Assembly: GCA_902565935.1 (NCBI GenBank)
Contig: CACFGT010000006.1
Location: 1 to 63,531 of the forward strand
DNA length: 63,531 bases
Source of the DNA: an uncultured Pelagibacteraceae bacterium
GTDB taxonomy: Bacteria > Pseudomonadota > Alphaproteobacteria > Pelagibacterales > Pelagibacteraceae
Reading direction: 5' to 3'
In this document: positions 1-63,531 of the stretch, piece after piece
Position numbering within the stretch: position 1 is the first letter of the stretch
Layout of the letters: every line of letters starts with the position of its first letter
The notes under the pieces: model-generated
What the model saw: only the letters and a program-made list of their open reading frames with translations
What the model was told of the DNA's origin: nothing
The model's database searches: none
Program-made: the position numbers and the translations under genes

Positions 1-115
1 TTTTTTTTAAAGTTTCATTATATAGATTCTTAGCAACCTGGAGATTATTTTTTTGATGATTTTGCACAGCTAAGGCAAAAGTTTCTTCTGTCGTTAAATT
101 CTTTTTTTCATTCAT
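1..115 (-). CDS. TPR-repeat protein, N-terminus only (partial)
   Basis: The minus-strand reading frame opens at an ATG at 113-115 and stays open for 38 codons to the window edge, so only the start of the gene is present. The peptide begins MNEKKNLTTEETFALAV and continues with a helical stretch (ALAVQNHQKNNLQVAKNLY) that fits the first helix-turn-helix of a tetratricopeptide repeat. Proteins of this kind in SAR11 are often long TPR proteins fused to sulfotransferase or glycosyltransferase domains, but the downstream domain is outside the window. The family call rests on this short stretch alone. Confidence 0.55.
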   Translation of the reverse strand, partial: MNEKKNLTTEETFALAVQNHQKNNLQVAKNLYNETLKK

Positions 116-244
116 TTTTATTCTTAGAATTATAAACCAACAAGCTTAGAACCACGATCCCTAAAAATTTTTTCAATACAAAAATCCTTCATTGCTAGTT
201 TTTTTGATATAATAAATTGATGTATTTTTTGATTTAATTTGATT

Positions 245-321
245 TGGTGGGCCCGCCAGGACTCGAACCTGGGACCAATTCATTATGAGTGAACTGCTCT
301 AACCAACTGAGCTACAGGCCC
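245..321 (-). tRNA. tRNA with CAT anticodon (Ile2 or elongator Met)
   Basis: The minus strand folds into a normal cloverleaf of 77 nt including an encoded 3' CCA. The acceptor stem GGGCCTG pairs with CGGGCCC, the D-arm has GG, the anticodon loop is CTCATAA (anticodon at 285-287) and the T-loop is TTCGAGT. A CAT anticodon can belong to elongator Met or to the AUA-decoding Ile2 whose C34 is changed to lysidine by TilS. C4-G69 and C5-G68 in the acceptor stem resemble the TilS determinants of Ile2, which favours Ile2, but Met cannot be excluded by eye. Confidence 0.9.
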
Positions 322-387
322 TTTTAATAAATTGGTTTACTTTGTTTTTCATTATTATTCAAGAATAGATATATTTAATAAAATAAA

Positions 388-462
388 TGGTGGGCCGTGT
401 TGGTTACGCTCCAACTACCCCTGCAATGTCAATGCAGTACTCTACTATTGAGCTAACGGCCC
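388..462 (-). tRNA. tRNA-Val(GAC) with non-canonical D- and T-loops
   Basis: The minus strand folds into a 75-nt cloverleaf with encoded CCA. The acceptor stem GGGCCGT/ACGGCCC is perfect, the anticodon stem CTGCA/TGCAG encloses TTGACAT (anticodon GAC, 428-430), the variable loop has 5 nt and the T-stem is GTTGG/CCAAC. The T-loop (404-410) is AGCGTAA instead of the near-universal TTCRANY, and the D-loop (443-449) is AATAGTA without the GG pair that normally docks on it. All stems are intact, so this does not look like a decaying pseudogene. It is probably Val, possibly with altered tertiary structure. Confidence 0.75.
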
Positions 463-474
463 AAATAATTAGAT

Positions 475-2301
475 CTAACTTTCTAAGAAACTTTTTAGTT
501 GCTTAGATCTGCTAGGGTGCTTTAACTTTCTTAAAGCTTTAGCTTCAATTTGTCGAATTCTTTCTCTTGTAACAGAAAATTGCAAACCAACTTCCTCAAG
601 TGTATGATCTGTGTTCATTCCCACACCAAATCTCATTCTTAAAACTCTTTCTTCTCTAGGTGTTAATGTTGAAAGAATTTTCGTTGTTGCCTCTCCTAAA
701 TTAGATTTGATTGCTTGTTCCAATGGAGCTAATGCTTTTGTATCTTCAATAAAATCTCCTAAACTGCTATCTTCTTCATCACCAACTGGTTTTTCTAATG
801 ACACCGGTTCTTTTGAAATTTTTAAAACTTTTCTTACCTTATCTAAAGGCATTCGCAGTTTTTTTGCTAATTCTTCAGGTGTTGCCTCTCGACCATATTC
901 ACTAAGTATTAGTCTTTGTGTTCTTACAATTTTATTAATTGTCTCAATCATGTGAACTGGAATTCTGATAGTTCTTGCTTGATCTGCAATTGATCTTGTA
1001 ATTGCTTGCCTAATCCACCAAGTAGCATATGTTGAAAATTTGTAACCTCTTCTATATTCAAATTTGTCAACTGCTTTCATTAAACCAATATTGCCCTCTT
1101 GAATTAAATCTAAAAATTGAAGTCCTCTATTTGTATATTTTTTTGCAATTGATATTACCAATCTTAAGTTTGCCTCAACCATTTCCTTTTTTGCAATTCT
1201 AGATTCTTTTTCACCCTTTTGAACTCTACTAACTAATTTTTTGAAATCAGTCACTGACATTCCTAGTTTATGACTAATCTCAATTAATCTTTCCTTAATA
1301 TTTTTAAATTCATCTTTATTTTTAGAAAAAAAATCTTTCCAGGTAGAATTTGTGTCTAAGAATTTTTTAAGATTTGGATTAATTTCATTTCCTACATAAA
1401 ATTTTATAAATTCACCTCTAGATATTTTATTATCCATAGCAAGTCTTAATAAATTACCCTCAAGTGAGATAATTTTTTTATTTTCCACGTAATGTTTTTG
1501 AACAAGCTCTTCTAGTACAGATGGAGAAAGTTGAAGGGATTTTATATTTTTTAAAATTTCGTCAACTATTTTTTCATAACTTTTTTCTTTTGCAGATGAA
1601 AAGGTTTCTGATTTTAAAACACAATCTAATTTTTCTTTTTGATATCTTATAAGCTTATTATATTCTTTGGTCAAAGATTTTACAGTTTTTAGAACTTTAG
1701 GTTTTATTTCACTTTCCATGGCAGCAAGTGTTGGATTAAAATCGTCTTCATTTTCATCAGTTGAATTTTCCTCTTTATCAACGTCCCCCGAATTTTTTTG
1801 TTTAGCACTTGGGCCTGTAGACTCATCCTCCATATAATTTGTATCAATATCTATGATTTCTCTCACTAAAATTTCTTCTTTTTGCAACTTGTCATCCCAT
1901 TCAAAAAATTGTTGTGCTGTAATTGGACTTTGAGATAATGCAATTAACATAACATCTTTTCCTGCCTCTATTCTTTTTGCAATTGCAATCTCTCCCTCTC
2001 TAGAAAGTAGTTCAACACCTCCCATCTCTCTTAGATACATTCTTATAGGATCATCACTTTTTTCAATTGATTTACCCTCTTCTTTGGAAGATTTTTCTTT
2101 TTTTCTTAAAACCTTATAATCAGATTTTTTTTCAACTAAGGTAATTTTCTCATTAAGAATGTGAATAAAAGCTTGAGCAAGATTTTCATCTGATAAATTT
2201 CTTTTACCTAATGACTTACTTAATTCTTCATGAGTAATGAAACCTCTATGAGTTCCTCTCCCCATTAATCTAGCAAATGATTTAGTAATAATTCTTTCCA
2301 C
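475..2301 (-). CDS. rpoD: RNA polymerase primary sigma factor (sigma-70)
   Basis: This is the housekeeping sigma factor, which directs RNA polymerase to -35/-10 promoters. The 608 residues are close to the usual proteobacterial length. Region 1.1 lies in the first ~80 residues, followed by region 1.2 ([11 protein letters not shown]), a charged non-conserved insert (~130-350), and the hallmark region 2 stretch ([34 protein letters not shown]). The region 4 helix-turn-helix near the C-terminus reads [20 protein letters not shown]. It lies 67 bp downstream of dnaG on the same strand, giving the order yqeY-dnaG-rpoD, a version of the macromolecular-synthesis operon. A GAGTC site at 2318-2322 lies just upstream of the start codon. 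Confidence 0.97.
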
Positions 2302-2368
2302 AAAAATACAATTTGAAGAGTCTTATATAATCTCTAATTTTCAAAAATCCATTATTAATTTATTTATC

Positions 2369-4144
2369 TTAGTTGATATTTTGCTTCTTTTTTAGCTCTT
2401 TTAGCTCGTTAAAAGTCACCTCACTCAAATCTTTTGAAAACTTTGATTCTAGCTCTTGTATTCTGAACTCTAAATCTAAATTGTTTAAATCTCGAATTAT
2501 ATCCTCTAACAATTCCAAAACATGATGAGGATCATCCGACTTATTTCTTAGAATATATTTTATTGGAGCAAATTTATTTATTTTATCAATTAATTTTTCA
2601 TCTATTTCTAAATCAACAATGGTTAAACCATTTTTAAATCTTAACATTGATACAATCTTCTCGAAGATTTGTTTGTTTACCTCAGTAAATAATTTAACAT
2701 TTTCAACTATACCAATATTTTCTTGGATTAATCTTAAATTGTTTATTAATAAGTAAAGTAAAGAAAATTCTTTTAATTCTACACCTGAAAGTTTTTCACT
2801 CTCTTTAAAATATTTTCTAGTAGTTTCAAGAGATTTAGTCTTTTTAATAAAATTTTTTTTATTTCTTTGACTAGTGTGAGGAGTCAATTCAGATAATTTA
2901 TCCAAAAAATATTCCAATACATACTTTTTAATGAAATTATCATTAATATTGTTTGCAATTGATCTTAATTTTTTATCCAAAATTGCCATTGATGAAGGAT
3001 TATTTTCTGTATTTTTTTTATAATGTTCAAAAATAAATTGATGTATGGGAACTTTATATTTTTTAGTAAAATCTAAAAAAAAATTTTTTCCATTTTTATT
3101 AACAAAACTATCTGGATCCTCCTTGTTTGGTAAAAATAAAAATGAAATTTTTTTTTCAGGTTTTAAGTTTTTAATCGAATTTTCTGCAGCTCTAAGAGCT
3201 GCTTTATATCCGCTTTCATCACCGTCAAAACAAATTATAATATCATCAAAAAACTGATTTAACGTTAATATTTGTTTATCAGTTAAAGATGTACCAAGAT
3301 TTGCAACTACATTATCTATTCCACTTTTGCTAAGTCCAACCACATCCATGTAACCCTCTACTAAAAAAATGTGATCTATCTTATTAGAAAGTTTTCTTGC
3401 TAAATCTAAATTATATAAATTTGACCCTTTTTTAAAAAAAATAGTTTCAGGTGAATTAATATATTTTGCTAAGTAATCTATATTTTCTATAATTCTTCCA
3501 CCTAAAGCAATTGGTTGCCCTGTAATATTATTTATTGGAAAAATTAATCTACCTCTAAATCTTTCAACATAAATTTTTTTTTTTTCATCAAGATAAAATA
3601 AACCAGTTTCAACTAAAGTTTGTTCACTGAATTCTTTATTTATTTTTTCAAAAAAGTTTGGATTTTTATCCACGTAGCCTACTTTAAATTTTTTAACTTC
3701 AAATTTATTTAATGATCGAATTTTCAAGTAATCTCTAGCAGCTGAGTAACTTTCATTTTTCAGTAACTCGTCATGATAAAAATTTACATATTGATTATAA
3801 ATTGATTGATATTCTTTCCATTTTTTTTCTCTTTCCTCATCTTGTTTAGAAAAAATATAAGGTTGCATGCCAGCTAACTGTGCCAAATGTTTAACTGCTT
3901 CACCAAACTTAAAATTTTGGGTTTTCATTACAAAATCAAAAATGTTGCCATGTTCTGAGGTTGCAAAACAATGATAAAATTCTTTTTCATCATTAACAGT
4001 AAACGATGGAGTTTTTTCATTTTTAAAAGGTGATAGGCCCACAAATTCCTTACCTCTTTTTTTTAAGGCAACTGTTTTTGATACGACTGTCGAAACTTTC
4101 AATCTTGTCTTGATCTCATTAAGGTAATCTTTAGGATATTTCAT
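2369..4144 (-). CDS. dnaG: DNA primase
   Basis: DnaG makes the RNA primers for replication. The 591-residue protein has an N-terminal zinc-finger-like domain, a TOPRIM catalytic core (VEGYMDVVGL, then CFDGDESGYKAA) and a helical C-terminal DnaB-interaction region. In the N-terminal domain the usual CPFH...CFGC ligands appear as SPFK (residues 38-41) and CFAT (59-62), so only one zinc ligand remains; loss of zinc ligands is, as far as I recall, common in alphaproteobacterial primases. The start codon overlaps the yqeY stop (ATGA, 4141-4144), which suggests translational coupling. rpoD follows. Confidence 0.96.
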   Translation of the reverse strand: MKYPKDYLNEIKTRLKVSTVVSKTVALKKRGKEFVGLSPFKNEKTPSFTVNDEKEFYHCFATSEHGNIFDFVMKTQNFKFGEAVKHLAQLAGMQPYIFSKQDEEREKKWKEYQSIYNQYVNFYHDELLKNESYSAARDYLKIRSLNKFEVKKFKVGYVDKNPNFFEKINKEFSEQTLVETGLFYLDEKKKIYVERFRGRLIFPINNITGQPIALGGRIIENIDYLAKYINSPETIFFKKGSNLYNLDLARKLSNKIDHIFLVEGYMDVVGLSKSGIDNVVANLGTSLTDKQILTLNQFFDDIIICFDGDESGYKAALRAAENSIKNLKPEKKISFLFLPNKEDPDSFVNKNGKNFFLDFTKKYKVPIHQFIFEHYKKNTENNPSSMAILDKKLRSIANNINDNFIKKYVLEYFLDKLSELTPHTSQRNKKNFIKKTKSLETTRKYFKESEKLSGVELKEFSLLYLLINNLRLIQENIGIVENVKLFTEVNKQIFEKIVSMLRFKNGLTIVDLEIDEKLIDKINKFAPIKYILRNKSDDPHHVLELLEDIIRDLNNLDLEFRIQELESKFSKDLSEVTFNELKELKKKQNIN

Positions 4145-4605
4145 TTTTTATTTAACAATTCTTTAATCAATGTTCCAGCTTTAGCGAAATCAATTTCATC
4201 TGAATGATTTTTTTTTAATTCACCCATTACTTTACCCATATCTTTTATTGAGCTGGCTCCAAGCTTTGTAATTATATTTGAACAAATTTTTTTAGTTTCT
4301 TCATCACTAAGTTGCTTTGGTAAAAAACTTATCAAAATGTCATATTCCTTTTGTTCAACCTCTAAAAGATCTGTCCTGTTATTTTTTTTATAAATATCGA
4401 TTGATTCGGTTCTTTGCTTGACCATCTTTTTTAAAAGTTTTTTAATATCTTCATCATCGGTGTCTTTTTTATTAGGTCCAGACCTATTAATAATGTCTAA
4501 ATCTTTTATAGAAGATAGTATTAACCTATAGGTTGATATTTTGTTTTTGTCTTTTGATTTTAATGCATTTTTATAATCATTTTCGATAGTATGTTTTAGA
4601 GACAT
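4141..4605 (-). CDS. yqeY: GatB/YqeY domain protein
   Basis: The 154-residue protein matches the YqeY family, whose helical domain is shared with the tail of the tRNA-amidotransferase subunit GatB. Visible family features are the N-terminal LKHTIENDYKNALKSKDKN, the Lys-rich middle KKMVKQRTESIDIYKKNNR and the C-terminal GKVMGELKKNHSDEIDFAKAG-type segment. Members are thought to act on or near aminoacyl-tRNA, but the exact role is unknown. It is the first gene of yqeY-dnaG-rpoD, a common alphaproteobacterial arrangement, and is divergent from carA across 127 bp. Confidence 0.9.
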   Translation of the reverse strand: MSLKHTIENDYKNALKSKDKNKISTYRLILSSIKDLDIINRSGPNKKDTDDEDIKKLLKKMVKQRTESIDIYKKNNRTDLLEVEQKEYDILISFLPKQLSDEETKKICSNIITKLGASSIKDMGKVMGELKKNHSDEIDFAKAGTLIKELLNKK

Positions 4606-4682
4606 AATTTTTTAATCTACTTTAAAGAAAAAATTCTTCAAAAGAAAAATTGTTTTTTTACAATTTTTTTATTACATCTCTG

Positions 4683-4711
4683 TTGCCATAATAAAGCAAT
4701 TATTGTATTAA
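4683..4711 (+). promoter_or_regulatory. Predicted sigma-70 promoter for carAB
   Basis: TTGCCA (4683-4688), a 17-bp spacer and TATTAA (4706-4711) match the sigma-70 consensus well, upstream of the only possible carA start. A transcript would begin near 4718, at a 10-bp palindrome ACTCATGAGT (4718-4727). Predicted from sequence alone. Confidence 0.45.
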
Positions 4712-4721
4712 CCTTTAACTC

Positions 4722-4736
4722 ATGAGTTGTAATTGA
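4722..4736 (+). other. Possible four-codon leader ORF coupled to carA
   Basis: ATG AGT TGT AAT TGA (Met-Ser-Cys-Asn-stop) ends in a TGA that overlaps the TTG start of carA in the string TTGA (4733-4736). The arrangement resembles a stop-start coupling site. It may be chance, since a four-codon ORF is easy to find in any spacer. Confidence 0.25.
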
Positions 4737-5926
4737 TCAAAAAAGCAAAAAAAACAAACTCAAAAAAATCTCAAATTAATACAGGTGTTTTAGTTCTTGA
4801 AAATAAAAAGGTATTCAAAGGAATTGGAATTGGTTTTCAAGGAGAAGCCACTGGTGAAGTTTGCTTTAATACATCCTTAACAGGTTATCAAGAAATCATT
4901 TCTGATCCTTCATACGCAGGTCAAATTATTAACTTTACTTTTCCTCATATTGGAAATGTTGGAACCAACAATGAAGATCATGAATCTGATAAAATATGGG
5001 CAAAAGGTGTAATAATTAACTCTGAAATAACTTCACCATCAAACTACAGATCATTTCTACATTTAGATGCTTGGCTTAAAAAAAATAAAATAATAGGAAT
5101 TACTGGTTTAGACACAAGAAGTCTTACAAATTTTATAAGAGATAAAGGAGCGCCGAAAGGAACAATATCTTATTTAAAAAATGGAAAATTTAATATTAGT
5201 AAATTAACGAATACTACAATTAAATGGAGTGGATTAAAAAATTTAGATCTCGCACAAGTAGTTTCAACCAAAAAAAATTATACTTGGAAAGGTCTTCAAA
5301 CATGGAAAAAAGATAGAGGATATAAAAAGAATAATAAAAATTTTTTCCATGTAGTCGCAGTTGATTATGGTATCAAAAAAAATATTTTAAGATATTTTTC
5401 TGACTTTAACTGTAAAGTTACTGTAGTTTCTTGTAAAACAAATGCACAAAAAATACTTAGTTTGAAACCAAATGGAATTTTCTTATCTAATGGACCAGGA
5501 GACCCAGCTGCAACTGGAAAATATTCAATAGCAATAATTAATCAGCTTATAAAAAATAATTTACCTATTTTTGGTATTTGTTTAGGTCATCAGATTTTAG
5601 CATTAGCTTTAGGTGGTAAAACAAAAAAAATGAAGTTAGGACATAGGGGTGCAAACCATCCTGTTAAAAATTTAATTCATGACAAAGTTGAAATTACAAG
5701 TCAAAATCATGGATTTGTAGTAGTTGAAGAAACTTTACCAAAAAAAATTGAAGTAACTCATAAATCTCTTTTTGATAATACTATTGAAGGAATAAAGCTT
5801 AAAAATAAACCGATATTTTCAGTTCAATATCATCCAGAGTCTAATCCCGGACCACAAGATAGCGTTTATTTGTTTCAAGAATTTATTAATAACATGAAAA
5901 AAAATGCCAAAAAGAAAAGATATTAA
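4733..5926 (+). CDS. carA: Carbamoyl-phosphate synthase small (glutaminase) subunit
   Basis: CarA hydrolyses glutamine and passes ammonia to CarB to make carbamoyl phosphate for arginine and pyrimidine synthesis. The 397 residues comprise the N-terminal CPSase_sm domain ([28 protein letters not shown]) and a class I glutamine amidotransferase domain with nucleophile Cys283 in GICLGHQ and the partner His/Glu in [10 protein letters not shown]. Translation must start at the rare TTG at 4733: an in-frame TAA directly precedes it and no ATG or GTG follows before the conserved domain. The 3' end overlaps carB by 23 bp. Divergent from yqeY. Confidence 0.97.
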
Positions 5927-8900
5927 AAAAATTTTAGTCGTCGGCGCTGGTCCAATAATTATAGGACAAGCATGTGAATTTGATTATTCAGGAACACAAG
6001 CTTGTAAAGCTCTTAAAGATGAGGGATATAAGGTAGTTTTAATAAACTCAAATCCTGCAACAATTATGACAGACCCAGATGTTGCAGATAAAACTTATAT
6101 TGAACCAATTACACTAAATGTATTAGAAAAAATTCTCAAAAAAGAAAAACCAGATGCAATTCTTCCAACAATGGGAGGCCAAACCGCGCTTAACCTTGCA
6201 ATGGAAGCAGAGAAAAAAGGAGTTTTAAAAAAATACAAAATCGAATTAATAGGAGCAAATTCTAAAGCAATTTCTAATGCAGAAGATAGAAAAAAATTTA
6301 GAAAAAATATGATTGATATTGGTTTAGATTTACCAAAATCTGAAATTATTGATAATAATAAACAGGCATTAAAAGTATTAAAAAAAATTGGATTACCAGC
6401 AATCATAAGACCTGCCTTTACGCTTGGTGGACTTGGTGGAGGAATAGCTAAAACTAAAAAGGATTATTTTAAAATTGTAAAAAATGGATTGTATGAGTCA
6501 CCTGTAAGTCAAGTTCTTGTTGAGGAATGTTTGGAAGGTTGGAAAGAATTTGAAATGGAAGTTGTAAGAGATAAGAAAGATAACTGTATCATAATTTGCT
6601 CAATTGAAAATATAGATCCAATGGGAATACATACTGGTGACTCAGTAACAATTGCACCTGCTCTTACTCTTACAGATAAAGAATACCAGGTGATGAGAAA
6701 TGCCTCTATTGCATGTTTAAGAAAAATTGGAGTTGAAACTGGTGGATCAAATGTTCAGTTTGCTATCAATCCTAAAGATGGTCGAATGGTTATCATTGAA
6801 ATGAATCCGCGTGTATCAAGATCATCAGCACTTGCGTCAAAAGCAACTGGATTTCCAATTGCAAAAGTGGCTGCAAAATTAGCTATTGGTTATACACTAG
6901 ATGAATTAAAAAATGAAATAACTAAAGTTACACCTGCATCGTTCGAGCCAAGCATAGATTATGTTGTAACTAAAATTCCAAGATTTACTTTTGAAAAATT
7001 CTCAACCTCTCCTGCAACTTTAGGAACATCTATGAAATCAGTTGGTGAAGCAATGGCTATTGGAAGAAACTTCAAGGAGTCTCTACAAAAAGCACTAGTA
7101 TCTCTGGAAACTGGTTTTTCAGGTTTAGACAGAATTTTCGATTTAAATAAAAAACAAATTGAAAGGAAGCTTAAAGAAACTATTCCAAATAAAATATTGC
7201 TAGTCGCCGAAGCGATTAGAAAAAAAATTAACTTAAAAAAAATATATAATTTATCCAAAATTGACCCTTGGTTTTTAGAACAAATTAAAGAAATAGTTGA
7301 TTATGAAACACATATCAAAAACAAGGGACTACCTAAAGATTTCGCAGAATTTAATAGAATAAAATCAATGGGATTTTCAGATAAGAAACTTTCAGAATTG
7401 TCTAAAACTTCTGAGGAAATTGTAAGAAGAAAAAGATCAGCACTAAAAATACTTCCAGTTTATAAAAAAGTAGATACTTGTGCTGCTGAATTTAAATCTT
7501 TTACTCCATATATGTATTCAACTTATCAAAGAACTTTTTCAATAAATTCTGAATGTGAAGCTGATCCATCTAATAAGAAAAAAATAATCATTCTTGGGGG
7601 AGGACCAAACAGAATTGGCCAAGGAATTGAGTTTGATTATTGCTGTTGCCAAGCAAGTTTTTCTTTAAAAAATGCTGGTTTCGAAACAATAATGATCAAT
7701 TGCAATCCAGAAACAGTTTCAACAGACTATGATACAAGTGATAGATTATATTTTGAACCTCTAAAAGAAGAGTATGTATTTAATATAATTAAAAAAGAAA
7801 AAGAAAAAGGTAGCTTGATTGGTGTTATAGCTCAGTTTGGTGGTCAAACACCAATTAAACTTGCAAAATTTTTAAATGATAACAAATTTCCAATATTGGG
7901 AACCCAATATTCTTCTATTGATTTAGCAGAGGATAGAAACAGATTTAGAAATTTATTAAATAAATTAAAATTAAAACAAGCAGAAAGCGGAATTGCGAAA
8001 AACTTTAAACAGGCTATTAAGATTGCTGACAAAATAGGATTACCTCTTATGGTGAGACCCTCATATGTATTAGGAGGAAGAGCAATGGAAATTGTTCACG
8101 AAAAAAGCCAGCTTAAAAATTTTGTTAAAGAAGCATTTAAAGCAGCAGAGGAAAATCCAATTTTAATTGATAAATTTATTGACCATGCAATGGAAGTAGA
8201 TGTGGATGCAATATCAGATGGAAGACAAGTTTATGTGGCTGGTATAATGCAACATATTGAGGAGGCTGGAATTCATTCTGGAGACTCTGCTTGTTGTCTC
8301 CCCCCTGTATCAATAAAACCTTATTTAGTAAAAGAAATTGAAAATCAAACTAAAAAACTTGCATTAGCTTTGAAAGTAAAAGGTTTTATGAATATACAAT
8401 TTGCAATTAAAAAAGATGAAATTTATGTTATCGAAGTAAATCCAAGAGCTAGTAGAACAGTCCCATTTGTATCTAAAGCAAAAGGTCTTCCTTTAGCAAA
8501 GATTGCCTCAAGAGTAATGGCTGGTGAAAAATTATCAAAATTTAAGCTTAGAGAAAAAGCTAAAAATATGTTTGCAGTGAAAGAAGCGGTATTTCCCTTT
8601 AATAAATTTCCTAATAGTGATTTGCTACTGGGTCCTGAAATGAAATCAACAGGTGAGGTAATGGGTTTTGATAAAGATTTTGGGATGGCTTTTGCAAAAA
8701 GTCAAATAGCATCAGCTAACTCGTTACCAAAAAAAGGTCTCGCATTTATATCGCTTAAAGACTCACATAAAGATGAAGGCATTGACCTTGCAAAGCAACT
8801 TACTAAATTAAATTTTGATTTATGTGCGACTAAAGGTACAGCTGAATATATTAAAAACCATGGAATGAAATGCAAAATAATAAACAAAGTAAGTAGTGGA

Positions 8901-9131
8901 TCTCCTCACATCGTAGATGTCCTAAACTCAAAAAAAATTGCTATTGTTATTAATACTGGCGGTGGAAATAGTGAGTACAGATTAAATGATGCAATTGCCC
9001 TTAGAAGAGCAACACTTAAAAATAAAGTTCCATATTGTACAAATATGTCTACTGCGCTCGCTTGCATACAAGGTATCAAATCACTAAAATCTAAAAAACT
9101 TGAGGTTAATTCTCTTCAAGATCTTTTTTAA
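5904..9131 (+). CDS. carB: Carbamoyl-phosphate synthase large subunit
   Basis: CarB carries out the two ATP-dependent steps of carbamoyl phosphate synthesis from bicarbonate and ammonia. At 1075 residues it is full length. The duplicated halves each have a pre-ATP-grasp motif ([17 protein letters not shown] in the first; [17 protein letters not shown] in the second) and an ATP-grasp core ([26 protein letters not shown]). The C-terminal MGS-like allosteric domain, from about residue 930, contains [13 protein letters not shown] and [21 protein letters not shown]. It starts inside the end of carA, so the two are cotranscribed. Confidence 0.98.
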
Positions 9132-9133
9132 AA

Positions 9134-9155
9134 AAATTATTCAATCGAAAGTTGA
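9134..9155 (+). repeat. 22-bp intergenic motif, copy 1 of 2
   Basis: This stretch, with core TTATTCAATCG and ending in GTTGA, matches 39246-39267 at 20 of 22 positions. Both copies lie in spacers upstream of genes on the plus strand (an orphan membrane protein here, ccrM there). Function unknown; it could be a shared regulator site or coincidence in AT-rich DNA. Confidence 0.3.
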
Positions 9156-9272
9156 TAAAATTGATACAATCTTAAGTTGATTAAAATTTAAAAATTAATT
9201 TTAATTGACCCATTTTGATTGGTACGTTTATTGAATAAGATAAATCTTTTTTTTAGAATTTATTATTTAATT

Positions 9273-9518
9273 ATGAGCTCAGAAGTCCACAAATATATTG
9301 AAACAGCTTTAGAAAAGAAAAAAAATTTATTTAATGCAGAAGTCTTGGATTTTCGTAAAGATAATAAAATTAAAATCTCAAATAAATTCCAAATTCACAA
9401 CATACATATTTGGAAAATTAATGATAAATCTAATAGTGATCAATTAAGAGCAGTAACTGGTATTTGTTTTATGCTGGTTTCTCTAATCGTAATTGGAATT
9501 TATTCTAATTTTGTATAA
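9273..9518 (+). CDS. Small tail-anchored membrane protein of unknown function
   Basis: I do not recognise this 81-residue protein. The soluble N-terminal part is Lys/Asn-rich (MSSEVHKYIETALEKKK..., then FRKDNKIKISNKFQIHNIHIWKI). The last ~20 residues form one hydrophobic helix (ITGICFMLVSLIVIGIYSNFV without its first residues), with only FV after it, so it looks tail-anchored with the bulk in the cytoplasm. An in-frame TTG at 9219 would add 18 residues, but a TTGACC element at 9205-9210 makes a promoter upstream of the ATG more plausible. It ends 8 bp before the convergent oxygenase gene. Confidence 0.55.
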   Translation: MSSEVHKYIETALEKKKNLFNAEVLDFRKDNKIKISNKFQIHNIHIWKINDKSNSDQLRAVTGICFMLVSLIVIGIYSNFV

Positions 9519-9526
9519 GAAATTAC

Positions 9527-10189
9527 TTATTCAACTTTCCAATCAGTTTTGAAAGTAACGTAATTTACTTGAATACATCTTCTTTCTTTTAAAATTTTTT
9601 TTTTTTCCATTCCATGCCATGTGTTGGGTCCACTTGTAAATAAATACCCATAATTATGCTTATAAGGAACAGTTTTTACTTTTTCTAATTTTTTATTATA
9701 AAAATCTGTTCCCAGGTCCTCAGATTCATTTTCTTTATTTATAAAAATAAGACCTGACATTAATTTTTCTTTAATATCACAATGTGGTTTAAGCCAAAAT
9801 CCTTCCCTGTCACATATAACTTCAACTCGTACATAAGAATTTGACAAATCCTTTTTAATCATTTTTGAAATTGTTTGATATGTTTCCTTTGCTTGTAGTT
9901 CCTTGATAAACTTTACAAGATTCGGAAATTTTGAAGCATTTTCTTTTGTTACAAAACATCTAAATTTAATTGCTTTTCCACCTGACTCTATCCCTTTCCT
10001 AAATTCCGCTCCACCACCATCTATAGCTCTCGTTCCGTCATAAGATAAATTATGCTTTCTTACATCTGGTATATCCGCATATATGATTTCATTAATAGCA
10101 TCATCATTTAATGCATCGTTGTATTCCCAATGATCAAAAGGAGACTCATGTTTTTTTGAATTATTTAAGATAGAATTAAGAAAAGTCAT
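9527..10189 (-). CDS. 2-oxoglutarate/Fe(II)-dependent oxygenase-like protein
   Basis: The 220-residue protein carries the double-stranded beta-helix iron triad. LKPHCDIKEK supplies HxD, TWHGMEKK the distal His, and RRCIQVNY a following Arg that would bind the 2-oxoglutarate carboxylate. This fits the prolyl-4-hydroxylase-like superfamily. The substrate cannot be told from sequence. Its start overlaps the end of the ELM1-like gene by 14 bp on the same strand, so the two are probably translated together, and it could modify a sugar or a protein linked to that gene's product (inference). Confidence 0.7.
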   Translation of the reverse strand: MTFLNSILNNSKKHESPFDHWEYNDALNDDAINEIIYADIPDVRKHNLSYDGTRAIDGGGAEFRKGIESGGKAIKFRCFVTKENASKFPNLVKFIKELQAKETYQTISKMIKKDLSNSYVRVEVICDREGFWLKPHCDIKEKLMSGLIFINKENESEDLGTDFYNKKLEKVKTVPYKHNYGYLFTSGPNTWHGMEKKKILKERRCIQVNYVTFKTDWKVE

Positions 10190-11126
10190 AATCTTTAAAT
10201 TTTTTTTTTATATAACTTGATATTCTATCAGTTTCATTAAGTTTTTCATAGCTCCACACTTCTAAAGAGTTTTCAAGATCTTTGATAATATTTAAAGATT
10301 TAAATGATTTAAAAAATTTCTGAAATCTTTCATTTTTTTTTACTGGTGGCATCTGGACCACATATATTGGTTTACCTGTCATCGCTGCCTCAGAAATCAT
10401 TGATGTTGAGTCACACGTCACAACTATATGATCTGCTAATCTTAGTGATGAAAGATAAGCATTTTTATCAATATCAGTAATTATGATTTGATCATTATCA
10501 AAATAATTTTTTGCTAATTCAATAATATTTTTTGGTGTCCTCATTGAAGGAATAAAAATTAATTGATAATCATTTTTTATAAAATTATTTTGAATTTTTA
10601 AAAATATTTCCTCTATTATCTTTTTATCATAATTGTAATATTTATTGGGACCACCCATAATCAAGGAAACAATTTTATCTTTATTTAACTTGGATTTTAG
10701 GTAATTCATATTCTGATCTAATTCGTTATTTCTTAAATAATGAATTGCCCCTTTGCTAGTAACAATATTTCTACCACTTATGCCATCGTGTTCTGGTACT
10801 ATGACATAATCAAAATTACTTGTTGAAACCTTAGGATCTTGAATATGTATGGTCATAATTTTGTTTTTTAGTTTTTTTTTTAAATAAATTGAGGGAATTA
10901 CACTTTTTCTTCCACAAGAAATAACAATGCTAAATTTTTGATCAATTTTATTTTTAAAAACAAAACTTTGTATAGGAGTTAATTTGGGGGGTATAAGTTT
11001 CCAAAAATTATTAAGTTCAATTTTTTCGTGTATAAAATCTAAATTTAATGCTTTTGCAAGACCCTCAACTTGGCTTATCATACCATGCATACCCTCTGTC
11101 AATAATAAACCTTTTAATTTAGTCAT
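10176..11126 (-). CDS. ELM1/GtrOC1-family putative nucleoside-diphosphate-sugar glycosyltransferase
   Basis: The 316-residue protein fits the mitochondrial-fission ELM1-like family (DUF1022), which has a GT-B-like fold and is widespread in Alphaproteobacteria. Landmarks are the N-terminal GLLLTEGMHGMISQVEGLAKAL, HIQDPKVSTSNFDYVIVPEHDG, LIMGGPNKYY at the start of the second domain and VTCDSTSMISEAAMTGKPIYV near the C-terminus. The last resembles donor-sugar binding sites of GT-B enzymes. In bacteria the role is presumed to be envelope polysaccharide synthesis. The gene is divergent from trxB with only 21 bp between start codons. Confidence 0.75.
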   Translation of the reverse strand: MTKLKGLLLTEGMHGMISQVEGLAKALNLDFIHEKIELNNFWKLIPPKLTPIQSFVFKNKIDQKFSIVISCGRKSVIPSIYLKKKLKNKIMTIHIQDPKVSTSNFDYVIVPEHDGISGRNIVTSKGAIHYLRNNELDQNMNYLKSKLNKDKIVSLIMGGPNKYYNYDKKIIEEIFLKIQNNFIKNDYQLIFIPSMRTPKNIIELAKNYFDNDQIIITDIDKNAYLSSLRLADHIVVTCDSTSMISEAAMTGKPIYVVQMPPVKKNERFQKFFKSFKSLNIIKDLENSLEVWSYEKLNETDRISSYIKKKFKDYDFS

Positions 11127-11147
11127 TAATCACTATATAGCTTTCAT

Positions 11148-15468
<4,321 letters not shown>

Positions 15469-15487
<19 letters not shown>

Positions 15488-16224
15488 TTGTTACTGGTGG
15501 GGCAACTAGATTAGGTGCTGCAATAGCTGAAAAATTATCAGGTCCAAACAAGCAAATTGTAATACAATATAATAAATCTAAATCAAAAGCTGAGAGTTTA
15601 AAAAAAAAACTTCAAAATTATGGAACAAAAATTTATTTAATTAAAGGAGATCTTAGTAAGGAAAAAGATATCATTAAAATTATTAAATTCTCAGGATCAA
15701 AAATGAAATTTTTTGACTGCTTAATAAATAATGCCTCATTATTTGAAAATGATAAATTAGAAAATTTTACATCTAAAAGCTGGGAAAAACATATTTCTAC
15801 AAATCTTAAAGCCCCTGCTCTTTTATCAAAAGAGTTTTCAAAAAATGTCAGAGGCAAAAATAATAATATTATCAATATAATTGATCAAAGAGTATTTAAG
15901 CTTACTCCGTATTTCTTCTCTTACACATTAAGCAAGACAGGCCTTTATACTTTAACCAAAACAAGCGCGATGAGTTTGTCACCAAACATAAGAGTAAATG
16001 GGATAGCGCCTGGACCAACAATCAAAAATAAAAGACAATCGGAAAAACATTTTAAAAATCAATATTTAGCAACCCCTTTAAAAAGACAAGTTGATGTAGA
16101 TCAAATATGCAACGCTGTTGACTTTTTTATAAAAAATAGATCTATTACTGGTCAAGTATTAGCAATTGATAGTGGGCAGAATTTAAACTGGCAAACACCA
16201 GATATAATGGGAGGGAAAGAGTGA
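15469..16224 (+). CDS. SDR-family oxidoreductase, probable pteridine reductase
   Basis: The 251-residue protein is a classical short-chain dehydrogenase. It has the NADP(H)-binding [12 protein letters not shown] near the N-terminus, NNAS in the middle, the catalytic Tyr/Lys pair in YTLSKTG and the late PGPT segment. The TRLG form of the cofactor motif and folB two genes downstream suggest a FolM/pteridine-reductase type enzyme reducing dihydromonapterin or dihydrofolate, but this rests on context. It begins inside the end of uvrB and overlaps the next gene by 4 bp, so uvrB-SDR-hydrolase-folB-uvrC looks like one transcription unit. Confidence 0.8.
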
Positions 16225-17153
16225 AAAAAATTTTCATAGTTTTAATTTTTGGCTTGATATTATGTGGTAATGTCTTTGCGAATGGAAAAATTTTAAAAAG
16301 TGGCTTTATAACCAAATCTGCCTCCGTAAATGAGAGCATGAATATTAAAGACCCAAAAAATAAAATTTTAATTATTTATAATCATGGACAAAATAAAAAT
16401 GATAAAGCAATAAAGAATGAATGCATTTGGGTAAATCAGATAAGAAATCAAGCTTCACTAGTAGATCAGAAGGTTAATAATAAAAAAATTATGGTTTATA
16501 ACTTTTGTACTAACGATTTAGCTGGAGACATGTCACCAAAAAAATACTGGAAGTTTAAAGAACCTTATGAAGGTATACATAAATTAGATAAAAGAATTGA
16601 AAAAAATTTAGAGTTAGTGGATAAATTTGTAAAAATAGGTGTACCTAGAAAACAAATTATTGTATCGGGTCATTCTTGTGGCGGTCTTTTGACTTTAATG
16701 TTATTGGCCGAGCATCCTGAAAAGGTGGGAGGCGGTATATCATATATGCAAGCATGTTATGGTAAACTCTCCTCAAAATATAAGGTTAAAAAAGTTGGTT
16801 CTGAGAAGGCACTAGCAAAATTTGCAAAAAAATATCCAGGGGGTGCTGAGCTAAGACAAAGACAGATTGATAATATAAAAAAATCAAACAATGTGCCTGT
16901 TCTTGCTTTCACACATCCAAAAGATAAATATGAGGGTCTGCTGTCTGATTGGTTAGAAGAAGTTGTGGGTGTTAAAAGAATTATCATTTCAGAAGATTAT
17001 AAAATAAATGGAAAAACTTGTGTTGTAAAAGGAGATAACTCGGAATGGAAGGTTTCAGAAAGCAAAAATGCAGGCCATATAATGAATCAAGGCCTTTGTT
17101 TTCAGTATTATAATCCTGTAATTCTAGATTATATTGCCTCAAGAATTAAATAA
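16221..17153 (+). CDS. Secreted alpha/beta-hydrolase-like protein
   Basis: The 310-residue protein starts with GTG and a clear Sec signal peptide ([20 protein letters not shown], cleavage predicted after FA), so it should act in the periplasm. A nucleophile elbow GHSCGG places Ser152 as the likely catalytic serine, and HPKDKYEG and KNAGHIMNQG are candidates for the acid and histidine. Six or more cysteines in the mature part suggest disulfides. I cannot name a substrate. It overlaps the SDR gene by 4 bp and is followed 1 bp later by folB, an odd place for a secreted hydrolase. Confidence 0.7.
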   Translation: MKKIFIVLIFGLILCGNVFANGKILKSGFITKSASVNESMNIKDPKNKILIIYNHGQNKNDKAIKNECIWVNQIRNQASLVDQKVNNKKIMVYNFCTNDLAGDMSPKKYWKFKEPYEGIHKLDKRIEKNLELVDKFVKIGVPRKQIIVSGHSCGGLLTLMLLAEHPEKVGGGISYMQACYGKLSSKYKVKKVGSEKALAKFAKKYPGGAELRQRQIDNIKKSNNVPVLAFTHPKDKYEGLLSDWLEEVVGVKRIIISEDYKINGKTCVVKGDNSEWKVSESKNAGHIMNQGLCFQYYNPVILDYIASRIK

Positions 17154-17154
17154 T

Positions 17155-17580
17155 ATGAGAAAAAATAATCTTAAAATAATTAAAATAGATAAAAACAAAA
17201 GCTTATTCAATTATGAAAAAAAAATTCTCATTAATGAACTTATACTAGATTTAAAGCTTGGATATTATGATTTTGAGAAAGAGAAGGCACAAAAAGTAAA
17301 ATTTAGTTTGGAAATTGATTATCAAGATAAAAAGCCTTCAAACGATAAAGATCTTAGGTCCATTGTGAATTATGCAACTATTGTAAAATTAATAAAAAAA
17401 CTTATTAAAAAAAAGCACTATAATTTCTTAGAAACTTTAGCTGAAGCAGTCTTTAATGAACTTTTTAAAGATAAGAGAATAGGTAAAATAATGCTTAAGA
17501 TTGAAAAAATGGAAATTCTTAAAGAATGTTCATCTGTTGGTATACAAATTACCAAAAAAAGAAGTCATGATAAGTTCTGA
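17155..17580 (+). CDS. folB: Dihydroneopterin aldolase
   Basis: FolB cleaves dihydroneopterin to hydroxymethyl-dihydropterin in folate synthesis. I take the ATG at 17155, giving 141 residues; an in-frame TTG at 17134 would lie inside the previous gene. Family features are [35 protein letters not shown] and the conserved FLETLAEAV. The N-terminal ~25 residues (Lys/Asn-rich) exceed the usual length. It overlaps uvrC by 14 bp. Confidence 0.88.
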
Positions 17581-19402
17581 AATTGGTAAGGAAGTAATTA
17601 AAAAGGAATTACCTCTAATTCCTAAACTTCCTGGTGTATACAGAATGTTAAACGATAAAGGTGATATTCTCTATGTAGGTAAAGCTAAAAATTTGCCTAA
17701 CAGACTTAAAAGTTATGTAGCGGAAAAAAATCATATCATAAGAACTGAACGAATGTTATCTCAAACAAGAAAGCTTGAGATAACAACTACATCAAATGAA
17801 AGTGAAGCTCTTCTTCTTGAAGCGAATTTAATAAAAAAACATAAACCAAAATTTAATATTCTTTTAAGAGATGATAAGTCTTTTCCGTTTATTTTTATTG
17901 GTAATAAAGATAAGTGGCCACAAATAAAAAGACATAGAGGAAAAAAAACAAAAGAAGGTTTTTATTTCGGTCCATTTGCATCTGCGGGATCTGCAAATTG
18001 GACTATAAAAATGATACAAAAAATTTTTCATTTAAGAGTTTGTGATGATACAGTTTTTAAAAATAGAGAGCGTCCTTGCATTTTATATCAAATCAAAAGA
18101 TGTTCTGGTCCATGTGTTGGGTATATAGAAAAAAATGAATATAAAAAAACAGTCGATGACGCGATTGAATTTGTATCTGGCAAATCGAGAAAAATACAAA
18201 AAAGTCTCTCAGACCAAATGGAAAATGCAAGTGATAATTTAGATTTTGAAAAAGCAGTCATTCTAAGAGATAGAATAAAATCTTTAAATATTATTCAATC
18301 ATCACAAAGGATTAATGAAGCAAATTTAATTGAAGCTGATGTAATCGCTGGTTATAAAGAGTCCGGTAAAACTTGCATTCAGGTTTTCTTTTATCGATCA
18401 AAACAAAATTGGGGTAATCAAGCTTTTTTTCCAAAGCATGATCCTGATGAAAAACTAAGTGATATATTAAATTCCTTTGTTTCTCAATTTTATGAAAATA
18501 AAAGTGTTCCATCATCAATTATACTATCTGAGGAAATCAAAGAAAAAATTTTAATTGAAAAAACTCTTTCTCAAAAAGAGGAAAAACAAATCGATATATC
18601 CGTTGCAAAGAAAGGATCAAAGTTAAAAGTAATTAATCAGGCAATTAAAAATGCCAAAGATAGCCTAACTAGAAAACTTTACGAAAGTCAGAATAATAGA
18701 GAACTCTTTGATGCAGTTGCAAATAAATTTGATCTTGGAACAAATATTAATTTGATAGAAGTTTATGATAATAGTCATATTCAAGGTACAAATAGTGTTG
18801 GAGCATTAATTGCTTATGGTGATGAAGGGTTTATAAAAAAAAGATATAGAAAATTTAATATTAAAATACAAAAGAATGAGCAAGATGACTATGGGATGAT
18901 GCGTGAAGTACTAAACCGAAGGTTTAAAAGAGCTATACAGGAAAAAGACAATTACTTAACATTCCCTGATTTAGTTTTGATTGATGGCGGAAAGGGTCAA
19001 TATTCAGTTGCAAGAGAAGCTCTCAACGAACTAGGACTTCACGACTTACCAATAGTTGCTATAGCTAAGGGTAAGCAAAGAAATAGTGGAAATGAAACTT
19101 TTTTTCATAATGGAAAAGAATTTAAATTTGAGAAAAATGACCCTACTCTCTTTTTTCTTCAAAGAATAAGAGATGAGTCTCATAGATTTGCTATTAGCGC
19201 ACACAGAGCTAAAAGAAAAAAAGGAATCAGCAAATCACTACTTGATCAAATTGAAGGTATAGGCTCTATAAGAAAAAGAGCTCTTTTAAATCATTTTGGC
19301 TCTGCAAGAGCAGTTGAGTCCGCAAGCTTGGATGAAATTAAATCAGTAGAGGGTGTTGAAGAAAAGGTTGCAAAAAAGATTTATAATTACTTTCACGAAT
19401 AA
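17567..19402 (+). CDS. uvrC: UvrABC excinuclease subunit C
   Basis: UvrC makes both incisions around damage in nucleotide excision repair. I choose the ATG at 17567 ([10 protein letters not shown]), giving 611 residues, over a longer frame that reads backwards into folB. Domains in order: GIY-YIG nuclease ([20 protein letters not shown]), a Cys-containing segment ([15 protein letters not shown]), the UVR motif ([15 protein letters not shown]), the RNase H-like endonuclease domain ([26 protein letters not shown]) and the C-terminal helix-hairpin-helix repeats ([19 protein letters not shown]). Nothing appears to be missing. Confidence 0.97.
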
Positions 19403-19407
19403 AAATT

Positions 19408-19992
19408 ATGTTAAAAAAAATTCCAAATATTCTAACTGTGGGAAGAATTTTAATAGTCCCTTTTTTTGTTTTAGCATTCTATTTACCAGGTTTTTATGGG
19501 GACCTTACTGCTTTAATATTATTTATTGTTGCATCTTTTACTGACTTTTTAGATGGAATGTTAGCTAGAGTTTTGGGTGAAGAGTCTAAACTTGGTGAAT
19601 TATTAGATCCAATAGCTGATAAAATAATTGTTGCTACTGCACTCATACTTTTAGTAATGGATGGTACTATAAAAAATTATGAGGTAATTGCTGCAATTAT
19701 AATCTTAACTAGAGAAATATTGATTTCTGGTTTGAGGGAATTTTTAGCAAAAGGAAAAATTAAATTGCCTGTTTCAAGCCTTGCAAAATTGAAAACTGTT
19801 TTACAGATGGTATCTATAGCTCTTTTATTATCAGGAGATACTGGAAACAAAATTATAAATTTTCAAGATTATAATGCTCAAACAATAGGTATCATATTGC
19901 TTTGGCTGTCTGCTGCTTTAACACTTTTTACAGGTTATGAGTACATGAGAAAAGGAATTGATCATGCTATTTCTGAAGATAGCAAAGATTAA
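19408..19992 (+). CDS. pgsA: CDP-diacylglycerol-glycerol-3-phosphate 3-phosphatidyltransferase
   Basis: PgsA makes phosphatidylglycerol phosphate, the committed step to phosphatidylglycerol and cardiolipin, in the inner membrane. The 194-residue protein has the CDP-alcohol phosphotransferase signature with its invariant aspartates (DFLDGMLARVLGEESKLGE and then LLDPIADK) and several membrane helices. The N-terminus LKKIPNILTVGRILIVPFF is typical. It starts 5 bp after uvrC, and its stop shares a TTAA with the convergent ilvE stop. Confidence 0.96.
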   Translation: MLKKIPNILTVGRILIVPFFVLAFYLPGFYGDLTALILFIVASFTDFLDGMLARVLGEESKLGELLDPIADKIIVATALILLVMDGTIKNYEVIAAIIILTREILISGLREFLAKGKIKLPVSSLAKLKTVLQMVSIALLLSGDTGNKIINFQDYNAQTIGIILLWLSAALTLFTGYEYMRKGIDHAISEDSKD

Positions 19993-20870
19993 GCAGCTTT
20001 TTTCTTTTTTACTAAAGTTTGATAGCTTTCATTCAAATCAATTATCGTTTTACAAACTTTATATTGATATTTCGAGATGCAAGACACGGGTGTAACTTCT
20101 GCTGCAGTGCCTGTCAAAAAACATCCTACAAAATTTGGTAATTCTTCAGGACTTATTTTTCTTTCATTAACTTTAATATTTTTAGATTTTGCTATTTCAA
20201 TTACTGTTCTCCTTGTAATGCCATCTAAAAAAGAGTCTGGTATTGGAGTATGTAACTCACCATTTTTATCTTTAAAAAAAATATTTGCACCAGTCGCCTC
20301 AGCAATATTGCCTTCGTGATCAAGCATTAACGAGTCTGTAAAGCCTTGCTTCTCTGCCTCATGTTTTGACAGTGTGCAAATCATATAAAGTCCTGATGCT
20401 TTTGTATCCCAAGGAATAGTGTTTGGTGCTGGTCTCCTCCAACTAGAAATATTTAGTTTAATTCCTTCTATCTTAAGTTTTGGATCAAAATATGATCCCC
20501 ATTCCCATGTTGCAATTGCTACATGTATCTTTGTTTGTTGAGCCGAAATAGCCATCATTTCGCTCCCTCTCCAAGCTACTGGCCTAACATAACCATTTTC
20601 AACTTTTTGAGTTGTGATTATTTTTTTTGATGCTGTATTAATTTCATCTTCGCTATAAGGTATTTCGAAACCCATTCTTCTTGCAGAATGAAATAATCTT
20701 GAAGTGTGTTCTTCCAATTTAAAAATAGAACCATCATAAACTCTCTCACCCTCAAAAACACAGCTTGCATAATGTAATCCGTGACTCAAAACATGAACTT
20801 TGACATCTGACCAATCAACCAATTCACCATTATACCATATTTTTCCAGATCTTTTATCGTAGGGTATCAT
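19989..20870 (-). CDS. ilvE: Branched-chain amino acid aminotransferase
   Basis: IlvE is the last enzyme of Ile, Leu and Val synthesis and a fold-type IV PLP enzyme. The 293-residue protein begins with MIPYDKRSGKIWYNGELVDW and VLSHGLHYASCVFEGER, and has PWDTKASGLYMIC with the PLP lysine nearby, EATGANIFFKDKNGE and a late FLTGTAAEVTPVS phosphate-binding segment. A predicted promoter lies at 20901-20929, back to back with that of marR. Its end shares TTAA with pgsA. Confidence 0.95.
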   Translation of the reverse strand: MIPYDKRSGKIWYNGELVDWSDVKVHVLSHGLHYASCVFEGERVYDGSIFKLEEHTSRLFHSARRMGFEIPYSEDEINTASKKIITTQKVENGYVRPVAWRGSEMMAISAQQTKIHVAIATWEWGSYFDPKLKIEGIKLNISSWRRPAPNTIPWDTKASGLYMICTLSKHEAEKQGFTDSLMLDHEGNIAEATGANIFFKDKNGELHTPIPDSFLDGITRRTVIEIAKSKNIKVNERKISPEELPNFVGCFLTGTAAEVTPVSCISKYQYKVCKTIIDLNESYQTLVKKKKAA

Positions 20871-20893
20871 TTATGAAATATTTAAAAAATTAA

Positions 20894-20922
20894 TTATAAA
20901 AAAATATCTTTGTATCTATAAT
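20894..20922 (+). promoter_or_regulatory. Predicted promoter for the MarR/two-component cassette
   Basis: A perfect TATAAT (20917-20922) sits 17 bp downstream of TTATAA (20894-20899, 4 of 6 matches). The ATG of the marR-like gene follows 21 bp later. It overlaps the oppositely directed ilvE promoter. Confidence 0.45.
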
Positions 20923-20929
20923 ATGTCAA
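20901..20929 (-). promoter_or_regulatory. Predicted promoter for ilvE
   Basis: On the minus strand a perfect TTGACA (20929-20924), a 17-bp spacer and TATTTT (20906-20901) precede ilvE. The leader would be about 25 nt. The -35 box directly abuts the -10 box of the divergent marR promoter. Confidence 0.5.
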
Positions 20930-20943
20930 TATAACTTACCAAT

Positions 20944-21381
20944 ATGAAAGAACTTTTATATTTAAAAGATGATCAATTAAAAGATTTAATAGAAAAACTC
21001 TTTGTTAGCTATAGAGAAACATTTTCTGACTCCAAAAAGATACTTAATAAATATTCAATTGGACTAGCTCATCAGAAAGTAATTCATTTATTATCTATGT
21101 ATGAAGGCATATCGATATCCGAGCTATTAAAAAAACTTAAGGTCACTAAACAAAGTTTGAATAGAGTGCTTAAAGACTTAATCAAATTAGATATTATTGT
21201 TTTTAAAAAAGACGAAATAGATACAAGAATTAAACATTTATATTTAAATGATAAAGGAAAAAAAATTTCTAATGAAATTTTTTCAACCCAAAAAAAAAGA
21301 ATTTATAATGCTTTACTTAATTCAAGCTCTGAAGAAGTGATTAATTTTGATAATGTTCTAAGTAAAATAATTCATGGATAA
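20944..21381 (+). CDS. MarR-family transcriptional regulator (PetP-like)
   Basis: The 145-residue protein has the winged-helix layout of MarR regulators: a helical N-terminus, a recognition region ISISELLKKLKVTKQSLNRVLKDLIKL, the wing with the conserved DxR (DEIDTRIKHLYLNDKG) and a C-terminal dimerisation helix. It overlaps the following response regulator by 8 bp. In Rhodobacter a MarR-type PetP is likewise paired with the OmpR-type PetR beside the cytochrome bc1 genes, so PetP is the best analogue. That is inference from gene order and family. Confidence 0.82.
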   Translation: MKELLYLKDDQLKDLIEKLFVSYRETFSDSKKILNKYSIGLAHQKVIHLLSMYEGISISELLKKLKVTKQSLNRVLKDLIKLDIIVFKKDEIDTRIKHLYLNDKGKKISNEIFSTQKKRIYNALLNSSSEEVINFDNVLSKIIHG

Positions 21382-22051
21382 TTTTATTGCGCATATTTTA
21401 GTTGTAGATGATGATGATGGTATTCGATCGCTAGTAAAAAAATACTTAAATGAAAATAAATATTTGGTAACAACTGCAGTAAGTGCTGAAGATGCAACTG
21501 AAAAAATTAAAATAATAAAATTTGATTTATTGGTGCTTGATATCATGATGCCAGGAAAAAGTGGGTTAGAATTTATTCAACAAAATAAAAATAAACTAGA
21601 AACACCTATTATATTACTTACAGCAAAAGGTGAAGCAAACGAAAGAATAGAAGGACTAGAGATTGGTGCTGATGATTATCTTCCAAAACCTTTCGAACCT
21701 AAAGAACTAATTTTAAGAATTCAAAATATAATTAATAAAACGAAAAAAAATGATCAATTAAGGGTAATAGAATTTGATGATATTAAGATTGATCTAAATA
21801 AACAAATGATAATTAAAAAAGATAATGAGTATAAAATTAATAACACTGAAAAAGTAATTCTTGAAAAAATGATTAATAGTCCTGGTAAAACTTTTTCACG
21901 AGAAGATATAGGTGTATTAATTAATTTAGATAAAGAACGATCAATTGATGTTATAATAACAAGACTAAGAAAAAAAATTGAGACTAATCCAAAAAATCCA
22001 AAATTTTTACAAACCATTAGAGGAGCAGGATATGTTTTATGGATTAAATAA
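21374..22051 (+). CDS. OmpR-family response regulator (PetR-like)
   Basis: The 225-residue protein has a receiver domain with acidic pocket (HILVVDDDDGIRSL), phospho-acceptor Asp56 in LLVLDIMMPGKSG, the conserved Thr (LLTAKGEA) and Lys (YLPKPFEP). A winged-helix DNA-binding domain ends in SIDVIITRLRKKIE and TIRGAGYVLWIK. It is sandwiched between the MarR gene (8 bp overlap) and the kinase gene (20 bp overlap), so the three are one operon. The probable target, by analogy with PetR, is respiratory gene expression. Confidence 0.93.
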   Translation: MDNFIAHILVVDDDDGIRSLVKKYLNENKYLVTTAVSAEDATEKIKIIKFDLLVLDIMMPGKSGLEFIQQNKNKLETPIILLTAKGEANERIEGLEIGADDYLPKPFEPKELILRIQNIINKTKKNDQLRVIEFDDIKIDLNKQMIIKKDNEYKINNTEKVILEKMINSPGKTFSREDIGVLINLDKERSIDVIITRLRKKIETNPKNPKFLQTIRGAGYVLWIK

Positions 22052-23351
22052 ATTTGTAAAAAATATTTTACCTAAAAGATTATTTTACAGAGCATTATTA
22101 ATTGTAGCTGTTCCTGTAATTGTTTTACAAATAGTAGTAACATTTGTTTTTTTTGATAGTCTTTGGATTAAGACAAATAAAGGAATGACTAAAGCAGTAG
22201 TGAATGAAATAAGTACTTTTATTGAAGTTTATAATGATGAAATTTATAATAAAAATGAAATAACAAATTTATTCTCTATTTATCAAGATTTGAATATAGA
22301 ATTTACTCAAGATAATGATTTTAATTATAATCATGATGAGAGATGGTTTAGTCCAATTGATAGAACACTTAGAAGAGAGCTTAAATCAAGATACGGTACT
22401 TCAGAATTTTGGTTTGATACAACAGGTTATAAAGAATTAATTGATATTAGAATCAAATATCAAGATGGTTATTTTAAATTTTTAATTCCTAGAGATAGAG
22501 TTACAAGCTCATCAGCGAGAATTTTTGCATTATGGATAACCGTACCAGCTTTAATAATGGTTTTGATATCCCTAATCTTTTTAAAAAACCAAACTAGACC
22601 AATTACAAATCTTGCAAGAGCAGCTGAAAAATTTGGCAAAGGGGAAGAGATAGAGGAATTTAAACCATCTGGAGCAGCTGAAATTAGACAAGCTGGCTAT
22701 GAGTTTGATAAAATGAGAAAAAGAATAATTAGACATTTAAATCAAAGATCCGAGATGCTCTCAGGAATTAGTCATGATTTAAGAACTCCACTGACTAGAA
22801 TGAAACTACAAATAGCTTTTATTAAAGAAAAAGAACTAGCAAATAAACTTTCTGAAGATATTAATGAAATGGAAAAAATGCTCAATGAATATCTGCAATT
22901 TACAAGTTCTGCATATCTTGAAAAGGATGAAATATTTGATTTAAGTGAATTAATTCAAGAAATAATCAAAAAGTATAATAACGATAATATATCTTTCAAA
23001 ATACCATCTAGAATTCATATTAATGGAAGAAAAAATCTAATTAAAAGATGTATCAATAATTTGATAGATAATGCAATTAAATACGGTGATAAAGTGGTTG
23101 TTGAGTTAAATAAAAATAATAACAATCTTTTTCTAAAAGTTGAGGATAATGGACCAGGGATTCCAGAAAAAGAATACGACAATGTATTTAAACCTTTTTA
23201 TAAAATCGATAAAGGAAGAGCAGACTCTAAATCCAGTGTTGGCTTGGGATTATCAATTGCATCTGACATAATCAGATCTCATGGTGGAAACATTAAATTA
23301 GAAAAATCCTCACTAAAAGGTCTTGGTGTTAAGATTTTTTTACCTGTTTAA
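22032..23351 (+). CDS. Membrane sensor histidine kinase (EnvZ-like)
   Basis: I use the ATG at 22032 (MFYGLNKFVKN), giving 439 residues. A first membrane helix (RALLIVAVPVIVLQIVVTFVF minus its end), a periplasmic sensor region of ~120 residues and a second helix (FALWITVPALIMVLISLIF) lead into a HAMP segment (RPITNLARAAEKFGKG). The H-box is SGISHDLRTPLTRMK with His248. The ATPase part has NNLIDNAIKYG, VEDNGPGIPEKEYDNVFKPF and GLGLSIASDIIRSHGG. It is the cognate kinase of the upstream regulator. Its last 23 bp overlap the convergent ubiK. Confidence 0.93.
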   Translation: MFYGLNKFVKNILPKRLFYRALLIVAVPVIVLQIVVTFVFFDSLWIKTNKGMTKAVVNEISTFIEVYNDEIYNKNEITNLFSIYQDLNIEFTQDNDFNYNHDERWFSPIDRTLRRELKSRYGTSEFWFDTTGYKELIDIRIKYQDGYFKFLIPRDRVTSSSARIFALWITVPALIMVLISLIFLKNQTRPITNLARAAEKFGKGEEIEEFKPSGAAEIRQAGYEFDKMRKRIIRHLNQRSEMLSGISHDLRTPLTRMKLQIAFIKEKELANKLSEDINEMEKMLNEYLQFTSSAYLEKDEIFDLSELIQEIIKKYNNDNISFKIPSRIHINGRKNLIKRCINNLIDNAIKYGDKVVVELNKNNNNLFLKVEDNGPGIPEKEYDNVFKPFYKIDKGRADSKSSVGLGLSIASDIIRSHGGNIKLEKSSLKGLGVKIFLPV

Positions 23352-23580
23352 TTTTTCTTTTTTTCTGTTTTTTTGGTTGTCTTAATTTTTGTTCAAGTAT
23401 CTCAACTCTTTTGGATAGAACATCGAATTCATCTTTGCTAGTAAGTTTCATTTTAAAAACCACTTCATCTCTTTTAGATTTTAATATATTTGTTAATTCA
23501 TCAGCGAGATCTTTTGATGAAACTAAACCTTGCTCGAATAATTTAGCAAATTTATCTATGATAAATTTTGAATTTTTCAT
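23329..23580 (-). CDS. ubiK: Ubiquinone biosynthesis accessory factor UbiK-like (BMFP) protein
   Basis: The 83-residue protein starts at the ATG at 23578-23580 (MKNSKFIIDKFAKLFEQG). It has the layout of the BMFP/YqiC family: an amphipathic N-terminal helix, then a C-terminal coiled coil (DEFDVLSKRVEILEQKLRQ). A very basic tail (KKQKKRKIKQVKKS) follows. UbiK helps aerobic ubiquinone synthesis and trimerises through the coiled coil. It is divergent from lgt across 37 bp and overlaps the kinase gene tail-to-tail. Confidence 0.75.
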   Translation of the reverse strand: MKNSKFIIDKFAKLFEQGLVSSKDLADELTNILKSKRDEVVFKMKLTSKDEFDVLSKRVEILEQKLRQPKKQKKRKIKQVKKS

Positions 23581-23617
23581 ATATTTATATAGTAACTTAT
23601 TATAATTATATCTTATA

Positions 23618-24400
23618 ATGTTCATTAATAATTTTGACCCAGTTGCTATTCAAATTTTTTCAATTGAAATAAGATGGTATTCTTTAGCTTATATAATTGG
23701 AATTTTGCTTGGATGGATTTTAAGTAAGAGGTTTTTTATATCAAATGTAGAATTAAAAGAAAAATTTGACGATTTTTTAACATTTGTAATTTTGGGTATC
23801 ATAATTGGTGGGAGATTAGGTTACGTTATACTATACAACCCAAACTATTATTTAGATAATTTAATCGATATTTTCAAAATTTGGGAAGGTGGAATGTCCT
23901 TTCATGGAGGTTTAATAGGAGTTGTATTAGCAAGTATTTATTTCGCTAAAAAAAATAATCAAAATTTTTTTATCTACTTAGATGTTATCTCTGTTGTTGC
24001 GCCGATAGGTATTTTTTTTGGAAGAATAGCAAATTTTATAAATTCAGAATTATATGGGACTGAAACCAATCTTCCATGGGCAGTACAATTTATTAAGATA
24101 GATAATTTATATCGACATCCAACTCAATTATATGAAGCTATATTTGAAGGATTAATACTTTTTTTAATTTTAATTTATTTAAGAAACAAAGGATTGATGA
24201 AAATAACTGGTTTGATGTCTGGAATATTTTTAATTTGTTACTCAATTTTTAGATTTATAATTGAATTTCTTAGAGTGCCCGATGAACAGATTGGTTATTT
24301 ATTATTTAATCTAACTATGGGACAAATCATTAGTTGTATATTCTTTCTAATAGGAATTTATCTAACAATTGTAAGATATGAAAATAAAAAAGAGTCTTAA
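23618..24400 (+). CDS. lgt: Prolipoprotein diacylglyceryl transferase
   Basis: Lgt attaches diacylglycerol from phosphatidylglycerol to the lipobox cysteine of prolipoproteins at the inner membrane. The 260-residue multi-pass protein has the N-terminal IRWYSLAYIIGILLGW, GGMSFHGGLIGV, the family signature GRIANFINSELYG and RHPTQLYEA. A TATAAT at 23601-23606 lies 11 bp before the ATG, implying a very short leader. The gene overlaps the methyltransferase downstream by 23 bp. Confidence 0.96.
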   Translation: MFINNFDPVAIQIFSIEIRWYSLAYIIGILLGWILSKRFFISNVELKEKFDDFLTFVILGIIIGGRLGYVILYNPNYYLDNLIDIFKIWEGGMSFHGGLIGVVLASIYFAKKNNQNFFIYLDVISVVAPIGIFFGRIANFINSELYGTETNLPWAVQFIKIDNLYRHPTQLYEAIFEGLILFLILIYLRNKGLMKITGLMSGIFLICYSIFRFIIEFLRVPDEQIGYLLFNLTMGQIISCIFFLIGIYLTIVRYENKKES

Positions 24401-25430
24401 GATTTCCTTAGACAAGTTTATAAATTTAAGTCTTTACGATAATAAATCTGGATTTTACATGAAAAAAAATCCATTTGGAAAAAAAGGTGACTTTATAACT
24501 GCTCCTAATATTTCTAGACTTTTCTCTGAAATGATTGCTATTTGGATAATAAGTTTCTGGAAAAGTTTAGGTTCTCCTAAAAAATTTAACCTCATCGAAC
24601 TGGGGGCAGGAAACGGAGAAATGATGAGAGTTTTTATTGAAAGTTTCAAAAGGTTTCCTTCTTTTTTTAGTTCGTGCAATTTTATTATTCATGAAAAAAG
24701 TCCTTCATTAGTAAAAATTCAAAAAAAAAAATTTAGTAAAGATAAAATTATTTGGACTTCTCAAATTAGTAGAATAAAAAAAAATCCCAGTATATTTATT
24801 GCAAATGAATTTTTTGACTCAATTGCAATTAAACAATTTGGAAAAAATAAAAATCAGTGGTTTGAAAAATATGTGTTATTTAATAATAAAAAAAAAGCTT
24901 CTTTTTTTGAAAAAAAAATTGATATAAAAAAATTAGAAAAAAAAATTAATCTTAAGATATCTAAAAATCAAAATTTCATAGAATATTCAAATCTTGGTCA
25001 TGATTACCTTAAAAAAATATCAAAAATAATTAAGAAAAATGATGGAGGATTGTTGATAATTGATTATGGGTACACTGATAAAAAAATGAAAAATACTCTT
25101 AAAGCAGTTGCTAACCACAAATTTGCCAACATTTTAAACAATATTGGTAGCGTAGATATAACTCACAATATTAGTTTTGAGCTTTTTAAAAAATTTTTAA
25201 CACAATTTAAAAGTTTGGAAAATTATTTAACAACCCAGAAAAAATTTTTAGTAGAAATGGGAATTAAAGAGAGAGCAGAAATTATATCTAAAAGACTAAA
25301 CTTTTTAAAAAAAGCTGATATTTATTATCGTCTTAATAGATTAATTGACGATAAGCAAATGGGTTCTTTATTTAAAGTAATGTTGATAAAAAATAAAAAA
25401 AATAAATTCAAATTAGGATTCAATAATTGA
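24378..25430 (+). CDS. SAM-dependent methyltransferase, MidA/NDUFAF7 family
   Basis: The 350-residue protein matches the DUF185 family, whose eukaryotic member NDUFAF7 dimethylates an arginine of complex I subunit NDUFS2. Visible hallmarks are the N-terminal SLYDNKSGFYMKKNPFGKKG and DFITAPNISRLFSEM, the SAM-binding IELGAGNGEMM, ANEFFDSIAIKQF and LLIIDYGYTDKKM. In bacteria the target is presumed to be NuoD. It is overlapped at both ends (lgt 23 bp, pgeF 4 bp), forming lgt-midA-pgeF, a common alphaproteobacterial order. Confidence 0.9.
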   Translation: MKIKKSLKISLDKFINLSLYDNKSGFYMKKNPFGKKGDFITAPNISRLFSEMIAIWIISFWKSLGSPKKFNLIELGAGNGEMMRVFIESFKRFPSFFSSCNFIIHEKSPSLVKIQKKKFSKDKIIWTSQISRIKKNPSIFIANEFFDSIAIKQFGKNKNQWFEKYVLFNNKKKASFFEKKIDIKKLEKKINLKISKNQNFIEYSNLGHDYLKKISKIIKKNDGGLLIIDYGYTDKKMKNTLKAVANHKFANILNNIGSVDITHNISFELFKKFLTQFKSLENYLTTQKKFLVEMGIKERAEIISKRLNFLKKADIYYRLNRLIDDKQMGSLFKVMLIKNKKNKFKLGFNN

Positions 25431-26188
25431 TTACATCAAAGAAATTGTTGAAACAAAAAAATATCTCCCATGGTTTTTTTAATAGGAATGGAGGAAAATC
25501 AAGTGGAATTTATAAAAGTTTAAATTGCGGAGTAGGCTCTAAAGATAAAAAATTTTTAGTAAAAAAAAATTTAAAAATTGTAAAAAACAAAATAAGTAAA
25601 AAAGCAAATGATATTTCATTAGTACATCAAACTCACAGTAACAAGTTTGTTTTTTTTGACAAAAATTTTAAATCTTATAAAAAAAAATTCAAAGCTGATG
25701 CAATTATAACAAATCAGAAAAATTTACCGATCGCTGTTTTAACTGCAGATTGTGTGCCAATTTTATTATTTGATAAAGGAAATAACATTATTGCAGCAAT
25801 TCATGCAGGATGGAAAGGTGCTTTTAAAGATATAATTAAAAAAGTAATTAATTTTTTATTAAAAAATGGAAGTACACAAAATAACATTATAGCTGCTGTT
25901 GGGCCTTGTATTAAGCAAAATAATTACAATGTAAAAAAAGACTTTAAGAAAAAATTTATAAAGAAAGATAAAAGAAATAGATTATTTTTCAAAACAAAAA
26001 AAAATACTATTTATTTTGATTTACCAGGATTTGTAAAAAATCAACTTAAATCAAATAAAATTAAAAAAATTGATATGGTAAATATTGATACTTTTAATAA
26101 GAAAAATAATTTTTTTAGTGCAAGAAGATCTTTAAGTTTAAAACATGATGATTATGGTAGAAATATTTCAATAATTATGATTAATTGA
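25427..26188 (+). CDS. pgeF: Peptidoglycan editing factor PgeF (YfiH/laccase-domain family)
   Basis: The 253-residue protein carries the conserved metal-site motifs of the family: [10 protein letters not shown], the Cys-containing [12 protein letters not shown], the His in [10 protein letters not shown] and [12 protein letters not shown]. PgeF removes wrongly incorporated L-serine peptides from peptidoglycan precursors; older annotations call it polyphenol oxidase. The start is a TTG at 25427 that overlaps the upstream TGA stop (TTGA), with no ATG nearby. Confidence 0.9.
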
Positions 26189-26195
26189 TTTCTTA

Positions 26196-27128
26196 ATGAA
26201 GTTATTAACAGGAAATAGTAATAAAACTCTCAGTAAAAATATTGCAAAATATTTAAAATCAAAACTTGTTAATTCAAGTATTAGAAAATTTGCTGATGGT
26301 GAGATTTATATTGAAATTAATGAAAATATAAGAGGTAACAGTATATTTATAATTCAATCTATCTCTTCTCCAGCGAATGATAATTTAATGGAGTTGTTGT
26401 TGTGTATTGATGCATTAAAAAGATCCTCTGCTAAAAATATCACTGCAGTCATTCCTTATTTTGGATATGCAAGACAAGATAGAAAAGTTGTTCCAAGAAC
26501 ATCTATTTCAGCAAAACTTGTTTCAAATCTTATTACTAAAGCAGGAGCAGACAGAATTGTGACTGTGGATTTACATGCGGGGCAAATTCAGGGATTTTTT
26601 GACATACCTGTAGACAATCTTTTTGCAACACCTATTTTTGCTAGACATGTCAGAAAAAAAATTAAAAGCAAAAAAATTGTTTGTGTTGCTCCTGACGTTG
26701 GTGGAACTGAAAGAGCAAGAGCACTTGGAAAACTTTTAAATGCAGAACTAGCAATCGTTGATAAAAGACGCCCTAAGCCTGGTCAATCTCAAGTAATGAA
26801 TGTTATAGGAGATGTAAAAAATAAAACTTGTATTTTAGTTGATGACATAATTGATTCAGGAGGCACAATTGTAAATGCAGCAGCAGCTTTAAAAAAAAGA
26901 GGTGCTAAAGAAGTTTTTGTATACATAACTCATGGAGTTTTAAGTGGTGATGCAGTTAAAAAGATTCAAAAATCCGCCATCAAAAAATTAGTAATTACTG
27001 ATACTATAAATAATGGAGAAAAAACTAAAAATATAAAAAATATTGAAGTTTTACCAATATCTGCATTAATGGGAGAAGCAATTAAAAGAATTTCTAATTC
27101 TACCTCAGTATCGGATTTATTTAAATAA
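26196..27128 (+). CDS. prs: Ribose-phosphate pyrophosphokinase
   Basis: Prs makes PRPP from ribose 5-phosphate and ATP for nucleotide, His and Trp synthesis. The 310-residue protein is full length, with [16 protein letters not shown], the ATP-binding [12 protein letters not shown], the metal-binding [15 protein letters not shown] and the PRPP-binding [15 protein letters not shown]. It starts 7 bp after pgeF and is followed by rplY after 42 bp. Confidence 0.97.
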
Positions 27129-27150
27129 ATATCTTGATTATTTATAAACA

Positions 27151-27165
27151 TGGGTTAAAAACCTG
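27151..27165 (+). promoter_or_regulatory. Small hairpin directly before rplY
   Basis: TGGGTTAAAAACCTG can form a 4-6 bp stem (GGTT/AACC plus wobble pairs) with a 3-nt loop, followed by TTTT and, 5 bp later, the rplY ATG. It could be a weak prs terminator or an rplY leader element. Too short to be sure. Confidence 0.25.
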
Positions 27166-27170
27166 TTTTC

Positions 27171-27911
27171 ATGAATTCTTTAGAAGCAAATATCCGAGAT
27201 AATAAAACAAAAGGTCAGCTTAATTTAATAAGAGCAAACGGAGATGTTCCCGCAATTATTTATGGCGGAAAAGAAGAAAATCAAAAAATTTCTATATCAA
27301 AAAAATTATTAAAAACTTTGATTGAAAAAGAAAATTTTTTATCAAATATTATTACACTAAATATTAGTGGAAAAAGTCAAAATGTACTTCCAAGAGAAGT
27401 TAAGTATCATATTATTACAGATGAGCCTACTCATGTAGATTTTTTAAGAGTTTTACCTGGAGTTAAAATCAAAATTGAGGTTCCGGTAAACTTTATTAAT
27501 CAAGAAAAATCTCCTGGATTAAAAAGAGGCGGCGTTTTAAATATCGTAAGAAGAAAAGTTGAATTAAAATGTCCAAGTGAAAAAATACCTGAAAGTTTAA
27601 CATTAGATCTAGACGGTGTAGATATTGGGTCAAGCTTTAAAATTTCATCAGTTAAATTAGATCCTGAGGTTACCCCAACAATTCAAGGAAGAGACTTTGT
27701 GATTGCTACATTAGCTGCTCCTACGGTTATGAAAGAACCAGAGAAACCAGCAGAAGCTGAAACTGCTGAAGGAGAAGAAGGTGCTGAAGGAGCAGAAGCA
27801 ACTGCGTCAGCAGATGGCGATAAGGCAGCTGCAGAAGGTGCAAAAGGTGATAAAAAAGAAGGCGATGAAAAGAAACCTGCAGAAAAAAAATCTTCTGAAG
27901 AAAAAAAATAA
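27171..27911 (+). CDS. rplY: 50S ribosomal protein L25/Ctc
   Basis: L25 binds 5S rRNA in the large subunit. The 246-residue protein is the long Ctc (TL5) form. The N-terminal beta-barrel (NKTKGQLNLIRANGDVPAIIYG) is followed by the TL5 domain (VDFLRVLPGVKIKIEVPVNF; SPGLKRGGVLNIV). From about residue 190 a low-complexity Ala/Glu/Lys/Gly tail follows, visibly richer in GC than its surroundings because of its Ala, Glu and Gly codons. Long acidic tails are common in alphaproteobacterial L25. It precedes pth, a frequent pairing. Confidence 0.95.
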   Translation: MNSLEANIRDNKTKGQLNLIRANGDVPAIIYGGKEENQKISISKKLLKTLIEKENFLSNIITLNISGKSQNVLPREVKYHIITDEPTHVDFLRVLPGVKIKIEVPVNFINQEKSPGLKRGGVLNIVRRKVELKCPSEKIPESLTLDLDGVDIGSSFKISSVKLDPEVTPTIQGRDFVIATLAAPTVMKEPEKPAEAETAEGEEGAEGAEATASADGDKAAAEGAKGDKKEGDEKKPAEKKSSEEKK

Positions 27912-27942
27912 TCAATTAGGTTAAATCTAATCTCATTAAATT

Positions 27943-28503
27943 ATGATTTTATTTGTAGGTCTAGGCAATCCAACTCCAGATAGTGAGAACAATAGACATA
28001 ATATAGGTTTTAAGATGATAGATTCTATTAATAAAAAATTTAATTTGTCTAAACAAAAACCAAAATTTAAAGGACTTCTTACAACAGGAAATATCGGTGA
28101 CAAAAAAGTTTATGCCATTAAGCCTCTTACATTTATGAATAATTCTGGAATATGTATCAGAGAGTTAATTGAGTACTTTAAAATAGATGCTGAAGATGTA
28201 GTAGTTTTTCATGATGATCTTGATATTGAATTTGGAAAGATAAAAGCTAAATTTGGCGGTTCAAGTGCAGGTCACAATGGAATAGCCTCTATTGATAAAT
28301 TTATTGGAAAGGAATATTCAAGGGTCAGAATTGGAATAGGAAAACCAAAAAACGATATGGAAATTGCTGATTATGTCTTGCAAAATTTTAATGAGGATGA
28401 GTCAGTTGGAATCGAAAAAACTTTAAATAATATTACTGAGTCCATCTCAATACTTGTTGAAAAAAAATTAGATTTATTTTCTAGTACAGTTAATAACAAA
28501 TAA
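27943..28503 (+). CDS. pth: Peptidyl-tRNA hydrolase
   Basis: Pth releases tRNA from prematurely dropped peptidyl-tRNA. The 186-residue protein has all catalytic landmarks: GLGNPTPDSENNRHNIGF (catalytic His in RHNIG), PLTFMNNSG, VVFHDDLDIEFGKIK and FGGSSAGHNGIASI. It sits in the rplY-pth-ychF series, and its TAA stop shares one base with the ychF ATG. Confidence 0.97.
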   Translation: MILFVGLGNPTPDSENNRHNIGFKMIDSINKKFNLSKQKPKFKGLLTTGNIGDKKVYAIKPLTFMNNSGICIRELIEYFKIDAEDVVVFHDDLDIEFGKIKAKFGGSSAGHNGIASIDKFIGKEYSRVRIGIGKPKNDMEIADYVLQNFNEDESVGIEKTLNNITESISILVEKKLDLFSSTVNNK

Positions 28504-29576
28504 TGAGTTTTAAGTGTGGTATTGTTGGATTACCAAATGTCGGAAAATCTACTCTTTTTAATGCATTAACTAATTCTAGCAAAGCACAAGCTGCAAATTT
28601 TCCTTTTTGTACTATAGATCCAAATATTGGGATTGTTCCTGTTCCAGATGAAAGGTTGGAAAATTTAGCAAAGATTTCAAACTCAAAAAAAATTATTAAT
28701 ACCACTATATCGTTTGTTGACATAGCAGGTTTGGTTAAGGGAGCCTCAAAAGGCGAAGGCTTAGGTAATAAATTTCTTTCACATATTAGAGAAGTTGATG
28801 CAGTAATTCATATGATTAGATGCTTTGACTCTGATGATATACAGAATGTTAATCCAGATGTTAATCCTGTAAGAGATCTTGAAATTATAGAGACTGAAAT
28901 GATGCTTGCAGATTTAGAGTCAATTCAAAAAAGACTAGAAAAGAATAATAAGAAAAATATTGATGATGAACTGTTAAAAATTCTTGAGTTGACTTTAAAT
29001 TCAATAAACAATAATGAAGATTTATCTAATCTAAAAAGTCTTTTTGATAAAAAACAACTTAAACAAAGTGGATTACTATCTTTAAAACCAAAGATATTTG
29101 TTTGTAATGTAGATGAAAAAAGTATTCAGAATGGTAACGCTTATACTAGAGATTTTGTCAATAAGTTTGACCAAGAAAATACTCTTATTATTTCAGCAGA
29201 TATAGAAAATCAAATTAATGAATTGGATGTAAATGAAAGAAAAAATTATATGGAAATGATTGGGATAAAAAAAACTGGATTAGATTTATTGATACAAAAA
29301 GGATATAAAATTCTTGAACTTGATACTTATTTCACCTCTGGGCCAGAGGAAACAAGGGCATGGACAATACAAAAAAACTGTACAGCACCAAAGGCTGCAG
29401 GTGAAATTCACACAGATTTCGAAAAGGGTTTTATTAGAGCAGAAACAGTTTCTTATGAGGATTTTATAAATAACAATGGTTGGGTAAATTCTAAAATCAA
29501 TGGTAAAATGCGATTAGAGGGAAAAGATTATATTGTTAAAGATGGGGATGTTTTAAACTTCCGTTTCAATACGTGA
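28503..29576 (+). CDS. ychF: Ribosome-binding ATPase YchF (Obg family)
   Basis: The 357-residue protein has the P-loop GLPNVGKSTLFNALT, G3-like FVDIAGLVKGASKGEGLGN, a coiled-coil insert (~130-200) and the C-terminal TGS domain (TFYTSGPEETRAWT-like ending in ADFIRAEV-type FEKGFIRAETVSYEDF). YchF prefers ATP over GTP and binds ribosomes. The end overlaps petC on the other strand by 24 bp. Confidence 0.96.
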   Translation: MSFKCGIVGLPNVGKSTLFNALTNSSKAQAANFPFCTIDPNIGIVPVPDERLENLAKISNSKKIINTTISFVDIAGLVKGASKGEGLGNKFLSHIREVDAVIHMIRCFDSDDIQNVNPDVNPVRDLEIIETEMMLADLESIQKRLEKNNKKNIDDELLKILELTLNSINNNEDLSNLKSLFDKKQLKQSGLLSLKPKIFVCNVDEKSIQNGNAYTRDFVNKFDQENTLIISADIENQINELDVNERKNYMEMIGIKKTGLDLLIQKGYKILELDTYFTSGPEETRAWTIQKNCTAPKAAGEIHTDFEKGFIRAETVSYEDFINNNGWVNSKINGKMRLEGKDYIVKDGDVLNFRFNT

Positions 29577-30332
29577 CCATATTCTTTTCATGCTAAAATA
29601 AACTAGAACAGTAAGAATTATTAAATAAATAATAGCTTTAAAACCCATTTGATGTCGTTCCTCTAAATGAGGCTCAGCTGCCCACATTAAAAATGTTGTT
29701 ACGTCTTTCGACATTTGCTCAACAGTTGAGTTTGTGCCATCAGAATATTCAACTAATCCATCCGATAATTGGTTAGACATTTTGATTTTGTTACCATACA
29801 TATATTTATTATAGTAAACTCCATCGTCTAAGGTAACTCCTACCGGTGGATCTTCATATCCTTGAAGAAGTGAATAGATATAATCTACCCCCCCACCTCT
29901 TGCTTTAACTAATACTGACATATCAGGAGGATATGCACCTCCATTAGCTGCTTGAGCAGCCTTAACATTTTCATACGGCATTACAAATTTATCAGATAAT
30001 TTTCCTGGTCTTGTAAACATATCACCATCTGCATTCGGTCCATCCTTCACTTCAAAAGATGCTGCAATTGCTTTAGCTTGAGCCTCTGTGAACTCAGGCC
30101 CACCTTTTTGTGCTAAATTTCTATAACTCAAATATTTCATTGAATGACATGATGAGCATACTTCAGTATAAACTTGATATCCTCTTTGAAGCGCAGCTCT
30201 ATCAAATTTACCGAAAAGTCCTTTAAAGCTCCAATCAGTTTTTAAATACTCTATTTTTTCAGCTGCAATAGAATTTGATTGAACCCCAGAAAATAATACG
30301 AATAGAAAAAATATTCTTAAGAAGTTTTTCAC
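29553..30332 (-). CDS. petC: Cytochrome c1 of the bc1 complex
   Basis: Cytochrome c1 passes electrons from the Rieske protein to soluble cytochrome c. The 259-residue protein has a signal peptide (cleaved near SIAA), the haem-binding CSSCH (Cys59, Cys62, His63) followed by MKYLSYRNL, the conserved [15 protein letters not shown] region, and a single C-terminal membrane anchor ([19 protein letters not shown] minus its end). It is last in petABC: the start overlaps the petB stop by 4 bp. Convergent with ychF. Confidence 0.97.
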
Positions 30333-31594
30333 TTAATTATTGAACTTTCTTTATTTTTTGCCGTAGCTAAATTAGGAGATCCTCCCAGAACTGGCTCGGT
30401 TATACTCAATGGTATCGGAAGAGTTTTTTCTCTAAATCCTAAAACTGGTAAAATCACTAAAAAGTGTAAAAAATAATATGCTGTAGCTACTCTTGCAATT
30501 AGTAAATACAATCCTTCTGCAGGCATCGCTCCGACGTAGCCTAAAATTAAAACATCAGCAACAAGGATCCAATAAAATTGTCTGTATAATGGTCTAAAGA
30601 CTGCTGATCTAATCTTTGAAGTATCAAGCCAAGGTAAAGCTGCTAAAATAAAAATAGCTGATAACATTGCAACAACACCTAAAAGTTTATCAGGAACTGA
30701 TCTCAAAATTGCATAAAAAGGTAACAAGTACCATTCAGGAACAATATGAGCTGGAGTTACTAAAGGATCAGCTTCAATATAATTATCTGCATGGCCAAGT
30801 ATATTTGGTGTATAAAAAACAAAAAATGCAAAAACGATCATGAACATTAATAAAGCAAAACCATCTTTGATAACAATGTAAGGATGAAATGGTACTGTGT
30901 CTTTCGATGGCTTCTTAATATCAATACCTACTGGATTGTTATTTCCAGGAACATGTAATGCCCAAATATGCAATACTACTAAGCCTAAAATCAAAAATGG
31001 TATTAAGTAATGAAGTGTAAAAAATCTAGTAAGTGTTGGGTTATCTACTGAGTAACCTCCCCATAACCAAGTAACTATTCCTTCACCAACCAAAGGAATT
31101 GCGCTAAACAAATTTGTAATTACAGTTGCGCCCCAAAAACTCATTTGCCCCCATGGAAGAACATAGCCCATAAATGCAGCTGCCATCATTAAAAGATAAA
31201 TTATAATCCCAATGATCCAAATTATTTCTCTTGGAGCTTTGTAAGAACCATAAAAAAGAGATCTAAATATATGAATGTAGACTGCTAAAAAAAACATTGA
31301 TGCACCGTTTGCATGAATATATCTAATTAACCAACCATAATTTACATCCCTCATAATATGCTCAACACTATCAAAAGCCATGTCAGCATGTGCGATGTAA
31401 TGCATTGCTAATACTAAGCCTGTCACAATTTGTGTTATTAAACAGAAAGTTAAAATTCCTCCGAAAGTCCACCAATAGTTTAGGTTTTTTGGCGTTGGAT
31501 AATCAGTTAAGTGATTTGCGAGTGTAAGCAGAGGTAAACGGTCATTAAACCATTTTCCAAATTTAGACTCTGGGGTGTACTGATGATCACTCAT
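30329..31594 (-). CDS. petB: Cytochrome b of the bc1 complex
   Basis: This membrane subunit holds haems bL and bH and both quinone sites. The 421-residue protein has eight or so helices. Haem-ligand histidines lie in [12 protein letters not shown] and [20 protein letters not shown], and in [15 protein letters not shown] and [16 protein letters not shown]. The Qo-site PEWY motif is in [15 protein letters not shown]. It lies 5 bp downstream of petA. Confidence 0.98.
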
Positions 31595-31599
31595 TATTA

Positions 31600-32109
31600 T
31601 TATCCGATCTTAATTGTATTACTATTGACAAATTCATATTTAGGAATTTCCATATTAGTTGGAGCAGGACCTTTTCTAATTCTTCCAGATGTATCATAAT
31701 GAGATCCATGACATGGACAAAACCAACCATTGTAATCACCTTTTTGGTCTAATGGAACACATCCAAGATGAGTGCATACACCCAACATGACAAGCCACTC
31801 TGGATCTTTAGCTCGGTCTTCATCGCTTTCAGGATGTTTTAATTCCTCTAGCTTTACTGATCTAGCTTCAGCTATCTCATCTTGAGTTCTTCTTCTAATA
31901 AAAACTGGTTTCCCTCTCCACAAAACTGTTATAGTTTTGCCTGGATTAACCGCGCTCACATCTACTTCTGTGCTTGCAAGTGCTTTTACCGAGGCATCAG
32001 GATTCATTTGATCAATCATAGGCCAAATTGTTGCTCCCACCCCTACTGCGCCTACGGCATAGGTTGCTGTAAATAAAAAATCTCGTCTATTGGTTTTTTT
32101 TTCTGACAT
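31600..32109 (-). CDS. petA: Rieske iron-sulfur subunit of the bc1 complex
   Basis: The Rieske protein oxidises ubiquinol at the Qo site. The 169-residue protein starts with a twin-arginine-type N-terminus (NRRDFLF) and a membrane helix. The [2Fe-2S] ligands lie in CTHLGC and CPCHGSH, and the C-terminal region is compact. It is the first gene of petABC. A 16-bp perfect palindrome (32157-32172) lies about 50 bp upstream, between it and divergent trmL. Confidence 0.98.
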
Positions 32110-32156
32110 TAATGTTTTTTCTTAAATATACTCAATATAGATTATTTCTACTTAAA

Positions 32157-32172
32157 TATATGAATTCATATA
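32157..32172. promoter_or_regulatory. 16-bp perfect palindrome between petABC and trmL
   Basis: TATATGAATTCATATA reads the same on both strands and lies mid-way in the 93-bp divergent spacer. Its placement fits an operator for a dimeric regulator of petABC, but palindromes in AT-rich spacers are not rare and no second copy was noticed. Confidence 0.35.
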
Positions 32173-32202
32173 ATATAAAATAACAAATTTACTACTGAAA
32201 GA

Positions 32203-32676
32203 ATGACACAGAATTCAACAATTCAGGGGCCTATAATTGCATTATTTGAACCTGATATACCCCAAAATACAGCTGCAATTATAAGAACTTGCTCTTGTCT
32301 TGGTGCAAAACTAGAAATTATAGAGCCCTGTGGTTTCTTATTGAATGATAAGAGATTTAAACGTGTAGTAATGGATTATATGGATGAAAAAGATATTAAA
32401 TTTTATAAAAGTGCAGATGATTTTTTTACATCAAAAAAGAATCAAAGAATTATATTGATGACAACTAAAGCTTCTATATCTTACACCAAATTTAAATTTG
32501 ATAAAAATGATACAATTTTATTTGGAAGGGAAAGTGCTGGAGTTCCTGATAAAGTACATAAATCAATAAAAGATAGACTAAAAATTCCTATGAAAAATGA
32601 TAAGCGTTCTCTTAATATTGCATCATCAGTAGCAATTATATTAGCTGAAAGTTTAAAACAAAATGAATTAATTTAA
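32203..32676 (+). CDS. trmL: tRNA (cytidine/uridine-34-2'-O)-methyltransferase
   Basis: TrmL methylates the wobble ribose of tRNA-Leu isoacceptors. The 157-residue protein is a minimal SPOUT enzyme: ALFEPDIPQNTAAIIRTC at the N-terminus, then the knot motifs ILFGRESAGVPD and IPMKNDKRSLNIASSVAI. It is too short to carry extra RNA-binding domains, as expected for TrmL. hemF follows after 1 bp. Confidence 0.93.
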   Translation: MTQNSTIQGPIIALFEPDIPQNTAAIIRTCSCLGAKLEIIEPCGFLLNDKRFKRVVMDYMDEKDIKFYKSADDFFTSKKNQRIILMTTKASISYTKFKFDKNDTILFGRESAGVPDKVHKSIKDRLKIPMKNDKRSLNIASSVAIILAESLKQNELI

Positions 32677-32677
32677 A

Positions 32678-33505
32678 ATGGATTTTGATACAAGAAAAAA
32701 TTTAGCAAGCAACTGGTTTAAGTCTTTACAAGACTCATTTTGTGAAGATATTAAAAAACTTGAAAATAAACGAGTTCAATTTAAATCAACATCCTGGAAA
32801 AAAAATATTACTAAAGATGAGGGTGGAGGTGAGTATAGAATCTTACAAAATGGAAAAATTTTTGAGAAAGTTGGAGTAAATTTTTCAAAAGTTTACGGGA
32901 AATTTCCTAAACAATTTCAAAATAATATTCCTGGAGCAAAAAAAGACCCCAGATTTTGGGCATCTGGTATTTCCGTAGTAATGCATATGCAAAATCCATT
33001 AATACCAGCTATGCATTTTAACACCAGATATATCTGCACTACGAAAGATTGGTTTGGAGGAGGGATGGATGTCACGCCGTCAAAATTTGACAAAATTGAA
33101 AAGATTAAATTTCACAAAATTTTAAAAAATATGTGTAATCGTCATAATAAAAATTATTATAAAAAGTATAAAAAGTGGTGTGATGAATATTTTTACTTAC
33201 CACACCGAAAAGAGCCTAGGGGAATAGGTGGAATTTTTTTTGACTACAAGGATGATAACTTTGAAAATGATTTTAAATTTGTTAGAGATGTAGGGGTTAC
33301 ATTTCAATTAATTTTTAATAAAATCATAATAAATAAAATCAAAAAAAAATGGACAGCTAAAGATAAAGAAGAACAATATTTTAAAAGAGGTAGATACACA
33401 GAATTTAATTTACTTTATGATAGAGGCACAAAATTTGGATTACAAACTGGCGGGAATACAGAAGGTATTTTGATGTCACTTCCTCCATTAGCGAAATGGA
33501 AATAA
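32678..33505 (+). CDS. hemF: Oxygen-dependent coproporphyrinogen III oxidase
   Basis: HemF converts coproporphyrinogen III to protoporphyrinogen IX with O2 in haem synthesis. The 275-residue protein has the family blocks GGGEYRILQNGKIFEKVGVN, NPLIPAMHFNTRYI, WFGGGMDVTP and a C-terminal RGTKFGLQTGGNTEGILMSLPP. Presence of the O2-dependent form fits an aerobic lifestyle. It is between trmL and greA with 1-bp gaps. Confidence 0.96.
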   Translation: MDFDTRKNLASNWFKSLQDSFCEDIKKLENKRVQFKSTSWKKNITKDEGGGEYRILQNGKIFEKVGVNFSKVYGKFPKQFQNNIPGAKKDPRFWASGISVVMHMQNPLIPAMHFNTRYICTTKDWFGGGMDVTPSKFDKIEKIKFHKILKNMCNRHNKNYYKKYKKWCDEYFYLPHRKEPRGIGGIFFDYKDDNFENDFKFVRDVGVTFQLIFNKIIINKIKKKWTAKDKEEQYFKRGRYTEFNLLYDRGTKFGLQTGGNTEGILMSLPPLAKWK

Positions 33506-33506
33506 T

Positions 33507-33983
33507 ATGGACAAAGAGCCAATAACTCTTAATGGATTAAATAAACTTAAGGAAGAATTAATTTTTTTAAAAGAAAAGAAAAGACCAAAAATAGTTGCTG
33601 CTATTTCAGAAGCAAGATCTCATGGAGATTTAAAAGAGAACGCTGAATATCATGCTGCTAAAGAAGAACAGTCTCATAATGAGGGAAGGATTACAGAAAT
33701 TAATGATATTATTGCAAGAGCTAATGTTATTGATGTAACAAAATTAAAGAATGATGGAAAAGTAATTTTTGGTTCAACAGTTTTTTTAGAAAACTTAGAT
33801 AGTGGCGAAAACATAAGTTATAAAATTGTTGGAAAAGATGAGGCCAACTTAAAAGAAAAACTTATTTACTTTAAATCACCGATCGGAAAAGGATTAATTG
33901 GAAAAAATAAAAATGATTTAGTTGAAATTTCTACACCAGCAGGAATAAAGAATTTTGAAATTAAAGATGTAAAATATATTTAA
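33507..33983 (+). CDS. greA: Transcription elongation factor GreA
   Basis: GreA rescues backtracked RNA polymerase by stimulating transcript cleavage. The 158-residue protein has the antiparallel coiled coil with its acidic tip (SEARSHGDLKENAEYHAAKE) and a C-terminal FKBP-like domain (SPIGKGLIGKNKNDLVEIS). The stop shares a TTAA with the convergent cca gene. Confidence 0.97.
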   Translation: MDKEPITLNGLNKLKEELIFLKEKKRPKIVAAISEARSHGDLKENAEYHAAKEEQSHNEGRITEINDIIARANVIDVTKLKNDGKVIFGSTVFLENLDSGENISYKIVGKDEANLKEKLIYFKSPIGKGLIGKNKNDLVEISTPAGIKNFEIKDVKYI

Positions 33984-35251
33984 TTTTTTAAAATATTTTC
34001 AACTTCTTGATCAGAAATATTAAAATTATTTTCAACCCATTTTTCCTCAATACTTTTTATTTTATCGCCTAAAATCTTACCCTTCGATATTTTATATTTA
34101 GACATTAATAGATCTGCCTTAATAGGCATTATTGGGATAATCTTATTAATAAAATGATCTTTAAATTCTTTTAACTTTAGATCTAATTTTTTTGATTTAA
34201 AAATTTTATAATTTAGAATATCAATAACTGCTTGTTTTCCACTAAAGTAAAAAATCTTATTTAAATCATTCAACGTTATTTTTTTAGAAGAATTTTCTCT
34301 ATAAAAATTATCTAGTATTTTTATCCTTTTTTTATCCTTATTTGAGATATTAAACTTATATAAAAAATAATCTGCATTATCACTATTATCTAATATCATT
34401 AACATTAATAGAAAAATAAAATCAAATTCCCTGGCCAAATTATAAGAGTGTGGTTTCAGCTTTGAAAAAAAGTCTAAATTTTTAATTTCTGGAAAAATCA
34501 TTAAGAATATTTCAGAGCTGGTTTTGTCTTTTGATAATTTTTCTAATGTTTTAATATTTGTGATTTTCTTTAATTCATCAAATAATCTTTCTTTTGATAG
34601 TTTTGAAATACCACCAATATTAATTTTTATTTTTTTAATAACATCTGTATCGTGATGGTGTTTGGAATAGTTTGAATAAAATCGTAAATATCTTAAAATC
34701 CTAAGATAATCTTCCTTTATTCTTTTATCTGGTTCTCCAATGAATTTGATATAGCCATTTTCAAGATCTTTTTTTCCATTAAATGGATCAAATAAATTAC
34801 CAGAATCATCAGAGTAAATTGAATTAATTGTAAAATCTCTTCTAGAGGCATCCTTTTTCCAATCTTTGGAAAATTTTATTTTAGCATGTCTTCCATCTGT
34901 TTCTACATCCTCTCTTAAAGTAGTTATCTCAAATTTAAAATTATCTATCATCGCGGTTATTGTTCCATGTTCAATACCACTCTCGTAGAATTTAATATTA
35001 TTTTTTTTTAAAATTTCACATACTTCCTGAGGTTCTAAATTCGTTGCTAAATCAATATCATCTACAACTTCATTATTTAAAATCTTTCTAATACAGCCAC
35101 CAACATACCGAATTTCACCAGAGGTAGAGTTTAGTTTGATTGCTTTAAAAATCCGATCTACTTTTTTATGAGCCGAAAGATCTTTTATACTTGCACTAAT
35201 ATTTTTGAAATTATTTCTTCTAAGAAAAATTATATCTAAAATACTATTCAT
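33980..35251 (-). CDS. cca: CCA tRNA nucleotidyltransferase (class II)
   Basis: This enzyme adds or repairs the 3' CCA of tRNAs. The 423-residue protein has the class II head motif RYVGGCIRKILNNEVVDDIDLAT, RDFTINSIY, and the DPFNGKKDLENGYIKFIGEP and RIKEDYLRILRYLRF segments. The ATG at 35251 is the only usable start: no ATG, GTG or TTG follows before the conserved core. It lies 3 nt after the encoded CCA end of tRNA-Gln, leaving no space for a ribosome-binding site outside the tRNA. Whether it is a CCA enzyme or a poly(A) polymerase paralogue cannot be settled by eye. Confidence 0.88.
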   Translation of the reverse strand: MNSILDIIFLRRNNFKNISASIKDLSAHKKVDRIFKAIKLNSTSGEIRYVGGCIRKILNNEVVDDIDLATNLEPQEVCEILKKNNIKFYESGIEHGTITAMIDNFKFEITTLREDVETDGRHAKIKFSKDWKKDASRRDFTINSIYSDDSGNLFDPFNGKKDLENGYIKFIGEPDKRIKEDYLRILRYLRFYSNYSKHHHDTDVIKKIKINIGGISKLSKERLFDELKKITNIKTLEKLSKDKTSSEIFLMIFPEIKNLDFFSKLKPHSYNLAREFDFIFLLMLMILDNSDNADYFLYKFNISNKDKKRIKILDNFYRENSSKKITLNDLNKIFYFSGKQAVIDILNYKIFKSKKLDLKLKEFKDHFINKIIPIMPIKADLLMSKYKISKGKILGDKIKSIEEKWVENNFNISDQEVENILKN

Positions 35252-35254
35252 AAT

Positions 35255-35328
35255 TGGCTGGGGCGCTAGGATTCGAACCTAGGATGCAGGTACCAAAAAC
35301 CCGTGCCTTACCGCTTGGCTACGCCCCA
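35255..35328 (-). tRNA. tRNA-Gln(TTG)
   Basis: The minus strand folds into a 74-nt tRNA beginning TGGGGCG and ending CGCCCCAGCCA with encoded CCA. The anticodon loop is TTTTGGT (anticodon TTG) and the T-loop is the standard TTCGAAT. The weak first pair and G73 are typical of tRNA-Gln. It lies 31 bp after ispE and 3 bp before cca, all on the same strand. Confidence 0.96.
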
Positions 35329-35359
35329 ATAAAATTTTGTATACCACAAAAATTCAACC

Positions 35360-36205
35360 TTATATAGTTTTTGAAGCTATACACCAGTAATTTTTGTATT
35401 TTTTATAAAAATTTTTTTTTGCATTCTCACATACTTTTTTTGAAGCAAAATATGCGACCAAAGTTGATCCTGAACCCGTCATCCTAACAAATATTGGGCT
35501 TGTTAGTTTTTCTATTGAAAATTTTAATTGTCTGAGTTTTGGATATTGCAAAAAGGCCACATGCTCTAAAGAATTATTCATTTGATTTAAAAAATCTAAA
35601 TCAAACATTTTTCTTGAAGGACACAAAAATTTAGGTTTACTAAATTTTTTAACTTTTGAATATATAGCCTTAGTAGAACATCCAAACTTAGGTTTAATCA
35701 ATAAAGTATAAATTTTTTTGATATTCATATATCTTATTATTTTATGTCTTGTATTTAAAATAGTAAATTTTGGATTAAGCCCTAAGATCACATCTGAGCC
35801 AATTAAATTACAAATTTTTCTTAATTCTTCTGTACTAATTTTTATAATCTTTTTTTTTATAAAATATCTCAATATACTTGCGGCGTTCATAGATCCGCCG
35901 CCCAAACCTGCTTGAACTGGAATTCTTTTTAAAATTCTTATTTTGAATTTCTTGCCTTTTAACAATTTTTTTTTTTCTAGAATATTCAATAATTTTGTTA
36001 CTGTATTATTGTTAGTAATACTTTTTGAAAATTTACCAACAAATTCAACTTTATTTTTTTTTGACTTTATTTTCTCAATTAAGATATCATCAAATAAGTC
36101 AATAAATCCCACGATTGTTTCAATTTTGTGTAATGATGAGGTTTTTCCAACAATATTTAAAGCTAGATTAATTTTTGCATATGATTTTATCTTATGAGTG
36201 GCCAT
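35360..36205 (-). CDS. ispE: 4-diphosphocytidyl-2-C-methyl-D-erythritol kinase
   Basis: IspE phosphorylates CDP-ME in the MEP isoprenoid pathway. The 281-residue GHMP kinase has SYAKINLALNIVGK at the N-terminus, the ATP-binding PVQAGLGGGSMNAASIL and the C-terminal VRMTGSGSTLVAYF. It is the second MEP gene in the window, with ispH at 52.7 kb next to the carotenoid genes. It lies 13 bp after the TPR gene. Confidence 0.95.
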   Translation of the reverse strand: MATHKIKSYAKINLALNIVGKTSSLHKIETIVGFIDLFDDILIEKIKSKKNKVEFVGKFSKSITNNNTVTKLLNILEKKKLLKGKKFKIRILKRIPVQAGLGGGSMNAASILRYFIKKKIIKISTEELRKICNLIGSDVILGLNPKFTILNTRHKIIRYMNIKKIYTLLIKPKFGCSTKAIYSKVKKFSKPKFLCPSRKMFDLDFLNQMNNSLEHVAFLQYPKLRQLKFSIEKLTSPIFVRMTGSGSTLVAYFASKKVCENAKKNFYKKYKNYWCIASKTI

Positions 36206-36218
36206 TTTATTTAAAACC

Positions 36219-37895
36219 TTACAAGCCTTGAATCAGCTTTGAATTAATTTTATTTATTATTTCATCTTCTACATCATTCATTAAAAGAACATTAGACCAA
36301 AAATATCTAGCTTGAATTTTTCTATCAAGTTTCCAAAGAACATCTCCATAATGGTCATTTACAATTGGGTCATCTGGCATTAATTCAACAGCTCTAATCA
36401 AGAATTCTTCCGCTTTTGAAAAATCATTAATCAGATAATAGGCCCAGCCAATCGAGTCTATTATATATGGATCATCACTTTCAGCTTCATAAGCAATTTC
36501 TAGCATCTTAATAGCTTCATTTATTTTGTATTCTCTTTCCAACCAAGAATAGGCTAAATAATTTAATACGTAAGCATCATCAGGATATATTTTTAGTGAA
36601 TTTAACAAATCATCATCTGCTTTATCGAAATTTTTAATTCTTTCATAGCTGCTCCCTCGCCTGTATAACAAATCGGATTTCATCTCGTCATTATTATCAA
36701 ACTCATCTAAAATTTTTGTGTAAACAGGAATTGCCTCCTTATATCTTTTAGAACTTCTGTAGTAATTAGCTAAATCATATAGAAATTTTACATTAGATTT
36801 ATCTAAATGATAAAATTTAGCTTCAATAAATTTAACTGACTCATCAACATTTTTTTCTTTTGAAATTATTTGAGCTTCTTTTTTTATCCTATACCAATAA
36901 TAAAACTCATCGTCCTTTTTAAAATTCCTTAGAATTTTTTTTGTTTTTTTATAATCTTTAATTGAATAGTAATTTTCTGAAATTAGAGAAAAATTATAAA
37001 TAAATTTTGGGTTCAAATAAAGTGATAGATTTATAAAAAAATTTGATTTTTCAAAGTTATCTTGAGAAGAGTAAAGGCTTGATATCAAAAATAAAAACTC
37101 ACCAATAATATGATTATGATTTTTACATGAAAAAACTTGATTTATTTTTTTTTGATTTTTATTTTCAATCCAACTTTTAGCTTGCGAAAGAAGTAAGCTA
37201 GCATTGATATATCCAATTTCATTTACTAGTTTATTTAAATCTTCAATTCTATTATTTTCGATTAGATAACTCATATAAAAAAAATTATATCTAGAGTAAT
37301 CAGCTTCATTGTTATTTATTACGTTAAAGAAAAAATTATCTGTTCTAGGATCATCTAAATAACATCTTTGAAACATTTGATTGATTAATGAAAGGTTTCC
37401 AAAATTTCTATTGTCTTGTTTAATTGTTTTATTTCTAAATACATAAACATAATCTTTAAAACTTTCTAAAATCGCAATTTCTAAACCTCTTTGTTCAGAA
37501 ACATTAAAGGCTTCATCTAAATATTTATCAGTTAATTCAAAATTTTTGTTTTTAATACTCTCTAAAATCAATATTAAGTAAGCATCAAAATATTTTGAAT
37601 TATCTTTTTTAATATTTCCTTTTATTATATTTACTGCTCTTGAAACTTTATTTTCTAAAACTAAAGATGTTATATATTTCTCAATAAAAGGATCGTGCTT
37701 GTTTATTAGACTTTTTGAGGAGTCAAAGAAACTTAAAGCATAAGAATTATTTTTATTCTCTAAAGCTATAATACCTGAAAAATAATTCGATAAATTTTTA
37801 GCATCAAAATTTTCAGAACTTCTGCTTTTAGAATACGAGGGATTTTGGTAAAATAATAATAAAATTAAAATAAATTTTATATTTTTAAAAAACAT
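36219..37895 (-). CDS. Secreted TPR-repeat protein
   Basis: The 558-residue protein has an N-terminal signal peptide (IKFILILLLFYQNPSYS) and a long helical body. The C-terminal half shows clear tetratricopeptide units, for example YKEAIPVYTKILDEF, FDKADDDLLNSLKIYPDDA, INEAIKMLEIAYEAESDDP and FSKAEEFLIRAVELMPDDP. Such proteins next to ispE are common in Alphaproteobacteria, with no assigned function. It probably sits in the periplasm as a scaffold. The start codon is 12 bp from that of the divergent UDG-like gene. Confidence 0.85.
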   Translation of the reverse strand: MFFKNIKFILILLLFYQNPSYSKSRSSENFDAKNLSNYFSGIIALENKNNSYALSFFDSSKSLINKHDPFIEKYITSLVLENKVSRAVNIIKGNIKKDNSKYFDAYLILILESIKNKNFELTDKYLDEAFNVSEQRGLEIAILESFKDYVYVFRNKTIKQDNRNFGNLSLINQMFQRCYLDDPRTDNFFFNVINNNEADYSRYNFFYMSYLIENNRIEDLNKLVNEIGYINASLLLSQAKSWIENKNQKKINQVFSCKNHNHIIGEFLFLISSLYSSQDNFEKSNFFINLSLYLNPKFIYNFSLISENYYSIKDYKKTKKILRNFKKDDEFYYWYRIKKEAQIISKEKNVDESVKFIEAKFYHLDKSNVKFLYDLANYYRSSKRYKEAIPVYTKILDEFDNNDEMKSDLLYRRGSSYERIKNFDKADDDLLNSLKIYPDDAYVLNYLAYSWLEREYKINEAIKMLEIAYEAESDDPYIIDSIGWAYYLINDFSKAEEFLIRAVELMPDDPIVNDHYGDVLWKLDRKIQARYFWSNVLLMNDVEDEIINKINSKLIQGL

Positions 37896-37907
37896 TAAGT
37901 ATAATTT

Positions 37908-38627
37908 ATGATGAAAAAACTTTTAAATCAAAATGCTAATTACGAGCAGGAGTTGATAAATAGCTTTGAGCCTAATTTTTCTTTTCATAAAAATACAATA
38001 AATAGGTTCAAATCTCATGAAAATAACACAGGAAATATTGAAGACGATAAAATCGAGAAACTTTCTGAACTTAAAAAAAAAATAAATTCAATTGAAAATT
38101 GTAATTTAAGAAAGAATTCAAAAAATCTTATTTTTGGTCATGGCAACATTAATAGTCCAATTATGTTAATTGGCGAGGCTCCTGGAGAAAAAGAGGATGA
38201 AACTGGATTTGCTTTTCAGGGAGATGTGGGAGAACTTTTAAAAAAAATGTTAATCGCAATCAATATTAAAATGGAAAAAATATATCTCACTTACTCTATT
38301 AACTTTCGTATTCCTGAAGACAAAAAACCATCTACTCAAGATATAAAACGGTACTCAAAATTTTTAAAAGAACATATTTCTATCATAAATCCAAAAATTT
38401 TAGTGCTAATGGGAAGCACTGCTATGGAGACTGTAACCGGAATGAATAATAAAATCTCAGATGAAAGAGGAAAATGGAGAGAATTAATCTCTAATAATAT
38501 TAGTATTCCAATTATAATAACTTTTAGTCCCTCTTATCTAATCAGATTTCCTGAAAATAAGAAATATTCGTGGGAAGATTTAAAAAAAATTAAAAAAAAA
38601 GTTCAAGATTTAAATATAAATATTTAA
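37908..38627 (+). CDS. Uracil-DNA glycosylase superfamily protein, degenerate (family 4-like)
   Basis: The 239-residue protein aligns by eye with family 4 uracil-DNA glycosylases: IFGHGNINSPIMLIGEAPGE (motif A, GEAPGEKED at 89-97), INPKILVLMGSTA, and a motif-B-like TFSPSYLIRFPENKKYSWEDL segment. Two features are odd. The four Fe-S cysteines are gone, since the protein has a single Cys (65). The motif-B histidine is Ser207. It may have lost glycosylase activity or changed specificity. It overlaps rnhB by 1 bp. A TATAAT at 37900-37905 places a likely transcription start on the second of two adjacent ATGs. Confidence 0.75.
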   Translation: MMKKLLNQNANYEQELINSFEPNFSFHKNTINRFKSHENNTGNIEDDKIEKLSELKKKINSIENCNLRKNSKNLIFGHGNINSPIMLIGEAPGEKEDETGFAFQGDVGELLKKMLIAINIKMEKIYLTYSINFRIPEDKKPSTQDIKRYSKFLKEHISIINPKILVLMGSTAMETVTGMNNKISDERGKWRELISNNISIPIIITFSPSYLIRFPENKKYSWEDLKKIKKKVQDLNINI

Positions 38628-39187
38628 TGAAAGTAATTGCTGGTGTAGATGAAGTGGGCAGAGGAAGCTTAATAGGCCCTGTATATGCTGCAGCAGTAAT
38701 ATTAAATAACTCTATAAATAAAAAATTATTAAAAGACTCAAAAAAATTAACAAAAACAAAAAGAGAAATTTTAGCAAAATATATAAAAAAAAACTCTGTA
38801 TGGGCCATAGGAAAAGCGACCGTTAAAGAAATTGAAAAAAAAAATATTTTGCATGCTAGCTTACTTGCGATGACAAGAGCTATTATTAAGTTACGAAAAA
38901 AACCCTCTTTAGTCCTGATCGATGGAAACAAATTACCAAAAATCAAAAATTATAAATTAAATTCAGTAGTTAAAGGTGACCAAAAAATACCATCGATCTC
39001 TGCTGCATCAATTATTGCAAAAGTTACACGTGATAAAATGATAACTAATTTGGGAAAAAAATTTAGAGGTTATTGCTGGGATAAGAATTATGGGTATGGG
39101 ACAAAACAACATTTAAAAGCAATTAAAACACTAGGTGTTACATCTCATCATAGGAAAACTTTTTCACCTATTAATAAAATAAGATAG
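38627..39187 (+). CDS. rnhB: Ribonuclease HII
   Basis: RNase HII removes ribonucleotides and RNA primers from DNA. The 186-residue protein has the catalytic acidic residues in AGVDEVGRGSLIGPVYAAA, SLVLIDGNKLP and the later KVTRDKMI region, and the C-terminal GYCWDKNYGYGTKQHLKAI. rnhA (RNase HI) is also present at 54.6 kb. It is directly upstream of ccrM, a common alphaproteobacterial neighbourhood. Confidence 0.96.
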   Translation: MKVIAGVDEVGRGSLIGPVYAAAVILNNSINKKLLKDSKKLTKTKREILAKYIKKNSVWAIGKATVKEIEKKNILHASLLAMTRAIIKLRKKPSLVLIDGNKLPKIKNYKLNSVVKGDQKIPSISAASIIAKVTRDKMITNLGKKFRGYCWDKNYGYGTKQHLKAIKTLGVTSHHRKTFSPINKIR

Positions 39188-39245
39188 GTTTCACGTAGAA
39201 ACACAATATATAGTAATCCAAAGAAAATTTTACACAAATCGAATC

Positions 39246-39267
39246 CAAATTATTCAATCGTAGGTTG
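39246..39267 (+). repeat. 22-bp intergenic motif, copy 2 of 2
   Basis: Matches 9134-9155 at 20 of 22 positions (core TTATTCAATCG). This copy runs into the -35 box of the predicted ccrM promoter, so it could be an upstream activator site. Confidence 0.3.
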
Positions 39268-39292
39268 ACCCAAGAATCTTTTTAGAGTCTAA
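39264..39292 (+). promoter_or_regulatory. Predicted ccrM promoter with embedded GANTC sites
   Basis: TTGACC (39264-39269), a 17-bp spacer and TCTAAT (39287-39292) form a good sigma-70-type promoter 14 bp before the ccrM ATG. GAATC at 39273-39277 lies in the spacer and GAGTC at 39284-39288 overlaps the -10 box; another GAATC lies at 39240-39244. GANTC is the target of CcrM itself. Confidence 0.6.
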
Positions 39293-39306
39293 TTTATTTT
39301 TAAAAA

Positions 39307-40377
39307 ATGAATTTAGATTTAAAAAATAAATTAATTAATGGAGATAGTTTAAAAGAATTAAAAAAAATTCCTGATGAAACTTTTGATCTAATTTTTGCAG
39401 ACCCTCCCTACAATCTACAACTTAAAAGTGAGCTTACAAGACCTGACAGATCTAAGGTTTGTGCGGTAAATGATAAATGGGATCAATTTGAAAATTTCAA
39501 AAAATATGATGAATTTACTTTCTCTTGGCTAACTGAGTGTAAAAGAATTTTAAAAAAAAATGGAGCAATTTGGGTAATAGGTAGTTACCACAATATATTT
39601 AGAGTTGGAACAGCTATACAAAATTTAGGATTTTGGATTTTAAATGATGTTATTTGGAACAAAAAAAATCCAATGCCAAATTTTAGAGGGACACGTTTTA
39701 CAAATGCTCATGAAACTTTAATTTGGGCATCAAAATCCGAAAAATCAAAATATACTTTTAACTACCAATCCTTAAAGTGTTTGAATGATGATCTTCAAAT
39801 GAGGTCTAATTGGGAATTACCGATCTGTAGTGGCTCTGAGAGACTGAAGAAGAATGGTAAAAAAGTACATTCTACCCAAAAACCAGAGGCCCTACTTCAC
39901 AGAATTTTATTGGCTACTTCGAATAAAAATGATTTAATTTTAGATCCGTTTTTAGGATCTGGAACTACAGCAACGGTAGCTAAAAAACTAGGTAGAAATT
40001 ACTACGGAATTGAAAAAGAAAAGACCTATTTAAAAGCTGCTGAACAAAGATTAAAAGTAACTAAACCTATTGAAGATGATTATTTAGATACCCTGCAAAA
40101 TGGTAGATCAAAACCAAGAATACCTTTTGGCTCATTAGTTGAATTAGGAATAATTAAACCAGGTACTACCATTTTTGATAATAAAAAGAAAATTAATGCA
40201 AAAATCATGGCTGATGGCAGTATTAAACACGCCCAAGCCGAAGGCTCAATTCACAAAGTTGCTGCTACATTACTTGGAGCTGAAAGCTGTAATGGATGGA
40301 CTTTTTGGCACTTTAATTTAGATGGTCGGTCAGTTCCCATTGATCATTTAAGACAGAGATTAATTTCTAATAGTTAA
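39307..40377 (+). CDS. ccrM: Cell-cycle-regulated DNA adenine methyltransferase CcrM (GANTC)
   Basis: CcrM methylates adenine in GANTC and links replication to cell-cycle transcription in Alphaproteobacteria. The 356-residue protein has the beta-class order: catalytic DPPY (32-35, in ADPPYNLQL) first, then the SAM-binding DPFLGSGTT (from 213). The C-terminal ~100 residues form the RAMA-like domain typical of CcrM (RIPFGSLVELGIIKPGTT; WTFWHFNLDGRSVPIDHLRQ). No restriction enzyme is nearby, so it is an orphan regulator. The stop shares TTAA with the convergent monooxygenase gene. Confidence 0.96.
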   Translation: MNLDLKNKLINGDSLKELKKIPDETFDLIFADPPYNLQLKSELTRPDRSKVCAVNDKWDQFENFKKYDEFTFSWLTECKRILKKNGAIWVIGSYHNIFRVGTAIQNLGFWILNDVIWNKKNPMPNFRGTRFTNAHETLIWASKSEKSKYTFNYQSLKCLNDDLQMRSNWELPICSGSERLKKNGKKVHSTQKPEALLHRILLATSNKNDLILDPFLGSGTTATVAKKLGRNYYGIEKEKTYLKAAEQRLKVTKPIEDDYLDTLQNGRSKPRIPFGSLVELGIIKPGTTIFDNKKKINAKIMADGSIKHAQAEGSIHKVAATLLGAESCNGWTFWHFNLDGRSVPIDHLRQRLISNS

Positions 40378-41516
40378 TTGTTATATATTTTTCCCAAATA
40401 ACTCTCTAAAAACTTTTTATTTTTAACTAACCTTTTTAAAAAAATATTTCTAAAAAATGTAGTAAAAGGGCTCGATAAATGAAATGCAAATTGATTTAAT
40501 TTTGATCTATTATTCACCATTTTAGTTTTGTAAACTCTGCTTTTAAAATAATTACCTTCTGTATTATTTTCTATACTCTTAAATAATTCATAAGCACTCT
40601 CTATGGACTGTGATGCCCCTTGGGCAAATGATGGTTGAAAAGCAAAAAAAGCATCGCCTATAAGATTAATATTATCATTTTTAGTTTCAAAAAAATCGCT
40701 ACTTACAAAAACTGGAAATATCTTTAATTCTTTAACGTTTTCAAAAAAAACTTTATTTTCTTTTGGAACATTTTCTAAAACTTTTTTAATAAAAGAACTT
40801 TCACTAAATAAAGAATAGTTTTTTTGTTTTTCTAAAGTAAGTTCATATCTCATTATCGCTATAAAATTTAAATCTCCATTTTGAGATACTGGGTAAATTA
40901 CTTGATGAAAATCAGGACCTAAAAACAACGAAATATTTTTATAATCAATTTTAGGAGAATTTGGTATCATTCCTCTAATAGCAAGAGTGTTATTATATTT
41001 TGGTCGAGTTGGATTTTTTGAAATAAGATTTTTACTACTTGAAAAAACACCATCAGAAATGATTAAATAATCACATTCAGAATTTTCTCTATTTTCAAAA
41101 GTAAGTTTAATTTTATGATTTTCATGTTCTATCTGGGAAATACTATGACTATGTTTTATCAAATCCTTTACATCCTTATTTAAAAAATTTATCAAATCAG
41201 ATCTTTTCAAAGTAGTGTACTTACAGTCTTTTGAGTTAAAATAAGAGATATCTAAGTCACATATTTTCTTTGTGCTTTTAATAGAATAAAAATTTATTTT
41301 ATCTGGATTGAATTTTTTCTCATCTTTAAATTTATAAAATCCAATTTTGTTTAAAAGCTTCACACTATTCACAGATAATTGAATTCCATAACCCTCGTCT
41401 AAATTAATTGAGTTATTTTTTTCATAAATTGATATTTGATAATTTGAATTTTTTTTAAATAAATTCGCAATAAATAATCCTGAAATACCAGCTCCAATAA
41501 TAGCAATTTTTTTCAT
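40374..41516 (-). CDS. FAD-dependent monooxygenase (UbiH/salicylate-hydroxylase-like)
   Basis: The 380-residue protein is a group A flavoprotein hydroxylase. It has the FAD-binding IIGAGISGLFIANLF at the N-terminus, GYGIQLSVNSVKLLNKIG, the DG motif CDYLIISDGVFSS, and LIGDAFFAFQPSFAQGASQSIES. The last is a slightly altered version of the usual GDAAH...GQG motif, with GDAFFAFQP in place of GDAAHxxxP. Possible roles include ubiquinone ring hydroxylation or catabolism of an aromatic; the sequence does not decide. Its ATG shares one base with the mutY stop. Confidence 0.8.
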   Translation of the reverse strand: MKKIAIIGAGISGLFIANLFKKNSNYQISIYEKNNSINLDEGYGIQLSVNSVKLLNKIGFYKFKDEKKFNPDKINFYSIKSTKKICDLDISYFNSKDCKYTTLKRSDLINFLNKDVKDLIKHSHSISQIEHENHKIKLTFENRENSECDYLIISDGVFSSSKNLISKNPTRPKYNNTLAIRGMIPNSPKIDYKNISLFLGPDFHQVIYPVSQNGDLNFIAIMRYELTLEKQKNYSLFSESSFIKKVLENVPKENKVFFENVKELKIFPVFVSSDFFETKNDNINLIGDAFFAFQPSFAQGASQSIESAYELFKSIENNTEGNYFKSRVYKTKMVNNRSKLNQFAFHLSSPFTTFFRNIFLKRLVKNKKFLESYLGKIYNN

Positions 41517-42502
41517 TAATTTTTCTCTAAATATTGAACAACTTTTTTTGTAAATGATGGCAACATGTAACTATCTAATTTCTTTTTATTTATCCAGTAA
41601 GATGAGGGAAATTTTTGATTAAATTTTAAATATTGAATTTTTATATTCATATTCATGTTAGACATTTTAAAGTTTAAATTTTCATTAAAATTTTTAGGAT
41701 TTGAAAGTTCCTCCATAGGAAATATTGATAAATTTTTTAAAAAATTAAACTTAGTATTTTTGATTAATAAATAACTTTGGTTTTTTTTATACACTTTTAA
41801 AATGAAATATTTTTCTATGTTTTTCTTCGTGATCTTAATTAAATTAAAATCTTTTTTTTTGTAAGATTTACAATTTTTTGAAATTGGACATTCATTACAT
41901 ATTGGATTTGTAGGTTTACAAATTAAGGCTCCCAATTCCATTAAGGCTTGTGCATAATCACTTGATCTCAAGGATTTTCCAAATATATTTTTTTTTTCTA
42001 TAAGATTAGATTTTTGAATTTCTTTATCTTTTTTTAAATAAAGGTATCTTTTCAAAACTCTTTCTATATTTCCATCCAATGGAATGTATGGTCTATTAAA
42101 AACAATAGCTAAAATTGCACTTGCAGTATAATTTCCTATTCCTGGTAGTTTAGTCAAATCATCAAAATTATTTGGTAAATTTCCTTTAAAATTTTTTATA
42201 ATTAATTGAGCGGTTTTTTTTAAATTTCTAGCTCTTGAATAATACCCCAGACCCTCCCATAGTTTAATTAATTTTTCATTTTTTACTTTCGCAAGTGAAT
42301 TCAAATTTGGAATAAATTTTATAAACCTTTTAAAATAAGGAATAACTGTTACAACCTGTGTTTGTTGCAACATAAATTCACTAACTAAAGTGAAATATTG
42401 TTTTTTTTTAAAAGAAACATCTTTTCGCCATGGTAACGACCTTTTATTTAAATCATACCAATTGAGAATTTTTTTTGTTAATAATTGTTCTTTCGTATGC
42501 AT
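41516..42502 (-). CDS. mutY: A/G-specific adenine DNA glycosylase
   Basis: MutY removes adenine mispaired with 8-oxoguanine. I use the ATG at 42500-42502 (MHTKEQLLTKK), giving 328 residues. Present are the catalytic Glu in EFMLQQTQV, the helix-hairpin-helix LPGIGNYTASAIL with the following Asp in LDGNIERVL, and the Fe-S cluster cysteines C-x6-C-x2-C-x5-C (CKPTNPICNECPISKNC). A C-terminal NUDIX-like domain follows. The start codon is head-to-head with that of dciA: together they form ATGCAT. Confidence 0.95.
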   Translation of the reverse strand: MHTKEQLLTKKILNWYDLNKRSLPWRKDVSFKKKQYFTLVSEFMLQQTQVVTVIPYFKRFIKFIPNLNSLAKVKNEKLIKLWEGLGYYSRARNLKKTAQLIIKNFKGNLPNNFDDLTKLPGIGNYTASAILAIVFNRPYIPLDGNIERVLKRYLYLKKDKEIQKSNLIEKKNIFGKSLRSSDYAQALMELGALICKPTNPICNECPISKNCKSYKKKDFNLIKITKKNIEKYFILKVYKKNQSYLLIKNTKFNFLKNLSIFPMEELSNPKNFNENLNFKMSNMNMNIKIQYLKFNQKFPSSYWINKKKLDSYMLPSFTKKVVQYLEKN

Positions 42503-42985
42503 TATAAAAAATATACTAAGCAGAGAAATAGAAGCATTCAAGGATTAAGATCCTTTAAAGACACTTTGCCAAAAAATATTAAAAGAGTCATTAATAAAAA
42601 AGGACATATTTATTCTGAAATATTAAATAACTGGAAAATCATTATTGGGGATAGTTTGTTTAAGGTTTGTTATCCGAAATCTTTAAAAAACTCCAATAAA
42701 TTTAGTGTTAGCACTCTTTTAATCATGGTCAAAAGAGGACATGAAGTTGATTTAGAATATTCAAAAAAAAATATTATTGATAGGATGAACAATCATTTTG
42801 GATACACTGTTGTTGAAAAAATTAAATTTATGAGTTTTGATGACGAAAATTTGAAAATTACAAAAGAAAGCTCAGAAAGGAATAATGTGACAATTGATAG
42901 GTTTCATAAAAAAATTAATGATGTTAAAAATGAAAAAATTAAGAAATCACTAATAGAATTGTCAAAAGTATTTAAAGAAAAATGA
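42497..42985 (+). CDS. dciA: DciA-like DUF721 protein
   Basis: The 162-residue protein matches DUF721, named DciA, the ancestral loader of the DnaB helicase in bacteria without DnaC/DnaI. Visible features are the N-terminal basic region, SFKDTLPKNIKRVINKKGHIYSEILN-type helix, NWKIIIGDSLFKVCYPKSL and a beta-rich middle (STLLIMVKRGHEVDLEY). The order mutY-DUF721-DsbA-smc is a widespread alphaproteobacterial block. The coding sequence overlaps that of mutY head-to-head by 6 bp and overlaps the next gene by 4 bp. Confidence 0.82.
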   Translation: MHYKKYTKQRNRSIQGLRSFKDTLPKNIKRVINKKGHIYSEILNNWKIIIGDSLFKVCYPKSLKNSNKFSVSTLLIMVKRGHEVDLEYSKKNIIDRMNNHFGYTVVEKIKFMSFDDENLKITKESSERNNVTIDRFHKKINDVKNEKIKKSLIELSKVFKEK

Positions 42986-43557
42986 AAAAAATATTTATAT
43001 TACTAATTTTTTTTCTTGCTTCTTTTACAAATGCAAACTCTGAAATTAAAAGAATTGTTTCTGGAGATTTAAACGCAAAAATTACTATAATTGCTTATGA
43101 GTCTTTAACATGTAGCCACTGTGCAGATTTTCACAAAAAAGTTTATCCAGAGCTAAAAAAAGATTATATAGATAAAGGATTGGTCAAAATTGAATTTAGA
43201 CATTTTCCTTTAGATCTTGCTGCTTTAAATGCTGCAAAAATTGCTCAATGTAAAGAAAGTCAAAGTCTTGAAATTTTAGAGACCTTATACTCTAATCAGC
43301 AAGCTTGGATCAAAGGTGGTACAATCGAAGAAGTAAATGCAAGTTTAGAAAAGTTTTTAAAAGATGAGGGTTTTAGTCTAAATTTTAACAAATGTGTTGA
43401 TAATAAAAAAATAGAAGATTTTGTTTTAAATGATCGAATCGAAGGGACAAAAAATTTTGAAATAAATGCTACTCCTACGATAATAATTAATAACAAAAAG
43501 TTTGAAAAATCCCTTAATTATAAAAATTTAAAAAAATCTTTAGAAAAACTGATATAA
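42982..43557 (+). CDS. Periplasmic DsbA-family thiol:disulfide oxidoreductase
   Basis: The 191-residue protein has a signal peptide (KIFILLIFFLASFTNA) and a thioredoxin-fold DsbA domain. The active site is Cys-Ser-His-Cys in LTCSHCADFHKKVYPEL, followed by RHFPLDLAALNAA and the cis-proline segment INATPTIIINNKKF. It presumably oxidises or isomerises disulfides in secreted proteins. Its linkage to smc is conserved in Alphaproteobacteria, but no functional link to SMC is known to me. Confidence 0.9.
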   Translation: MKKIFILLIFFLASFTNANSEIKRIVSGDLNAKITIIAYESLTCSHCADFHKKVYPELKKDYIDKGLVKIEFRHFPLDLAALNAAKIAQCKESQSLEILETLYSNQQAWIKGGTIEEVNASLEKFLKDEGFSLNFNKCVDNKKIEDFVLNDRIEGTKNFEINATPTIIINNKKFEKSLNYKNLKKSLEKLI

Positions 43558-43565
43558 GTCTATCT

Positions 43566-45962
43566 ATGGACTTTAAAAAAATCCAATTAAATGGGTTTAA
43601 ATCATTCGCTGACAAAACCAATTTCTTAATCGAAGATGGTTTAACTGGAATTGTCGGCCCGAATGGATGTGGAAAATCAAATATAGTGGAATCGCTAAGG
43701 TGGGTTATGGGAGAGACCTCTGCAAAAAGTATGAGAGGATCTGGTATGGAAGATGTGATATTTTCTGGCACTTCGAATAAACCGTCAAAAAATATTGCAG
43801 AAGTTTCGGTTACAGTAAGAAATGAGAGTAATGAAGGACCAGTTCAATATAGGGAATTAACCGAAATTAATGTTAGAAGGAAAATTGAAAAAGACAAAGG
43901 ATCAAAGTTCTACATCAATGATAAAGAAGTTAGAGCAAGAGATGCTCAAATGTTTTTTGCAGATTTATCTACAGGGGCTCATTCACCTTCGATGATTAGT
44001 CAAGGTCGTATTGGTGCTTTAGTAACAGCAAAACCAACAGATAGAAGAGCAATTTTGGAAGAGGCTGCAGGAATTTCAGGTTTGCATGTTAGAAGACATG
44101 AGGCAGAATTAAGATTAAACGCTGCAGAAAACAATTTGAAACGTGCGGATGAGCTAAGAAAACAGCAAGAAAGACAACTAGCTAATCTTCAAAAACAAGC
44201 AGAAGAAGCCTCCAAATATAAAAATATTTCTAATGAAATTAAAAAGATTGAAGCAGGACTTTATTATTTAAAATTATTAGAAATTGATAAAGAAATAAAA
44301 GTTGAAAATGAAATTAATACCGAGGCAGAAGGAGAAGTTAGTGGTTATACTAATAAAATTTCAGATTTAGAAAAAATAATTAAATCTGAAACAGAAAAAG
44401 TTAATCCATTAAGAGAAAAAAATATTGAAAATTTGTCAAAAATTCAAAGACTTAATTTGGAATTACAGAATTTGGATAAGGAAAATACAAGAGTACAAGA
44501 GGAAATTGAAAATATTAAAAAAACTTTAGATACAATTGATGATGATATTTCTCGAGAAAAAGGAATAATTATTGATGCAAATTCCAATGAAAAAAGACTT
44601 AAAGAAGAAAAAAGTGATCTAATTGAAATAGACTCAAAATATTATGAAACTGAAAAACAATCAAATGATGATTTAAACAAATCAAAAAATGATCTTAAAA
44701 TTGAAATTGAAAACATAAAAAATTTTATATCCTCAAATAAAAATGAAGAAGCAATCAAAGCCTTAAATATTATTGAAAGAAGTATAGAAAAATATGCGGA
44801 CAGCTATAGCATGAATCAAAATATTAAAAAAGAATCTGTTAAAAGAAATGAAAGAATTAGTATTATTGAAAAGGAAATTGAAAGTTGGAAAAATTTGCTT
44901 TTAAATTCTGAAAAAATGATGAATGAGTTAACCGAAAGAAAAAATAAATCCAATAACCAACTAGAGAAATTAGATAATCAACCAAAAATCCAAGCAGAAA
45001 AAAAAGGGCAGATTTCTGAAAATTTAAGAATTTCCGAAAACGAAAAAAATGAAAATGAAAAAATAATAAATGAAACAGACGAAAAAATTGAAATTTTAAG
45101 AAATCAACTTAATGAAATACAAGAGCAATCAATTCAAATCAGAGAGAGAAAAGCAAGCTCTAGTGCAACCATTGAAGGTCTAAAAAAAAGAAAAAGTGAT
45201 TTAATTGATAGGATTAATTCTGAACTTAATCTTACAGAAGATAATATTTTGGAAAATTCAAATTTATATGGTGTTGAAGAACTTCCTGATGCAGTTAATC
45301 AAGAAGATTTATTGGACAAGAAAAAACAAGAAAGAGAAAAATTAGGTTCAGTAAATTTAAAAGCAGATGAAGAAACTAATAAATATGTTTCAGAGATAAA
45401 AAAAATGGAGCAAGATAGAGCAGACTTAGTGACTGCGATAGTAAAATTGAAAGATAGTATTAATGAATTAAATCAAAAAGGAAGAGAAAGACTTGTTGAG
45501 GCTTTCGAAAAAGTTAACAGAAAATTTAATGAAGTTTATACAAAATTATTTAATGGGGGAAATGCTAAATTAGAACTTGTGGATTCTGAGGATCCTCTTG
45601 AGGCGGGTTTAGAAATGTTAGTAAGTCCTCCAGGTAAAAGATTACAATCAATAACTTTATTATCGGGTGGTGAACAAGCTCTAACAGCTCTCTCACTTAT
45701 TTTTGCAGTTTTCTTAACTAATCCATCACCAATTTGTGTTTTGGATGAGGTGGATGCACCATTAGATGATGCAAATGTAACTAGATTTTGTAATTTATTA
45801 GATGAACTTACCAAAATAACTAACACAAAATTTATTATTGTTACCCATCATGCTTTAACTATGTCCAAAATGAACAGATTATACGGAGTGTCAATGCCTG
45901 AGAAAGGAATTAGTCAGTTAGTGGCGGTTGACTTACAAAAAGCAGAAAGCATGGTTGCTTAA
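43566..45962 (+). CDS. smc: SMC-family chromosome segregation ATPase, short form without hinge
   Basis: The two ATPase halves are clearly those of bacterial SMC. The N-terminal half has Walker A GPNGCGKSN (31-39) and the Q-loop SMISQGRIGALV. The C-terminal half has signature LSGGEQALTALSL (from 699), Walker B ICVLDEVDAPLDDANV and the HHALTMSKM switch. The protein is only 798 residues; bacterial SMCs are usually ~1150-1200. Between heads (~170-645) the sequence is Lys/Glu/Asn-rich coiled coil with no globular, glycine-rich hinge and no CxxC zinc hook. Synteny (mutY-dciA-dsbA-smc) marks it as the SMC orthologue rather than a paralogue. Confidence 0.9.
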   Translation: MDFKKIQLNGFKSFADKTNFLIEDGLTGIVGPNGCGKSNIVESLRWVMGETSAKSMRGSGMEDVIFSGTSNKPSKNIAEVSVTVRNESNEGPVQYRELTEINVRRKIEKDKGSKFYINDKEVRARDAQMFFADLSTGAHSPSMISQGRIGALVTAKPTDRRAILEEAAGISGLHVRRHEAELRLNAAENNLKRADELRKQQERQLANLQKQAEEASKYKNISNEIKKIEAGLYYLKLLEIDKEIKVENEINTEAEGEVSGYTNKISDLEKIIKSETEKVNPLREKNIENLSKIQRLNLELQNLDKENTRVQEEIENIKKTLDTIDDDISREKGIIIDANSNEKRLKEEKSDLIEIDSKYYETEKQSNDDLNKSKNDLKIEIENIKNFISSNKNEEAIKALNIIERSIEKYADSYSMNQNIKKESVKRNERISIIEKEIESWKNLLLNSEKMMNELTERKNKSNNQLEKLDNQPKIQAEKKGQISENLRISENEKNENEKIINETDEKIEILRNQLNEIQEQSIQIRERKASSSATIEGLKKRKSDLIDRINSELNLTEDNILENSNLYGVEELPDAVNQEDLLDKKKQEREKLGSVNLKADEETNKYVSEIKKMEQDRADLVTAIVKLKDSINELNQKGRERLVEAFEKVNRKFNEVYTKLFNGGNAKLELVDSEDPLEAGLEMLVSPPGKRLQSITLLSGGEQALTALSLIFAVFLTNPSPICVLDEVDAPLDDANVTRFCNLLDELTKITNTKFIIVTHHALTMSKMNRLYGVSMPEKGISQLVAVDLQKAESMVA

Positions 45963-45971
45963 ATAAACTAA

Positions 45972-46247
45972 ATGTCAAAAGATCAGTTTAAAACTCGCTT
46001 AGAAATTGCAAAGAGAAAGGCTAATAAACGAAATTTTTCAAACAAAAAACATAATCCATCCCCAATTGGCACTGCTTTTAAGCTTAGCACGGAACTTGTT
46101 TCGGCAGTTGCGGTAGGGACAATTATTGGGTTTATTTTAGACAAGACCTTTGGTACTAAACCATGGTTAATTTTAATTTTTTTTTTTGTAGGGGTAGTTG
46201 CTGGAATAACCAATGTAATTAAATCTGCAAAAAACATGCAAAAATAG
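45972..46247 (+). CDS. atpI: ATP synthase accessory protein AtpI
   Basis: The 91-residue protein has a basic N-terminus and two membrane helices (STELVSAVAVGTIIGFILD; PWLILIFFFVGVVAGITNV) with GTIIGFILDKTFGTKPW between, the AtpI/AtpZ layout. AtpI helps c-ring assembly and possibly Mg2+ uptake. It heads the F0 gene group, 8 bp before atpB. Confidence 0.9.
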   Translation: MSKDQFKTRLEIAKRKANKRNFSNKKHNPSPIGTAFKLSTELVSAVAVGTIIGFILDKTFGTKPWLILIFFFVGVVAGITNVIKSAKNMQK

Positions 46248-46255
46248 AAAAATAT

Positions 46256-46990
46256 ATGGCTGCAAATCCAATGACCCAGTTCGAAGTTTATAGAATTGGT
46301 CCTGAAGTTAAAATAGGTTCTTTTGATATATCATTTACAAACGCAAGTTTGTTTATGGTTATAAGTTCGCTAGCAATTTTAATTATTTTTAACCTAGGCT
46401 CAAAAAAAAATTCAGTATTACCAAACAAGATACAGCTTCTTGCTGAGCTTAGTTACACATTCGTATCTAAAATGATTAGTGACACAGCTGGATCTAAAGC
46501 AAAACCTTACTTTGCTTTTATATTTTCATTATTTATGTTTGTTTTATTTTGCAATATGTTTGGGATGATACCTTACACTTTTACAGTCACAAGTCATATC
46601 ATAGTAACATTTGTGCTTGCAGCATTTATTTTTATTGGTGTCACAATTGTTGGTTTTATAAAACATGGCTTTGGTTACTTGAAACTTTTTGTACCAAGCG
46701 GTGTACCGATTGTTTTACTTCCCTTAATTGTAGTAATTGAAATTATATCATATCTTAGTAGGCCTATTAGTTTATCAGTCAGACTTTTCGCTAACATGAT
46801 GGCTGGCCATACAATGATGAAAGTTTTCGGAGGCTTTGTTGTAAGTCTCGGGATAATTGGTGGATGGCTTCCACTGAGTTTTTCAGTTGCACTTACTGGT
46901 TTGGAGATCTTAGTTGCTTTTCTTCAAGCATATGTTTTTGCAATTTTAACATGCATATATTTAAATGATGCATTAAATTTACACCATTAA
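46256..46990 (+). CDS. atpB: F0F1 ATP synthase subunit a
   Basis: Subunit a forms the proton half-channels beside the c-ring. The 244-residue multi-pass protein has the essential Arg in ISLSVRLFANMMAGHTMM, the Asn-rich FCNMFGMIPYTFTVTSH motif and a C-terminal AYVFAILTCIYLNDALNLHH. The F1 genes are not in this window, matching the alphaproteobacterial split of F0 and F1 operons. Confidence 0.97.
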   Translation: MAANPMTQFEVYRIGPEVKIGSFDISFTNASLFMVISSLAILIIFNLGSKKNSVLPNKIQLLAELSYTFVSKMISDTAGSKAKPYFAFIFSLFMFVLFCNMFGMIPYTFTVTSHIIVTFVLAAFIFIGVTIVGFIKHGFGYLKLFVPSGVPIVLLPLIVVIEIISYLSRPISLSVRLFANMMAGHTMMKVFGGFVVSLGIIGGWLPLSFSVALTGLEILVAFLQAYVFAILTCIYLNDALNLHH

Positions 46991-46995
46991 CTAAC

Positions 46996-47003
46996 AAAGG
47001 AGG
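46996..47003 (+). promoter_or_regulatory. Strong Shine-Dalgarno site for atpE
   Basis: AAAGGAGG lies 5 nt before the atpE ATG, a near-perfect anti-SD match. Most starts in this window lack one, so this probably raises translation of subunit c, which is needed in about ten copies per complex. Confidence 0.8.
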
Positions 47004-47008
47004 ACATA

Positions 47009-47236
47009 ATGGAATTAGAAGCAGCAAAAATGATAGGTGCCGGATTAGCAGCAATTGCTCTAGCAGGCGCAGGTGTTGGAATTGGAATTATTTTTGGTAA
47101 TTATTTGTCAGGAGCAATGAGAAATCCTTCTGCAGCACAAAAACAATTTCCTAATTTGCTTTTAGGTTTTGCTTTAGCAGAAGCTACTGGTTTATTTGGA
47201 TTAGTAGTTGCATTAATTATTCTTTTTGCGTTTTAG
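47009..47236 (+). CDS. atpE: F0F1 ATP synthase subunit c
   Basis: The 75-residue hairpin protein has helix 1 GAGLAAIALAGAGVGIGIIFG, the polar loop AMRNPSAAQKQ and helix 2 with the proton-carrying Glu in GFALAEATGLFGLVVAL. Absence of the Gln/Glu/Ser-Thr sodium signature indicates proton coupling. It has the strongest ribosome-binding site noticed in the window. Confidence 0.97.
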   Translation: MELEAAKMIGAGLAAIALAGAGVGIGIIFGNYLSGAMRNPSAAQKQFPNLLLGFALAEATGLFGLVVALIILFAF

Positions 47237-47241
47237 ATTTA

Positions 47242-47832
47242 ATGATTAAAAAATATTTTTTTCACTCAATATTTTTAAACCTCTTTTTTTTAAAAGAGGT
47301 TTTTGCAGCGGAAAGTGGAGGAATGCCTCAATTGAATCCAGAATTTTGGGTTTCTCAAATATTTTGGTTAACCTTAACGTTTGGTATTTTGTACATAGTT
47401 TTATCAAAAGCCATACTTCCAAAAATAAGTTCAAACTTAGAATTAAGAAAGTCTCAAATACAAGAAAATATTGAAGCAGCAGAAAAACAAAGAATTGAAA
47501 GTGATACTAAACTTAAAGAGTATGATGATTTTATATTGAAAAGTAAAATAAAAGCAAAAAACATTTATAAAGATGCAAGAGAAAAAGTTATAAAAGATAT
47601 CAACTCGAAGAAAGAAGTTTTAGATCGTCAGATCGATGAAGAAATTAAGAAAGCAGAAAAAGAAATTGAAGTTTTAAAGAAAAATGCACCTGAAAAAATA
47701 AACAAAATTGCTATAGAAACTTCATCAGAATTAATTAAGAAACTTATTGGAGCTGAAATAAACAGTAGTAGTATTTCCGCAATTGTTGATGATTTATCTA
47801 AAAGAAATGGAGATAAATATTATGGCAATTGA
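47242..47832 (+). CDS. atpF': F0F1 ATP synthase subunit b' (second b-type stator subunit)
   Basis: The 196-residue protein has a short hydrophobic N-terminus, then PQLNPEFWVSQIFWLTLTFGILYIV as membrane anchor, and a long charged helix (QENIEAAEKQRIESDTKLKEYD onward). Alphaproteobacteria make a b/b' heterodimer stalk; the upstream gene in the pair is b'. It overlaps atpF by 11 bp. Confidence 0.93.
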   Translation: MIKKYFFHSIFLNLFFLKEVFAAESGGMPQLNPEFWVSQIFWLTLTFGILYIVLSKAILPKISSNLELRKSQIQENIEAAEKQRIESDTKLKEYDDFILKSKIKAKNIYKDAREKVIKDINSKKEVLDRQIDEEIKKAEKEIEVLKKNAPEKINKIAIETSSELIKKLIGAEINSSSISAIVDDLSKRNGDKYYGN

Positions 47833-48319
47833 TGCAACTTTTTGGGTAGCAGTTTCATTTGTCATATTTTTTGGAGGTTTAATTTATTTAAAAGTCCCAC
47901 AAAAAATAAATGAAATTTTAAATAAACTTATTTTAGATATCAAAAATGAGATAGATGAAAGTGAAAAATTAAGATCTGAAGCTAAAGTTTTATTAGAAAA
48001 AGCTCAAAATAAATTAAATACAGCACAATCAGTTGGTGATGATATTATAGAACAAGCAAAAAAAGATAGTGATAAATTGATTATTGAATTAAATGATAAA
48101 TTTCATAAATCATCTGAAATTAAAAAAAATTTAGCTGAAAATAAAATAAGTCAAATGAAAGAATCCGCGATAAATGAAATAAAAAACACCTCTATTAAAA
48201 TTGCACTAGATTCAGTTAAAAAAATTATTTCTACATCGGTTGATAAGTCAAAATTGGATCGATTGTTTCAAAAAAATTTAGATGAAACAAAGGAAGAGTT
48301 AAAGAAAATTAACTCATAA
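47822..48319 (+). CDS. atpF: F0F1 ATP synthase subunit b
   Basis: I use the ATG at 47822 (MAIDATFWVAVSFVIFFGG), giving 165 residues with the membrane anchor at the extreme N-terminus. The rest is a charged stator coiled coil (RSEAKVLLEKAQNKLNTAQS and onward). The longer frame would lie inside the end of atpF'. It is the last F0 gene; crtI begins 39 bp later. Confidence 0.95.
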   Translation: MAIDATFWVAVSFVIFFGGLIYLKVPQKINEILNKLILDIKNEIDESEKLRSEAKVLLEKAQNKLNTAQSVGDDIIEQAKKDSDKLIIELNDKFHKSSEIKKNLAENKISQMKESAINEIKNTSIKIALDSVKKIISTSVDKSKLDRLFQKNLDETKEELKKINS

Positions 48320-48323
48320 TACT

Positions 48324-48352
48324 TTTACAATTTTTCAAAAAAGCTATAAATT
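48324..48352 (+). promoter_or_regulatory. Possible promoter of the carotenoid/retinal operon
   Basis: TTTACA (48324-48329), 17 bp and TAAATT (48347-48352), or the overlapping TATAAA at 48345-48350, lie just before crtI. Transcription would start at or next to the ATG at 48359, giving a leaderless mRNA. Weakly supported. Confidence 0.35.
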
Positions 48353-48358
48353 GTTTAG

Positions 48359-49819
48359 ATGAATTCTATTGTAATTGGCTCTGGTTTTGGTGGTATAGCT
48401 GCTGCTCTACGTCTTAAAGCTAAGGGTCACAATGTTACATTAATTGAAAAACACAAAGACCTAGGTGGTAGAGCAAGAGTTTTTAAAAAGAATGGGTTCA
48501 TTTATGATGGTGGTCCAACTGTAATTACAGCTCCATACTTAATTAATGAATTGTTTGAATTATTTCAAAAAAATCCAAATGATTACATTAAATTAACACC
48601 TCTTAAAGTTTGGTATCAATTCATTTTTGAGGATAAATCAAAATTCAATTACTCTGGCGACGAAAATGAAATGAAAAGACAAATTGAGCTTATTAATAAA
48701 GATGATGCTCAAGGATATGAAAAACTTGTTAACTTCACTAAAAAAATTTTTGATAAAGGTTTTACAGAACTAGCTGATGTGCCCTTTGACAAGCCATCAG
48801 TGATGATGAAACAATTGCCCTCATTACTCAAACTTAAAAGCTATAAGTCAGTATATTCACTGGTATCATCATATATTAAAAATGAAAAATTAAGAAGAAT
48901 GTTGAGCATGCATCCTCTTTTAGTTGGTGGAAATCCATTTACCACAACTTCCATATATGGATTGATTTTATACTTAGAAAAAAAATGGGGTATTCACTAT
49001 TCTATGGGTGGAACAGGAAATATCATTAGTGGTTTTGAAAAATTAATGAATGAGGAAGGTATCGAGGTAATAAAAGGATCTGAGGTAACTCAAATACTTT
49101 CAGATCAAAATAAGATTACTGGAGTTCAATTAGACAATTCAAAAAAAATAAGCGCTAACAAAGTTGTTTGTAACGCAGATCCACCTGGTGTTTATGAAAA
49201 AATGTTAAATGGCCAAAGTAATAATTCTTTTATGTTTAAATGGAAAAAAAATAGAATGGAATATTCAATGGGTTTATTTGTTTATTATTTCGGAACTAAA
49301 AAAATCTACGATAATATTGAGCATCACACCATTAAATTTGGCAATAAATATAAAGAACACCTTGATGACATTTTTAATAATAAAAAATTAAATAACGATA
49401 TTAGTTATTATCTACATAGACCCACTGCCACTGATAAATCCATGGCACCAGATGGACATGATTGTTTCTATGTTCTAGTTCCTGTTCCCAATAACCAATC
49501 AAAAATTGATTGGTCGTTAGAAGGTGAAAACATAAAAAATTTAGTGGTAGAAAAAATGGAGAGGGATTTAATGCCAAACTTAAAAGAAAATATTGTCGAA
49601 GATTTTTATTTAACACCAGACTATTTTGAAAAGGATCTCAATACAAAATATGGTTCTGGTTTTTCTATACAACCAAAATTCTCACAATCTGCTTACTTTA
49701 GATTTCACAACAAATCTGAAATTTATAACAATTTATATTTTGTTGGTGCAGGAACTCATCCTGGAGCAGGTGTGCCTGGAGTTCTTTCCTCAGCAAAGGT
49801 TTTAGATAAAATTTTATAA
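48359..49819 (+). CDS. crtI: Phytoene desaturase
   Basis: CrtI converts phytoene to lycopene using FAD. The 486-residue protein has the dinucleotide-binding IGSGFGGIAAALRLKAKGHNV, GGRARVFKKNGFIYDGGPTVI, and the C-terminal carotenoid-oxidoreductase signature YFVGAGTHPGAGVPGVLSSAK. It starts the crtI-crtB-crtY-blh series; its TAA shares a base with the crtB ATG. No crtE (GGPP synthase) precedes it here, so GGPP must come from a gene elsewhere. Confidence 0.97.
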   Translation: MNSIVIGSGFGGIAAALRLKAKGHNVTLIEKHKDLGGRARVFKKNGFIYDGGPTVITAPYLINELFELFQKNPNDYIKLTPLKVWYQFIFEDKSKFNYSGDENEMKRQIELINKDDAQGYEKLVNFTKKIFDKGFTELADVPFDKPSVMMKQLPSLLKLKSYKSVYSLVSSYIKNEKLRRMLSMHPLLVGGNPFTTTSIYGLILYLEKKWGIHYSMGGTGNIISGFEKLMNEEGIEVIKGSEVTQILSDQNKITGVQLDNSKKISANKVVCNADPPGVYEKMLNGQSNNSFMFKWKKNRMEYSMGLFVYYFGTKKIYDNIEHHTIKFGNKYKEHLDDIFNNKKLNNDISYYLHRPTATDKSMAPDGHDCFYVLVPVPNNQSKIDWSLEGENIKNLVVEKMERDLMPNLKENIVEDFYLTPDYFEKDLNTKYGSGFSIQPKFSQSAYFRFHNKSEIYNNLYFVGAGTHPGAGVPGVLSSAKVLDKIL

Positions 49820-50670
49820 TGTCATCTAAAAATTATTTATCTATTTACGCAAAATCATTTAATTGGGCTGGTTTTTTCTTGCCAAAAAAAACATATAAAA
49901 ATTGTTCTTATTTATACGATTTTTGCAGAGTTATAGATAATATTGCAGATGACGATAATGAAATAGAAATAAAAAAAATAAAATTCCATAACTTTGTAAA
50001 TGATTTTAAACAAAAAAATTTTGAGGATCCTATTATTCAAAATATGTGGAATATCATAAATGAATTCAATATTTCTCTGGAAATAATTTATGATTTATTT
50101 GATGGGATAGAGTCAGACATAAAACAAAATGTAAAAATAGATACTCGAAAAGATCTTTTAATCTATTGTTATAGAGTAGCTGGAACAGTCGGACTAATGA
50201 TGGCGAAAATTTTAAAAGTGAGCAAAAAACAATCTCTTAAATCTGCAATCGATCTAGGTATAGCAATGCAACTCACTAATATATCTAGAGATGTAATTGA
50301 GGACTCAAAAAAAAATAGATCTTATATAGATAGAAATTTTGAGGAAATTAATTCAACTATTCGACTTGCAGATACATTTTATAAAAATTCATTTTACTCA
50401 ATAAGAGAAATTCCACTTAGCTTTAGATTTAGTATTTTAGTTGCTAGAAGAATATACAGAAAAATTGGATATAAAATTTTAAAAAAGAAAACCTTTGAAA
50501 ATTATAGTAAATCTGGGAAAATTTACGTTTCAAACTTTGAAAAAGTTTTGGAGACGATTTTATCAATTTATGATCTAATTATACTTTCTTTACTAAATAA
50601 AAATGATGATCAAATCGAACATGATCATTTATTGATTAATAAAGAAATTAATCTTGATGAAAGAATTTAA
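49819..50670 (+). CDS. crtB: Phytoene synthase
   Basis: CrtB condenses two GGPP molecules to phytoene. The 283-residue protein has the squalene/phytoene synthase features: a first Asp-rich motif in YDFCRVIDNIADDDNE, YCYRVAGTVGLMMAKIL and a second Asp motif in AMQLTNISRDVIEDSKKNRSY minus its end. It is tightly packed between crtI (1 bp overlap) and crtY (14 bp overlap). Confidence 0.95.
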   Translation: MSSKNYLSIYAKSFNWAGFFLPKKTYKNCSYLYDFCRVIDNIADDDNEIEIKKIKFHNFVNDFKQKNFEDPIIQNMWNIINEFNISLEIIYDLFDGIESDIKQNVKIDTRKDLLIYCYRVAGTVGLMMAKILKVSKKQSLKSAIDLGIAMQLTNISRDVIEDSKKNRSYIDRNFEEINSTIRLADTFYKNSFYSIREIPLSFRFSILVARRIYRKIGYKILKKKTFENYSKSGKIYVSNFEKVLETILSIYDLIILSLLNKNDDQIEHDHLLINKEINLDERI

Positions 50671-51724
50671 TTACATAATTATTGGAGGTGGTTGTGCTGG
50701 TTTATCTCTAGCTTATGAATTAGAGATCCATAATAAATTAGAAAATAAAACTTTGGCAATTGTCGAACCTCGAGATGAATACAAAAGAGACAAGACCTGG
50801 TCTTTTTGGAAGGTATCTGAACATAATTTTGATGATTGTGTAATAAAAAATTGGAAAAATTTTTCAGTTAATGCACCTAATAAAACTAATTTTCTTGAAT
50901 GTGAAAATTATCCCTATCAAAGCATCGATAGTGGTTTGTTTTATGAAAAAATAAATAATTCATTAAAGAAAAATAAAAATATCTTCTTCTTAAAAGAACT
51001 TAAAGATATCAACATCAAAAATTCATTTATATTTAATAGTGTTCCTTCTATCAAAAAAGACTTTAGAAATTTATGGCAACACTTTTGTGGGGTTGAAATA
51101 GAGACAGAAAATAACTATTTCGATGAAAATATTTTTAATCTCATGGATTTTGATTGCGATCAAAGAGAAAGCGTTCATTTTTTTTACACACTTCCCTTTT
51201 CAAAAAATAAGGCATTAATTGAAAGTACCTGGCTTTCAAAAATGAATGATGAATCTCAAAAAGATTATGATCAACAAATCAAAGAATATATCGAAAAGAA
51301 ATTAAATTTAAAAAATTACAAAATTACATATAAAGAAATAGGTGCAATTCCACTTTTTTATCCATCATTTAAAAATGAAAAGAATAAAATTAATATTGGT
51401 ACTGCAGGAGGCATGACAAGATTAAGTACAGGATATACTTTTTTAAATATACAAGAACATAGTAAATTTATTAGAAAAAATATTGAAAATATTCATCATA
51501 CTAAAAAGTTTGAAATAAATAAAAAATATCAATTTTTGGATGAAGTATTTTTACGTGTTCTTGAAAAACATCCAAAAAAAATGTCGGAAATTTTTTTTAA
51601 AATGTTTCAAAGTTCGCCTAAAACAATTATCAAATTTCTTTCCAATAAGAGTAATTTTCTTGAAGATTTGACTATAATTTTAAAAATGCCAAAATGGATT
51701 TTTATTAAAGCTTTGTTTTATTAA
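50657..51724 (+). CDS. crtY: Lycopene beta-cyclase
   Basis: CrtY closes both ends of lycopene to give beta-carotene. The 355-residue protein has the N-terminal IIIGGGCAGLSLAYEL, the typical RDKTWSFWKVSEHNFD with WSFW, the internal ESTWLSKMN and a late GTAGGMTRLSTGYTF, all of the bacterial CrtY type. The start may be ATG 50657 or TTG 50654, one codon earlier. Confidence 0.93.
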   Translation: MKEFNYIIIGGGCAGLSLAYELEIHNKLENKTLAIVEPRDEYKRDKTWSFWKVSEHNFDDCVIKNWKNFSVNAPNKTNFLECENYPYQSIDSGLFYEKINNSLKKNKNIFFLKELKDINIKNSFIFNSVPSIKKDFRNLWQHFCGVEIETENNYFDENIFNLMDFDCDQRESVHFFYTLPFSKNKALIESTWLSKMNDESQKDYDQQIKEYIEKKLNLKNYKITYKEIGAIPLFYPSFKNEKNKINIGTAGGMTRLSTGYTFLNIQEHSKFIRKNIENIHHTKKFEINKKYQFLDEVFLRVLEKHPKKMSEIFFKMFQSSPKTIIKFLSNKSNFLEDLTIILKMPKWIFIKALFY

Positions 51725-51736
51725 ACCTAAATAAAT

Positions 51737-52675
51737 ATGAATCTAAAAAAAATAAATCTTAATCATTCTTTTATTTTTTTTTTATTTTGTAACATTTTTT
51801 CTTTAATACTATTTAAATTTGATAACTTTATATTGTCACCATTATTTTGTTTATTTTTGATTTTAATTATTGGTGTATCACATGGTTCTTTGGATCATGT
51901 CAAAGGTGAGAAGCTTTTAAAAATTTTTAAAATTAAAAATATATTTCTATTTTATATTTCATATATCTTAATAGCTATAATGGTTGTGACACTTTGGGTT
52001 TTAATACCATCTATCTTGTTGATAATATTTCTACTGGTTGCCTCATATCATTTTGGCAAAGAGGATACACAATTTTTACATAATGATAACTCACACTTTA
52101 TTGGGATACTCTATTTCCTAAAAGGATCTCTTGTTATTTTGGCACCATTGTATTTTCATTTTGATGAAACTATAGCAATATTTAAATTATTATTAATTGA
52201 TAATGAAAATTTTTATTCAAATTTAAGTTTTATTGAGAATAATAGATTAATAGATTTAGGGATAATCTTAAGTTCTATTTCAAGTATTATTTTGTTTATT
52301 AAAAAATTTAATTTAAAGAATTTTTCTATTTTTTTTGATTATTTCTCTATATTAATTTTAAATTACTATCTCTCTCCTTTAGTAGCATTTACAGCTTATT
52401 TTTGTTTTTTACATTCTGTAAGACATAGCATCACATTAATTTACGAATTAGATAACGTTAATATTAAAAACGGTTTATTGATTTTTATTAAAAAAGCTAT
52501 GCCACTTACGATATTAACTGCTATTATTTGTTTAGTTGGTATATATTTGCTCAATTTTAAATATGATTTTGATAACTCAATTATTAAAGTCATCTTTATA
52601 GGTTTGGCGTCTTTAACATTTCCACATATATTACTTGAGTATCTTTTAGATAAAAATGAAAAACAAAGAACTTAA
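51737..52675 (+). CDS. blh: Beta-carotene 15,15'-dioxygenase, Brp/Blh family
   Basis: Blh cleaves beta-carotene into two retinal molecules, the chromophore of proteorhodopsin. The 312-residue protein is highly hydrophobic with several membrane helices. It carries the family's iron-binding histidine motifs GVSHGSLDHVKG, SYHFGKEDTQF and LHSVRHSITLI. Its presence with crtIBY shows retinal synthesis; no rhodopsin gene is in this window. The last 20 bp overlap the start of ispH, so isoprenoid supply and retinal production share a transcript. Confidence 0.94.
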   Translation: MNLKKINLNHSFIFFLFCNIFSLILFKFDNFILSPLFCLFLILIIGVSHGSLDHVKGEKLLKIFKIKNIFLFYISYILIAIMVVTLWVLIPSILLIIFLLVASYHFGKEDTQFLHNDNSHFIGILYFLKGSLVILAPLYFHFDETIAIFKLLLIDNENFYSNLSFIENNRLIDLGIILSSISSIILFIKKFNLKNFSIFFDYFSILILNYYLSPLVAFTAYFCFLHSVRHSITLIYELDNVNIKNGLLIFIKKAMPLTILTAIICLVGIYLLNFKYDFDNSIIKVIFIGLASLTFPHILLEYLLDKNEKQRT

Positions 52676-53600
52676 AATATTATTGTCTGCTCCAAGGGGA
52701 TTTTGTGCGGGTGTTGAACGAGCAATTGAAATTGTTGAAAAATCAATTCAAAAGTATGGTTCTCCAGTTTACGTTAGACATGAAATAGTACACAATAAAT
52801 TTGTTGTTGATGACCTAAGGAATAAAGGTGCAATATTTGTGGAAGAGCTTGAAGAAATTGAAGACAAAACAAGACCAGTTATTTTTTCTGCACATGGTGT
52901 TCCAAAAAAAATTCCACAAGATGCAAAAAACTATAATATGACTTATGTTGATGCAACTTGTCCGTTGGTTTCTAAAGTTCATAGAGAGGCTGAAAATCTT
53001 CATAAAGCTGGATACCATTTAATCTTAATAGGGCATGAAAATCATCCTGAAGTAATTGGGACAATGGGGCAACTGCCCAAAGGATCTATTGATCTTATCC
53101 AAAATGAGGTCGAAGCAAATAATTATGATCCAAAAAATTTTGAAAAGATAGCCTATGTCACCCAAACAACACTATCAGTAGATGATACAAAAGAAATAAT
53201 ATCAATACTTAAGGAAAAATTTTCAAATATTAGAGAGCCTGCGAATGAAGATATTTGTTACGCGACAACTAATAGACAAATGGCTGTTAAAAACATTGCA
53301 AAAAAGTGTGATATATTTTTTGTTATTGGTAGTCGAAATTCATCTAACTCAGTAAGACTTGTTGAAGTTGCTAAAAAATCGGGGTGTGAAAACTCAATAC
53401 TTATCCACTCACAAAGTGAAATTCCATTCAACTTAATTGAAAATTCAAATATAATCGGAATTTCATCTGGTGCGTCTGCCCCTGAAATACTTGTCGAAAA
53501 TTTCATTAAAGAATTGAAAAATAAATTTACAGTCACTATAGAAGAAGTGGAAATTATAAAAGAAAACGTTGTTTTCCGTGTTCCAAAAAAATTAAATTAA
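52656..53600 (+). CDS. ispH: 4-hydroxy-3-methylbut-2-enyl diphosphate reductase
   Basis: IspH makes IPP and DMAPP, the last step of the MEP pathway, using an Fe-S cluster. The 314-residue protein has its three cluster cysteines in PRGFCAGVERAIEI, YVDATCPLVSKV and EDICYATTNRQ, and the catalytic Glu/His region GHENHPEVIGT. It overlaps blh by 20 bp and abuts thrB. In many Alphaproteobacteria ispH-thrB-rnhA follows surf1; here that block is retained but faces the cox operon. Confidence 0.97.
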   Translation: MKNKELKILLSAPRGFCAGVERAIEIVEKSIQKYGSPVYVRHEIVHNKFVVDDLRNKGAIFVEELEEIEDKTRPVIFSAHGVPKKIPQDAKNYNMTYVDATCPLVSKVHREAENLHKAGYHLILIGHENHPEVIGTMGQLPKGSIDLIQNEVEANNYDPKNFEKIAYVTQTTLSVDDTKEIISILKEKFSNIREPANEDICYATTNRQMAVKNIAKKCDIFFVIGSRNSSNSVRLVEVAKKSGCENSILIHSQSEIPFNLIENSNIIGISSGASAPEILVENFIKELKNKFTVTIEEVEIIKENVVFRVPKKLN

Positions 53601-54566
53601 ATGGCTGTTTATACAAAAATAAATAAGAAAGATATTTCATATATCAATAAAAAATTTAAAAATCAAAAATTTTTGAGTTTTAAAGGTATCAAACAAGGAA
53701 TTGAAAATACTAATTATCTTTTAAGATCAAAAAAAAATAAATTTATACTAACTATTTTTGAAAAAAGAGTTCAAAAAAAGGAAATACCTTTTTTTATGAA
53801 ATTAATGGATCAACTAAATGATCTAGAGATAAGATGTCCAAAACCACTAAAAAATCGTGATGGAAAATATCTATTTAAAATAAAGAATAAGGTCGCCTGT
53901 GTTGTTTCATTTCTTGACGGAAAAGATAAAAGAAATCTTAGTTTGAAGAATTGTTATGATATTGGAAAAACTGTAGCTCAAATGCACTCTTCCTCAAAAA
54001 AAATAAGATTGTTTAGAAAAAACTCAATGAATATAAAAAATTTAAGTCCATTATTAAAAAGTATTAAATTTAAGTCAAAAAAATTCATTAATTTAGAAAA
54101 ATTTCTCAAAAGTAATTTTAGAGAAATTAAAAATAAATGGCCAAAAAAATTGCCGAATGGAATAATACATGGTGATCTTTTTATAGATAATATATTTTTT
54201 AAAAATAATAAGATATCTGGAATTATTGATTTTTATTTTGCCGCAAATGATTATTTTATGTATGAAATAGCGATATGTATCAACGCTCTGTGCTTTGATA
54301 AAAAAAAATCACAATTTAAATTAAATAAAAAAAAGGTTAAAAATTTAATTAGAGGATATGAGGGTATTAAAAAGATCTCTGGAATTGAGAAAAAATCATT
54401 GAATATTTTATGCCGTGCTGCTGCAATGAGATATTTTCTGACAAGACTCTACGACTATACAAATACTCCAAAAACTGCTTTGATAAAAATTAAGGATCCA
54501 AGAGAATATTATCAGAAACTGATAATTCATAATAATTTAAAAAGCTACAAGGAGTATTTACTTTGA
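53601..54566 (+). CDS. thrB: Homoserine kinase (ThrB, APH-like alphaproteobacterial type)
   Basis: This kinase phosphorylates homoserine in threonine synthesis. The 321-residue protein has the aminoglycoside-phosphotransferase fold: GIKQGIENTNYLLRS at the nucleotide-binding end, the catalytic loop IIHGDLFIDNIFF, and the metal-binding IIDFYFAANDYFMYE. thrC lies 0.9 kb downstream on the other strand. It begins directly after the ispH stop and overlaps rnhA by 1 bp. Confidence 0.93.
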   Translation: MAVYTKINKKDISYINKKFKNQKFLSFKGIKQGIENTNYLLRSKKNKFILTIFEKRVQKKEIPFFMKLMDQLNDLEIRCPKPLKNRDGKYLFKIKNKVACVVSFLDGKDKRNLSLKNCYDIGKTVAQMHSSSKKIRLFRKNSMNIKNLSPLLKSIKFKSKKFINLEKFLKSNFREIKNKWPKKLPNGIIHGDLFIDNIFFKNNKISGIIDFYFAANDYFMYEIAICINALCFDKKKSQFKLNKKKVKNLIRGYEGIKKISGIEKKSLNILCRAAAMRYFLTRLYDYTNTPKTALIKIKDPREYYQKLIIHNNLKSYKEYLL

Positions 54567-54988
54567 TGATTAAAATTTATACCGATGGTTCTTGTCTTGG
54601 TAATCCAGGCAAAGGTGGTTGGGCAGCAATAATATTAAATGACGGGAAAAAAACTGAAATCAAAGGAAGTAAAAAAAACTCGACAAATAATCAGATGGAA
54701 TTATTAGCACCTATTAAAGCTCTTAAAGAAATTCCAAAAGGAAGTAAGGTTCAAATTTTTACAGACTCTAAGTACGTAAAGTCTGGGATAACAGAATGGA
54801 TACACAATTGGAAAAAAAATGGATGGAAAACTGCAAATAAAAAAGAGGTTAGTAATAAAGAACTTTGGACAGAATTAGATCTTCTAAATAATGAATTTGA
54901 AATAAGTTGGAATTGGGTAAAAGCACATTCAACAGATAAGTTAAATAATGAGGTAGATTTGCTTGCTAGAGATGCTGCTAACTTATAG
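54566..54988 (+). CDS. rnhA: Ribonuclease HI
   Basis: RNase HI degrades RNA in RNA-DNA hybrids. The 140-residue protein has all catalytic acids: Asp in IYTDGSCLGNPGKGG, Glu in NQMELLAPI, Asp in IFTDSKYV and Asp in NEVDLLARDAA, plus the conserved His in KAHSTDK. A TTG at 54563 one codon earlier is an alternative start; an AAGGAG at 54549-54554 is 8 nt from the TTG and 11 nt from the ATG. The end overlaps the peroxiredoxin gene by 6 bp. Confidence 0.96.
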   Translation: MIKIYTDGSCLGNPGKGGWAAIILNDGKKTEIKGSKKNSTNNQMELLAPIKALKEIPKGSKVQIFTDSKYVKSGITEWIHNWKKNGWKTANKKEVSNKELWTELDLLNNEFEISWNWVKAHSTDKLNNEVDLLARDAANL

Positions 54989-55471
54989 TAAATTATTTAA
55001 TAAATTTTCTGCTGATGTTATACCACATTCTTTAGTTTCTTTTTCGACATGAATATTTACAATTATGAAGTTTTCAATCACCATTAAATAACGATTTGAT
55101 CGAATCCCCATTCCTTTTGCATTCCGATCAACTTCCGCGCCAATTGCTTTCGTGAACATCAAATAAGGATCTGATAACATTTTTATTTTATTTCCGATAT
55201 TATTGACTTCTCCCCAACCATTCATCACATAAGGATCATTTACTGATAAACAAAAAATATTTTCTATTCCTTTTGCTTTAATTTTATCTGCATTTGCTAC
55301 AAAACCCGGTAGATGAAATTTAGAGCAAGTTGATGTAAATGCCCCAGGTAAACCAAACAAAGCAATTTTACCATTGCCAATAGTTTCTCTTAATTTACTT
55401 TTTTGAGGTTCTCCATCAACGAGTTGAAAAATTTCTGTATCTGGAAGTTGATCTTTTATTTTAATTTTCAT
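54983..55471 (-). CDS. Peroxiredoxin, Prx5-type (redoxin family)
   Basis: The 162-residue protein reduces peroxides. The peroxidatic Cys49 lies in LPGAFTSTCSKFHLPGF, the standard Prx5 site. A second Cys in ETKECGITSAENLL near the C-terminus may be the resolving residue or interact with glutathione. Its start overlaps the end of thrC by 4 bp; rnhA converges on it. Confidence 0.93.
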   Translation of the reverse strand: MKIKIKDQLPDTEIFQLVDGEPQKSKLRETIGNGKIALFGLPGAFTSTCSKFHLPGFVANADKIKAKGIENIFCLSVNDPYVMNGWGEVNNIGNKIKMLSDPYLMFTKAIGAEVDRNAKGMGIRSNRYLMVIENFIIVNIHVEKETKECGITSAENLLNNLL

Positions 55472-56841
55472 ATTGAATTAATTACATATTTTTTAATTTT
55501 TTCAATATCATTCGAAAGAAGTTCAAATTTTTCTTTTCTGTCATAAACATATTTAAGACTATTTGGTAAATTTTCAGTTTTTGAAATTGCATCTTCTATT
55601 ACTTTTGGAAATTTACAAGGGTGAGCAGTTGATAATACAACACAATTTTTTTCTAATCCTAATTTTCTCGCAGCACCAATACCTACCGCAGTATGAGGGT
55701 CAACTATTATCTGATGTTCATCATTAATAGTCTTTATCATTTCAACAGTTTCATTTTCATCAAGCATCTCAGATATAAAATTCTTCTTAATTTTATCTAA
55801 ATCGTTATTATCAATTTTATAAGTATTTTTTTTAATTTCAGCCATTACATCTTTTGTAACTTCTGAGTTACAATCTTTGACGTCGTATAAAAGCCTTTCG
55901 AAATTACTCGCTATTTGTATATCCATACTTGGAGTATTTGTTTCCTCAACTTTCTTTTGAGTATAGTCGCCACCCGATATTGCTCTGTGCAATATATCAT
56001 TTTTATTTGTAGCTACGATTAATTTATCAATCGGAAGACCTAGTTTTTTTGCTAAATAGCCAGCATAAATATCACCAAAGTTTCCTGTTGGAACAGAAAA
56101 GGATAAAGGTTGACCATTTCCAATTTTAAAATATGCATAAAAATAATAGACCGATTGAGCAACAATTCTTGCCCAATTAATTGAGTTTACACCCGACATA
56201 TTAATTTCTTTAGAAAATTTTTCATCATTGAACATTGCTTTTACTAGATTTTGACAATCATCAAAATTACCCTCAACTGCAATGTTAAATATGTTACTCT
56301 CTTCGTGAATTGTCATTAGTCTTCTTTGTACCGGAGAAATTTTATTATTAGGGTGTAATACAAAAACATTTAAATTATCTTTTCCTTTTAAGGCATCTAT
56401 AGCAGCTGCACCAGTGTCGCCTGAAGTTGCAACAATTATATTTATTTTTTTTTGATCACGTCCTAAATGATATTGATAAAAATTACCTATTAATTGCATT
56501 GCGATATCTTTAAAAGCAAGAGTGGGGCCATGAAATAGCTCTAAAACTTTTAAATTCCCCAGATCTGAAATTTTTACAACATCATCACATCTGAAATTTG
56601 AGTATGATTTTGAAATTGAAGAGATTAGGTCATCTTTAGACATGAAATTTCCTATGAATGGATAAATTATTTCAGTCGCTAAATCATTATAACTAAGGTT
56701 TTTAAAATTATCTAATTCCTCTTTTTTAAATGGTTTGATTAATCGTGGCACAAATAGCCCCCCATCATCTGCTAAACCTTTGAGGAAAACATCTTTAAAA
56801 GTAAAGTTTTTCTGATTATTTCTTGTACTAATATAGTTCAT
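55468..56841 (-). CDS. thrC: Threonine synthase
   Basis: ThrC converts O-phosphohomoserine to threonine with PLP. The 457-residue protein begins NYISTRNNQKNFTFKDVFLKG and GLADDGGLFVP, has the PLP lysine in HGPTLAFKDIAMQLIG, the glycine-rich FSVPTGNFGDIYAGYLAKK and a late STAHPCKFPKVIEDAI. thrB faces it across rnhA and the peroxiredoxin gene. It follows surf1 without a gap. Confidence 0.96.
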   Translation of the reverse strand: MNYISTRNNQKNFTFKDVFLKGLADDGGLFVPRLIKPFKKEELDNFKNLSYNDLATEIIYPFIGNFMSKDDLISSISKSYSNFRCDDVVKISDLGNLKVLELFHGPTLAFKDIAMQLIGNFYQYHLGRDQKKINIIVATSGDTGAAAIDALKGKDNLNVFVLHPNNKISPVQRRLMTIHEESNIFNIAVEGNFDDCQNLVKAMFNDEKFSKEINMSGVNSINWARIVAQSVYYFYAYFKIGNGQPLSFSVPTGNFGDIYAGYLAKKLGLPIDKLIVATNKNDILHRAISGGDYTQKKVEETNTPSMDIQIASNFERLLYDVKDCNSEVTKDVMAEIKKNTYKIDNNDLDKIKKNFISEMLDENETVEMIKTINDEHQIIVDPHTAVGIGAARKLGLEKNCVVLSTAHPCKFPKVIEDAISKTENLPNSLKYVYDRKEKFELLSNDIEKIKKYVINSI

Positions 56842-57495
56842 TTAATAATTCTTTTTTCTAAAATATAAATATAGCAAAAGAATTGAAATCGCTAATGAAA
56901 ACCATGTCATTGCGTATTTTTTATGATTATTTGAAATATTAGCAGTAATTTTTTTTGGTCTAGGAAATTGATAATTTCCATCTAAATAAATAATGTATTT
57001 AGAAAATTTTTTACCAGTGAATTTTAAGATATCTTCTCTGTTTAAGCTAAACCAGTAATTTTCTTTGATATCATTATCTGGTTTAAAAATGTTTTTTCTT
57101 CCCTGAGTTTTAAGAGTCCCTATTATATTATTTTGATCAATAATATTTATTTCTGAGGTATCTTTTTTTTCAAATGGTATCCAACCTCGATTAATTAAAT
57201 AATTTTCATTATTAATTAAAATTGGATTAACAACTTCAAATCCTGGAGTGCCAGAATCATTCAAGTTATATAAATATATTTGTTTTTCAAAATCAATAGT
57301 ACCTGACGTTTTAATTTTAAGAAAGTTTTCTTTATTAGATTGAGTAAGTTCAACCGGAGGATTTTTTAATGAATTTTCAATTTCTAAAATAAGATTATTT
57401 TTCCAATTTAATCGAATTATTTGCCAAGTGCCTAATGCAATAAAAACAAATATAAAAAAAATTATAAAAACAGAAAATAAAAACTTATGTTTCAA
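56842..57495 (-). CDS. SURF1-family cytochrome oxidase assembly protein
   Basis: SURF1 helps insert haem a into subunit I. The 217-residue protein has one membrane helix at each end (FLFSVFIIFFIFVFIALGTWQ minus its start; MTWFSLAISILLLYLYF) around a periplasmic domain with LGTWQIIRLNWK, NRGWIPFEKKD and the late DGNYQFPRPK. It lies 9 bp after coxC. Confidence 0.9.
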   Translation of the reverse strand: MKHKFLFSVFIIFFIFVFIALGTWQIIRLNWKNNLILEIENSLKNPPVELTQSNKENFLKIKTSGTIDFEKQIYLYNLNDSGTPGFEVVNPILINNENYLINRGWIPFEKKDTSEINIIDQNNIIGTLKTQGRKNIFKPDNDIKENYWFSLNREDILKFTGKKFSKYIIYLDGNYQFPRPKKITANISNNHKKYAMTWFSLAISILLLYLYFRKKNY

Positions 57496-57504
57496 AGACT
57501 GAAA

Positions 57505-58293
57505 TTAACTTCCCCAAATATATATAGCTGCAAACAAAAATAACCATACAACGTCAACAAAATGCCAATACCAAGCTGCAGCTTCAAAACCAAAATGATG
57601 ATCTTTATTAAAATGACCTAATTTTCCTCGCCATAAGCATACTGCTAAGAATATAGTTCCCACTATTACATGAAATCCATGAAAACCCGTTGCCATATAA
57701 AAAACTGAGCCATAAATATGATCAGAAAATGAGAATGTAGCATGATGATACTCATATGCTTGAAGGGCAGTAAAACAAACTCCCAATATGACTGTTAAAA
57801 CTAGACCCTGAATAAAACTTTTTCTATCATCTTCTAAAAGTGCATGATGTGACCAAGTTACTGTAGTTCCAGATAACAATAAGACTAAAGTATTTATCAA
57901 TGGAATATCCCAAGGATCAAAAGTTTCAATATCTTTTGGTGGCCATACATTACCAACAAATTCGTTGGGGAAAAGACTTATATCAAAGTAAGCCCAAAAC
58001 CATGCTACAAAGAACATTACTTCTGAAGCTATAAACAATGTCATACCATAACGATGATGTATTTGCACAACTGGAGTATGATGACCTTGATGTTCAGCTT
58101 CAATGACTACATCTCTAAACCACATGTAAGCTCCATAAATAAGTAGAGCAAATCCTAAATACATTCCCCATGATACATCTGAGTGCATGTAATAAACTGC
58201 ACCTAATGCCAGAACTAAACATGAAAAAGAAACGTAGATTGGCCAAGGACTTGGGTCTACAAGGTGATAATCATGTTTTTTTTCAGCTGACAT
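57505..58293 (-). CDS. coxC: Cytochrome c oxidase subunit III
   Basis: Subunit III stabilises the oxidase and its proton uptake. The 262-residue seven-helix protein starts KHDYHLVDPSPWPIYVSFS, has the conserved EVMFFVAWFWAYF, GFHGFHVIVGTIFLAVCLW and WYWHFVDVVWLFLFAAIYIWG. It sits 9 bp after ctaG. Confidence 0.97.
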   Translation of the reverse strand: MSAEKKHDYHLVDPSPWPIYVSFSCLVLALGAVYYMHSDVSWGMYLGFALLIYGAYMWFRDVVIEAEHQGHHTPVVQIHHRYGMTLFIASEVMFFVAWFWAYFDISLFPNEFVGNVWPPKDIETFDPWDIPLINTLVLLLSGTTVTWSHHALLEDDRKSFIQGLVLTVILGVCFTALQAYEYHHATFSFSDHIYGSVFYMATGFHGFHVIVGTIFLAVCLWRGKLGHFNKDHHFGFEAAAWYWHFVDVVWLFLFAAIYIWGS

Positions 58294-58302
58294 TTTTTTG
58301 GA

Positions 58303-58836
58303 TTATGATTGTTTATAGTAATCTGTCGAGAAAAAAGTATACGACATAGTTACATCTTCTAAGTTTTTTACAGTTGCATCATTGACCATTTCGGGGTCTA
58401 AATAAAAAGTCATCACATAAGTTGCTTTTTCACCAGCTTTTAATTCTTGTTTTTCAAAACAAAAACATCCTAATTTACTGTAATATTTACCAAAACTAGC
58501 AGGTGATACATTGAAACTTGCTACTCCCGCAGTTGGCTCGTTACTATAATTTGTTACCTCAAACTCTATTTTGTTAACTTGACCAACTTTTACATCAATT
58601 ACATTTGATTTAGCTTTAAAATCCCATGGTAGATTATTTACATTAGTATCAAATCTAACACTTACTACTTTATCTAATACTATTTTTGGGGCATTATTTG
58701 ATATTTGTGTAGTCCCTCCAAAACCAGTGACTCTACAAAAAAGATCATACAGAGGTACCGCAGCATAAGAGAGCCCTAACATTAAAATAAAAATTCCAGC
58801 CAATAATAATGGGGTTAATTTTTTTTTTTCAATCAT
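58303..58836 (-). CDS. ctaG: Cytochrome c oxidase assembly protein CtaG/Cox11
   Basis: Cox11 delivers copper to the CuB centre of subunit I. The 177-residue protein has an N-terminal membrane anchor followed by YAAVPLYDLFCRVTGFGGTT. The copper-binding CFCF lies in KLGCFCFEKQELKAGEK, and the C-terminus is TLSYTF-like (VTMSYTFFSTD). Its start overlaps the stop of the 41-codon gene upstream (ATGA). Confidence 0.95.
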   Translation of the reverse strand: MIEKKKLTPLLLAGIFILMLGLSYAAVPLYDLFCRVTGFGGTTQISNNAPKIVLDKVVSVRFDTNVNNLPWDFKAKSNVIDVKVGQVNKIEFEVTNYSNEPTAGVASFNVSPASFGKYYSKLGCFCFEKQELKAGEKATYVMTFYLDPEMVNDATVKNLEDVTMSYTFFSTDYYKQS

Positions 58837-58958
58837 ATAGCTCTATCAAATACTCCAGTGTTGTATAATGTAAAAAAGAAAAGAAAAATCATGAAAGCAA
58901 TTATGGCTAGTGCAGTAATTATATTTTTCCTTTTTGTTTTTTTATCAGGTGTTATCAT
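58833..58958 (-). CDS. Small membrane protein in the cytochrome oxidase operon (41 aa)
   Basis: This short gene was found by translating the gap between ctaB and ctaG. It begins MITPDKKTKRKN, has a single hydrophobic helix of about 20 residues (IITALAIIAFMIFLFFF) and ends LYNTGVFDRAI. Its ATG overlaps the ctaB stop and its TGA overlaps the ctaG ATG, both in ATGA strings, which is strong evidence for a translated gene. Small one-helix proteins are known at this place in alphaproteobacterial cox operons. It may be an assembly factor or small oxidase subunit; the role is unknown to me. Confidence 0.82.
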   Translation of the reverse strand: MITPDKKTKRKNIITALAIIAFMIFLFFFTLYNTGVFDRAI

Positions 58959-59866
58959 AATATTTTATCTATCAGAATTAGAACAAAAATCAAAAATAAA
59001 TAAAGTATAGAATACCCAAATATAGATTTAGCTTTTTTTGGATTAAATTTATTTCTCTTAAAATTATATAATTCGTAGCATAAAAAATTGTAATAAAAAG
59101 TTAACAATAATGAAGGAATTAAAAAAGTTAAACCAACAAAATTTATCAAATATGGAAAAATTATAACTGGCAACATTAGTAAAGAATAAACAAATATATT
59201 TATTTTAGTGCTTTCAATTCCATTTGTTAAAGGAAGCATTGGTATATTTGCTTTTTTATAATCATCAGATTTATACAAACTCAATGCCCAAAAGTGTGAA
59301 GGTGTCCAAAAAAAAATAATTAAAAAAAAGGCTAATGGTTCAATTGAAAGCGAACCAGTTGCAATTGTCCATCCTATCACAGGAGGAAAGGCACCTGCGG
59401 CACCACCAATAACAATGTTTTGCGGTGTTCGTCTTTTCAGCCAAATTGTATAAACAAAAACATAAAACAAAATTGTTAAAAGTAATATTGCAGCTGAAAT
59501 TCTATTTGTAAAATAATCTAATGCTACCACTGACACTATTGATAGGGTAACTCCAAATATAAACGCCTGATTTCTGTTAACTTTACCTGTTGGTATAGGT
59601 CTTAAACAAGTTCTCGTCATCAAAGCATCAAGATCAGACTCATACCACATATTCAAAGCTCCGGCGGCTCCAGCCCCTAACGAAACCAACAAAATTCCAA
59701 TAATTGCGTCTTTTGATGAAACAAGATTTGGAGCAGTCAATAAACCAACTGCACATGTAAAAATTACCAAAGACATAACCCTTGGTTTCATCAATTTAAA
59801 TAACTCAGAAAAATTAAATAAATCTTCCTGAGATAAGCTTCTTTTTTTTAACTTTGAATTATCCAT
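58955..59866 (-). CDS. ctaB: Protohaem IX farnesyltransferase (haem O synthase)
   Basis: CtaB attaches the farnesyl chain to haem b, giving haem O, the precursor of haem A. The 303-residue UbiA-family membrane protein has LMKPRVMSLVIFTCAVGLL, the prenyl-diphosphate-binding Asp motif NMWYESDLDALMTRTCLRP and the second motif YKKANIPMLPLTNG near FFWTPSHFWALSLYKSDDY. A TTG one codon earlier (59869) is an alternative start. It lies 20 bp after coxA. Confidence 0.95.
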   Translation of the reverse strand: MDNSKLKKRSLSQEDLFNFSELFKLMKPRVMSLVIFTCAVGLLTAPNLVSSKDAIIGILLVSLGAGAAGALNMWYESDLDALMTRTCLRPIPTGKVNRNQAFIFGVTLSIVSVVALDYFTNRISAAILLLTILFYVFVYTIWLKRRTPQNIVIGGAAGAFPPVIGWTIATGSLSIEPLAFFLIIFFWTPSHFWALSLYKSDDYKKANIPMLPLTNGIESTKINIFVYSLLMLPVIIFPYLINFVGLTFLIPSLLLTFYYNFLCYELYNFKRNKFNPKKAKSIFGYSILYLFLIFVLILIDKIL

Positions 59867-59886
59867 CAATTTCTTTAGCTTGTATT

Positions 59887-62336
<2,450 letters not shown>

Positions 62337-62397
62337 TTTTTAATAGCTATATAAAGCTCTTTTATAAAAATTACACTTTAGTTTTCGCGACAATTTA

Positions 62398-63099
62398 TCA
62401 GTTAATCACATAATTTACGATTGAAATCGCAGATATGACGGCTGTTTCTGATCTTAAAATATTCTCATTAATTTTAACTGATTGAACGCCTTTAAAAGAG
62501 AGAATCTTATCTCTTTCATGTTCTGAAAAATCCCCTTCAGGGCCAATAATTATACAAACTGGTTTATCTGTAAGTTTTGATTTATCAACTTTAATATTAT
62601 TTGAGTTTAAATCTGTGAATATTAAATCCATAGAATTTTTTTTTAAAAAACCATCTAAGGTTTGAGGGTTTTCAATAGAAGGTACATTCATACGATTTGA
62701 TTGTTCACTTGCCTCAATAACTATTTTTTCAAAACGTTCTTTATTAATCTTTCTTACAACTGTTCTATCAAAAATAATTGGTAAAAACTTAGTTACTCCT
62801 AGCTCTGTTGCTTTTTGTATCATAAAATTCTGATAGTTTGATTTGATTGGAGAAAATGCTAACCATAGTTCTTTGATATTTTCTTTTTGTCTTAATTGTT
62901 TTGTGGTTTTAAACTCAACGATACTTTTTGATATTCCTAAAATTTTTGCTTCCCATTCTCCCTCCTTATTGAATAAAGAAAAAACTTCATTTTCCTTAAC
63001 TCTCATTACTTTTGTTAAATAATGTGATTGAGATTTATCTAATTTATCAGTCAGGTTAGTTGACAATGATTTTGAAAAAAATAATCTAATATTACTCAT
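62398..63099 (-). CDS. rsmE: 16S rRNA (uracil1498-N3)-methyltransferase
   Basis: RsmE methylates U1498 of 16S rRNA. The 233-residue SPOUT protein has an N-terminal PUA-like domain (SHYLTKVMRVKENEVFSLFNK) and the knot with VCIIIGPEGDFSEHERDKI and INENILRSETAVISAISI. KATELGVTKFLPI and ERFEKIVIEASEQSNR are further family blocks. It is divergent from the HAD gene across 17 bp. Confidence 0.95.
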   Translation of the reverse strand: MSNIRLFFSKSLSTNLTDKLDKSQSHYLTKVMRVKENEVFSLFNKEGEWEAKILGISKSIVEFKTTKQLRQKENIKELWLAFSPIKSNYQNFMIQKATELGVTKFLPIIFDRTVVRKINKERFEKIVIEASEQSNRMNVPSIENPQTLDGFLKKNSMDLIFTDLNSNNIKVDKSKLTDKPVCIIIGPEGDFSEHERDKILSFKGVQSVKINENILRSETAVISAISIVNYVIN

Positions 63100-63116
63100 T
63101 TGTGTTAAGTTAGTTT

Positions 63117-63531
63117 ATGGAAAATATTAAAGCAATAATTTTTGATGCTTATGGCACATTGTTTGATGTCAATTCTGCTGCTGAAAAATGTAAAGATAAA
63201 ATTGGAGACAAATGGGAGCCTTTTGCAAATTTTTGGAGAACAACTCAGCTAGAATACACCTGGCTAAGAAGTTTAATGAAAAGACACAAAGATTTTTGGC
63301 AAATAACTGAGGACAGCTTAAATAAATCTATGATGACTTTTAATATAGATCCAAAAATGAAAGGTGAATTATTAAATTTATATAAAGTCCTCTCCCCATT
63401 TCAAGAAGTTCCAGAAACCTTAAAAACTTTAAAAGAAAAAAAATTTAAATTAGCTATACTTTCAAATGGAACTCCTTCATTATTAAATGAATTAGTTAAA
63501 AGTAATAATTTAGATAATCTGTTTGATGATT
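63117..63531 (+). CDS. HAD-superfamily haloacid dehalogenase type II (partial)
   Basis: The reading frame opens at ATG 63117 and is still open after 138 codons at the window end. It has the HAD motif I nucleophile Asp in IIFDAYGTLFDVNSAAE and motif II LAILSNGTPSLLNE. AYGTLFD together with the cap-domain stretch FANFWRTTQLEYTWLRSLM is typical of type II (S)-2-haloacid dehalogenases. The catalytic Lys and motif IV lie beyond the window. The actual substrate may be another halo- or phospho-compound. Confidence 0.88.
   Translation, partial: MENIKAIIFDAYGTLFDVNSAAEKCKDKIGDKWEPFANFWRTTQLEYTWLRSLMKRHKDFWQITEDSLNKSMMTFNIDPKMKGELLNLYKVLSPFQEVPETLKTLKEKKFKLAILSNGTPSLLNELVKSNNLDNLFDD

Follow-up and report, generated by a model that had tools for sequence, protein, structure and literature searches.

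The tRNA-Val(GAC) gene described here very probably encodes an ordinary translating elongator tRNA in which a different set of bases, changing in concert, holds the elbow together. The gene lies in a stretch of 63,531 nucleotides from an uncultured Pelagibacteraceae bacterium; the whole stretch is referred to as the window, and the assembly from which it comes as the source genome.

Results

The tRNA-Val(GAC) gene and its elbow bases

The gene was called by ARAGORN and scored 53.6 bits with the Rfam tRNA family RF00005, for which the gathering score is 29. It folds as a full cloverleaf with all four stems formed (fold z-score, -3.29), so that the three methods agree with a preliminary description of the sequence that had reported four stems and an encoded CCA. 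The loop sequences given there were also confirmed. The features of the locus are as follows.

245..321, minus strand: canonical tRNA-Met(CAT), downstream of tRNA-Val(GAC) (ARAGORN)
388..462, minus strand: tRNA-Val(GAC) gene (ARAGORN, Rfam and fold)
388-390, minus strand: encoded CCA of tRNA-Val(GAC)
404..410, minus strand: T-loop AGCGTAA, with A54 at 410, G55 at 409, C56 at 408, G57 at 407, U58 at 406, A59 at 405 and A60 at 404 (sequence and alignment)
416..416, minus strand: A at position 48, giving A15/A48 at the Levitt position instead of R15-Y48 (alignment and viral comparison)
428..430, minus strand: anticodon GAC (ARAGORN and alignment)
443..449, minus strand: D-loop AATAGTA, with A14 at 449, A15 at 448, U16/17 at 447, A18 at 446, G19 at 445, U20 at 444 and A21 at 443 (sequence and alignment)
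475..2301, minus strand: putative rpoD (sigma-70), named from its sequence and neighbors, directly upstream of tRNA-Val(GAC)

The stop of rpoD lies 12 nt from the start of the tRNA gene, and a tRNA-Met(CAT) near the Val gene was also seen in many of the loci read from genus g1 (see below). A search of the source assembly (95.77% complete) for a further Val-GAC copy found none; a canonical Val-TAC gene is present there. Elsewhere in the window, Rfam matched the bablM sRNA family at 39241-39310 on the plus strand (75.2 bits).

The preliminary description held that the D-loop is without G18G19 and that the T-loop lacks TTC. With the 7-nt D-loop placed in tRNA numbering, this goes too far: G18 has changed to A, and U54 and U55 are replaced by A54 and G55, but G19, C56 and a purine at position 57 (G57) are present. 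The outer pair G19-C56 with purine 57 is therefore canonical, whereas A18 and G55 stand in place of G18-U55, and A54 and U58 in place of U54-A58. In addition, the pyrimidine at position 60 is A, and positions 15 and 48 are A/A. The T-arm, GAGCGUAAC, does not match the motif 53-GUUYRANYC-61 that is given for TruB substrates in a part of PMC7912444. An elbow-less tRNA of the mitochondrial type is excluded by the retention of G19-C56 and by the covariation of the loops in tRNAs of the same type.

Conservation of the altered gene and switching between two states

A BLAST search with the Val-GAC gene gave matches in 29 of 61 genomes, the source included, all of them with genus code g1, which we infer to be Pelagibacter. 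ARAGORN read a tRNA-Val(GAC) in 28 of these 29 loci, the last (L058) being a partial match without a tRNA call. The T-loop was AGCGTAA in 28/28, and the D-loop was AATAGTA in 27 and AATAGAA in 1; the altered loops are thus kept in other SAR11 genomes, a check that had been proposed at the outset. Across the order, an altered T-arm pattern was present in 222 of 397 genomes, namely 220 of the 271 g1 genomes and 2 of the 5 from g7 (per-genus totals are our own tally from the genome table of 397). Such frequency within one genus, together with the recurrence of A18/G55 elsewhere, shows that to call these tRNAs unusual in free-living bacteria was too strong.

Using rpoD as the marker for a tree of Val-GAC loci, we compared 77 distinct rpoD-linked loci, 72 altered and 5 canonical, a ratio that gives no frequency, most loci having been fetched with the altered gene. 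In 64 of the 72 altered loci, a set found by similarity to the gene itself, the 75-nt Val gene was identical to that of the window, although the DNA of the last 900 nt of rpoD had diverged to a median identity of 0.833 and a minimum of 0.786, which indicates purifying selection. Among 12 sequences of three elbow kinds, 252 of 252 stem cells were paired, with changes on both sides in 52 cells.

These data bear on the reading that Val-TAC reads all four GTN codons, so that Val-GAC has drifted and its loops are broken. A canonical Val-TAC is indeed present, GTC is rare in the 31 long open reading frames of the window (43, versus 385 GTT, 204 GTA and 75 GTG), and Val-GAC is not found in every g1 genome: of 10 g1 genomes picked because the altered pattern was absent, 5 had a canonical Val-GAC, and among the rows listed for 5 (G093, G143, G161, G166 and G231) there was no Val-GAC candidate. 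The Val-GAC isoacceptor may thus be of low importance, and the suggestion in the preliminary description that the tRNA is dispensable may hold to that extent, but it would leave the elbow unexplained. Decay, however, is hard to reconcile with letter-for-letter identity in 64 of 72 genes across deep divergence and with the compensation of all stems, and it is largely refuted by the sole tRNA-His genes with the same elbow type; we find it scarcely credible. The same identity and compensated stems, with the covariation of positions 18 and 55, argue strongly for coordinated change rather than decay, as had been proposed from the window alone.

The canonical form was found in the sampled genomes of g5, g6 and g9 to g12, in 5 of 6 sampled g8 genomes and in 6 of 6 sampled genomes of family f2. 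On the rpoD tree of the 77 loci, the five canonical genes were scattered, with five state changes, at least three of them forced by starred branches; the changes were no fewer than with shuffled labels. All five canonical genes occupy the same rpoD-linked place, and parts of the gene body are common to canonical and altered Val-GAC. Shared bodies fit loop switching on one gene and also replacement by recombination. On this sequence evidence, the elbow state appears to switch as a set, with canonical relatives on record, and the five g1 genomes with a canonical Val-GAC indicate that the altered state is not required. A normal TTC loop in relatives had been named as an observation that would count against an unusual elbow; such loops do occur, in 5 of 77 loci, in other genera and in f2, but conservation extends to the altered form as well.

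Sole tRNA-His and tRNA-Phe genes with the same elbow type

ARAGORN reported no tRNA-His in the source genome. A tRNA-His(GTG) was present among the 30 Rfam tRNA hits (L029, complement 1498-1571; G000:C12:28887-28957), and its loops, AATAGTA and AGCGTAA, are exactly those of the window Val gene. It is the sole tRNA-His found there; A18/G55 occurs in 2 of the 30 tRNAs (Val and His), and the other 28 are canonical. Genome G063, a single contig of 1,320,649 bases rated 99% complete, gave 32 tRNA hits, all of which were read. Three carry A18/G55, namely, the only tRNA-His (AATAGCA/AGCGTAA), the only tRNA-Phe (AGGAGTA/TGCGAAT) and Val-GAC (AATAGTA/AGCGTAA); Thr-GGT combines G54/G58 with G18/U55 (AATGGCA/GTCAGTA), and the remaining 28 are canonical. 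In the truB-positive G061, His alone is altered (AGTTAGTTA/TGCAACT), and in G037, of the outgroup family, Thr-GGT alone (AATAGTA/AGCGTAA; L395). Over these four SAR11 genomes, the 122 tRNAs comprised 115 with G18/U55, 7 with A18/G55 and none mixed.

The tRNA-Thr(GGT) of G037 was also missed by ARAGORN, and both this miss and that of the source tRNA-His are probably due to the altered elbow. Annotations made with ARAGORN would be without these two genes, and our ARAGORN-based counts are slightly biased through missed His and Thr genes of the altered kind. Within g1, His genes were canonical in G012, G066, G067, G069, G082, G093, G143, G161 and G197 and altered in G062, G063 and G221. The 54/58 pair is not uniform among altered genes: the Phe form, the His form of g5 and the Val form of L101 retain U54-A58, whereas the window gene has A54/U58.

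His and Phe tRNAs are needed by any cell. Since sole His and Phe genes carry A18/G55, gene content implies that this elbow type must work in translation, and of the three options entertained in the preliminary description, the sequences best support that of a functional tRNA whose elbow is new. A second option was a non-translational job, for example, that of an amino-acid donor avoiding EF-Tu. The peptidoglycan tRNA-Gly of staphylococci is such a donor, and altered elbow bases are a hallmark of donor tRNAs; in Streptomyces, there are also tRNA-Gly(TCC) genes that combine A18/G55 with a T-loop of 6 nt. Against this, tRNAs for His, Phe, Thr and Val share the elbow type, some of them being the only tRNA of their kind in the genome, and viral contigs carry it in many isotypes. 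Nothing pointed to a non-translational role, and we regard one as highly improbable.

Three further observations concern these tRNAs. The tRNA-His genes of g1 are of two kinds (L134-L141, L313 and L155-L158), with a D-stem of GCTC or one resembling GTGA; the latter kind resembles other SAR11 tRNAs and is perhaps a remodelled tRNA. A G1-U72 pair was seen in the tRNA-His genes of the source genome and of g5. The T-loop GTCAGTA (G54/G58 with A60), another variant at 54/58, accompanies a normal G18/U55 in the Thr(GGT) of G063 (L315) and of contigs L190, L207, L216, L221, L244 and L250 of the named-genome scan.

Concerted change at positions 18 and 55 and at 54 and 58

We examined 118 distinct tRNAs from loci that did not come from the A18/G55 scan. 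The set is limited to ARAGORN-readable genes, some from loci fetched with an altered gene or T-arm as the query, and held 99 tRNAs with G18/U55, 19 with A18/G55 and none mixed. A scan of named genomes was conditioned on the joint presence of A18 and G55 and is uninformative on frequency; it returned at least 120 stretches. These came from Pelagibacteraceae (Val and Phe), with the same Val gene in Pelagibacteraceae contigs and the Phe form in one labelled Candidatus Pelagibacter ubique, from candidate-phyla bacteria (His, Phe, Thr and Val), and from Elusimicrobia, Verrucomicrobiota, Chloroflexota, Streptomyces and some archaea.

Outside arrays, A18/G55 seems to recur in Phe-GAA, Thr-GGT, His-GTG and Val-GAC across unrelated phyla, all of them with G34, a post hoc pattern seen in sequences selected for A18/G55. 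Arrays of tRNAs binned as Verrucomicrobiota (L184, L203, L248 and L262) hold many tRNAs with A18/G55 or odd elbows and are possibly phage or other mobile DNA. The Streptomyces tRNA-Gly(TCC) genes were found at L185, L197 (Streptacidiphilus), L199 and L231; related repeated copies (L175 and L279) received no ARAGORN call.

Viral contigs provided a larger sample. Two gapped patterns gave at least 253 matches, of which at least 202 formed cloverleafs by our own script, at least 170 of them distinct and of many isotypes. With patterns for the T-arm only, leaving the D-loop free, distinct cloverleafs numbered at least 99 for AGCGTAA, at least 132 for AGCGTTA and at least 322 for the canonical control TTCGAAT. 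Under a neutral rule by which GG is read as G18 wherever it occurs, the altered T-loops among the matches listed had A18 in 217 of 231 cases, GG in 13 and an unreadable D-loop in 1; among the matches listed for the control, 318 of 322 had G18. The 13 GG-holding loops among the matches listed (ACCTAGTGG, 7; AATAGGA, 4; TAATAGGA, 1; ACAAGGGC, 1) all have a preceding AG that can be read as A18 G19. At 15/48, the control was mostly Watson-Crick (G-C in 165 and A-U in 127 of the 322 matches listed); the altered viral set had A/C in 112 and A/A in 31 of the 231 matches listed, the rest being other combinations.

The fairest sample is the viral bystanders, that is, the other tRNAs of the same viral loci after removal of the scanned loops, taken as strict cloverleafs with C56, U8, A14 and A21 required. 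The 1,048 distinct bystanders had G/U at 18/55 in 962 cases, A/G in 69, G/C in 10, A/U in 3 and other or unreadable combinations in 4. Positions 54/58 likewise changed in concert, with UA in 901, AU in 52, AA in 42, GG in 35, CA in 12, CC in 4, GA in 1 and UC in 1 of the 1,048. A60 tracked a changed 54/58 pair: it was present in 38 of 38 tRNAs with AA and G18/U55 and was rare with UA (21 of 859). Position 18 was read by our own rule, and the count of A18/U55 among 1,342 strict viral tRNAs depends on it, being 51 if the first A or G before a G is taken and 5 if GG is preferred; GG is present in 46 of those 51 D-loops, e.g., AGTAGGTA. Fisher tests were extreme, but the sequences are related and the P values overstate their independence, so that the claim rests on the pattern. 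In both the set of 118 tRNAs and the viral bystanders, positions 18 and 55 change together, as the purine-trap rule is said to require.

A different anatomy was also considered, in which the D- and T-loops form a short double helix, with the base before 18 facing 59, A18 facing U58 and G19 facing C56, so that A18 does not face G55. Helices of this kind were reportedly found in selected suppressor tRNAs by Kotlova et al. in 2007. The bases at 18 and 58 of the window gene, A and U, are complementary, and, in the AG reading, the base before 18 covaries with 59 in a Watson-Crick-like manner (A/U 101, U/A 99, U/U 29, G/U 1 and A/A 0 among the 230 altered matches listed). However, a prediction recorded beforehand, that C58 would bring G18, failed: tRNAs with AGCGC(T/A)A numbered 2 in 209 matches, few as two cases are, and both had A before G. 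Furthermore, A18/G55 occurred with U58 in 122, A58 in 38, G58 in 25 and C58 in 4 of 189 tRNAs (the U58 rows include scanned loops), and G18/U55 occurred with U58 in 50 cases. Because the C58 prediction failed and A18/G55 is found with several bases at 58, we placed the double helix second to a model in which A18 is matched with G55, and consider it unlikely.

Loss of truB

The TruB family (PF01509), the psi55 synthase, was detected in 14 of 14 control genomes but not in the source genome, G063 or G012. Over the order, it was found in 56 of 397 genomes, comprising 42 of 53 in f2 and 14 of 73 among members of the window's family outside g1 (g5, 4/4; g6, 4/4; g7, 5/5; g11, 1/1). It was not found in g1 (0/271), g8 (0/50), g9 (0/7), g10 (0/1) or g12 (0/1); many of the genomes are incomplete, and the genus totals are again our own tally. 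According to part of PMC7912444, other psi55 enzymes have not been found in Bacteria. TrmFO gave no match over the cutoff in 5 of 5 genomes.

The gene order in G061 and G189 is infB-rbfA-truB-rpsO-pnp. In 8 of 8 truB-less loci (from g1, g8, g9, g10 and g12), rbfA adjoins rpsO with no truB match, and the infB-rbfA-rpsO-pnp neighborhood is present on the contig in whole or in part. Set side by side, L326 and L338, with truB, and L339-L346, without it, show a clean loss of truB from the operon. The source genome's own rpsO was not found, so that its truB loss rests on its relatives.

We asked whether loss of TruB relaxed the need for U55 and so caused the exchange, a proposal about cause and not about a different anatomy. 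It is consistent with the absence of PF01509 from g1, g8, g9, g10 and g12 and with the clean operon gap in 8 of 8 loci, and G063 has 3 A18/G55 tRNAs among its 32 and the source genome 2 among its 30, whereas two truB-positive genomes have a single one each, among 32 and 28 tRNAs. On the other hand, a rate cannot be derived from as few as four genomes, most tRNAs of truB-less genomes still have U55, and A18/G55 is found in other phyla too. A18/G55 tRNAs are also carried by truB-positive g5 (His), g7 (Val) and f2 (Thr), and because of these, the sequences indicate that truB loss is not required for the swap. As the cause it is therefore doubtful, if possible; it may have made the A18/G55 swap cheaper.

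Origin of the gene

A phage origin of the Pelagibacter Val gene was considered and rejected. A search of 50,697 phage records at an E value of 1e-5 gave no hit for the gene, and the closest viral tRNAs of our set had only 73.6 to 79.7% identity over 48 to 73 nt, bar one 24-nt stretch at 95.8%. No A18/G55 tRNA was found in the stretches read of Xanthomonas phage X1 and Aeromonas phage 31, which were reached through an Ile query; the Gln gene of phage X1 has the T-loop ATCGATA. Gene conversion among Val, His and Thr genes as the source of their shared loops is unlikely, as the D-stems flanking the shared 7-nt D-loop differ; the source-genome His and one Val type have a whole T-arm in common.

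An apparent second Val copy in G069 (L316; G069:C1:397100-397400) proved to be a 3' part only, from GAGTA through CCA, on the same contig as the full gene and far away from it. Neither ARAGORN nor Rfam made a call at this partial copy, although the Rfam blank is weak, since Rfam there also missed L314, a tRNA-Leu by ARAGORN. An integrated element might account for the partial copy, as what is left of its attachment site.

Discussion

We propose that the elbow of this tRNA-Val(GAC) is built on two features that its sequence retains, the solvent-exposed G19-C56 pair and purine 57, which intercalates. A18 with G55 would stand in for G18-psi55, and A54 with U58 for the U54-A58 reverse-Hoogsteen pair; each exchange is concerted in the data, and the pairing geometry is what we would predict from it. 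The correlations among viral tRNAs suggest a subtype with A60 in place of a pyrimidine, a base 5' of A18 that co-varies with 59, and the usual loss of R15-Y48. The L-shape would survive, and with it the face that RNase P, the ribosomal L1 stalk and other readers of the elbow recognize. The gene is under strong purifying selection, with swaps between its two states made as a set, and the same elbow type seems to serve tRNA-His and tRNA-Phe that are presumably essential because they are sole.

A broader proposal, which we favor by a little over its negation, is that this is a second self-consistent natural elbow, consisting of A18/G55, a 54/58 pair that is either swapped or like-with-like, A60, a relaxed 15-48, and a contact in which 59 co-varies with the base before 18. 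It would be an on/off module that is used in sole His and Phe tRNAs of dominant ocean bacteria from a lineage without psi55 synthase, is common among phage tRNAs of many isotypes, and is partly missed there by a standard gene finder.

Teaching presents G18-psi55 and U54-A58 as nearly universal, and tRNA gene finders and engineering rules are shaped by them. Since the substitute elbow recurs in other Pelagibacter tRNAs, some of them sole, and in many phage tRNAs, a contact that textbooks treat as universal seems to have a second natural solution. The data also suggest that many phage tRNAs use an elbow that cannot be modified by enzymes acting on U54 and U55. A conserved natural alternative in sole tRNA genes provides matched tRNA pairs, such as the Pelagibacter Val-GAC in both states, which could test whether what an elbow must supply is its geometry with an exposed 19-56 face, or instead certain bases and modifications.

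The A18/G55 swap was probably already known as a possibility. Doyon, Zagryadskaya and Steinberg (2004, J Mol Biol) are said to have described a "specific purine trap" in selected Escherichia coli suppressor tRNAs, in which 18 is G if 55 is U and A if 55 is G; their laboratory clones reportedly mostly kept U54-A58. Those suppressors are reportedly like the window tRNA in having A18 with G55; here, in contrast, the genes are natural, some are sole, and A54/U58, A60 and a co-varying 59 are also present. A full-text literature search that covered few subscription papers listed none that we recognized as dealing with this elbow, with the A18/G55 exchange or with the loss of truB in SAR11, and the natural, conserved use of A18/G55 in sole cellular tRNAs, together with A54/U58, A60 and a co-varying 59, was not found in print in the literature searched.

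Sections of PMC4810234 and PMC7912444 present G18-U55 and U54-A58 as conserved. Compared with the canonical bacterial elbow of G18-psi55, G19-C56 and U54-A58 in those sections, the window tRNA has in common the cloverleaf, U8, A14, A21, G19-C56, purine 57 and CCA. It differs in A18, G55, A54, U58 and A60, does not keep R15-Y48, and has neither a U55 for conversion to psi nor a U54 for methylation. The eukaryotic initiator tRNA, with A54-A58, is likewise a natural exception at position 54 with a different 54-58 pair, but in the part of PMC7912444 that deals with it the 54-58 change is described alone, whereas the window tRNA also differs at 18/55 and has U at position 58. Metazoan mitochondrial tRNAs without an elbow, as treated in part of PMC4810234, share with the window tRNA a departure from the G18/U55 rule; they lose the elbow structure, whereas the window tRNA keeps G19-C56, its loop lengths and conserved loops.
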